From contig JAQGDQ010000070.1 in the NCBI GenBank assembly GCA_030141605.1, forward strand, positions 370,001-434,000: 64,000 nt of DNA, in the 5' to 3' direction. The notes beneath the pieces were generated by a model, which ran no database searches, was not told where the DNA came from, and worked only from the letters and a program-made list of their open reading frames with translations. This stretch comes from Tubiluchus corallicola. Taxonomy: Eukaryota > Priapulida > Priapulimorpha > Priapulimorphida > Tubiluchidae. Positions 1 through 64,000 of this stretch are shown here, one piece after another (within the stretch, counting starts at the first letter, position 1; the number at the start of each line of letters is the position of its first letter). The position numbers and the translations under genes are program-made.

Positions 1-306
1 AGTGATTTGGTGGATACTTAATTAGTATTGGTCAGTCGTCAGTGGTTCACCTGTCTGGTCACTAATCGTCAGTCTTCAAGCCGTCAAATCAAAGGTCACA
101 CCTATGCCTCAGGCTGTTGTTGCGCTACATCAAGATGACGCTAGAAGCAACAGTCGTTGTCATGCTACAATATGGCATCGCCCGCTTATCGCCTAATGAT
201 TTCTGGTAAATTTTACCTTACAAGCTGTACGAAATTAAATTTGATGAACTTTTGTAGTTATTGCCAAGCCTTTTAAATAAACAGCGTATTTTAAAGTTAA
301 TAAACT

Positions 307-462
307 TGCCTCTAGGCGAGTGTTCATGGCATGATGCTTTTTCACTAGTGGCCTCGACACTAACCGTCTCTCACTTCTTGGAGGAGGATGAGGCGTAAGT
401 TGATGAGAGACGTCGGGGTCCGGGACGTTAATTATAGTCGGAACGATGTATCTTCTCGACAT
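307..462 (-). CDS. Possible first coding exon of a leftward gene
   Basis: An open frame starts at an ATG at 460-462 and runs left through a patch visibly richer in GC than its surroundings. It gives a basic, proline-containing peptide beginning MSRRYIVPTIINVPDPD. A TATATAA-type box lies on the same strand at about 541-548, roughly 80 bases upstream of the ATG, which is a plausible core-promoter spacing. The exon would end near 307-312 at a weak GT donor, and the rest of the gene would lie beyond the left edge. I do not recognise the protein. The frame could also be chance, because no second exon is visible to test it. Confidence 0.22.
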
Positions 463-540
463 TATGGTAAATAAATGCAAATTTCGAAATATAACGCTGT
501 TGGTTTCAGAATAGAAACGATCGCAGTTCACGCTTGAACT

Positions 541-548
541 TTATATAA
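541..548 (-). promoter_or_regulatory. TATA-like box
   Basis: Read on the minus strand this is TATATAA followed by AGTTC. It sits at promoter distance from the ATG at 460-462. In AT-rich DNA such boxes also arise by chance. Confidence 0.25.
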
Positions 549-559
549 ATACCTGTATC

Positions 560-1585
560 ACGGTAACTATAGAGTACGTCACAGCCCAGTTTTGATGACG
601 TCTGTTTAGCTGCTGCCCAACCCAGTATATTAAACAGTAAGCACAAAATAATATCCCACAACAAATAATATATTGTTGTTGTTATCGTTGTTGCTATTTT
701 TATTAAGAATTTATTTGACTATACTAAAAATGTGTAAACTAATTTTAATCAAGTGAAGTCCTTCGCGTAGAAATGAACCTAATAGTAAAATCAGTAAAAT
801 CCAATGTTACTGATGGTGAATTAGTTCTCAGCAAAACTAGAATAAGCTAATGTTATGAAATCTACATATTTAAATTCTTCATTGTGTTATAATTTAAGTT
901 TCAATTAAATTTTTTAGTTTAATGTTATTCTTTGTATCATCTTCTAGACATGCACAAAAAGTGGCTTACAGTTGCTAATAAAATTAAATTATAGAGACAC
1001 AAGCTTACTATTTTTCAAAAATTAAAAAGAATAAACAGTTAAAAAATATTTACGTAAATTACATACGCTAAAAGTATATTAAAAATTCGTTCTAATGGAG
1101 CATATAAAAACATTGGTTAAATACTTGTTTTAGGAGACTTAGCAGAGTTTAAAATACGGCATTTAAGATTACACGTACAAACAGCGTTTATGAAGCGGTT
1201 TTCGGACTGTTTTGGGAAAGCTAGGTCACACCATTAAGAAGAACAACCGAGCTATCCCATAGTGCACCACATTCCTTGCAATTCATAGAACATTTATATT
1301 TAATCCTTATGAACTTTCCGTTAGTGCCTAATCTATTAAAAAGCAAAAAAGGGCACAAGAAGAAAGAAAAGACAGCGAAATCGCATAGACTCCCAAATCA
1401 AGGCTTACTAAACAAGCTTGGACAGGGGAGAAGAACTCTCGTAAGGCTGATTTAATCAGCGGTTCATCCTGTTTAAAATTCTTATTCTTAAGGAAAAACC
1501 GGACGGAATCTTAACCTGTCTAGTTCAGAAAAATCTACCTTACTAATTAGATGGGCACTATAGCGCCTACATCTCGGATACGCGT
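560..1585. other. Non-coding, no recognisable feature
   Basis: AT-rich DNA with stop codons in all frames. I see no exon-like GC patch, repeat or RNA gene. Confidence 0.5.
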
Positions 1586-1589
1586 TGCA

Positions 1590-2030
1590 CAAAAACAGTT
1601 GCTGTACTTCTCAGTTCAGAGGTGTTTAGTTGTGACGTGATGCACACACTTTTGAGAGATCATTGAGCTCAGCGGTAAATTTGAAATTTCAATTTTAAAC
1701 TTAAAATTTGCCGAGTTTCTATTTATTACACAGAATGTTATACAGTAGTACTGTACCTCAATTTTCGCTTTCGCAAACAAGCTCACAGAATGTTTGTGCT
1801 GTTGAAAATTATGTTTATTTGTGATGTCATCAATAGTTGGGCTCTAACACCACTAATTAAGGTTTTAACCTATTATTTAATTATCAGAAACGCTTTTCCA
1901 GTATTATTGGCGTTAAAATGTACACCTTTTACCGTATATTTAAATGGGATAGGATATGAAAAAATCATCCTGCTTTCCATTAGGGCAGGCTCTCCATATC
2001 GTACAATAAAAAAAAGCAAGAGATAATCAA
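1590..2030 (+). repeat. Dispersed repeat family A, copy 1
   Basis: This block matches, in the opposite orientation, blocks at about 8940-9430 and 39090-39530. Shared landmarks are a stretch around AGCGGTAAATTTGA, the motif GAAAATTATGTT followed by GTGATGTCAT, and AATTATCAGAA followed by ACGCTTTTCCAGTATTATTGG. The 78-residue frame at 1790-2026 lies inside it and is not conserved as protein between copies, so I treat the block as a transposable-element relic, not a gene. The class is unknown. Confidence 0.7.
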
Positions 2031-2039
2031 CGTTTGTCG

Positions 2040-2555
2040 TCTCTAATTAAGTTTCGTAAATATTCCGCTAACTTTGTCCTGATTTTACATCAATGGACAA
2101 CATTTCAAGAGTTCAAATTCTTTGAAACACCTTTGAGACCACAGTAAAGACCTAAATACAACCATCGTGGTTACGAAGTTGCATTGCTATGGTATACAGT
2201 GTCCACGCTGACAAGTTTCTGATGTAGCTCGTCCATTGGAACTCTCACAACAAAATCGTAACTCTAACCTAGTACTTTAGCTAATGAAGCCACTAGCAAG
2301 TTTTTTGCCCCATTTGCTCCACAGAGTTGTGGAAAGGTATCCGGGAGTCTGAAACCGTACCCAACCGGATTTACTCGACCATCGTTTACAGTAGCAAGCA
2401 TTAGTGCAAATGGCGTTCGCTTCTAGGTAAACAATTATTCGAGTTGAATTGACTCGAATTTTAACACTTGTGAATGCCATGATGCCGGAGGCGTTGGGGG
2501 AAGCCGGCGAAATGATAACAGATGGATGAACGGACGCGCATGCGATGATCAAATA
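2040..2555. other. Non-coding, no recognisable feature
   Basis: No coding, RNA or repeat signal was seen before the purine tract begins. Confidence 0.4.
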
Positions 2556-2559
2556 TACA

Positions 2560-2651
2560 TAATAGAAAAGGGAAGGAAAAAAGAAAGAATTTTCGTCATC
2601 GTCATCACGATGACGGAGTAAGAGAAAGATGAAGAGAGCGAGGGGGAGAGT

Positions 2652-2691
<40 letters not shown>

Positions 2692-2950
2692 GAGAAAGAA
2701 AAAGACAGAATAGAAAGAGAATGAACAAGAGATAGAGACAGAAAAATAGAAAGACACACAGAGAAAAAGACAAAAATAGAGAAAGAGAGACAGATAGGCA
2801 GATAAACAGACAGACAGGCAAGGAGGCGCATAAACAGGAAACGACAAGAAAAAAGCAAGAGTAAAAAAGAGAGAGAGATGGAGAGAGGGGGAGAGAGTAG
2901 AGGGAGAAGGGGGAAAGAGAGGCGAAAAGAAAAAGATAAATTAAGAGAAT
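2560..2950 (+). repeat. Long polypurine tract with GA microsatellite core
   Basis: Nearly 400 bases in which the plus strand is almost all A and G. A pure GA run lies near 2657-2690 and is surrounded by degenerate GA, AGACAG and AGAAA units. The long minus-strand frames here (Ser/Leu/Phe runs) are artefacts of this composition. Confidence 0.85.
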
Positions 2951-2959
2951 GTGAATGCT

Positions 2960-3818
2960 CCTGGGAAGTATTTCCAAGGCCGTGTTTAGGCAAACATGAA
3001 TGTATAATCCAGACTGGTTGACGTTTGGTCTACCAGCTATGCATGTCCCGAAGGCAAGCATTGCTGCGGGGTATCGCTTAAGCAGGCATCTGGAATGAGT
3101 GTAGGTCAGTTTACACCGGGTTAATTCGATTTATTTTAAGACTGCAATTACAACTTCTTCGATCTTAAGCGAACTTTTCAATACGTTTTAATAATTGCAC
3201 TTGAATTGCATGAAGATTTAAAATTTCCAAACCATATTATTTATAGTACTATTCCCCGATAAGCTTCGGATTCAAGCATAGTTGCATTTCACGCCAAAAT
3301 CTTTTTAATCTATTTATAAATGACGGTATTAAAACACTTGACGATGCATGTAATTCTTCATTTCTAAATAAAAATATAATTCTCTTATTTTGTATGTTGT
3401 ATTGTCATTGTTATGCTGTCTTTCTTTTGTGTATGCCAATGAGCAGTATGTGCGCAGTATTATGGTAAAATCATAATGATAAATGATTTTGTCTTCCTAC
3501 ATGCGTCTTAGGACGATGGTAAAGAATCGACTTTCCTAACAATTCTAAAACAGATGCCCGCCAATTCAAACAAGACGTGCAATGCGTTCAATAGTTGTCT
3601 GTATCAAGAAACTGGGACAAACTTCGGCAGGCCTGAAGGATCCTTCATATCTCGTTATGAAGGATGTCCCTTAGCTGAGACGCTAAACTTGGTCCATACG
3701 GGCACTTTCGGATAACTGTTCGTTCTCACTTAAAGATGGATTGATAAATATAACGAGAGAATTTGCTGAAGCTCGGTGATTCTCGTAGCACCGTTACAGT
3801 GTAGCTCTCATAGCAGTG

Positions 3819-3820
<2 letters not shown>
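2960..3820. other. Non-coding, no recognisable feature
   Basis: AT-rich spacer between two GA-rich tracts, with no exon or RNA signal. Confidence 0.4.

Positions 3821-3821
<1 letters not shown>

Positions 3822-3912
<91 letters not shown>
3822..3912 (+). repeat. (GA)n microsatellite
   Basis: An uninterrupted run of about 45 GA units. Confidence 0.97.
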
Positions 3913-3913
<1 letters not shown>

Positions 3914-4850
3914 AATATCAACTCTTTTAAGTGTTAAAGATAATTTCCAGAAATTTCTCAATGCTTACACGAAATTTTTACTGTAATGTATAGAAACAAT
4001 GTGATCTAAACTGATCATGTTATTCATCTATATCAAGATACTGGGTAAATGACCATTTACGAAAATACAATTCGCACCAAGGGCGTAATATGTTACACGA
4101 TTGCAATTAAATCTGATACGATTAACATTACCACGTTCAATTTTGTTATGTGTGACATCACAGTGTACAACATACACCCACAAAAGATCAGTAATACGCA
4201 AACATTCCACCTAGTGAGCTAGTTTCTTTATGTGCCATGGATTACTGTGGATATGATATAGTCAGGACGTATAAAAACGCTAAGACAAGATTGGAATCCG
4301 CATTCCGAGAAACTTGCTCAGCAGCCATCGCGACAGCTGGTGAACATTTGCGAAAATGAGAAAAAAATTATGTCCTCATTTGCTTTTGGTACATGCCAGT
4401 GAAATTATGAAATAAACCGTGGAACAGGTCCATTTTATTAAAATCAATTTAATCTGAGACAATTTGATTCGCCTCGTACAACAAATTGCAACATCAGCGA
4501 AACGACTTCTCTACAGAAAAATTAAGCTAGTTTGAAGTCTATGTCTCAAAATTATATCAATTTGTTTTAGAATAATATTATAACATAATTAATTTATAGC
4601 ACTCCAGGATGAAAGATTTGTCATAGTAAAAAATATATTTTTTACAATTTAAATACTTTGAACCAATTAGTAAAAAAGCTATCACAGTTTCAGTGCATCA
4701 GGTAATCTTCAATAAATGAATGATATAATTTTTTTGCTAAGTTAAAGATTTATTCGTTACTTAGTTTTTACTTACTTTTTTTCAAAATGTGAATGCATTG
4801 ACAGAATTCACTTAATTCAGGCAGAATTTAAAAGCTCAAAAGCCACGGCG
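3913..4850. other. Non-coding, no recognisable feature
   Basis: AT-rich; the short frames lack conserved motifs. Confidence 0.4.
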
Positions 4851-4854
4851 CACG

Positions 4855-4985
4855 CGCATTGACTAAAGTTAAGCAGCCTTGTTCCTGGCCCAATAAATGG
4901 ACGGGTGGCCGCCTGGAGGGCTGTTTCTGAGTAGTTTCATCTAGCAATTCCTCGGCTATTTTTTCGCAAAGGTGGATGCATATAA
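4855..4985 (+). mobile_element. 5S-rRNA-derived SINE-like element, copy 1
   Basis: The run AAGTTAAGCAGCC, CCTGGCCCAATAAATGGACG, GGTGGCCGCCTGGAG keeps the order and spacing of the 5S rRNA internal promoter (GCTAAGCAG; GGCCTGGTTAGTACTTGGATGGG; GACCGCCTGGG). It is followed by AGTTTCATCT, which also follows the related block at 62655. That shared downstream sequence fits a SINE with a 5S-type head better than a 5S pseudogene. SINEs of this type are known in fish, bats and invertebrates. Confidence 0.55.
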
Positions 4986-4989
4986 ATTC

Positions 4990-7900
4990 AAATGTGGTCA
5001 ATGTACCATTATTAGCTCAGTGTCTGAGTGTTTTATATATAAAATTAAATTTATTCATTGGTACCAAAAACAGATACAAAACAAGAAACAAGACATGCAT
5101 ACAATTTCAATCATGAAACATGACGACAGTACAATCAAACAATTATTGATAAAACAAATATGTGCTAAAATTGTTTTTTAGAGTTATTTTAGTCATTTAA
5201 ATGAAAAGTGTGATGATTAGTGTTTTAAGTCATTCAATATATACTTATAATGATGTATACTTATAGTAATACATAAGTGATGTATTAATGATGTATTAGT
5301 GATACATGTTAAGTATATCGTGAAGTTGAAAGCCAATTGAAATCTAAAGCGAGTCAAGTTGCCATGTGTTTTTTCAATTCCCGCTGATGTTAACAAATAT
5401 GCAAAATTTCTTTGTCAATTATGACATCTTTATTTCACAGTTCAAGATGACATCCGCCACTTGGGTGGCACCACAAAGTATTGCTTTTAGTTTATCGAAT
5501 ACATTCAAGAAATAGCAATGCTTGTGAAGTTTTAGACATTTTGCTGATTAATCGCATTTCTAAGCGCGTGCGCACTCATGACTCATCTACTTGACTAGTG
5601 GCTTTAGAGTTTGGATGTAATTGAGAAGTTCGCTGTTAGTTTTTAACCTTTTGCGAATTTTGCATAAAAAATAACACCTAAATGTTGTACTGCACAAAGC
5701 ACCTCAAGTACTTGCAGGAACTTCTTGTTTAAATAAATTGGCGAACTGAAAGCACCACCGGTAGCGCGTGCACCTCCTTATGATATATATGTTTTTTTAG
5801 AATAGTATATGGATGAAACTAACAAATAGACTCAAAATCAATATCCGACTCTTAATAAAATCATAAAAGCGCGTTATCTGGCTTTCTCTTTATTAACTGT
5901 TATTGCACTGACTAACCATTACGTCACATTAATGCAGCAGAACATGCGGATAGACAATTTAAAAAGTTACAACCGAAAAAGTTCCCTGTATTATTAGATC
6001 AAAAATTTTCATTGAAGTATAATTATTTCACTGCCTTAACAATTAATTAAATGCACATATGTCTACTGTTCGAACGCAAACATTTTTTTATTAAACTTTC
6101 TTTGGAACAAAAAACAAAAAAAATCGTATAGTCCTCGATACCATTAAATCTCCAGCAAACTTATTTCTCAGTTAATGAGATCAAATTCAAACCATCACTG
6201 AATCTCTCAAAATGAGGTAGGTGTCGCGGACTGTAGCAAGTGTAAAACAGTCGCGATTTCAAACACTTGTTGAAGCCGCATTTATAGGTAGTTTTGACCT
6301 TACATGATGGCATTTGCGATCTTAAACTTGTACCTAACGTATTTTTAGATATTATGAATATCGTATGCTATAAAAGCCTTCTGCCAAACTGATTCATTGG
6401 TAATGTCTAGATACTGTGCCTTAGAAACGGAGGACATTACCCCGTTAGACAACTTACTTACAGGTTAGTTTTGATAAATGTTCATGCTCATATTAATTAA
6501 TATTGCTTGTTTGTTGCACTGTTATTAATATTGGTTGCGCATGTAAATATTGTAAAATATATATGTTTGCATTGCACTTAACTGTTTCTCTTTTCATAGC
6601 AATTTAAAACACAGGTGAGTACTGTGTTTTGCATATAAATATGTTTCTCTTTTTCACTCGCACTTTTCGGCTTTGGTTACTAAAGAAAGGGTAATTTAGG
6701 AACCTCCGACCTTCAGCGCTTCTCCCCCTTAAAGTGTCAAATCACCTTCAAAATTCCACCCTTTCTTTACACTAGAATATACTGAAATATTCTTTTGAAA
6801 GCAGACTTTTTGGTATGCACCAAAAATATGTTTGTCCTCTATATATAGCTCTGTTATTAACTCTCTAAACGCAGGAACAGTCACCGTGGATTCACAGCTC
6901 TGACAAGTTACATGTTTCGACACCATTTATAATGAAGGCGATAAAACTTCTAACTGCTGCCTATAATAATTTTGAGCAATATGGTGGAGAAAATTTGGAG
7001 CTCATTGCACATGCCTAACAGTATTTTATTCTTTCTTACTGCGATATACTAAAAACAGTTGGAAAACAAGAATTATACTGCACTTAGTTGACGCAAAAAG
7101 TCTTAATGATAATTTTTAGTTCAAATATGCAAGGTTAGTTCTATTCTTATAGACTTATATTACATGTTCACAGTTACGTTGTTTTCTTTGGTTGCATAAT
7201 TCCTATAATTGCTTTTATGATGTTAAAGTTAGAGAAATTGAAATCAACGGTTGCGGTCAAGTGAATTTGTAAGGCTAGAACTAAAAAAATTAAAAAACGT
7301 ATTGTTACAGTTTCACTTACAGCAAAGACATTCAAAAACTTTTAAATCTGGCCACCCGTGAAGACTTATAGTAAAATATGTATTTAATAAAGTAACAGCA
7401 AGTCTTTAAACACAGTTAAAGTAACACTGAATACAGCAACCAATTATTATAATATAAATTTTTATGATATGTACCGTCTATTTTATAATTTTTATAATTT
7501 ACCGTCTATTTCGTGCACATGTAGTACATTTCATATACAAAGACATATGTATGAATAATAAAAAAGACACCAGAGTTAGTAAAAAGGCACGCAGAAATAT
7601 GAAAAAGCAATAACAGAAACGCAATAAATTGATGATATAACTTACCTTATAAATAACTTGAAAAATTTTCTTGCCCAAAACAAAATGCTGACTAGAAGTC
7701 ATACACATGAGTCGCATCTTACGTCATTCAGTTCACGAATTCAGTGTTAATTTACACTTATTCACGTTGCAAATCCATGACTATTTAACACCACGTAAAA
7801 AATTATACAAGCGATTCTGTTACCAAAAATTATGATTATGATGCTAGTTCATTATCAAAACCACAAAAAGCTTAAGTGAAACTTTGGTTTTTATTTCAAG

Positions 7901-7995
7901 AAGCCAAGCAGGACATTAACTTACATTAATGAGATTACTGAGGCTGCGAAACTTAGCAAACTGAAGCCAACCATGAACACACTCAAGAGCTCTGG
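4990..7995. other. Non-coding intergenic DNA
   Basis: About 3 kb of AT-rich DNA. A 65-residue minus frame at 6729-6926 has a few cysteines but matches nothing I know. A short run of GATGTATTA-type units lies at 5250-5310. Confidence 0.4.
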
Positions 7996-7999
7996 CAGA

Positions 8000-8034
8000 G
8001 AAGTCACGTGACTACAGCCAGATCACGTGACTTC
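8000..8034. promoter_or_regulatory. Inverted pair of CACGTG E-boxes
   Basis: GAAGTCACGTGA at 8000-8011 and TCACGTGACTTC at 8023-8034 form perfect 12-base inverted arms. Each holds a CACGTG core, and the first reads GTCACGTGAC, the optimal site for MiT/TFE and USF bHLH-zip factors. No gene starts nearby, so function is unproven. Confidence 0.4.
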
Positions 8035-8039
8035 CACGA

Positions 8040-8713
<674 letters not shown>

Positions 8714-8834
8714 ACTAAGAAAATACAGACCAACTGTGGTCAGTAGCATTACAATTATGTAGAAAAAACGTGATATCGCCCTGTTTCTATATGTAATTCA
8801 TGTATTCGTGAAGTTTAAAATTGCTTTTACAAGT

Positions 8835-9430
8835 CATACAACTAGTGGCGTAGTTAGCGCCTGCGGGGGCGTACCGGCCGCCCCGATCACTACTTTTTAG
8901 AGGACGGCATTTTAAGTGCACTGAAAAAGTTAAAGGAAGACAGGATAATTTTTCATATGCTATCCCATTTTAAAGTACGGAAAAAAGTGTACGTTTTAAC
9001 GCCAATAATACTGGAAAAGCGTTTCTGATAATTAAATAATAGATTAAAATCTTCATTAACGGCGGGCGAGCCCAACTATTGATGACATCACAAACGAACA
9101 TAATTTTCAACAGCAAAAATATGCCACGAGCGTGTTGTAATAAAGTGCTACTGTAAGAGATTTAGTGTGTTGTAATAAAACTCGGCAAGTCTTAAGATGA
9201 AAATTCAAAATTCAAATTTACCGCTTGCTCTCGCATGAGCTGCCAAACGTATGCAGTACGTCAGAAACGAACACATCTGAACTGAGAGGTACAGCAACTG
9301 TGTTTTGTGCAAGGCGTTTTCGAAATGCAGGCGCTAGTGCCTGTCTACCTAGAGAATGACGAAATGCTTGTAAGAGCGATGGGTTACTGGCGCGAACGCG
9401 AGAGTGCATTTATGCGGTAATATTTCTTTG
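8835..9430 (-). repeat. Dispersed repeat family A, copy 2
   Basis: The reverse-complement counterpart of the blocks at 1590-2030 and 39090-39530. Its left end (8848-8885) contains AGTGGCGTAGTTAGCG followed by a GC-rich stretch, which resembles DNA-transposon termini of the GTGGCGTAGCTA type. The middle holds GCGGGCGAGCCCA and GATGACATCACAA, nearly identical in the third copy. Confidence 0.7.
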
Positions 9431-9439
9431 ACGTAAGGC

Positions 9440-9955
9440 ATTATGAAAAAAATAGTATGTCTCCTTTCAATATTTTAAAGAGTAAATTATTTTGACTTAT
9501 AGTTTAAGATTGGGACCGGTTTTGCTTTAATTCTGTCGGGACAGTAGGAAGACAAACGTCTGAAGTAATATAATTACCCAGGAAAACCACTGCTTAACGC
9601 TCTAATTGTTTAAAGTTACCGGCAAAGGAAGATCATTCATTATTAGTAATTTAATAGCTTTGTGACATTTACATAGTAGAAGTGATAGCTTTATGTAATT
9701 AATTAGTACTTATTATTGCACAGTCAATAATGGATGACCCTCTTATGTTGCGACAAGTGAATTTACCCAATGAGTCGCTCAAAGTGCGCCCTATAAAGTT
9801 TTTAGGTCACACATTTTACATATTCAATAAGCATATGGCGTCGTTCACACTTATGACCGGGTATGTTAATAACTGTATTGGCTCAGTCTTTTTAAATTGA
9901 TATTCAAAAGAAACCTGAACGCAGAAATCATAAGAGTCAAATTGAGTATTCTGGG
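9440..9955. other. Non-coding; short unexplained open frame at 9730
   Basis: A 57-codon plus frame from the ATG at 9730 reads MDDPLMLRQVNLPNESLK onward, with unusually ordinary amino-acid composition for this region. I do not recognise it. It may be a decayed element next to the LINE relic at 9960. Confidence 0.2.
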
Positions 9956-10190
9956 GATGTAGCCATTTTCTAAATTTTAATTTCCCAATAATATAATGTC
10001 ACCGCCGAGGGTTTCCTTGAATTTTATGAAGTCATTTTTAGTAAACCCTAAATCTAAATCGTTGCTTGTTCTTGAAGAAAATGAGGAATCTTTTGGTTCA
10101 ATATATAGGCCGTACATATATATATATATCTTTAGTAAATTTAAAGTAGTACTTGTCTTATTTAAGCCAATTATATTCGTAGCATGCATA
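9955..10190 (-). mobile_element. LINE endonuclease-domain relic
   Basis: The minus frame ends in GGDIILLGN, a stop, then N. This corresponds to the GD-x-x-LLGDFN motif of apurinic-type endonucleases of non-LTR retrotransposons. The preceding YGLYIEPKDSS resembles the usual Y-I-PP-x-SS segment. The Asp of the catalytic DFN is replaced and a stop follows, so the copy is dead. Confidence 0.5.
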
Positions 10191-10194
10191 AGAG

Positions 10195-13100
10195 CACGTT
10201 AATGGCAGGAATTTTATCCTCTAGCATTTGCTAGGCCGCCAAAACTTCTTTTAGCATATTTTAGTCGACAATTTTGCAAACTATTGGACTGAATTCGACT
10301 CAGGGGGTCGAACTCCAAGATGGCATGGCGGTCTTGATATTGCGCATCATGAAGATCCATTTTTGTATCGTTGTGTAATAGATTACTTAACTACAAATGT
10401 TAATCTTAATTATAAATGTTATGCTAATTAATTAAGCTAATGTATGTGAACTAATAGCATATAGCATGTCATTTAACTGACACAAAATAAAACACAGCAC
10501 TTAAAAATAGGGGAATAAAATACGCACGCACAAAAAAAATAACTAACTAAGTAACAGCACTACGCCCGAGGAGCGCCTGTGTCAAAAAATCCAAGCTGTA
10601 GTGACCTCTACACGCTTTTATACTGGCATTCCAGGTCAGCTGACTACTCACACTACGTGTAAGCCCAAACAAGACGTCTGGACCTACAAGAAAGATTGAG
10701 TCGCTGCTGACGTGGAAGCAGGGCGTGTAGAAGGCCCTACAGTTGACCCGACAAAAGGTGCCTCCGTAACACTATTATGACTTGGAGAAGTGAGACCTTT
10801 TGAAAAAAAGAATGAGTCTCACTTAAACTTACAACGTCTGTAGTCAGTTAATTAAGTTACATGATTCTTACAGTGTTTGTTCAGCTCTATTAGTTTTCAT
10901 TGTTCTTTCTCTGATAAAATATACATTGTAACTTTTGCCACGTTATTATTAATGCATTATTGAATACGAAGGCGAATGCTTTACCCTAATAAATAACATG
11001 TGATAAATTTTCGTAAATTATTTATTCAAGTACACCGCAACAACCTGATATAAAGCAACGACAGTCACGCTATCATTTTTTCTCAAATAAAATAATTCTT
11101 GCAATAGTAAAATTTACAAACGAGGCTGGTGAGTTTCTACATCATCGTAATTTAACGATTGAAGACCAGGCGACAAGCCAATTCAGCGACGTGTTATAAT
11201 ACAAGCAAAACATACGAATGACATTTTTAACTAAATTGTTCATCAGTCTGTGGATAAGTAACAAAAAGCTCACTGCATCTTGTTGCACTTAGTATTATTT
11301 TATTACTTTTAGAGCATTCAACTTTTACTTTATTAAACATGTAATAGCAATAGGCCAACAGTTACTTGTCGCACATGTTTCCTATCTTGCTTTCAGCAGT
11401 ATGAGCGTAGAATCAGCTTAACTATGTCGGCTTTGCAGAATGTGAGGTAACTTATTTAACGGAAGATGAACGAGCCATCTTTCACAACATGTTTACTACT
11501 TTTCAACTTGTATTGCTCAATTTTGTGTACGTACATTAACATCAGTTGAATCATAATTATTACTAGTGTTAAGTAAGCTACAGTCTATGTCATTAAGGTA
11601 ACTTCATTGTGATCATTTTAATATAGAAGTTTATTAACAGAATGAGGCCCGAGTAAATGTATCTCATTTTAGTCATACAAGACATTTGAAAATGAGTGAT
11701 TATCACTTTTGATCTGTCTTGGTCATAATAACAAATAATCGTCATTCCATTGTGAACTGTTTCTGCTTTCTAATTCTGAACTTTAAAAAGTCAACTAATT
11801 GCAGAGCACACTTGGTATAATATGCACATTCTACTCGATAGAGTCAACGGTTTCCAGGTAAAACTTCAGGCTGTTGCAAGCCTGCGAGATGTCCGTTAAG
11901 TCTTGACGTCAAAAGTCCGGGCATGAAGGCGTGACGAACTTGACGGTGTATATGCACTTATACAGTATACACATGTATATTTACATACTTGAAAGCAGTT
12001 TTAATATTTCCCATACGGTTTGTTCGCCCTATCATTAGTTTCTTAAAGTGTAGTAAATAAATGTAACATAAATATAATTATAACAGATTATAATTATTAT
12101 AGCATGATTCATAATGCCGAGCTTTGGTGATTGGAAACAACGTAGCGTAAACTAAAGAGTATAAAACAATCCGGTAAATAAACGCAAGTTGAATCGACAC
12201 GGCCAAAACACCAGTGCGTCAGAAAGTTTAGTCGGAATTTCTGGGGACGAGGTCACCACCGGGGGGCAGTAGTTTTGGTATTTTTCTGTTGAATGGTTTT
12301 GTTTGATTTAGGTTTTAAAAAACCTTTATATGTCCTTGCCTTAGTTTGCCTATAAAGTCTGCAGTGCTTGAATATTATAGGTAATCAATAAGTTGTTTGT
12401 TATTACTTTTTCTTCTGTTGCTTTAAACATCCAAAGAGCTTCTATCCTCATTAGAGCACTCCACTGTTCCTGTGTGCAGCTAAAATTTTCAATTCCTGTG
12501 TTGTTGTTAGATTTGGTCCCAGCTGTTGTAAATCTTTATTAATTTTTGATATCCAGGTTGTTTTTGGTGTGTTGTTTAGTAGGTTTCAGCGCCTCATTTA
12601 ATTGGTAATCTTACGACCATAATTAAGCCTTTATTCTTTAAGGTCATATTTTTTGGTGTGCGTGATCTAAATCATTTCATATAAGTTAAGCTGCAAAGCA
12701 AAACAAATAAGAGCAATACTACTTGAAGTGCTTCCAAGAAAGCCTAAAAGTAATCGGCTAGTAAGCCGAGAAAGGCATAATCTTTATGCAAAAGTAAAAT
12801 AAAATTTTAGGATTTATGAAAACATTAATTGAAATGATAATGGCAAGATAAAACATTAATGTATGCCCTAAGAAAAATAACATGACAAAGTTCATAACCC
12901 TGAAGTCTGTTTTAAATTAAACATAATTACGTGTATAAGTATAGGGTATCCTACTTATGATATAGGCATTTGATTCTGAATATGTGACAGCTGTCCTTCA
13001 TTATGAGTATCATTTTCTCATTGGTACGCATGTAATGGGTACGTGTTGATAAAACCAAGCAAAACATGTCATAGTTGAGATATGTACAGGTTAGCCTGCA

Positions 13101-13455
13101 ATTAAAAATAAGTGCAAATGCTTAGATACCGATGGGTATGAGCGGAGCCTTGAAGGCAGGGAATGGACACCCCACTGGGTGCCTGTTCCAGAGTCGGGGA
13201 ATTACTCTAGTGGGAGTTGCATTTATTTCATAATGCATTCTCGTTATGCAAAACAGTACGTGGTGTCAGTGCAATTCGAAATTTAGAATTAAAAATAATA
13301 TTCGGTAAAATCGAGTTAACAAATTGTTGGTTGATTTGCAAAAACAGGTTTCATGATGTTGGTATCAAGCAATTAATGTGCCGCATTATAATTTTTTATT
13401 TCAAGAAGGTGATATTTGTATATGTTTAGTGTTAAAGTTGGTTTATTATAACCTT
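10195..13455. other. Non-coding intergenic DNA
   Basis: No exon of a recognisable gene was found. A patch at 10555-10800 is more GC-rich than its neighbours but has no frame or RNA fold that I can identify. The 70-residue frame at 13217-13429 has no known motif. Confidence 0.4.
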
Positions 13456-13471
13456 ATGATCAGATTGCAGT

Positions 13472-13807
13472 ATGGGAATCATACGAGCGCCTCGTGATCA
13501 TTTCCTTAGTGATCATGATGAGGTGATCATTGAAGATGATTATTTTCTACTGGTAAATGACGACGAAATTGCTGCAAATGTCGCTGACGAGGACAGCCAT
13601 CGACGTAGACGAGCTAAGCAAAAATTTCGTCCAAAAGCCACTGGAGGGAGCAAGTCTAGCGTATGTGGAGGCAAACCCAAGACCGGGAAACGGGGACGTC
13701 GCTATGAAAACACACTTTTCCTGCTCAATTTGGAGGAGGATGAGTTTGGACCTGAGCAGTTGAGCATTCATGATTTCGTACCTGAGCACTTGTCAGCATT
13801 TGCACAG
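13472..13807 (+). CDS. R3HDM4: R3HDM4 coding exon 1
   Basis: From the ATG to CACAG before GTACCT, ending in phase 0. It encodes the basic region and the ENTLFLLNLEE block. Reading through the donor meets a stop after two codons. Confidence 0.85.
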
Positions 13808-15604
13808 GTACCTTAACTAAAGGTGCTTTACTGAGTCACCATCTCAGTAAACACGCTTTTGTTGAGTGTCAGTTTCTTCTAAAAGTTACTGGCTAAATAA
13901 TCTATATTTATAACAGGCAAGTACTTTGTGTTAACACATTAAATACTGTCAAAGGTGTATTACATTTGATGATATTATTAACATTTTTTATCTCACATAT
14001 GGTATCATCTTGAAGGTCACTAAGTAGATGCATATTTTTTTCAAAATTTAGTAATTTGTTTAGCATGACAAGTAGATAATTTAAGGACTATAATGATGTT
14101 ACTAGGATTTTATCACTTAATTACTAACAATTGAAATATCTACATTTATAATCAGTTAGTTTTACCACATTCAGGAAACAATTTCACTGCTTCCAATAGT
14201 AGGCAGAGGCAGAGCTAACATAGTAAACAATTTACACTGATTGTTTTGCTCAGTAACATTGTTTTTCCACGACATCACACCCGTTATTAGTTACTACCTT
14301 GGTCTGCAAGACCCATTTAATGATGTTTGATAACAATTAAAAATCAGGATAAACTAGTATGTGTGCTTTTGGTATGTAAATGCACTTTTTTCAATTGTAA
14401 ACTATATTTTCTTCGCTGTTGACGATGATAAATTGATGATGGTGACAGTACTAATTAGCACAAGATATTAATGTTCAAATGTACTGTCATACGTAAATCG
14501 CTGGTGGTATCGGTAGTGATCGTATCAGTGATGGCACAGTTAAAATTGTTGGGGGTGCTGCTTCAGAGAATTTTTAGCCATTGTTTTGATATTCTATAAA
14601 ACGAAACAAACATATGAAAGTAAAATTTAGTCAAAAGGAAACTCTTCCTTATACTTGCACAGTAGGGTTGGCACTGCGGGAGCTCTTTCTACCTAGCGTG
14701 CAGCTTCTTATCTCGGACATGTACGCATGCTGGAACTGTGAGACATCCAAGTAATTCTTTGATTTTTTTCATGAGCTAGAGAATGGCTACTGACATTAAG
14801 GTCAAAGATTATATAATGTACAAGTATAAAGAAAGAATTAAAGAAAAAAATACACACTATATTGAATGTTATCGATAATATCGAGTGAAAATAGGGAGTG
14901 CTGCAGTTCCGCAGTGCCACTGGTGGTAGCAGTTGTTGATAGGCAGCAAAGCATGTTGTCTGTTTTAGTTCAGTATGTAGTATATACAGCATATCAAAGA
15001 GAAAAGCTAATGAAATTTCAAAGCTTTATGAAGATGACCTGCCTTTCTGTTGCAGCTTTTGGCTGAACGAGAAAAGATGAAGATCTGGAACGAATTTGTC
15101 AACATGTCTGAAGATGAACAGGAGGATGTCCTGAAGAAAGGTAGATGGCATCAGAGGTCTACGTTCGGCAAGATAACCGAGGAAGAAGAAGACGACGATG
15201 AAGAAATGGAGAAAACTGACAAGTCCTTGGAAACTATAGGAATAGATGACAAACGAGTGAAACATCCGTCATACAGCTCTGCTCAGTGTTTCTCAAACAT
15301 AGATGCTAAGCTTCAAACGATGCTGCGCAGGGGACATGTCCCGTTGGGACTAATGTCCCACTTGGAAGACGAGGTGAGGTCCTTCTTTGTTGGCAGTCCC
15401 GACCTGGTCATGGTGTCGCGGCTGGAAAGTGGATTTGAGCGGCGCATTCTGCATGCTGTCTGCCAGTACTTGGGGCTTCATTCTCATAGTTATGACATAG
15501 ATGGGATACGTCACACGCAGGTCGAAAATCCATGGCATTGTTTTGAACCACCCTGTATGACACTGTCAGCATATTTAGGCAGTACATTTTTGCATGAAAC
15601 CTAA
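13472..15604 (+). CDS. R3HDM4: R3H domain-containing protein 4-like, two coding exons
   Basis: The gene codes for about 294 residues: exon 1 (13472-13807, 112 codons), an intron with GT at 13808 and AG at 15054-15055 (phase 0), and exon 2 (15056-15604, ending TAA). Vertebrate R3HDM4 is about 268 residues. Shared blocks in order are a basic stretch followed by YENTLFLLNLEED, IWNEFVNMSEDEQEDVL, HPSYSSAQCFSNIDAKLQ, then an R3H region with FERRILHAVCQYLGL (R-x3-H), and a tail ending in LSAYLGS. R3H domains bind single-stranded nucleic acid; the cellular role of this protein is unclear. The ATG is preceded by an in-frame stop at 13457. A TTGCAG ending at 13470 could be the acceptor of a 5'UTR intron. 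ATTAAA at 15638 is a possible poly(A) signal. The acidic run EEEEDDDEE is notable. Confidence 0.88.
15056..15604 (+). CDS. R3HDM4: R3HDM4 coding exon 2
   Basis: Starts after CTTTCTGTTGCAG in phase 0 with LLAEREKMKIWNEF. It carries the acidic run, the R3H region and the stop. Confidence 0.87.
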   Translation, partial: LLAEREKMKIWNEFVNMSEDEQEDVLKKGRWHQRSTFGKITEEEEDDDEEMEKTDKSLETIGIDDKRVKHPSYSSAQCFSNIDAKLQTMLRRGHVPLGLMSHLEDEVRSFFVGSPDLVMVSRLESGFERRILHAVCQYLGLHSHSYDIDGIRHTQVENPWHCFEPPCMTLSAYLGSTFLHET

Positions 15605-15649
15605 AATTATGATGTTCATTTCTGATTTACACACTACATTAAATATTAA

Positions 15650-16635
15650 AAAATATTTTAATTAGGTAGATATGCTTCAAATTCAGTCTTTTTCTTGTTT
15701 AGTTGCTCCTTTCCGGTGAAGTAATACTTTCATGGAATGAACTCCAAGAGTTTGTGCAAAATTGATTATTGCCAATGGGCATAAGACAGTTCACAAAAAG
15801 TTAAAACGACAAAGATGAAGGTTTGAGAATGCTACGTGAAAATTCAGTCATTTATAAGTTATTGTTTTCTTTAAAAAACATAAAATTTAGTTTTGAACTC
15901 ATGCTTTTGCAGTAAGTCCCTCAGAAAAGTTTGTCATCCTTCAGATTTTTAAAAGTTAACATAATAACATAATTATATTTTAAAATGGAGCCATTTTATG
16001 TGTTGAATACAAACACATGGGGTTTGTGAATGTTGTGAAGTACAAGTGTATTAAATTTATTTATAGACTACAAACTTTGTAAGCCTTTATTGTTCCTGTT
16101 GCTTGCAAAGAAATTTTACCACACAATTTTGCAAACAAATGTAGATCTCATCACCTCTATGTACTATCTTTATTCGCACATTGTCACAATATGCACGCAC
16201 AAATAAATACAAATACTACATTAATATTACAATTGATAATACAATACAATGGGTTAATATATATGAATAATTAATTAACCAGTAATGTTAGTAATATATT
16301 TTTAATTTCATTGAAGGTGAAGCCGGGAATTTTTATTTCGTTTAATCTAGGTCATGGGCAACGTAATCATGGGGCGAGAATCGGCATAATTATTTTTTAA
16401 CATGGGTTGCTATACATAAGTATTTTTTCCCTGAGCGTAGTAACTAGAGTGATTGTTTAAAATTGACAGTGTGTTTAAAACAGAGTTATCAGACATCAAT
16501 GCATTTTAATAACTTTAGTGTTCGTTTAACAAAGAAGTTTGTAAGTGGCTTCATATTGGCAATACATACAGTCATGCTGTGATGTACACTAGTTGACATT
16601 TCCAAGATTCATCGTGATGGTTTTCTGAATTCAAC
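15650..16635. other. Non-coding intergenic DNA
   Basis: Probable 3' flank of the R3HDM4-like gene. AT-rich, with no exon signal. Confidence 0.4.
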
Positions 16636-16639
16636 AGAT

Positions 16640-16860
16640 AACAGATTTATGTTAATATCGATAAATCAAATACTGATCTGCACCGTAGTAAGACATACAG
16701 AAACTCGAAAATAGTTTTAGTAATACCCGCTTATCGAATACATGTCTAAAAAAGCAGAGTAATGAGTTTAAAGAAGAAATAAAGTCTCGTTTACTGCGCT
16801 TAATGTCTGGTAACTGATCTAAATTATAAGTGACAATATGGCCCAAATGATACACACTAA
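16640..16860 (-). mobile_element. LINE reverse-transcriptase C-terminal fragment
   Basis: The minus frame reads YHLGHIVTYNLDQLPDIKRS, then RDF with LLCFFRHV and LLKLFSSFCMSYYG. This is the pattern after the RT core of non-LTR elements (LGH-I-x-x-L-x-D-x-D-I, then L-F-x-S-Y-C-x-x-x-Y). It lies just downstream of the GPCR stop and is broken by stops on both sides. Confidence 0.6.
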
Positions 16861-16901
16861 TAATGAAGCAATTTCATTTAAAAGCAGCAAACTTTCTTAT
16901 T

Positions 16902-16907
16902 TTTATT
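16902..16907 (-). terminator. Poly(A) signal AATAAA of the GPCR gene
   Basis: A canonical hexamer on the minus strand about 20 bases beyond the TGA stop. Confidence 0.5.
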
Positions 16908-16925
16908 GTATCTGGAATTTAATAA

Positions 16926-17819
16926 TCACACGTTTGCACCACCTAACAACTTGTAAAATGCAGCTTTAAATGTAGAATACGAAGCTGCATATATAACGGG
17001 ATTGACAGCACTGTTAGCATAGCCCAGCCAAGTCAGAATGTGCACGTGCTGCCATCTATCGACCGGGTTGACCAACTGCTCGGAGAAAAATGGTCCCCAG
17101 CACAAAACAAAAGCTATGAACACAATAGACAGTGTCTTTGTTGCTTTCATTTCCATGGCTAATTTTATTTTTGCTTGCGACTGCAGCTGAACCAAATGGT
17201 GGACTTTCCGTGTCTGGTTCCATGCCTTCTTCCATATAATTATGTAAAACACAGCAATGATGGTGACTGGAACAATAAACCCAAAGAAAGCATCAGCAAA
17301 GTAGAAAATTTCCCAAGTCTCTCTGCTACTGTCGTAGTAAAACAAGATACACAGCGCACAAGGTTCAACAGCAGCAATGCACCAGGTGATAAGCAGTGCA
17401 AGCACCACTGTTCTTGTTGTTGCAAGTACGTTGTATTTAATTGGAAACACAATGGCAAAAAACCGATCCATGGAAATCAAACATATGTGATAGATGCTAG
17501 AACCCGTGGCAAGAATGCCAAGGGATTCGTCTACAAGAGCTAAGAGCCTGTTTGAATGAAAACGAGAGTTTATTTTCATTGGTACTAAAAGCACGCCAAC
17601 CAGCAAATCAGCTACTGCTAGGGATGCAACTACAAAATTTGTTTGTGTTTGCAACTGTTTTGTGGTACAGACAGCAGCTAAAACCAAAACATTGCCGAAT
17701 ACTACTGCGATGCCCGTCGATAAATATAGTACCAAAAATGACACATTCGACATACACGTGTGCAATTGTCCCAGTAAAACTTCATTTGAAATGTTCATTC
17801 CAGAGTGATTATACACCAT
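16926..17819 (-). CDS. Intronless class A (rhodopsin family) GPCR, orphan
   Basis: One exon of 297 residues with seven hydrophobic segments. Class A landmarks: GN in TM1 (N43), LAVADLL in TM2 (D71), DRF at 118-120 in place of DRY, W146 in TM4, P184 in TM5, CWGPFF at 240-245 in TM6 and NPVIY at 273-277 in TM7, followed by a short amphipathic helix-8 segment. The CWGPFF and NPVIYA style resembles amine-like receptors. However, counting back from D118, position 3.32 is Gly (not the amine-binding Asp) and 3.25 is Ala (not Cys), and no Cys is seen in the second extracellular loop. The ligand is therefore unknown and an aminergic assignment would be unsafe. AATAAA lies on this strand at 16902-16907, about 20 bases past the stop. 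The product would be a plasma-membrane receptor; the loops and tail are short. Confidence 0.9.
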   Translation of the reverse strand: MVYNHSGMNISNEVLLGQLHTCMSNVSFLVLYLSTGIAVVFGNVLVLAAVCTTKQLQTQTNFVVASLAVADLLVGVLLVPMKINSRFHSNRLLALVDESLGILATGSSIYHICLISMDRFFAIVFPIKYNVLATTRTVVLALLITWCIAAVEPCALCILFYYDSSRETWEIFYFADAFFGFIVPVTIIAVFYIIIWKKAWNQTRKVHHLVQLQSQAKIKLAMEMKATKTLSIVFIAFVLCWGPFFSEQLVNPVDRWQHVHILTWLGYANSAVNPVIYAASYSTFKAAFYKLLGGANV

Positions 17820-17829
17820 TTTGACTGTG

Positions 17830-19560
17830 AACGAAACTTACGCGTACAATAGCTGAAGCACTGCTGTCACTGGTGTGTTTTAGCAGACTACTTGAACATT
17901 TTCACCTTCAAGGATTACTATAAATTTTCAGTACTTTCTTAAGATGAGCATACGACCCTAAACTTCCCTTTAGAACTCGTTTAACAGCAACTAACTAAAT
18001 AGCAGTGTTAAGATGCCTTGCGCAATACGTAACAAATGCCTCATATCTAGATGAAGAAAGTGCCTCTAATTACTCAGACGAACACAAAGGATTCATACTT
18101 CGTAAATGAAGCCTATATATTTGAACATATCACCACAACCGTCTATGGTTTAGAACCAATTTGCACTTATTAACAAATTAATAGCGTATGTTTACACAGT
18201 TAGTTCACACTAAGTACTGTCGCACGCAGGTGGTTATGTCCACAAAATAGTATCCCACAGCTTTATTACTAGCTACAAGCTAATAATTACATCAGCTACA
18301 TAACTATAACACTTGTGTAATATTATCACAACTCATCATAATAGTGAAGTGTGTAACTGTAAACCAGACTGTTTACAAAACCTCGGACATGCAGCTGAGC
18401 TCACTAGAGCGAATAAAAATTTACAAGTGGATGCATATCATGAACTTGCAAACAAAGGCAACAATGATTATAATGTAACATGCACGGGAAACAAAATAGG
18501 GTAGAGTTTAAATAGACTGTCCTAACTGCCTACACTTGTAGCATATTCCCAGTTGAAACATAACCCTCCAAGTGTTCTTGCTTAAATTTTGGAAAAAAGT
18601 AGCAAAAGCTGATGAACTAAGAACCATTTCTACTGCAACCTGGGATTACACCATGGAGGTTGTAGAATTCTGAATTTCCATGATGGGGTTCCAAATAATG
18701 ATCAAATTATACAAAACCTGATTGCAAAATTCATGTTGTTAATTAAGTCACAATTTATTAATTATTTTAATTCAAGACGGCCAAAGGAACGAGATGTAAA
18801 AATGAGGATTGTGCCTCTGATTTGATCCAGGGATATTGAACTTACATTATAAAGTTTATTATATTGCTCCTTAATCACATCAGCATTTTCCAAGTTTTAG
18901 TTCGCTTTTCTAGATTAACTACTAACTAGTTATTTTTTATTTAATTTAGTACCAAGAATAATCAAAAGGCAATTCGCTAATTATTAATGCATAATTTAGC
19001 AGTAGCTACATGAATTTTTCTTATAATGTACAGTAATTTATTAATAGTCATTGATTATCATGCAAAATTAATTATCCATACAAGCAGCAGTTTGCACGAC
19101 AACTGCTGTTTATTATAATTACAACACCATAACAAAAAACATCGCTGTAAAAAATACCATAACTATTGTACAACTGCTGGAAAAATAAATTATCAGTTTT
19201 CTTTGACTCATTTTCCACTGCGCAGCCAAAACTGAGACAAAAAACTTGACCAGTTTCTAATCCACGCCACTGCTTTTCATCACGATAACTGTAAGAAACA
19301 TAATAACCTAGACACAAGCTACTGTAATGCATAAATATTATTTAGTAAAAAAATAAATGTAGCCAAACATGGGCAATACGTGTACATAACAAATACACAT
19401 AATTAGTTAAACAGTGATTACAGTTAGTAAACAAAGAACTGTCTATAACAATTTCTTGTAAACATTTGTATGCCCTTTATACACCAAAGACAATTTTGTA
19501 CCAAATTCAGCAGCCATTCACACGTTTAACAATGATTACAGCTATGAAGGTGTTAAGATA
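17830..19560. other. Non-coding DNA between GPCR and TDP1 genes
   Basis: Includes the upstream flank of the receptor gene and the 3' flank of the TDP1-like gene. Short frames at 18313 and 19072 show no known motif. Confidence 0.45.
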
Positions 19561-19568
19561 GGCTGACA

Positions 19569-19645
19569 CTACACACGAGGACACCAAGAATTACCATGGC
19601 TGTCTGGTTTATCCAAATACGGAATGTCCCATACCCATGGACGAT
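19569..19645 (-). CDS. TDP1: TDP1 exon 14, C-terminus
   Basis: [20 protein letters not shown], then WCPRV and stop; human ends DRPWIWNIPYVKAPDTHGN. Confidence 0.92.
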
Positions 19646-22600
19646 CTGAAATAATAAAAAGCAACATGATAAAAAAGAAAAAATCGTCATTTGTATAAGA
19701 ATTGTCTATTATATAGGCAAGGAAAGAAATACTAAACAACTGCCTTATCAATTAAGTGACTTTTGTAAAAACGACTTCATCTTGGTTAAATCACATGAGA
19801 GCTTATGCTGTTCAAAAAACATTGGTTCAGAAGTTTTCATTAAACAGCCCATCCCAACAACAGCGGTGGCATTCGAAAATTTGAATTCAAGCAAAAACAG
19901 TAAAGCCTCTTCATACTCTTCATGAACTTTACGTAGTTCAGTGGAATAGGAACAATGGGCTAAAGTTTACAATTCCCCATACACGAGAAATTAGTTCATG
20001 AATTGGATTACGGTTAGGGTTCAAGCTTAGAGTTAGGGTTCGTTTAGGATTAGTGCGGAGTTAGGGTTTGGGTATTTAAACTGTGTGGGGAGTTGTAAAC
20101 TCCTTCTTAACACTGAATGCTAAAAAATTTGATTTCCAACAAATTTGCTGCAAAATATAAAATTCCTTCTCACCTTCCTCTGTGTATGGTGTAAGTGGAA
20201 CATCAAACGGAACAGGAAATGCTTTACTAACCGACTTCTCTGTAGAATGTTGAAACAACGTAAACGAATCTTCGCCAGTCTGACAAGGTAATTGTATTTT
20301 AGTTACTTATTTATAATAAATGAGAATGAGATTGTTAAAAAACTAAATAAAAAAGTTTGCTAGAACTGAAGTAACTGTGTCAAATGTTAAAATAATTAAA
20401 CAGGAGGATTTGAATAACAAAAAAGAGCAGTGATGCATTTCCATATATTTAGCTCAGTTGCTGTAGTTCAGTTGTTATGACACTAACTTTGTATACTGAT
20501 ATATAGTAATATTTCTTAAAAAAGGATTGGAGCAATTATTAGAAAATATCACATAATAAATAAACTAAGAAGGCATAACACAACACACCATTATGCAATA
20601 TCTTTAGGGGAAAAATGAAGGAAAAGCATAAAGATACCATAAATACGATTTTTACTGAATTCAGCAATTTATAACATGATCCATAATATTTATGATTTTG
20701 TGATAAATTATGCAAAACACAAAATCGTACATGTGACACGACTGATTTTCTGCTCTTTTCTTTTTTCTCTTCAGGTACCATAATTTATTACAAATCAAGG
20801 GCCTGCACACACTACTGCAAAAGGACGGGAGTAAGCATAAAATACCTACAAGGTGCTTGGGCAAAAATAGAACTCCCAATTCGTAAGAACGAATCATCAG
20901 TTGAGAACCGTTTTTTTCCAAAGCGCCCCAGGCTGCTTTAGACAGATTTGCACTACAAAGAAAAAACACAAACCCATTTCAAGTAACAACACTATGATGC
21001 AAAATGTCGTCATCAAACTTTCTGGTAAACAGAAAGTGAACTGCATTAATCTTTATTTGCCTACTTTCATAAGTGGTAATTACAGCTACTTCCTTTTACT
21101 AAATTTACCAAGATATTAATGTCATATAAAGATCTTTAAACTTTCACAATATTCTACACATTATTTACTGTTGTAATTTTATTGTATATAATAATTCTAC
21201 TTTTTAGTATTTAATTTTGCCAGACCTAACTAAAAATCCTAATCTTAATTTATTCTCATTATTCTAACGTATGCTATTGTAACGTGTAATTCTTGTATGT
21301 AATTTACTTATTTAAAATTGTCTCTTTTTAACTTTACTAACTACATGGACCATCACGGAAACATTGTTTACATGCAATTTTAATGTATCCATGTAAAAAA
21401 TAAATTTCTATTCTGTTCTGTTCTCTCTGAAATTGTTATTCACCGTTATGCCTAAAGTACTGTAAGAAATGTAAAGCAAAAATTAAGGCATATCTTTTGA
21501 TTCACACTCTATAATCGTAAATTCTAGTACATTATGAATTGTAACTTCCATTTGTTGTTCTCCCTTTTTATGTAGATAATACTGCGTAAGTTTAATCAAA
21601 CAAAGATAGAAAATATAGATGCATTATAAACTAAAATTTACGATTTTTAATGCAAGCTTTTGTGTTCTACCTTCTTATTTAACAGCCACCTTCTCACATA
21701 ATGCAAAATCTGCTATCAAAACTTTAAAAAGTCACCTTGTCACCAGAAACCAGGCAGCTTGACAAAAACCCGGTGAAATTCTAGCGTAAGATTTTATGTG
21801 AGGTGATGCACGGCTTCGTCCAAATACATCAGCTTTCCACTGACTAAAAAACAATGTATCACACTTACATGGTTACACCAGCAAATGCAGGGAAAAGTCA
21901 GTGTATCATTGTGCCTCACAGTCACATGTTTATATAATTACATGCAGCGAATACTCGATTATGCAAGTGCAAATGATTATCATAGTTCATACAATATGCT
22001 CGTGACTTAAAGTTTGACAATCTGTAAGACAACATTCTGAAAATTGTTATTACTACTCACCATTAACTTAGTGCTATGCGGATAATATTTCTGTTTTACC
22101 TCACATTCGCAAGATTACAATACTTGAAACAAAAAAGACATGACTATACGTGAATGCATAAATGGGCAAAATAGTAAGGCAAATTCATTCATCGACCACA
22201 GATATGTTTGTAATCAAGAATGATAACAGCGAACACAAAAGCATTATTCACTTCAATACTTACTGAAAAAATGTGTGTAGGTATGGTTGCTTCTTAGCTG
22301 TATTAATGCTATACGGAAGAGAACCACCGGCGGGCCAGCCTTCCAAGCTAGTTCTTACATTATCTATGCTAGGAAATATCTAAAATAAAATGTTATATTT
22401 AAACATTCAAGTTAGATAACGTACAGAGAGAGAGAGAATGGAACCTTATATTCAGTAACATTTGACCACTGATATTTGACCAGTAACAAAAGAAAATGGC
22501 AGATAATTTTAATAAAAGCATTCCTCTATTTTTGAAGATATCTCTGTGGCAAAAATTGACATTCATAAATTTATTACAAAATTTTAACAATAACAACAAA

Positions 22601-25600
22601 AAACACGTCTCTATTTATATTTCAAAACATTTTTTTCAGTCCATATTTGAATGTTTGACGTATCGAATGGCATCCACTTTGTACATGCCACTCTAAATTT
22701 TGAGAAAAGAAAAAATTTTTATTAACTAGGCAGATTAATTCTACATACTTAAGCCTTCACGAACCTGCCAAACTGTGCACTTTATTTGAGTAACACTAGC
22801 AAATGATACACTAATTATTACAGAACGGAATGTATTAGATGTCTATTCGCCTACATTCGTAATCTGTAATTAGTGGCACTTCCGTTCACAAACTTTGCCA
22901 AGAACAGCATCAAACCTTTTAAAGCTTTCAAGTAATTTTCCACATCTTTTTCTCTATGAAACTCTCTTTTACTGCTAGGCGTGAAGTTATTTTTTAGCAA
23001 ATTTAAAACAAAAGTGGCGTACTTTTGCTCGGCACACCACTAATGAAAATTCCAGTATACCATGAATTAACTTTTATTTGGAAAAGTAACAACTTTTGTA
23101 TGCATTTTCTATTCAAATCTGGGCACACACACACACTGATCTCTGGTGTGAATGAAGAAAGAAAGCAAAATCATATGAAGCTTGGTAACACTCCAGTGGT
23201 TTAGCAAGAATCTATTTGAAGAAACTTACTAACTGTAATTTAGGCAGCTTTGCTAATTTCCCACCAGCATTGGACACTTTGCATTGACTAAGACTTGTCA
23301 GCCACTCTGCACATAACCAGTTGTCTTTACTACTGCCCAAGGAACCAATGCTGGAGAACTGACCAATGACTGACCAATCGTGTACCTTGCCTTCCTCTGC
23401 TCCATGTGTTTGTAGAACCTAAATATGCAGAAAAATCATTAGTAGTCATCCAACATAGTTATGCCACATTTGCACAGTTTTAAAAAAATTACCTACTATA
23501 AGCAAGACTTGCTATTAAGTAATTTAATTAGTAGAAAACTCTGGTAGGAATGAGTTATTATTACAGTGATATACAACAGGCATACATTATGATATAAACA
23601 CTGCATCCCAGGTATCAGTTTAAAAGTCCAACTGCATCAAAAAGTCTTTTCTACGTTGATAGAAAAAAGAATAACTGCTTATCATTTTCTAAGCCGTGAG
23701 TCAAATTACTGCTTTCTACATTTTTCTGCTTTAGTACACCACTGGAGAGTTTAGACAGTTAAGCACTATACTGGAAGTGTTAACACCTCATTAAGATGTA
23801 ACATTTACTACACGGAGGTAAGAAAAAGAAGCAGAAAATATCTATAGTATGTAACATATACTATGGACAGGGAAGCAGAAAAAACTAGAAATATGTAAGA
23901 TATGTTCCAGTTTAAATGCTGTTCAGTTCAAAACAGAAGCTAATCCTGTAAGTGTCTGTTACCCAAACACAGATTTAGAATCAACAATATTACGCAAATG
24001 CAATGTAAGCTGCACATACTTTTCTCAGCTTAAGATGACCATACTTAGTTTTCTGCTCTCCGACATGGCGTCCAGGAATAGATGCAATAATGTGAACCCT
24101 AGACACAAAAACAAAGGGCTAAAAGGAAATAACTAAATGTATCATTTGTATACACTTAAGAAATTTGAGAAGAGTGAGGAGAGTGCTGAGACAGATTATA
24201 CATGGTCTTGGAATCTAGAATGAAAGTGGGTTTAGACAAAGCAAGTTCGATAATGAAGGATATACCCATAGGGAGGACTTTTTCCTTACAATATTATTTA
24301 TACCCAGGAATTTGAAAATAATAATGTATAACAGATGGCTTGGACCAATTCCCCAAAGCACAAGAAAACCATCAAGTTACATAAAGCTTAAAAAATTTGT
24401 CTTGAAATTTTATACCACTTACATACTGCCTTTTTGCATATACAACTTGCGTCGGCATTAACGCTGTATAAAACATGTAAATTTAAACTCCCGAGATGAC
24501 CGTTAGACGCAGCCATTTTGACGATAAGTCATTTGAAACAAGTTTAGATAGCATTCTGTGAAGTTTGAAAAAATAATCAGAGCACGTGTCACTAACTGAG
24601 TAAAATATAAAATTGCTGTATCTTGTCAATAAGATTAAAAATACGTTTTTGGTTAGTGAGTGGCGCACACTGGAAGATGAGTCAGCAACATTTTACCAAT
24701 TGGTGGAAGCATTTTAAATAATTAATAATTTTCTTTTTTAATTACGTAAGTCTCTCAAGCATGTAAGCGAAATGCGAACTAATATAATTTTGCATAGAAT
24801 GTTTTTGGGACATAGTTTAACATGTACTTTTCTTCTCCTGAGTTACATTTGCGTAAGTGACGTCGTCGGTACAGTGTCGCAGGAAATTTAAAATGAAAAC
24901 AAAAAAATCCTTTCAATGCGAGTACGATATATGCATAAAATTGCTATAAAGTAATATAATTTCTCAAGGCGATTTTTCTGAAACATATTTTAGGTACTCC
25001 TTTTCTTGTCCTTTAAGAACATTCAACAATACATACGGCACGTAATGGTTGTATGTATTGTTGAATGTTCTTAAAGAACAAGAAAAGGGGTACCTAAAAT
25101 ATGGTTCAGAAAAATCGCCTTGAGAAATTATATTACTTTATAGCAATTTTATGCATATATCGTACTCGCATTGAAAGGATTTTTTTGTTTTCATTTTAAA
25201 TTTCCTGCGACACTGTACCGACTGCGCCATTACATGACGTCACTTACACAAATGTAAATCAGGAGAAGAAAAGTACATGTTAAACTACCGTATTTTCCCA
25301 TGTATAAGAGACCCTTGTGTATAAGAGACCCCTTCAATTTTTAGGCAAAAATTCTGGAAAAAAGTTTTTTGGTAATGAATAACTTTATTCATCATAGAAA
25401 TTTAGAGGGTAGAGTACAACTTTTTCAACTCAGTGCGGTACTGAAAACAAAATAAAACCAGTTAATGTGTTGTAGAAAAAGAGTACTGGTATATATTAAA
25501 GTGCGTACCTGCAAACCTGTAACAAGAAAAGAGAAAACGAGGAGATAATGCCTGTGTCACGATGCTTGTATTGCTTACAACCGCTTCATAGTCGAACGCG

Positions 25601-28600
25601 ACACGCCTTGCTTAGGCTGACTCATCTCCTTGACCTCTGCCGACGTATCAATGACGTCGACGGGCATGCAGAGAGCTTATGCAGATGCGTTGATTGGCTG
25701 CAGAACAATCGATTTCTCTCCAATACCAAAGAGACATTTAAAAAAATAATAACTTACCCGGTACATTAATTTTATCATTAGAATTTAGCCACGGAGAAGA
25801 TTTATTGAAAGGAAACTATAATTATTCGAAATAAAACAGTTGTAGAGCACTTATTTCTTTAAAATCATTAGTGTCACAATTTATGCATCTTATTGAAAAG
25901 ACTTACTCCCATGTATAAGAGACCCCCTATTTTTAAAGTGAAAATTCTGAGCAAAAAAGGGTCTCTTATACACGGGAAAATACGGTATGTCCCAAAAAAC
26001 ATTCTATGCAAAATTACATTAGTTCGCATTTCGCTTACATGCTTGAGAGACTTACGTAATTAGAAAAGAAAATTATTAATTATTTAAAATGCTTCCACCA
26101 ATTGGTAAAATGTTGCTGACTCATCTTCTAGTGTGCGCCACTCACTAACCAAAAACGTTTTTTTAATCTTATTGACAAGATACAGCAATTTTAAATTTTA
26201 CTCAGTTAGTGACACGTGCTCTGATTATTTTTTCAAACTTCACAGAACGCTATCTAAACTTGTTTCAAATGACTTATCGTCAAAATGGCTGCGTCTAACG
26301 GTCATCTTGGGAGTTTAAATTTACATGTTTTATACAGCGTTAATGCCGATGCAAGTACGGCCGTATGTATTGTTGTATGTATACGGCCAGCACGTACAGC
26401 AATTTTTGATTGTGTCCACAAAAATGATGACAGCACATTACATGACTAACCACGTAGGCTCTATTGTTAGGGTCCAAAAATACAAAATTTCAATAATAAA
26501 ATTTTACTTCCAGTTGTGCACTGATTTTTTTTCCGGAGAGCAATAATTAAAGATTCTATATTTTACCTTGCACTAGACATGTCATGTTGACGTATTATTT
26601 CTATCCAGTCTTGCAATGGTTTGGTTTTATACGAGGATAAATACTCCATCAAATCTTGTTTGAAATTTGTCGGAGATTCACCGGCAGCATTCAAATCGCT
26701 TCCTTCGGGTAGCTTAGGAAAAAAGTCAGACATCCAAATCCTGTAACACCAGGACAAAAGTTTACAGAAGCTTAGAGTTTTCTGACAGACTTTGGCAAAA
26801 AATTTTAATCAATAAATACACTGCAGCATATTAATTATTGTTTTACTTCACTATTAGTATTAACTCACTATTTCCTAAACAAACTTATTATTATGATCAC
26901 AGTAATATTGAAGAAAAAAAATAAATTAACATAAAATAAAATTTTAAATTATAACACTTACGACACCCAAGTTGAAACAATTTGTGTCCTTTAAGTATCA
27001 AGTGAAATATTTAATGCTTCAAAATTAAACTTAAGTATAAAAAGCACAAAAACGATGTAAAATCAACTTGCTTATTTGCACTCCTCATAATTATGCCATA
27101 ATCGCAATAGAGATAATTTCAAGAAGCAATCTATTGATAACAGCACAAAAACAAAGAAAGTTCTACTCTAAAAATGTTTTGCAGTACTTCTCTAAACATG
27201 AATTTTGAGTGAATAAAATAAGGCCTAGTTAAGTATAACAAGTGTATTAAAATATTTTTCAAAATTGTGGCCCCGTACCACAAATCTAGAACACCAAAGC
27301 AAACACTAATACAGCTTTAGCAATGATGAACTAATTAATGCACAAAGTTGACTAGACACCCTCAATTTTCAAACAAAAAATGCTATAAAAACTTGTCCAG
27401 AACAGTTTTGATGATAGGCTCGACTAATTTTAATGTTTAAAGCAGGAATGTCATTTTTTATTTTGACCTCCTAGTTACCACTTTTTAATTTTGACTGTTT
27501 CCCTGACAACTAAGTGACAAACCATTATAATCATTATTTACTCACCCCTGGGTCTTTTGACTCCAGTCTTCATGAATCAGATTACTTGTATGAATAACCA
27601 CCCTCATTCCATCATCATATTGCAGCAGCATCATCTTAGTGTGATGGGTGCCAAACATCATCTCCAACTTAGCCTACAAACAAGTAAATAAAAATTTTAG
27701 AATACAAAATGCATCAGATACACATCACTGCTACCAATCTAATGAAGCACATTCATGTTTTTTGCAGTAATCAAGTTCTGCCTTCTTTGACACGCCATTA
27801 ACAATACAAAATTAAAACAAAAACACACCGTTTCACCATTTTACTATTCTCCTTCGTACATGCAGTACAAGAGTTAAAAGTTTGTCGAATAGACGGTCAG
27901 CCCTTCTGAGCATCATGCTTATATAATAAATACACTACAATGCTTATAATTATTTCAAATAACTTCCATTTCGAATGCAGCAACTAGTGCGGTCTCATTT
28001 AACAGACATCTTTATTATCATCCTGTACCTGTTTCAAACTGCTAAATGCTTCATCAGGGACAATAAAACGAATCAGATATTGTTATAACTCCGACTTCAC
28101 GTAACTTTTGGCAACATTATGATTGCAGCCTTCTCGAATGTAAAGGCTTGTTCAGGTTTGTGTTTGCTTATCCCTGCTCACCAAGTGTTCTACAAATTCC
28201 ACACAATTTAGCACCGACAGTGTTGAGTTCATTACTTTTAAAAAGTAATTTGTCATGACTACTAATAACTTTCGAAAAATTATAATCAAATCACTCATTA
28301 CTGATTACTTTTACCAAGGGTAAGCCCTTACTGATTACTCTTTATTTTTGGGTGTTAGTTTGAGTGATACTTTGGCGAAAAGTGTGCAACTCTTTTGCTT
28401 TAGCGAAATCAGAGCATTATGTCTGCAATATCCCTTTACATATGTCATTAACTTAATAAAATCTACAATTTTCCAGCAAAACTAACTGCAACATTTTATT
28501 GACAAATTGCTAGGCTAGTCTCACAGTCACAATGTAAGCAAGCTCTTACTTGCTGAGCTGACGACGAAACCTGATCTTTGTCACCTGAATCCATTGCAAA

Positions 28601-31600
28601 CAACTAAAACATGTACAAACACAATAGCCTCAGCCATTTTAGTGGTTTTACTGAGCTACCTACATTTTCTTACAGCATATGCAGCCTTGCACGTGACCAA
28701 GCATTGAGTGTTAGAACAATCAGCTACTACAGCTGTATTTAGAAGTTTTTATGACGCAGTCAGTCTGAACTCTAAATGTCAAATAAGGTCATTATTTGAG
28801 GGCAATAATGAACCACTGTGTGCGTACAGGCATTGTGTGGCACTAAACAAGGCAACTAAATGATCAAACTGCCTAAATTTAAAATGTTCTTTTTGGAAAG
28901 ATAAGTAACTCAAGTTTAGCAGTGTCACAGCCAAAGCAACAAGTAATCGCATTGCCAGAGACTAAACAGAAAGCAGAATAATTGCATTACATTGCTCGTT
29001 ACTATAAAAGATAATGTGATTACAATAATTTGTTACTACCCAACACTGACGACTGATATTGCTACACTAATGTGTGTAATTTACACATTATATACAATTT
29101 ACATGTAGTTGTAAACAGAAGCATAACAAGTGCGTGTGACACCCGAGGGCAAAAAACTTCTGGTGCCCAACCTTTTTAATGTTTTGATCATTTGTTTTGT
29201 TGGGGAAACTACAAATTGTGCATGTTTTTTGCTTCCTTGAGTCCTATTTCCCTTTTTCAATATGACGGGATAAAGATAAATGACTTTTTCTAAGAATCAC
29301 CCTAAGTTTGGTTTGCAGTACTACACCAGAATAACTCTTTCATGCATCGGTCTAGGAATTTTGTTAGCACGACAGTCGTTAAACATTCAACTCCAGCATT
29401 AAAACATGCAAAGATTGTGAAAGGTACAGAACGCTACAGGTTTTCACATTAATACAATTGGCATTTAGAGAAACGCCACAGTATATCTCAAAATTATCGA
29501 CCTGCTAAACCACATTCCACCCTACGTACGTGTTGAATAACTACATTAGTTTTTTTAAGTGCAGTAAATGATGACGTTTGACTAAGCAATTTTACTGTAG
29601 TTTGAAAACTTTTGTTAATGTCGAATTAATAATTAATAATCATTAAACTCTAGCATAATTTTGTGCCCCCTCACTCTTGCACCAGGGGATGATTACTACC
29701 TGTTGCACTCCTTTTGCTAACCTCTGGTTGTAACTAGCACGCAAAAAATAGATTAAAAGCTGGTTGTTCATATTAGTTATGCACACCTCTAACAATTATA
29801 CAATTTGTTAAGATCCACATTGCATGTACGCAAAAAATAAATAAATAAAAGTCGTAGGCATAGCAAACAGCCCCACCTGGCAAAGAGTGACACTGGGATA
29901 ACGTTCTGCCTGCTCATGAAGTGCAGCTTTTTCTCCTCTCTGTGCACCATGTACAATAAGCAACGGTTTATTTCTGTCATATAATTGAAATAAATACATA
30001 ACGGCTTTTACTTCATTAATACTGTAAACATCATACATGTTTTAAATATTTTTAAAAAGGTCCGACATTACTACAATTTTAAACACGGAAGGATTATGTG
30101 AAGTTTGTGCATCCATGTTTTAATAACAATAACAAGTTAATAAACAGTAGCAACATTAAAACAGATGTGTTGTTAAAGCGCACATTGTAAAAAAATTTTA
30201 AAATATCATAAGTAACATATCATGCCAACTTAAGAAAAATTTTGCTTCTGGCGTATTACTGATATGGGCATTTGTTTGGGACTAGTTTTAGTAAAATTTT
30301 TCATGTCAATATCAAATTTTGATGTGACAAATTAAAATATTAGCTACATTTGTGAATTTCGTCACGAGTAAGAAGTTAACGATGTTTGAAATCCAGATGC
30401 TCTAATGATCCTACAAGGGTAGTGTGACATAACAGCAATAAATTACAATTATTGTGTTCAAAGCAAAAATAAATCACAATTGTGTTAGACATTGATTAAA
30501 ATTAACTAACTACAGATTTCTAAATCATAAAAAAACAACTGTCATATGAATCACCAGTTTTCCGATTAAACGCAAGGGGCAGGTCTCACAAAGTCACCGC
30601 TAAGTTACTGTCGTCGTTATTTCAGTCGTTACTCAGTGAAACTGGGCCCAGTACTTTATCAGCATTACTAAACAAATACAACAACATTGCACCTCTCACC
30701 TAAACTGAAGTGGATACTGTTCTACCAGCCAATGAATATCAATGCAGTAGTTAAACTGAAACACAAACACTCGGTAAAACTAGATGGTAATTGCTGCAAA
30801 ACTCGCAAGAATCACAGATTCTGCATAGTCTGTTAATACCATGACACTGTCCTTGCATTAGTTTTGCAGTTTTCTAACTCTAGATAGAGTAATTTCCATC
30901 AGTAGAATAAGGTCATCTTGTGATCATAATAAATATGTTACAAGACACACTGTCTTTATTCCTGGCATATATCTGCCGGCTGATTTCTGCATTACTTGTG
31001 GTGAGCCAAAACTTTGCAATATCAAAACTTCGTCAAAACTCAAGATTGCAAAACAAAATTTTCCTAAGACAAAAAGAGAAACTGATTGAAATATTTCTAC
31101 TTTTATTTCCCAGAGGACTGGAAATCACCGAAGTCTATGTTATTTGTGGCCCAGCACTATTTTATTTGTTGGGTCTAACAACAAGAGACTAAGCAAAACT
31201 TTTTGCTGCAATTCTGCATAGTTTTTTATCTTACCTGAGCAGAAGAAACTAAGTTTCCTAATTCTTCAGACAAAATTTCTGCAAGAAAATGTAATTTTAA
31301 TGTTGATTAACCTTTTTCTTACAATAATAATACAAAATGGTAATTTTCTGCTGCGTCAAAACTATTTTTGCAGTTGCCTAACAGAAATCAAGTACACGAA
31401 AAGTTGTATAGCAAGAAAATGAAATATTTGAAACTTTAAAATTACCTGCTAGAAGGAAAAGCCAAGAAACTGACAAAAAAAATGAAATTTGATGCTTCTT
31501 TTCTTAAACTATCTACCTCTAGGCAATATGAAAATAGGTACAGAGAAAATATCAAACTTCTATACCTTTTATATGCATGGATATAAAATTATTTGTCTCC

Positions 31601-32657
31601 ACAGACAAGCCTCGAACTTTAGAAAACATGAATCCCCATGGTTGACTCATAGAAAGCATGTCTGCTGGTGAAACTCTTGAAGACTTGGAGTCGGAGATTT
31701 TAACTCGTTTTGGAACTGGTCCTTCCAATTCATTTGTACTCATACCTGCAACATGGCATAAATGTCAATTTTTAATTACTTATTAAACTTTACAAAACTT
31801 ACAACTTACTATTGTAATAACAAGGTATCAATAGTTGCAAACTGAAGGATGAAGAATTTCTTCCAAATATAGCTGCTAAACTTAGCGCAAATATGAAACA
31901 ATGAAAATCACCAATCTAGACAAAAAATAATATTAATGTTGTTATTATTTATTATTATTATCATTAAATTATTATGCTTATACCAATTATAATTTCGAAT
32001 GTTCTGTGATTGTATTAATCTGCTCTGATAACAACAAGGGAATCCACACATATTTATAAAAATCAATATGCCTTCCAGATAACAATATTCAGTTGTTTGA
32101 CCTAGCTAATAACAAATAACCATTATTATTATTAAAATGAATATTTAGTGATTCTTTAAATACCAAACTGACCCGCACCTTTTTTGGGATGCCTGTATTC
32201 CTGGAAATGCACTGGGTTTTTCCTGTAGCACTTTTCTCCATATTTGCACATGGGCCTTGCATCTACACCTAAAGAAAAATTACAAAAAACAAACACCATC
32301 AAACAAGCGCAAAATTTTCCCGTAAGGGAAAAAGCAAAGACATGGGTTCACCTTTCTAAGTTTTATTAAAATAAATGAATTCAGTTGCTATGTTAGAAGT
32401 ACAGTATGTCCCTAGTAACATTGTAATTTTGCCTTATGATATCAAATTAGAATAAGTCTATACTCCTCAATTTATGAGATTACAAATAAGCCCAAAAAAC
32501 AGTAGTTGGTGCTCTTCCAATAGTTTCTAACTAAAGTTCTCATTTCAGCTAATTAAACAAAGGATATAAAGTAAAAAACTGCCACCTTACCAGCCACTGT
32601 TATGGGTGCAGCATTCTGAGAATCAGAATCAGAGTCAGACTCTGATACTTCAAGCAT
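19569..32657 (-). CDS. TDP1: Tyrosyl-DNA phosphodiesterase 1-like, with N-terminal PBZ finger
   Basis: TDP1 hydrolyses 3'-phosphotyrosyl links left by trapped topoisomerase I and cleans other 3' adducts in nuclear and mitochondrial DNA. I placed 14 exons, 32657 down to 19569. All phases agree except between exons 4 and 5, where a tiny exon of 3n+2 bases is required; with a 5-base candidate the product is 536 residues (human 608). First HKD motif GTHHTKMML with H188 and K190, N208 in HTSN; second HKD motif PHIKSY with H421 and K423, N444 in [10 protein letters not shown]. The ending [13 protein letters not shown] matches human. The N-terminus is short: a Ser/Asp run, then a PBZ-type zinc finger (exon 2, about residues 23-52) that vertebrate TDP1 lacks as far as I know, then a basic KRVKIS segment. 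The start ATG has an in-frame TGA upstream. Introns carry several transposon relics. Confidence 0.92.
19964..20101. mobile_element. Short inverted-repeat element with TTAGGG-like core
   Basis: Ends AGTTTACAATTCCCCATACA (left) and the inverse of AGTTTACAACTCCCCACACA (right) enclose several GTTAGGGTT units. 138 bases, in the intron between TDP1 exons 14 and 13; looks like a MITE. Confidence 0.65.
20174..20279 (-). CDS. TDP1: TDP1 exon 13
   Basis: [15 protein letters not shown] and [16 protein letters not shown]; human has FPVPYDLPPELY. Ends in phase 1. Confidence 0.87.
20850..20952 (-). CDS. TDP1: TDP1 exon 12
   Basis: [19 protein letters not shown], then [16 protein letters not shown], almost identical to human. 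Phase fixes the donor at CTT before GTAGGT, not at the better-looking AG-GT four bases later. Confidence 0.9.
21140..21428 (+). mobile_element. LINE 3'-end fragment
   Basis: A T-rich tail with CATCACGGAAACATTGTTTA, then CATGCAATTTTAATGTATCC, AATAAA and a terminal TTCTATTCTGTTCTG microsatellite. This is the arrangement of L2/CR1-type LINE 3' ends in many animals. Inserted in the TDP1 intron between exons 12 and 11, opposite to the gene. Confidence 0.5.
21736..21843 (-). CDS. TDP1: TDP1 exon 11: second HKD motif
   Basis: The CA|T codon joins exon 10 to give [11 protein letters not shown], then PHIKSY with the second His and Lys, and AAWFLVT. Confidence 0.92.
22264..22379 (-). CDS. TDP1: TDP1 exon 10
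   Basis: [38 protein letters not shown], nearly the human sequence in this region. Ends in phase 2. Confidence 0.93.
23230..23418 (-). CDS. TDP1: TDP1 exon 9
   Basis: 63 codons: [17 protein letters not shown] then [12 protein letters not shown], matching human VVGQFSSVGSLG and WLCSEF. Ends LPKLQL before GTAAGT. Confidence 0.9.
24020..24098 (-). CDS. TDP1: TDP1 exon 8
   Basis: [20 protein letters not shown], then HLKLRK; matches human [20 protein letters not shown]. Ends in phase 0 before GTATGT. Confidence 0.9.
24445..26356. mobile_element. Long palindromic (foldback) element in a TDP1 intron
   Basis: The left arm, 24445-25036, is the near-perfect inverse of the right arm, 25051-26356, once a 700-base insertion at 25288-25987 is removed. 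The 14-base loop is 25037-25050. Outer ends are ACTTGCGTCGGCATTAACG and its inverse. The matching 61-residue frames at 24483-24668 and 26133-26318 are reflections of the arms, not genes. The right arm has one extra stretch of about 13 bases near 25225. I see no clear target-site duplication. Confidence 0.9.
25288..25985. mobile_element. TA-flanked DNA transposon nested in the foldback
   Basis: The 27-base terminal inverted repeats (25288-25314; 25959-25985) differ at one position and begin CCGTATTTTCCC. The element is flanked by TA (25286-25287; 25986-25987), and the empty site AAACTATGTCCC is preserved in the left foldback arm. GTATAAGAGACCC units recur inside both ends (near 25319 and 25913). 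The 73-residue frame at 25548-25769 has no transposase motif, so it is non-autonomous; TA duplication fits the Tc1/mariner/pogo superfamily. Confidence 0.88.
26567..26740 (-). CDS. TDP1: TDP1 exon 7
   Basis: [30 protein letters not shown] and [14 protein letters not shown], matching human GIWLSPLYPRI, GESPTHFKADL and LKEWIDVIHKHDLS. Confidence 0.92.
27546..27673 (-). CDS. TDP1: TDP1 exon 6: first HKD motif
   Basis: [20 protein letters not shown] and [13 protein letters not shown]. The nucleophile His, the Lys and the partner Asn are all present. Confidence 0.92.
27985..28065 (-). mobile_element. Retroelement relic with hammerhead-like core, copy 1
   Basis: Minus strand: GTCC, CTGATGA (28051-28057), a short helix, GAAAC (28031-28035), then a decayed form of ACACGTGT and AGGATGATAATAAAGATGTC. 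It is the same family as the pair at 38385-38545. In a TDP1 intron. Confidence 0.55.
29877..30021 (-). CDS. TDP1: TDP1 exon 5
   Basis: [11 protein letters not shown], then NKPLLIVHG and SVTLCQ, aligning with human KKPILLVHG and NISLCQ. The frame upstream of the acceptor at 30022-30023 is closed by a stop. Confidence 0.83.
30700..30704 (-). CDS. TDP1: Candidate 5-base micro-exon of TDP1
   Basis: Exon 4 ends in phase 0 but exon 5 begins in phase 2, so a piece of length 3n+2 is missing. TTTAG here is flanked by CTTCAG and GTGAGA and would give SAQ-F-S-INEV, like human SAQ-FN-Y. Other solutions are possible. Confidence 0.28.
31235..31278 (-). CDS. TDP1: TDP1 exon 4
   Basis: 44 bases, [15 protein letters not shown], aligning with human DILSPLFGTLVSSAQ. 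It ends in phase 0 before GTAAGA. Confidence 0.85.
31566..31745 (-). CDS. TDP1: TDP1 exon 3
   Basis: Phase 1 to phase 1. Basic linker [11 protein letters not shown], then [12 protein letters not shown] and FISMHIK, aligning with human NPFQFYLTRVSGV and ALHIK. The internal ATG at 31741-31743 is not the gene start, because an acceptor (TTGCAG) precedes it. Confidence 0.8.
32179..32268 (-). CDS. TDP1: TDP1 exon 2: PBZ zinc finger
   Basis: Phase 1 to phase 1, 90 bases. It encodes [28 protein letters not shown]-x-Y-G-x2-C-x-R-x-NP-x-H-x5-HP, the complete poly(ADP-ribose)-binding C2H2 finger signature. Confidence 0.85.
32591..32657 (-). CDS. TDP1: TDP1 exon 1
   Basis: ATG, then [18 protein letters not shown]; ends in phase 1 at GTGGCTG before GTAAGG. 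The Ser-Asp repeats look like CK2-type phosphorylation sites, as in the acidic human N-terminus. Confidence 0.75.
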
Positions 32658-32659
32658 TC

Positions 32660-33100
32660 TCCTTTTTCAGATTATTTGTGTATTAATGTTTCAAAAATAA
32701 CACCACAGTCACGTTACAAATTAACTCCCAGTGTTGTCATCATGACCACTTTTTAAACACGTAAACATGTCCAGCAGGCTTTTCAATTCCCCATCTCCAA
32801 AACCTATTAAACAGTAACGAATATGTACTTGTAATTCATGACAAAATTAACTAATTTCTTAATGTTATGTTTGCAGAGGTCAGTCTCCCATTAGCGCAAA
32901 CTGTAAAATACTGTTTTCCACACAGAAACACAACACAACAGCAACATGTCATAGTCATAGAAGTTTTTACAACATTAATTTGCTTTCAATGCCCAGAGCT
33001 CAGAGTTATACAGATATAAAGTTTTAACTAAGACCGAGAATATTCCAATTTTTGTTTCTAAAGAAATCTTCCTTGAGTTTTGAATATGCCGATGTAGAGT
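32660..33100. other. 5' flank of the TDP1 gene
   Basis: Upstream of the TDP1 ATG. No TATA box or other promoter element stands out. Confidence 0.4.
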
Positions 33101-33103
33101 GCA

Positions 33104-33822
33104 GAGTACACCACTAGCTGAAGTACGACACTTCTGCTAAAGCGCATGTGCTAAATTTGCGAAAAAGCAGTGTCGTACATGGGCAGCCCAAGTAGGGCAC
33201 TGGCGATTTCTGTCAAGAATCGAGAGATGATAAAACATAAAACTAAATTTGTTTCAGAAAAAAGTAACTTTATAATAATGATGAATAGTCCTTGACAATT
33301 TACAAACTTTTAATGTATTATTTACAATTACCATAATTTTTATTACTTAGCTCCATTAATATCATCATAACATTAAACTAAGTAAGTATCTAATGCTTAA
33401 AGAGAAAAACTATGTAGGGCACATTGCTTGCTAGACCGTTTACTTAGTAGAAAACAATTATTTGTCCAAGAGGTAGTGAAATGGATCACCTGTCTGTGAA
33501 GCGAGACAAAATAAAAAATGATATACCTTAAGCAAATGTTGGAGTTGCCTAAAAAGCAGGCTTAATTCACTTCAAAAAGATTAATATCGAAGCCAAATCT
33601 AATATTGGCCATTCTACTAGCTCAGAATAAGGTTCTTTTATTTTATCAGATGTATAATAAATTATTCAACGTGTATTGACATTTTCAATTATTATTATTA
33701 AATAAACAAGGACAACGGACGCTGCCAGTACGGTTAAGAACTCAATTCGTGACCTGTCTCTAGTGTCCTACTTGGGCTAGCCCATGTACGCCAATCGTCC
33801 TACTTCGGCTAGTGTCCTACTC
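33104..33822. mobile_element. Terminal-inverted-repeat element, non-autonomous
   Basis: The left end (33104-33205) and the inverse of the right end (33755-33822) share CACTAGCTGAAGTA, GTACATGGGC and AGCCCAAGTAGG in the same order. The AT-rich interior has no coding frame. The right end also has an internal duplication of CTAGTGTCCTACT. Confidence 0.65.
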
Positions 33823-34130
33823 CGTTTCCAACACTGATAATGCTATTACCTTCTGTATTGATATGTGCTCTTTCGTTGCAAGTAAACTACTAAAATTACC
33901 AATTAAATTACCGTTTAAAACATGCTGACTTTCGAGGCTCAGGGCTATGGGAAATCTTCGCTCAATCAATCACGCCAATTTTCCAATGACAAGGCCGTCG
34001 TAACACAAGCGCAAGTGGCCGTGTTGCGTGACCAAAGAGTATAATGAATCAGCAACTAAAGTTGTAATACTTCAATTTCACCACATATGTGAGATTTTGA
34101 CAGCCAAGCGTTATTCTTGTAGCATGCATT

Positions 34131-34900
34131 AGCACTCCTTCCATAAGCAATATAATTTACGTCTTTCTGATAAAGAGGATTCCAAAGCTATACACAGTAT
34201 TCTAGGTGAGGTCTAACCAAACCAATATATATAATTTCAGTATAACTTCTCTATGATTTTCTAGAAACAATGCGCCTCTTTATCATCCCCAAGACTTTAT
34301 TTGCTTTTTTAACAGAGGAAACGCATTGCTGGGAAAATGTCATGTCTGCATGACGTTATAATCACACCAAGACCATTTTACTATTTGTACTTTAAGGGGT
34401 TGTTCAATGTTCATAACTGCAATGTATTACTTCACATCAAGTGAAGTAATGCAATGCATTACTTCACTTGATGTGAAGTAGTGAATTTTATCAAAATTAA
34501 ATAACTTCTGCCAATCATTATTCCACCTACATAATTCCTCAATATCAGGCTGTTAAAACTCATGAATCTATTACAGAGTTAACTGGACTATACAGCTTTT
34601 TATGATTTGCAAATTTTAAAATATGAGTGAAAATAACGTTTAAAAATGTACATGCTAATTGCCTAGTTACCTGGATGTAAACTAAAAATTCTATTCTCAA
34701 TCTAACCATATATTTAGATAACGTACACATAACTTTACTTGAAATTACTGAGGAAATAAATTCGCAATTCATTAACATTAGAGATCCAGATAATAACATT
34801 AACAGATGGAAATGTGAAAAAAATCATAACTGAGCCTGGAGTGAACCAAAACCCTTTAAGTTCGAAGCATACTGTGGTTGACTAGTTGATGTCAATGCCT
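34131..34900 (-). mobile_element. Decayed LINE reverse transcriptase
   Basis: Minus-strand pieces in order: TPGSV (for PQGSV), ILKFANHKKLYSPVNS (for the catalytic FADDTKL), WNNDWQKLFNFDK, KVLGMIKRRIV, then LVRPHLEYCV and LWNPLYQKDV. This is the RT and C-terminal region of a CR1/Rex-like non-LTR element. The catalytic Asp pair is lost and there are stops and frameshifts. Confidence 0.72.
34425..34482. repeat. Perfect hairpin palindrome within the LINE relic
   Basis: Arms of about 24 bases (from TATTACTTCACATCAAGTGA and its inverse) flank the loop GCAATGC. It sits where the LINE reads K-x-x-F-T-S-S-E-V-M-H, so it looks like a local inverted duplication. Confidence 0.85.
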
Positions 34901-34934
34901 TTTGAACAAAACATGTATATTCTGATGCAATTAT

Positions 34935-36300
34935 GCATAATCTCCCGCAATAATGAAGCTACACTTGGAAATTCTGGAAGAACTGGTGACTTATCAGTGT
35001 AAAACAGTTCTGACCTATCCTGTTTTGACCACAAAAAGCTGAGTTAGTGCAGGTCTAGGAAGTTGAGCTTGTAGCTCAGAGGTACCTTGTTCAAAGATCA
35101 TATCCAGCCGCATTTATCATGTTTTCACGCTTTCTTTCTTTGGCCATATCTGGATTTAAAAAATCAATAAATTGTGGTATTATTTTAACTTTTCAACTTG
35201 ACTTTACCTATTGTTAGCTTTGTTGCTTAACTGGTATTTGAATGCTTAATTCACTTAAAAAATATGACGAAAAGAACTCGTAATTATGAAGTGCGTGATA
35301 TAGTGCATTTTATGGTACCTTAGCAACCTGCTTTGATTACAATAACCAATCCTAAAGCATTAGTTAAACACAAAAACTATTTCAATTAATGGCCAGTAAT
35401 AATAATAATAATATCATATTTTCGATAAAAACGTAAAAATAAAAATTAAATTTATTAACTATATTATTACTTTTTTCACATCTAAAATTTCGAGTGTTTT
35501 TAACAAGTATAACAGTTACTTATAAAATACAATAGACATCGTGTGAACTCGTCCTTAAATTTCCTAAGCTCAGCAATTTAACATCGTTGTACTGGAATAA
35601 TCACTCCTGCTACCTAGACGGTAGTTGTCGCCTAGCAACGTGATGAGGATGCGAGTGTGGCATTCACCGAATCAGCAGCAGCAGCTGCAGGCTTCATCAT
35701 GTGATTGCAGACAAACTATGAAGAGAAGTTTGGCATATGGCGTGAAAAAATGTAGTTTTTACTGTGAAATTGGAATTTTACTGATGGAATTCTGACGGGT
35801 GAGTTGATGTCTAGATGTTATAACTGTTGTTAACTGCTGTTAATTGCTTTTAACCCGCTACAGAATACTGTTTTTGTAAATTTTTACCAGACCAACGCTT
35901 TTGCGCCACTAATCAACCTGTCTGGACAAGTGATGCTTCTAAGCAGTTCATATTATTTGGCAGGAAACTAAGTTTAATGATTTTAAAAAGAAAACAACTA
36001 GTACGGCGGAAACTTTTGTGACTTGATTTTTAATATTTTATAAGCTATTATTAAAAGTTGTTTTCTTTTTATGATACTGTGAGCGCCTGTATAAATTATT
36101 GACTAAATGATTTTATGTTATATCATAATTACATTAGCAGTCTTAATATCAAGATTAATATTAATGATAATGCAAACACACAATTAATCAAAATAACCAA
36201 AATAAAAAAACTGAATTAGTTACAATCACACTAGTATGAGTGATATAGAAAAGCTAAATCTGGATGGCCGTCTATAGCGGATGAATTTTCGACTGCCTTG
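34935..36300. other. Non-coding DNA with possible upstream exon of the synaptotagmin gene
   Basis: Mostly featureless. Near 35627 there is an X-box-like motif, and a donor GTGAGTTG follows at about 35801 after a comparatively GC-rich stretch. An untranslated exon is conceivable but unproven. Confidence 0.25.
35627..35639 (+). promoter_or_regulatory. X-box-like RFX site
   Basis: GTCGCC-T-AGCAAC fits the RFX consensus GTNRCC, 0-3 bases, RGYAAC. RFX factors drive ciliary and neuronal genes. It lies 7 kb upstream of the synaptotagmin start. Confidence 0.35.
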
Positions 36301-36309
36301 GTCACTAGG

Positions 36310-36390
36310 TATTATGGTGACCAAGTGGTACAAGACACCTGTCTTGTAGGCAGAGGGTCTCTGGTTCAAATTCGGTGTTATATTCCACCT
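36310..36390 (+). mobile_element. tRNA-like sequence (Thr-like head of a SINE or pseudogene)
   Basis: TGGTGACCAAGTGGTACAAG (A-box-like), CCTGTCTTGTAGGCAG (anticodon arm with TGT in the loop) and CTGGTTCAAATTC (B box) occur at tRNA spacing. The acceptor stem does not pair, so it is not a working tRNA gene. Confidence 0.5.
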
Positions 36391-36869
36391 TTATCACATT
36401 TCCTTCAAGTTTGACATCAGAATTTAATTAATTATACGTTTGTACCGTCATAACAACGATCATAATTATGCGCACTGCAGCACAAACGTTTTCTATGTTG
36501 AAGCAAGAGGCACATGTCTCTCATCAAGGAAATAGCGCTCAAAACAATTTGGAAATCCATTATTAAATGCTGTTCTACGTTTGGTCTTTATGACATATAC
36601 GGCTCATAAATGCTGTCCGGTACATTGCCTGCAGCAGCGGAGATAAGTTATTTTAATGCCAGACCACTGTTTACACTGAAGTGACATAAATGGGATCGAC
36701 AGATAGAATGTTGAGATCATGGTAGTGCTTTTGATAGTGGCGAGAATGGAGTTAATGCTGGTGATGGCAATAACGATAACAATGACTCCCGGTCAAGGTG
36801 ATGACGGTGCGTAGGACTACAACAAGTGCAATGGGAGTGATGGGGAAAAAACTTTATGTGTTTTTGGTA

Positions 36870-36957
36870 ATGATGACGATAATGGTATGATGATAATGAT
36901 GATGATAACGACAATGACGATAACAATAATGATGACGAGGACGACGACGACGACGTC

Positions 36958-37008
<51 letters not shown>

Positions 37009-37009
37009 A
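36870..37009 (+). repeat. (GAT)n microsatellite with impure flank
   Basis: Pure GAT units from about 36958 to 37009, preceded by GATGAC/GATAAC variants. The Met-rich frame here is an artefact. Confidence 0.95.
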
Positions 37010-38380
37010 TTACACCTATGCTACATTTGGTACATAAGGATAAATGTATATTTTAGTGGTTGTGTTGATAATAATGATAAATACGATGTTTTGTGTGAGG
37101 GGATACACCTTGGTATAGTTTCTACAAATACAAGGTTTACCTAACTCCATGCCAGTTTTCGCCAACTTTCACAGCCTTCACTGTAGACGAATTGCTCTAT
37201 TTAGTAATTCGAAGATGAAATCTTCTTTATTGTATAAAATGACTGGTGTCACAAACCTGTAAAGAGTCAGTTATGTCGGCTGTCGAAACGTAGTTACGTG
37301 TAAAAACAACGTCTCTCGCAGAGCCTCAATTTGGCCTCTGTGGACCTACTATTATAGAATAATAGCCATGGAACTTGCGTCACTGAGACGTTTAATAATG
37401 GAGAAGATCTCGCAATGATTGAAGCCATAATTATATTGAGCCTGAGGGTAATCATGTATTCATCATCAGTGTTGTCATACATAGGGGTCTTCATTACTGT
37501 CAACGCGTTATGGCGGTTTTATAAGGTTTCATGCGGAGGCTGGCGCTGTGTACCATCAGAGTCTAAGTATAGCAAATTTAATCATGCACTCATCTTTTCA
37601 TTTAAGCCTAGTCAGTAATACACAAACAACTTTTCTATGACGTTAGATGCCGTGAAAAGAAAAAATCCGTGTTTGACAATGGTCATCAAATGCGCATCAA
37701 CTGATTTGTGATATTTTGTCACTATTTGCACTATTGCACATGATGTCAGGAAAATCGATGAAATGTCAGGAAACTAATTGTCTGCGGACTATTGCAACAT
37801 TTAGCGACAATATTTTTAGTGATGCTCTTTTGGGTGGCCTTCTGGAAATCCTGATATTAGTTTTTATGCAATGCTCAATACATCAGAAGTAAATACAGCT
37901 CCGCAACATTTTTCACTTGTTGACATTGGACTCGTAGTATTTTATAATTCATTCTGAGGGCATGCCACAATATAGTTCATTCTTCCCACGGCAATCCGAA
38001 ATATTGCACTGATCAGTTTTTAATTACATGTCAAATTTTTGAAACATCTCTTCTCCCACTTTTGCCTCCTTTCTCTTTTGTCTCATTTTTTTACTGTTGT
38101 TATTGCTTCAACTTCTTATTTAAAATCGACTAAATAGTATCATAGGTGCGTGTCCCATGAAATTTGCCCGTGTAGATGAAAGATTATAAATTGATTTGAA
38201 TCATCGGGTAACTTAATGACTGACTGGCTATTTGGCTGCCTATTTGTGGTTGTTTGACCAACTACTCCCCTGTTCTGGTTATTGGTAACTTGTTGTCAAT
38301 TGTGTAAATAATGTAATAGGCCGATGTTATATCTGATTTCTTGCTTAATCAGATTAAGCATACTACTAATGGATCAACTA
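37010..38380. other. Non-coding intergenic DNA
   Basis: No exon, RNA gene or recognisable repeat was seen. Confidence 0.4.
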
Positions 38381-38384
38381 GTGC

Positions 38385-38545
38385 AGTCTTTTTAACAGAC
38401 ATCTTTATTGTCGTCCTATACGTGTTTCACCCTACTAAGTGCTTCATCGGAAACTATAAAAACAAATCGAACGTAACATTTGTTTTTGTAGTCCCTGATA
38501 AAGCCCTTAGTAGGGTGAAAGACGTGTAGGACGATAATAAGCTTA
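38385..38545. mobile_element. Head-to-head pair of hammerhead-like retroelement ends
   Basis: The minus-strand motif at 38413-38453 reads CCGATGA, helix, GAAACACGTATAGGACGA. The plus-strand motif at 38491-38532 reads GTCC, CTGATAA, CCCTTAGTAGGG helix, GAAAGACGTGTAGGACGA. The two form an imperfect inverted repeat and share AGATGTCTGTTAA-type flanks with the copy at 28000. Each core has one substitution in the conserved box. Confidence 0.6.
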
Positions 38546-39060
38546 GTTGTTGTTGATCAGAAGTTATAGAGAAGGTTGGTTATTTATTTGATTAGCTGAT
38601 CTATAATAAGGAGGCGGGTGACTGAATACATAAAAGTTCAACAAACCTAGCCCCCTGGGTCTATATGAATTACAACAATAGCGTCTCTTCATCTTTAAGA
38701 CGCGTCGGTAATTTGTTGACAGTTTCCACTCCTTAGATGTACAATAACATCTTCAAATTCTAATTAGTCTGACGACGTATTCACTATCACATTTATGCTA
38801 ATACCACTATATTACCCTAATGATGGCTAAGAATAACAGAAGCTTGGTTATCGCGCATGAAAAGTAGAACAAGCGGCATCACGTTTGATGGTGAGCTGTA
38901 AATAATTTAGTGGGCCTTAGACTTTTAGCCAAAACCGTTATCTAGTTTTCGTGATACAGAAAGTAGGCCATGAATGTAAATTAATATATCGTATGTAAAT
39001 CAGTTAAGGTGAAATTGATTATTGACCTATGAATATCATATCTATTGTAACGGCGTGTGC
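38546..39060. other. Non-coding, no recognisable feature
   Basis: AT-rich spacer. Confidence 0.4.
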
Positions 39061-39069
39061 TAAGCTATA

Positions 39070-39530
39070 AAATTAAAGTAAAACAGGATGACTTTTCATA
39101 TCTTGCCCCGTTTTGAAGTAAGTGAATAAAAACTAGATAAGCTATATGTGTTCACGCCTATTATAATACCAAAGTGCTTCTGATAATTAAATAAAGGGTT
39201 AAGTAACGGCGGGCGAGCCCATCTAGTGATGACATAACAACTGAACATAATTTTCAACAGCACAATCATTCCAAGAGCGTGCACGTATTTGTGAAAGCGA
39301 AAATTGAAGTACAGCGATACTGTACAACATTCACAAAAACTCGGCAAATTTTACGTTTAAAAAGATAAATCTCAAATTTACCGCTCCGCTAACGCATGAA
39401 TGTGTGCACTACATCGCAACTGAACTGATCGGTACAGCGCCTAGTTTTTCCAAGATGCAGCAGCTGTGTCCTTCTAAGTATGTGAATGACGAAATGGAAT
39501 GTTGTACCTGGACGTGAATGTAAAATTAAA
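39070..39530 (-). repeat. Dispersed repeat family A, copy 3
   Basis: Matches copies 1 and 2, for example GCGGGCGAGCCCATCTAGTG, GAACATAATTTTCAACAGCA and AGCGAAAATTGAAGTACAG. The 83-residue minus frame inside is not conserved as protein. Confidence 0.7.
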
Positions 39531-39741
39531 TTTCCGTCCTAATAATTTTGCTAATAGTTTTTACAACTTACAAAACATACTCTTAACAAAAAAAATATAA
39601 GCCTATTCTTTCTCAATATTTTATGCGTTAGTTTTTTTAGCTACAGATTAAAATGGGGTTATGTCCCCATTTAAGAAATGCTAAGTTTGACTACTAAGAT
39701 GGTGGGTAGCTGCAAGGAAAACTCGTTATGGGCGTCTTCAC

Positions 39742-40638
39742 GGTGACCGGTAATAAGTCATAGGAAAAAAATCACAGAAAAAGTCACAATTTTGGCTAGA
39801 AAAGAAAGTCAAGAAAAATATCTAAGTTAGTCGCAATTTATTTAAGTGCCATAAACAATTAAAGTAATGAAATAGATTTTTTTTAAATCAGTTATTAGCT
39901 GGCTTATTGACATTTACATATTGAGAACGCCATTTGTATATGGTGGCATTACATGTATGTGAAAAAAATCACATTTAGTTCAATGTCTTAGGGTTAAGGT
40001 TATGGTCAGGGGTTAGGGTTATTTCTTTTTTCGCGTAACCTTTCCTGGGACTTTTATTCCTGTGACTTTTTTCTGTGATTTTTTTTACCTGAGAGTTTAT
40101 TACGTTTTCACAGCTCAACGACACCCTAACAGTTTATGTTTAATAACTGACACCAATTTACCTATTAAAATAACAAATGGAAGGGGACAGAGTGGGGGAG
40201 GAGGAGGAGACAGAACTGGCGGAAGCATCAATAAATCATGTGAGACTCAGCGAAATGTGGTGCACGAAAGCAGGGACAGATCGAAACGTAGTGAAACACG
40301 TGACGTGTTCAAGATACAGTATCATAATTTATTTACCGCATATACATCACTATAGAAGCACTAACAGCTGTCACAGTCTTAATTAGATTACGTTTGGTTA
40401 TGTGCATAACTACTATACAGTATACGAAACCAAAATGAATACAGGTAAAAAGGGTCACAAGTAAAAACGTCACCGGTAAAACAGCCACAGGAAAAAAGAA
40501 TGAAATAACCCTATCCCTACTCTTAACCCCTAACCTCAACCCCAGCTAAAATTAATTGACATCTTCCCGTCACTTTTTTCATAGCCAAAATTGTGATTTT
40601 TTCCATGACTTTTTCCTGTGACTTTATTACCGGTTACC
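39742..40638. mobile_element. Terminal-inverted-repeat element with GTCACAGGAAAAA and TTAGGG units
   Basis: Ends GGTGACCGGTAATAAGTCA and inverse of GGTAACCGGTAATAAAGTCA, each followed by repeated (G/A)TCACAGGAAAAA motifs and CACAATTTTGGCTA. Inside lie a second inverted pair with TTAGGGTTATTTC (39989-40030; inverse at 40500-40545). The glycine-rich frame at 40062-40355 is not a known transposase. Confidence 0.8.
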
Positions 40639-40639
40639 A

Positions 40640-42735
40640 TTAAGATGATTGTAATAACTTCTTACTTAAATGCATATAATCTACTACCTACGCTTAAGCC
40701 AAATTGTAAATGATGTATCAAAATTGTAAATGGTGTATCAAAATTGTACCAAGACTCATGCAAAGTAACATGATTGAGTAACGGTGGCAATGGCCCTGGG
40801 TAGGCTATATGCTGCTGGGACTATCGGTTAGACAAACAAATGAACCAATAGGTTCTCTGTCATATTAGTGACCTGTTCTTACTAGATACTCCTAAACTGA
40901 ACACTATCAATAGGAGTGATATTCAAGATGACGATTATGATACATGATGATAAGCGATATTTCAATCATTTGCGGATAAACGTCATGCATTAAAGCATTG
41001 TCTTTTATTAGACTAACAAAATCTGTTATCTCTAGACTAATGTCGGCTAGAAAAGACATTCGATAGCGTAAAATACATATTTATTTTCCACTTGACCCAG
41101 TACAGCTTTAAGTTAACAAGAGTATGATAGGATTTCCTGCCTATGAAGTACGGCGAAGTGCGACATCCTTTACATGCAAGACTGGGATCATGTTAAGCCT
41201 AGTGAAACTAATTATTCGCGTCAACCGTCTTTTGCGTAAAAAATTATATAATCTGTTATAACTTATAGAACATGCAAGTGCAGATTATTATTATCACTGA
41301 AACAAAAATCAAAATTAATATGATTATATGATTTACAATAGATCCTGCTCTTTGTAAATGACTACTTTAACCTGATGCTAAATTGGCATGTCGCCGTTTA
41401 AGGGTTAATTAGTCGACGTGTCACGTGTTGCGCGTAGGTTCTGCTGAGCCTACAGCTCTAGCAGTTGACATTTATATGTGGAAGTCTCCTGGTTTTATTG
41501 TTACGAAGTGTTTGTTTCGTACTTGAGTGACTTTTACGTACGTTAAAGCGCTGTTGCATTAATGTGACAGTGTGGCAGAGTACAAATAATTGTTGTGGTT
41601 GACCACACGAGAATTATTCAAAAAGTCAAAGCTTACAAAAATCATAACTTTAACTCATTTTACTATTATCATGTTATATTCATAGTTAATACATATAAGT
41701 GCATGGCGTTTTATGAGGCTTCGTCATTGTTATGACGGCTGTTACCAGGCTGTACAAGCTTTGTGGAGGTGAGTTTGTATCGATCTATAGCCTATACAAT
41801 ATCCACTGTCCACATAACAATTACGATCAGTTTTGTGAAGGTGGAAGTTTCGAAATTCATGTTAATACGCTAAAATGTTATTAAAATCTTGATACTACTA
41901 TTATACTAGTGCAAAATTGATGGTAGTGATTAAGGCTAAGCTTATACTTTCGCAGTCTATATGCACTTGGAATCACACTATTGTGGATGGAACTTTGCTA
42001 AAAGTAATACTTCTTTGCAATCGGAAATCATAATTAATATTTATAGTGGTAGTCACAAGTGATACAAAATGACAGAAAGTATGTAAGACAGTAAACTGTT
42101 AGGGTTGTTCCTTTTTCACATTGTACTACTGTTTTTGAAAAGGTATGCTATGATTTCTTGCTCCTTGATTGCTTGAACAACTAGCTTCATCTTACCTTGG
42201 CTTTGAGCACAATTTATGGACTTTAAAATTATGCCTGCAGAAAGATCACATTTCATGCTTTTCATCTGTCCTGAATCCATGTGTTTTATACAGGTTACTT
42301 TGTTGAGATCCAAAAATCACTGTTATGGAACAAGTAATGTGCATTACTGACATGCACCTATAATGAGGTGTTGTAGAGTTCCTGCATTAATGTTGCAGAC
42401 ATTTATAAAAAAATCTTTTTACTGGACGATGCAAATCTGACTTTTAATGTAGACCAAAATGTATTCATGGGCAACTCTGTGCCACTGTGTGCAATGTGTA
42501 CTGCAGCATATATGCAAGTCGTTCTCTATTAAAATTCACTTGTGTGCTGAACAGAAAGTCCATTCGGACAATCTCAGAACGAATGCTCAGTGAGAAGTAA
42601 AGACATTTTTCTGAGTAATACACTCACATCCATGAACGTGGAGCTCAGGGGAGTCATTTTGTCACAATAACTGTTTACTGTAGTGTGTTTGCTGTACATT
42701 ATTATGTGTTTTACAGCATATTTTGTATTTTTCAG
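40640..42735. other. 5' region of the synaptotagmin gene
   Basis: Non-coding. A possible untranslated exon ends at 41768 (TTTGTGGAG before GTGAGTTT). An acceptor TTTTTCAG at about 42728-42735 lies just before the coding ATG, with GTAATTAATTAG in between, so the leader is likely spliced. Confidence 0.35.
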
Positions 42736-42754
42736 GTAATTAATTAGTTCAGGG

Positions 42755-53602
<10,848 letters not shown>

Positions 53603-53609
53603 GAAGGAA

Positions 53610-56600
53610 GACTCCTCGCTATTTCTATTACTTTAACACTTAAACTGACCAGGTAAAATGTCAGTATTTCCAAGTAACAGGTTTATATTCATTCCTGTTT
53701 ATTCATTTAGCCTTCTAGTCTATTAAAACCTCTTTAACAAGTTCTCTCCCAGTGTACTACTTCAATCTATGATAGTACCTATGACGTCAATATTATTATA
53801 TTTATGAAAAAAAATGTGAATATGTTGTTACAAAATGATGTAAAAAGTACTATTTATTTTTCCAATGTATTTATATCCATTGTGTAGATGTTCTAATTTA
53901 CGCAATCAAAAATATTGATTCCTTCATCTTTTTAGCTGCACAGTTTTTAAAGTACACGTGCGACAAAACTTCAAAATGGTGGTCACCAAATTTTGATGCT
54001 CACAGGGAAATTTCATTTGTTTAGAAATAGTTCAGGTTGTCTTAGAGCAGAGAGAAATCTACGAAACCCAGAAAGAAAGGCGTAGTGCCTATAAGGTGTA
54101 AATGAAATTATTCATTGTAAAATGCAGGGTTCGCGTGGCAAATTTAATGAAAATGGGTTTCATATTTAAGCTAACAATGAATAATTTACCATTTAAGTCC
54201 TTGCTGAACTGAATAATTGGTATGAAAGACTGTTACTTTTGATGCCTGCATTAAAGGGAATGTTTTGGGTGTTGAATGTTCTCACGTGCAAAAAAAAATC
54301 ACAAATTTTACACAATGTACAAAAACACAAATTTCTGCACCAGTTAACTTTCTTGCAGCTGCTTGATGTAAAAGTTGAAAATATACGGCTATATAAAAAG
54401 TATAAACTGCAGTTACTACACTTTTTCAGCTTAAATCAAAGCCACAGAACTGAATGCTTCATACTAGATAGCAGGGCCAACATTATACGCTGATATTGTG
54501 GCACGAGCTGAACATAGCGCACTGTCAAAAATCCCTAAAATGAAGCAGTGAACCAACAAAGATGACTAAGTGATTTCCCACTTGTGCACAAACAACTCAA
54601 ACACGTATTTAACAAATATGAGGGTGTCATCGGCAACTTTTTTCTTGTAAGAACTTTCAAATGCGAGAATTGGTTAAAATAAACTCAAGTGAGCAATAAC
54701 ATCCCAGAATGCAATAGTCTAGTATACGCATGTCATTGTATTTGAATTGGTAGAATGCAATAATCTATAGCCTAGTAGGACACATGCCGTCTGTTTGAAC
54801 TAGTAAGCACAAGAACAAGAACAGTGACTCAAGCAAGTACTAGCCATCTCATTTTGGGATGTAAAGGCTACCCTCGTTTGCAGGTAAGTCAATGAAATAA
54901 GAACCAGTGAAAGCTAAGAAAGGTAGAACTCTTCAAAGCTGCTAAAATTTGCATTCTCTCTGCACTTTTCCCACAAAAGCTCTTGCTTTTAAGGACGATA
55001 AGGTGATTTTAAATTACCTGCAATCAAGCAGAACTCATTACTGTTAATTAATTGTGCTGGCAACACCATTAGCAGCTTCCATAAAGCTAATGTCAAATGC
55101 ATCTTTACCTGTAGTTGATATGTGTGCGCATGGCTGAACCAACATACAGTTTACGCGTAGTGTTTATTGATGGTGACATTTACATTGCGAACTATACACA
55201 CACAGGTGGGGGAGACAGGTAGCATAATGGTAATCAATAGCACCGTATCCTGGATATGTGCATTGATGTGCATTTCTATTGTTAATGCACAAGTTTTAGT
55301 TTAAGAGAACGACGATTTCCATCTAAATAATAAATTTGTTTAACTAACTTACCACTTGACTTTGTAATGGGATGTACAAAATGCCACAAGCAGCATTAAC
55401 TTCTGACTGTATAAATGCTGAACACCTGAAGAGCAATTCGTCTATAAAAGTAATTATGAATGAGCTCAGTGAATGTTCGTTCTTTGTTAACTGTACCAAA
55501 ACAAATCTAATCAGTTTTATTTTTTAATGCCCAAAGATATGTATATGAAAAAATATAGTAAAACATGTTGTCAAATCAACCACAAATCAAAGATTTAATA
55601 TAAGTACAGGGTGGTACGTGACCTTTTGTTAGGGTGGTGCAGAAACAACGAACAACAGTACAGAATAATTTCTAACATGAAAGTATTGCTAAGTCGATTG
55701 CAAACCTATTATGCCATCAATATTTTATGGGGATGTGTTTTGCATCTTGCTCAGCCTTCATTCTTGAGTAGTGACCTGAAAACTGTGGTATTAAATATTT
55801 TTTATTGAACCAAACGGCTTGAATTCACCAGACCTCGATAATGCCAAACACTTTGAAGCTATCCTGAAAGACAGCATGGACGGTTAGATCATACAAAAAT
55901 GTGATCGATCAGTATTCGGCAGATAAGTTTGTGAGCATCTGCAAAGTGTGTTGGAAGATCTTGACTTCTTCGAATCACTGCTCTCAAGATTGCAGGCTGT
56001 GTGAAATGTGTGTGGCTTTCACACCAGATTGAAGGCATTATAGTTTGAACAATACTCTAGTAATGCAAACAATCAAATAATTCAGTACTGTTACTCGTTT
56101 CTGAACCCCCTTCTTAAAAGTTATGTACTACCCTGTATAATTGTTGATGACTGTCTTTGATGAGGGCTTTTAATTAGGTAATTATTACAAGTATTTCAGA
56201 CTTTCCAGTCAGAAAACTTGCATTCCAATAATAAAAGATACGAAAAGGGGCAAATAAGAAAAATTCCAATTAAATTACATGTCTAATAAACAGTAATAAT
56301 GTATGTTAAGCTACTTTTAGACAGACAAAATTTTGTGATTTATTCTAAATTAGCATATTGTTGCTGTGTTACTGTTGTTATGCTTCAGTCACACAATTTT
56401 GTGATACGAAGAATTATTAATTTTTAATTCTTACACTTGGTTGCCATTGCAAAGATTTTCTAGACACAAATTGTAGATTGTAGTTTTTTGCTTGAAAACT
56501 TGTCCCATACATTCTGTAGCAACGTAAAATGTCTTTTAGCACTGGTTAATTAATAGCTGTAATGATATTGAATTTTTAATTTATTTTTATGGAATTTTTA

Positions 56601-57815
56601 AATTTGACAATGGATTTTTACGTACAGAATCACTATAAATACTATTTATTACTTTAAATGAAAATACTGTTAAGTTACTGTGAAAGATAACTTACCACAA
56701 GGCACAAAGCAGCTCTTTGGAACAGGTGCACACTATATATTTATTTGTGTACATAAAAACTGTTACTGGTATTTTCATTGAACTGATAATTGCTGAAATA
56801 AATGACAACTTTTCCTTTAATGAGTGTAAAGTTTCCTTTTTCATTATACCATTAAAATTGCTATTCAATTTTAACACCCAAAGTGGTTTGGACTCCTGCC
56901 AGAGGCAAGATGATCCCGAGCTTTCTATGTTTCACACTCATTTTTACACCAAATGGTTGGTAGGTCTGATACAGTAATAAGAATTTATTAATAAAACTTG
57001 GGACAACCAACATTGCGTAACACCTTTCTTCCCAAAAAATGGAACATTGCATAATAATGTTCCGCCCAAAAAAATGAACCAAAAGGCTAAATGAAATGAA
57101 AAATTTTGCTCAAGTACAATCTAGTTTAAAACTAGAGATTAGAGAATTGTAAAATCATTAGCTGCAATGGCCATCATTCCTGTTTAGCCGTACTCAGCAT
57201 TGTGCTGTCTTTCAAATTTTAATCATTCTCCTCCTTCGGGAAGGCCATCTAAGAAGGAACAATTTCGTTAGAGAGTTTCACACCATGAATATTTAATAAT
57301 GCACGCATCATTAATATTTCACCAAATGCTGTGGTATTCTAAGGCACCTTAAATGCATTTTGTTGACTGTAACGTATCGGATAAAATGGGCTGCACTGCA
57401 GTGAAAAAACGTTAGTAATCAACCGTGGGATTGCACACGTGCAAACACGCAGTGTTTAGGCTCTTCTATTAAGAAATCAAAGGATGTAATATGTCACTTG
57501 ACACAATTGCAGTTTATACAGGCAACCCTGTAATGAATCAGCAGTTTTAAAAGCAAACGCCAAAGGTGCCGATTGTAAAACACTTTATTATCACGCGTGA
57601 TATTGAAGGAAAATGTAGACTTACAGAATTTCTTTAAAGTGCATAGTTGCTCACACACTGAACAAATGTTTGCTGAGAAATCTAGACAGGCAGCCATAAT
57701 AACTATGATCTACAATCGTATCAAAAATGTCATGTTACGACCAACATGATTCTAAGTCGATAAAACCAACATCGAGCCACAATAAAACCAACAATAGAGA
57801 GACTGTTTATAATTT
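53610..57815. other. Non-coding DNA, 3' flank of synaptotagmin
   Basis: Probable long 3'UTR followed by spacer; AATAAA occurs near 56228 and 56284. No exon was recognised. Confidence 0.4.
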
Positions 57816-57819
57816 TTTT

Positions 57820-58450
57820 TTACTGTAACACCAGTGGTGGCTTAGTACCATCTATCAGAGAATATCAGCTATACTTAAACTGCATCTATACAATTTTTCA
57901 CCCCATTTAACAAACAAAAACCACATTGATACATTGCTAAGCATATCACGTTCACGTCAAGACAATGACGTATGACGTTTAAGGCTACTTTAAAGCCTTA
58001 ATAATACAGTACAAAAGAGACATATCTTGTTTCACGATTCAGATAGACCATTATATTTTATAGAAACAATTTATTATAAACCAATGGTGATTACTAATTT
58101 GCCTTTCATCCTCTTTTGCAAAACCTCTATCAAAACATTATAAGCAATCTTGTGTAAGACAAGCATCGTGTTACAACCATAGTACTGTTCTACAACTAAG
58201 TCTTCTTACATTTCATGATTCACATGGACCACCAAATTGAATATTAATTTTTTTACTACAGCATCAATGGTGACAAGTACACTAAACCGTACTTCACAAA
58301 AACTTATCAAGACAATACTGAGCTTATCATGTTTAAGACAAGTTTGGTTTTATAGCTTCAATGCTGTTCTACAACTGAGACAAGCTACATGATTCCATAC
58401 ATATGTATTATTGTTACTAAAAATTGGTACCATAGAACCTTCAATGCTAT
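57820..58450. repeat. Degenerate tandem repeat of about 175-180 bases
   Basis: The unit containing TCAAGACAAT or TAAGACAAG, GT(A/T)CTGTTCTACAACT and ACATGATTC recurs near 57957, 58130 and 58305. It lies just downstream of the SUMF1 stop and may fall within its 3'UTR. Confidence 0.55.
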
Positions 58451-58545
58451 CAATACTAAAATAAAACAACACATTACCTCCATTTCATATCACAAGTTAA
58501 ACAGAAAAATATAACACATTTGTCATAGCAACCTCAGTTTCCAAA

Positions 58546-58692
58546 TCAAAACAGTACCTCCATCTGTTTTGCTTCACTCATCGCGATGTATTCTGGCAGT
58601 TTATCACTGGCACACCGGAATCCTAAATTTTGTGCAGAGCTATCTGGCGTGTTCTGACTTCGAGCCGCACAACGGTAGCGGTAGCACCATGC
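58546..58692 (-). CDS. SUMF1: SUMF1 last exon: catalytic Cys pair
   Basis: [35 protein letters not shown], ending MEVLF and TGA. Confidence 0.93.
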
Positions 58693-61600
58693 CTATAACA
58701 AAAACACAATTGGGTTACAAGTGGGTGATCTAAAAATACAAAATGCAAAGCTAGATACAGTTTATAATTATCTTTCACTAGAAACTGCATAAATTATCAC
58801 CCACTTGTAACACTAGTCATTTTGATTACTGTAACCCTCCCTTTAGTCTCTTATATTGTTCTATAAAGATATATTTCAAGATTGTTCTGCAAAATTCACT
58901 ACAGAGCATTCAAAATCAGGCAGCTAGGGAAATTTTGTACAATTGGGAAATTTCATCTTTTACACTGGCTGCCTATCAGACGTAGAATTACGTTTAAAAT
59001 TTTATGCTTGGTATATAAATGTTTACATACTATGGTTGTGTACCAAGTCATTTATCAAATTTTCTTAAAGTAAAAGCTTTCTCAGTTCGGACATGCTTCA
59101 GTGCTCAGATTTCACTCTAGAAGTACCCATTACTCGTAGTAAAACTTCTGCAGACAGATCTTTTTCTGTCGCTCGCCCCAGAGAGTAGAAAAAATTCCCA
59201 CTTGATTTGCGGTGTTGCACAAAATATGATGTGTTAAAAAAGCTCAAGACTCGCCTGTTCATTTTAGCCTTTTCGAACTAAGTTTGTTACAACTATTGTA
59301 CAATTTCTTATTGTGTCCTCACTGTACAGGGTCTAGTTTAAATTCACTGGGTTTTAATGTGATCTGTTTAAATTTTAACTACGTATAACGCTGGTTCTGT
59401 TGCTAGGAGCCACAGAATGCTACTTGTAATTAATGGTGTGGTACAAATTTTTGTAAATATAATACAAGTGTGTTGTGGCATTGGCATAACACGGTGTTAA
59501 AGAGTAAGTACGACAATCCAAGATTCCAATTTTAAAAATAAAGTTTACGAGTTTTTAGCAAGTAGCCAAAAAACTACTAGACTTGTGGGTTACAATCTGT
59601 GAGTTATAGCATCGAAAATCAATACAACATCTTAAATACCATTTCATTTCGTTAATAATTCATGGTTTGGTTGATAGTCCAACCAGGGAACGTTTACCGT
59701 CTTTCTCGTGACATTACAACAAAATTGGGTAACTGATGAAAATTGTTTAAAAAAAACTAATGATCAGACTAATCAGTAGAAAAACTTCCTGCATGACAAA
59801 AGTTTCACTATCCCTAAACAAATGTTTCAAAGAAATTTAAACAGTGTCAAGTCGAAAGGGACATTACTACAGGAATGACAAAAACAAAATTGGGAATAAT
59901 TGCTGCAGATAAAGTCAAGTTCCTGAAATAAAAACAAAAAATGCTCCCCTCGCTGTTGCTTCAAGTACAAATAATGTCTGGTCCTTACCTTTGTACACAT
60001 AAATGAACCACCCTTCTTCACCTTATCCTTTCCATTAAGAGGCCCAGTCTGCAACAATCGACAAACATAAATATATAAATAAACACAATGCACTTTTATA
60101 AACATAAATACATTTCATTCTAAAAGCAACAATCACATTACAATCAGAATACAAGGTGGTTTAAACGAGAATCAAAAGATTTAAATTAGTCACAACATAA
60201 AAAAAGGCAATAATTATCGCTTACATTACGTATACAACTGTAAGAATTGACGGATCTACACTGATTATTCTTACGTCAATCTTTTTGATGTAACTGTTCA
60301 TATGGTTACAGAACATAATTTAGCCAATAATCTAGCAAAAATCAGGTATGTAAATACTATAATTTGCAAACATTCTTTAACCAACATTGCAAAAGTCTTC
60401 GTCACTCATGAAAGAAAGTTTCTTTTTCTCCAATAACGCATTACCATAGATTAGACTCTCTAATGACACCCCAATACTACAAAGCTCTAGCATTCATTAG
60501 CCTAATAACATCCAATTGTCCTGTTGAACGTAACTAAGGATTCATGCCTCAACGAGCACTTATATAAGTTTTGAAACTGGTAGGCACACACTTGCCCAAT
60601 AAAGCGTAAAATAACAAAAATTCAGTGCCTTTGATTCTCAATAAAATGCATTTCCATTTTACAATTTGATTTCTTTTTTCATTTCAAAATGGCAAATTCC
60701 TGTAACGGTGCTAAACCACCCCGATAAATAAACATAGTCAATTTTAAGCAAAACTTACTGGATTCTTTTGAAATTCGGTTGTATGTCGGACATGCCACCA
60801 ATCAGCGGTCCACTCCCACACATTGCCCACGATGTTCTTCAAACCATATTTGGTAGGAGGAAATGCCGTGACCTTAAAAAGTGAAGTTAACAATAAATCA
60901 TGCTGGTGCTCTGGAGTGTTATGAAGTATTAAAAATCATCTTGTTTTTAACAAAACTGTTATTGACTGAAGCTAGGTACAGCAATTAATACTTAGATTTA
61001 AGTCTTAAATGATAAACAATTTCTAAAAATACATGAAAAGCAAAAAGTTATGATAGTACAGCATTTATTTGACAAAACTACCACGAGATAGCAGCACAAA
61101 TTGATATCAAAGAACTATAATTAGTAACGCCCACTAATTGCAGACGCAAAATTATTTATCATAATTAGCCAACTACATAGGACAAATTTTAAAGAAGGCA
61201 TGCCACAACCTTACATGTACAAAGTTTTTCAATATCTATACCACAAAATTACTCTTTCTACAAGTGAAAAAATTTAATCTTTGGCAGAAGTGCCATCTCA
61301 ACTTAAAAACATCCTAACCATGTAAACTGGTTTGTGACACATCCTTTCTGTTCAAAGCCCTAATAAATTAACGGAAGAAAGATAATTCATAATTTACCGG
61401 TGCTAATCCAGCATACCCATCCTCTGCTGTATTTTCATCCGGAAATTTTCCCTCGGGTTGCCAAATGTTTGCTCTATATTCGTTTTTGGGCGTCCATTTA
61501 TTCCCCCATGGATATAACCTGCAGAATTCAATTGTCTTTTACTTTTAACCTTTCACAGGGTATGTGACATTTGAGCACTGGACGCTTGAGCACAAGACAT

Positions 61601-63835
61601 TTGAGCACCAATAAAATCTAATGTTGTGCCTAATTTGTTGTTTTTGTTCATTGAATTTTTGGTGATGCACTATTTTCGTAACTCTAGCAACAATTTATAA
61701 GACTGCTTCACTAAAGTTAACATGTGCAGTAACGTAATATCATAAAAAATTAAAACCAGTCAATTGACTCTGCACGTCTTTGCAAAAGGTGTGCTAATAA
61801 TTATACATTCAGAGCAATGTTTTTACAGTTGTTTCCACTTTTAGTTACATAATCGTATTCACGAAAATAATCAATACTTTTCACAAATTCAAAAATTTTA
61901 GATGTGTTAAAAATTGTGTGAATTAATGGATGAGGATTCTCCTGACTTTAGTCTAACAGCCCAGGATGATTGATAGCGCAATCAAGGCATACTCAACACA
62001 GAAAATTTCTCAGGTGGCCGAGTCCCATTACATTAACAATGCACCCAGCAGCGTGTGCATGCGCTGACACCCAAATGTCTTGTATCCAAATATATGGCCT
62101 GTCCTTCCTTTCACAAATGCATGAAATAGATGACTGTCAACTATTAGTAACACAAAAAATTTTAAATGAAGCATTAGCAACCTGTGTGCTTTTCAGAAAA
62201 AGGGAAGACTTGAAAGTAACTACGGTACTTTCGACTAAAATACTGACGTTAATTTTCAAGACAGACGCCACTCTACCAATTGCCATAAAGGTCACAAGAA
62301 TGTGTGCACATGTGTAAATTGCGAATTTTCCAATCTCTAAGTTTACATTAAAATGACTTCTCCTACTGAATGTGCAGTAAGCGCTACTCAAACTGGTGTG
62401 CATAAGTGGGTGCATCAAACCTTCCAGATCACAGACACTTGGAAAATTAAGCAACGAGCAAATGTCGTTTTGACCAAACTAGGATAACCTTTTGACCCTT
62501 TTTTGCGCTTAAGCTATTTAGGCAAAACTGGTAAAACAAAAGTGAAAACTCACGTTGCATCAATTTATAAAAATTCTTCCATAAAAGTTAGCAGAACACG
62601 TAAGCAAACACTCCACAGGCAGAGGGAATAGCCAGGATAATTACTGTGTGTGATGGGCAACTGAGATTAAGCAATGCGTAGCCTGGTCAGTAAATGGATG
62701 GTTAACAGCCGGGTTCAAATAATCGTTCTGGGCAGTTTCATCTGTCACAGTACTTGTGGATCATTACCTCAGTGAGACATGTAGTATTCATATTTGTAGG
62801 TGTAAATGTGACTAATGCACCTCTGCTATTTCAATCTCATCTAGAAGGATTACGTTTGATAATGTCCTAGGTTCCACTCCCGCCAAGATTATCTACATCG
62901 AGTAAGCCCAGTTTGGTGAGTGTTGGATCCCAGCTTGCACATGGTCAAACTGTATGAAAAAATAACTGGATTTTCAACAGCCTACCTGTTTTCTAGGCCA
63001 CTCCTACAGGCATACTCCCACTCGGCTTCAGTTGGTAGTCGTTTCTCAGCCCACTTGCAATATGCTACAGCATCATTCCATGACACATGTATTACAGGAT
63101 GGTCCATCCTAAATTACATGTCAGACTGCTTAGATATCACATTTCAATTACTGCTACGGTAGATATTTACAAGTAAACGGTTTTATAAACAATTTTTGTT
63201 AAGTATTCTAAACATCAGGTTCAAATCATTAGACTTCAATTACTTCAAACAGTGGAGTACCTGAATAATAAGAAACATCATAAAGCAGAAGTCATGTTTA
63301 TAATCTTTTAAAATAAACCTCACAATAATATAGAACCAAAAATCTCACTTGACTGTCTTTCAGAAACTTTACCTGTCACATTAACATATTACAGAAACTA
63401 AAAATTACAATAAGAACGTGAAGTATTTCAAACAGTTTATTTTAAATTTTGATCACCCAGCTTGTGTTACATGATTCGGTATTCTCTCGACTTTCCTTAG
63501 ATACATTCTAAATAATATCTTTGTACATGATGTCATTGTATGCAATATCACTATCATTAAGCTTAGGCACTTAGTTTTACAACAAATAAACAGCAAGGTG
63601 CAGTACTTAGATGTTAAGCTACTGGACAACTTTGTATTGAATGCACCCAGTTCAATGATATTTTAACCTGCTATTACCTTCCAGAAATGTTCGTATCGGG
63701 ACCTTCCGGATGTTTCCAATTGGCATTTTTCACTGGCAACCACCAGGGCGCAGCCTTCACAGCCTGTGTTATGTCCTTCTTTACTTCTTCGCTAATCATG
63801 ACATCAAGTACGAATGTATCACCAAATACTTCTGC
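58546..63835 (-). CDS. SUMF1: Formylglycine-generating enzyme, 3' six exons
   Basis: SUMF1/FGE converts a sulfatase active-site Cys to formylglycine in the endoplasmic reticulum, and so activates all sulfatases. The six exons code for the last 240 residues (human total 374); the signal peptide and N-terminal part lie beyond the right edge. Markers in order: [103 protein letters not shown], then [19 protein letters not shown] and NLGFRC. Both catalytic Cys of the C-x4-C pair (human C336 and C341) are present. All internal phases agree. The tail after [11 protein letters not shown] is longer than in human. A LINE 3' end sits in the last intron and a 5S-type SINE in a more upstream one. Confidence 0.95.
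58880..59510 (+). mobile_element. LINE (CR1/L2-like) ORF2 C-terminus and 3' end
   Basis: [26 protein letters not shown], then in shifted frames [20 protein letters not shown] and LKTRLF. This is the well-known tail after the RT of CR1/L2/Rex-type elements. Frameshifted and 5'-truncated, in the last SUMF1 intron on the opposite strand. Confidence 0.75.
59989..60048 (-). CDS. SUMF1: SUMF1 exon, KKGGSFMC block
   Basis: 20 codons, [20 protein letters not shown], phase 0 on both sides. Confidence 0.94.
60759..60872 (-). CDS. SUMF1: SUMF1 exon, GNVWEWT block
   Basis: 38 codons, [20 protein letters not shown], then [18 protein letters not shown]. This holds the family hallmark N-x-W-E-W. Confidence 0.94.
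61398..61518 (-). CDS. SUMF1: SUMF1 exon, YPWGN block
   Basis: [40 protein letters not shown]; enters in phase 2. Confidence 0.94.
62650..62765 (+). mobile_element. 5S-rRNA-derived SINE-like element, copy 2
   Basis: GAGATTAAGCAATGCGTAGC, CTGGTCAGTAAATGGATGGT and CAGCCGGG follow the 5S promoter order; GGCAGTTTCATCT downstream matches copy 1 at 4930. More decayed than copy 1. Confidence 0.5.
62986..63108 (-). CDS. SUMF1: SUMF1 exon, HVSWNDA block
   Basis: [40 protein letters not shown]. Confidence 0.94.
63678..63835 (-). CDS. SUMF1: SUMF1 exon, APWWLPV block (most 5' in window)
   Basis: [20 protein letters not shown], then [20 protein letters not shown]. Enters in phase 0 after TTTTCAG; upstream exons are outside the window. 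Confidence 0.94.
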
Positions 63836-64000
63836 CTGAAAACAGAAATGTGAGCATGTAAATGAATTATATTGTTCTCCAGTGTGGACAATGCTTTTTC
63901 TTATAGTTTTGCAAACAGTGAGTTTTTCTACAGTGTGAACATTGTGACAGCCAATGTACCAGTCAAGAATTAAAATAATATATTAAGCGCATGCAATGTG

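What the first reader, a model, noticed from the sequence alone, without database searches (positions are those of the whole stretch)
32179..32268. A complete PAR-binding zinc finger (PBZ) fused to TDP1
The second coding exon encodes [14 protein letters not shown] then RHP, which fulfils every conserved position of the PBZ finger known from APLF and CHFR. It is symmetrical in phase (1-1), so it can be gained, lost or skipped without breaking the frame. Human TDP1 lacks it but is recruited through contact with PARP1 and by PARylation. Here TDP1 would read poly(ADP-ribose) directly and find trapped topoisomerase I sites itself. I do not know whether this architecture has been described in other invertebrates.
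Basis: partly seen in the sequence, partly recalled or inferred. Interest (0 to 1): 0.8.

Follow-up and report, generated by a model that had tools for sequence, protein, structure and literature searches.

The report
PAR-reading zinc finger on TDP1
In this unnamed animal genome the DNA-repair enzyme TDP1 appears to carry its own finger for binding poly(ADP-ribose), the cell's damage signal, so it could be drawn straight to trapped topoisomerase lesions, which the human enzyme is thought to reach with help from PARP1.

Summary
Exon 2 of a complete 15-exon TDP1 gene (minus strand, 32657-19569) encodes a full PBZ finger: 50.7 bits to Pfam PF10283, all 26 positions, within a 537-aa spliced model that also matches Tyr-DNA_phospho at 461 bits and keeps all six catalytic H/K/N residues. 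The exon is 90 bp, phase 1-1, with usable splice sites. Exon 3 already holds the start of the catalytic region, so the finger hardly belongs elsewhere. In the 343.5-Mb assembly every TDP1 match found lies in this gene. The one other PBZ found is on HPF1, a published precedent: fly HPF1 has a PBZ and binds PAR, human HPF1 does neither (PMC4858568). A PARP1-like gene is present.

Best reading: direct PAR-dependent recruitment of TDP1 to PARylated TOP1 lesions. The fusion is well supported by sequence; PAR binding and recruitment are inferred. No transcripts or related animal genomes could be examined. I found no paper describing PBZ on TDP1 in the searches named, which is not proof. New variant of a known kind.

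The parts
32591..32657 (-). Exon 1 (67 bp): start codon and short acidic N-terminus [23 protein letters not shown] (last codon split), ends phase 1
   Evidence: In-frame stop four codons upstream, donor CTG|gtaagg. The least certain exon: low complexity, no homology
32179..32268 (-). Exon 2 (90 bp, phase 1-1): PBZ finger [21 protein letters not shown]
   Evidence: PF10283 57.2 bits alone, 50.7 bits in full model; APLF E 4.5e-17; acceptor ttttctttag|GTG with 10 of 13 pyrimidines, donor AAG|gtgcgg, alternatives at 32173 and 32164, all phase 1
31566..31745 (-). Exon 3 (180 bp, phase 1-1): in-frame ATG at 31743, basic stretch [10 protein letters not shown], then start of TDP1 catalytic region ([14 protein letters not shown]..)
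   Evidence: Aligned to human TDP1 DML..PFQFYLTRVSG
31235..31278 (-). Exon 4, TDP1 catalytic region
   Evidence: aligned to human TDP1
30700..30755 (-). Exon 5, TDP1 catalytic region
29877..29973 (-). Exon 6, TDP1 catalytic region
27546..27673 (-). Exon 7, first catalytic set: H189, K191, N209 of the model
   Evidence: invariant with human; whole-genome hit
26567..26740 (-). Exon 8, TDP1 catalytic region
   Evidence: PF06087 45.7 bits (peptide with some intron residues)
24020..24098 (-). Exon 9, TDP1 catalytic region
23230..23418 (-). Exon 10, TDP1 catalytic region
   Evidence: PF06087 28.1 bits
22264..22379 (-). Exon 11, TDP1 catalytic region
21736..21843 (-). Exon 12, second catalytic set: H422, K424
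   Evidence: invariant with human
20850..20952 (-). Exon 13, second catalytic set: N445 ([10 protein letters not shown])
   Evidence: PF06087 55.9 bits
20174..20279 (-). Exon 14, TDP1 catalytic region
19569..19645 (-). Exon 15, C-terminus [25 protein letters not shown] and stop
   Evidence: AATAAA/ATTAAA signals further on, first at 19114

Best explanation
The locus is an intact TDP1 gene, the only one found in its assembly, whose N-terminal, non-catalytic part carries one canonical PBZ finger on its own phase 1-1 exon. Mechanism proposed: PARP1 (with its cofactor HPF1) makes poly(ADP-ribose) at TOP1-blocked breaks, on TOP1 and nearby chromatin; the finger, folded round zinc by C-C-H-H, grips PAR through the two tyrosines and the arginine that APLF uses; this raises the local concentration of TDP1, whose catalytic region follows after a linker of about 30 residues. 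When PARG removes PAR and TOP1 is cut down, the enzyme hydrolyses the 3'-phosphotyrosyl bond. SHOWN: sequence, frame, splice signals, both domains, catalytic and PAR-contact residues, no second TDP1 found, HPF1 and a PARP1-like gene in the same genome. INFERRED: expression of the joined mRNA, zinc and PAR binding, recruitment.
For: Both domains in one 537-aa open frame over 15 exons. Exon 3, directly 3' of the finger, already holds the TDP1 start, and exons 1-3 span 1092 bp. 57% identity to the human TDP1 fragment and six catalytic residues kept (human residues named in PMC10547559). The finger has the residues that APLF uses (Y381, Y386, R387 in human APLF; legend in PMC6264785): here Y32, Y37, R38. 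TDP1 profile over the genome: 7 candidates scored, 4 matches, all 4 in exons of this gene. The same genome has HPF1 with a PBZ and PARP domains (24 candidates scored, 15 matches on 7 contigs); the best one, L007, matches PARP1 at E 3.9e-44 and PARP2 at 2e-36. Fly PBZ-HPF1 binds PAR while human HPF1 does not (PMC4858568 passage). PBZ on a DNA end-processing enzyme has a tested precedent: SNM1A binds PAR and is recruited PBZ-dependently (PMC11199599 passages). TDP1-TOP1 contact in human cells rises with PARG inhibition and falls with PARP inhibition (PMC8373905 passages).
Against: No RNA-seq, protein or binding data. No related animal genome could be compared, so conservation of the exon is unknown. 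Exon 1 is low-complexity and has no homology support. Exon 3 begins with its own in-frame ATG, so a finger-less TDP1 (484 aa) could be made. A single PBZ may bind PAR weakly. In human cells PAR on TOP1 recruits TDP1 yet delays its action, so the finger could regulate timing more than speed. The genome search for TDP1 caught only 4 of the 13 catalytic exons of this gene, so a diverged second copy could have been missed. PARG was never searched successfully.
Confidence: 0.75

Rival explanations
1. Regulated cassette (overlaps in part with the main reading): the finger is skipped or bypassed in most transcripts (exon 2 skipped, 507 aa, or start at the exon-3 ATG, 484 aa), and only a minor or tissue-specific isoform reads PAR.
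For: Exon 2 is 90 bp and phase 1-1, so skipping keeps the frame; exon 3 has an in-frame ATG at 31743, two bases after its acceptor; the donor of exon 2 is not ideal, AAG|gtgcgg, with two competing phase-1 donors.
Against: The donor fits 7 of 9 consensus positions, the 14 donors of the gene ranging 6 to 8; the acceptor has 10 pyrimidines in the 13 bases before AG, the 14 acceptors ranging 7 to 11. The finger shows no decay (26 of 26 profile positions).
Confidence: 0.2
2. The PBZ exon is not part of the TDP1 mRNA but the end of a tiny separate transcript (exons 1-2, ending at the stop after GAGQFGI, 59 aa), an independent PAR-binding micro-protein.
For: If the donor is not used the frame stops after GAGQFGI (length counted), and an AATAAA lies further into intron 2 at 31953.
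Against: A phase-matched donor and the phase-matched acceptor of exon 3 enclose an intron of only 433 bases; I recall no PBZ protein of that kind.
Confidence: 0.04
3. The finger has drifted to another partner (mono-ADP-ribose, RNA, or a protein) and is not a PAR reader.
For: Profile matches do not prove ligand (no call bears on the ligand).
Against: All zinc ligands and the APLF PAR-contact residues are kept; fly HPF1 with its PBZ and SNM1A bind PAR.
Confidence: 0.05
4. Assembly artefact or chimaeric join placing an APLF-like exon inside the TDP1 gene.
For: Not excluded by read data, which were not available (no call).
Against: The window has no N, the contig is 726 kb, the exon sits between two phase-matched exons with its own splice sites; the only other PBZ found in the genome is on HPF1.
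Confidence: 0.02

Closest known systems
Human TDP1 (PDB 1qzq, 6dhu and others)
   Same: Whole catalytic region, 57% identity over the compared fragment, both H-K-N sets
   Different: Not among the three mammalian PBZ proteins of the published count (PMC4245714); human N-terminus described as disordered and variable (PMC10547559) and TDP1 works with PARP1 by direct contact and PARylation (PMC8095074)
APLF PBZ fingers (PDB 2kqb, 2kuo)
   Same: 15 of 21 (finger 1) and 14 of 21 (finger 2) residues identical, same spacing and PAR-contact residues
   Different: APLF has two fingers on an NHEJ factor; here one finger on a phosphodiesterase
Invertebrate HPF1 with N-terminal PBZ (fly CG1218; also present in this genome, L002)
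   Same: One N-terminal PBZ on a PAR-pathway protein whose human orthologue lacks it (PMC4858568)
   Different: Regulator of PARP1, not a lesion-removing enzyme; the two fingers of this genome share 12 of 21 residues
SNM1A (DCLRE1A)
   Same: One PBZ on a DNA end-processing nuclease, used for recruitment (PMC11199599)
   Different: Unrelated catalytic domain, weaker PBZ consensus (7 of 21 shared), also uses UBZ and PIP box
PBZ fusions in other eukaryotes: Dictyostelium Ku70, Ung, Rad17, Chk2 (PMC5087659); rotifer PARG (PMC4245714); DNA ligase E/K (PMC6264785, PMC10665377)
   Same: PBZ added to a DNA-repair or damage-response protein
   Different: None is TDP1 in the passages I saw

Membership tests
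PBZ / zf-CCHH (PF10283) | Profile match above the curated cut-off over the whole domain | tested here: met
   57.2 bits alone, 50.7 in the full protein, cut-off 22.7, positions 1-26 of 26
PBZ / zf-CCHH (PF10283) | C-x5-C-x6-H-x5-H zinc ligands | tested here: met
   C30, C36, H43, H49, same spacing as both APLF fingers
PBZ / zf-CCHH (PF10283) | PAR-contact residues Y, Y, R (APLF Y381, Y386, R387) | tested here: met
   Y32, Y37, R38 by alignment to APLF; roles from a figure legend in PMC6264785
PBZ / zf-CCHH (PF10283) | Binds zinc and poly(ADP-ribose) | not testable with these tools
   needs protein
TDP1 (PF06087) | Full-length profile match | tested here: met
   461.4 bits, profile 2-445 of 445
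TDP1 (PF06087) | Two catalytic H-K-N sets | tested here: met
   H189 K191 N209 and H422 K424 N445 are invariant with human in a two-row alignment; human residues named in PMC10547559
PBZ-TDP1 fusion in one mRNA | Spliced transcript joining exons 1-2-3 | not testable with these tools
   only phase and splice-signal support
PBZ-TDP1 fusion in one mRNA | Conservation in related species | tested here: inconclusive
   no TDP1 relative confirmed in viral contigs or the prokaryotic genome contigs; no animal genomes were searchable and G000 has no relatives held

The most novel reading that the evidence does not exclude
In this lineage TDP1 reads PAR directly through a built-in finger, possibly switched on and off by skipping its phase 1-1 exon, and PBZ fingers sit on both ends of the same pathway: on HPF1, which directs PAR synthesis, and on TDP1, which removes the lesion. 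The N-terminal step that in vertebrates rests on PARP1-TDP1 contact would here be a plain PAR-reading step, gained or kept in invertebrates and absent from vertebrates, as with HPF1.
Probability: 0.4. Interest if true: 0.65.

Novelty: new variant of a known kind. Interest (0 to 1): 0.5.

Why it matters
In the passages I saw, several routes are proposed by which PAR brings TDP1 to trapped TOP1 in human cells: direct PARP1 contact, PARylation of TDP1, and PAR on TOP1 itself (PMC8095074, PMC8373905). A natural TDP1 with a separable, well-understood PAR-reading finger makes the question directly testable: add, remove or mutate one 30-residue exon and ask whether recruitment no longer needs PARP1 contact. 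It also adds a second case, after HPF1, of a PBZ present on an invertebrate repair protein and absent from its human orthologue.

Tried and rejected
Plus-strand reading of the coordinates: unrelated, rejected. Relatives of PBZ-TDP1: viral contigs with the full protein (no pattern match), with the window/human alignment (82 stretches matched a pattern, 0 confirmed), with the C-terminal core (41 matched, 0 confirmed); genome contigs twice (51 matched, 0 confirmed; 30 matched, 0 confirmed); PBZ DNA pattern in viral contigs (0). A first form of that pattern lacked one base and missed the window itself; corrected. These collections hold viruses and prokaryotes, so their silence says nothing about animals. 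RNA families: none in the window at gathering scores. Papers describing PBZ on TDP1: none found. Term sets: 7 papers; 5; 0; 50, of which 20 listed; 4; 3; 1; 3,651 for any two of three terms, 8 listed, none with 'glaikit'. Of the 7 papers, I saw passages of 4 (PMC6264785, PMC10722394, PMC3547747, PMC11199599) and only the listing of the other 3. The library holds open-licence PMC papers only. Figure 1A and Figure S1A of PMC4858568, which tabulate PBZ proteins, and the 2008 paper that defined the PBZ were not seen; either may already list TDP1. Considered and not pursued: naming the species. The 343.5-Mb size, low G+C and PBZ-HPF1 suggest a non-vertebrate animal, perhaps a mollusc, but nothing tested it.

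Full report
What is there. The coordinates fall in a gene on the minus strand. I rebuilt it exon by exon from stop-free stretches, GT/AG signals and phase: 15 exons from 32657 to 19569, one open frame of 537 residues. At E up to 0.1 Pfam finds two domains in it and no others: PBZ (PF10283, 50.7 bits, residues 27-52, all 26 profile positions) and Tyr-DNA_phospho (PF06087, 461.4 bits, profile 2-445 of 445). The catalytic part, residues 81-535, aligns with human TDP1 (E 1.3e-172), at 57% identity over the fragment compared, and both H-K-N catalytic sets are invariant (residue roles from passages of PMC10547559).

The finger. Exon 2 (32268-32179, 90 bp, phase 1-1) encodes the whole finger. Its nearest solved relative is APLF (E 4.5e-17; 15 and 14 of 21 residues shared with the two APLF fingers). 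The zinc ligands and the residues that a figure legend in PMC6264785 names as PAR contacts in APLF are all present. The window contains one match to a degenerate DNA form of the finger against none in 100 shuffles, and one match to a protein form against none in 150 Markov windows; both patterns were drawn up after seeing the finger, so they show rarity only. The profile scores are the independent test.

Does it belong to TDP1? Exon 1 (start codon, 22 codons and one base, in-frame stop four codons upstream) ends in phase 1; exon 2 is phase 1-1; exon 3 begins in phase 1 and already holds the start of the TDP1 catalytic region. All three span 1092 bp. Splice signals of exon 2 are as good as those of the rest: its donor fits 7 of 9 consensus positions, the 14 donors ranging 6 to 8, and its acceptor has 10 pyrimidines in 13 bases, the 14 acceptors ranging 7 to 11. 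Two further donors, at 32173 (7 of 9) and 32164 (5 of 9), are in the same phase. Skipping exon 2 leaves an intact 507-residue protein. Exon 3 has an early in-frame ATG, so a finger-less start (484 residues) is possible too. Without RNA the share of each form is unknown.

The genome. The window is part of a 343.5-Mb assembly of 2344 contigs. A six-frame search with the PBZ profile scored 16 candidates and kept 2: this exon (55.6 bits) and L002 (42.8 bits). L002 is a 362-residue open frame whose protein matches HPF1 at 310 bits and PBZ at 37.9 bits. A PBZ split by an intron would be missed by that search, so APLF, CHFR or SNM1A may still exist here. A search with the TDP1 profile scored 7 candidates and kept 4, all in exons of this gene. 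It caught only 4 of the 13 catalytic exons, so it finds no second TDP1 but could miss a diverged one. A search with the PARP profile scored 24 candidates and kept 15, on 7 contigs; two neighbouring exons of the best locus (L007) match PARP1 at E 3.9e-44, ahead of PARP2 at 2e-36. In each of these three searches the 14 control genomes gave 0 matches; which organisms they are is not shown, so this says nothing about sensitivity in animals. The request for PARG did not complete.

Mechanism. Published passages give the frame. PARP1 and TDP1 are coupled and TDP1 is PARylated and stabilised (PMC8095074). PAR on TOP1 adducts strengthens TDP1-TOP1 contact, yet in cells the adduct resists TDP1 until PAR is removed and TOP1 degraded (PMC8373905). 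A PBZ on SNM1A binds PAR and aids recruitment (PMC11199599). Fly HPF1 with a PBZ binds PAR and human HPF1 without one does not (PMC4858568). From these I infer that the finger here tethers TDP1 to PAR at TOP1-blocked breaks. It is likely to help arrival rather than catalysis, and to be general for PARylated breaks rather than specific for TOP1. One PBZ may bind weakly alone: a passage in PMC6264785 reports about 1000-fold stronger binding by a tandem pair. Direct PARP1 contact or DNA binding by TDP1 may add to it.

What is known and what is not. PBZ fingers fused to repair proteins are a known kind: Ku70, Ung, Rad17 and Chk2 in Dictyostelium (PMC5087659), PARG in a rotifer (PMC4245714), DNA ligase E/K (PMC6264785, PMC10665377), HPF1 in insects, sea urchins and molluscs, which that paper calls a gain (PMC4858568). 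Mammals are stated to have three PBZ proteins, without TDP1 (PMC4245714). A study that compared TDP1 from bacteria to vertebrates notes a variable, disordered N-terminus in human and zebrafish and holds no 'zinc finger' in its main text (PMC10547559; supplements not seen). None of the searches turned up PBZ on TDP1; not every listed paper was opened. The library is open-licence only and the tables in PMC4858568 could not be seen, so the fusion may already be listed somewhere, and domain databases may well hold it. I therefore call it a new variant of a known kind and not a new system. All papers cited were seen as passages found by term, none read whole.

Limits. No transcripts, no relatives, no structure model (structure tool unavailable), species not named.

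Noticed in passing
L002 (G000:C1730:435087-435155 and surrounding open frame): HPF1 of the same genome carries an N-terminal PBZ in what looks like one long exon (362-residue open frame): Pfam HPF1 310 bits, PBZ 37.9 bits.
   Followed up: yes
window 42740-51484, plus strand: A synaptotagmin-like gene (named from recall of the sequence, not scanned) divergent from TDP1, with two alternative versions of the central C2B exon, about 50667-50800 and 51348-51481 (62% identical; flanks). Each appears to be 134 nt, so including both would break the frame: mutually exclusive exons, a pattern described for invertebrate Syt1 in PMC2823689 (passages).
   Followed up: partly
window 24445-26356, intron 8 of TDP1: Nested inverted repeats: arms 24445-24809 and 25992-26356 (365 nt, 98% complementary) around a second pair 24858-25036 / 25051-25229 (179 nt, 97%). 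Looks like a recent inverted-repeat insertion (inference).
   Followed up: partly
window 16926-17837, minus strand: 303-residue open frame without introns matching 7tm_1 (142 bits), a rhodopsin-type receptor, just downstream of TDP1.
   Followed up: partly
window 13460-15604, plus strand: Open frames matching R3H (25.3 bits, cut-off 26.8) and R3H-associated (24.8 and 18.4 bits, cut-off 25), all below the curated cut-offs; possibly exons of an R3H gene.
   Followed up: no
window 32159-32268 and 31953: If intron 2 is retained, the frame ends 7 codons after the finger and an AATAAA follows at 31953, so a short PBZ-only product is conceivable.
   Followed up: partly
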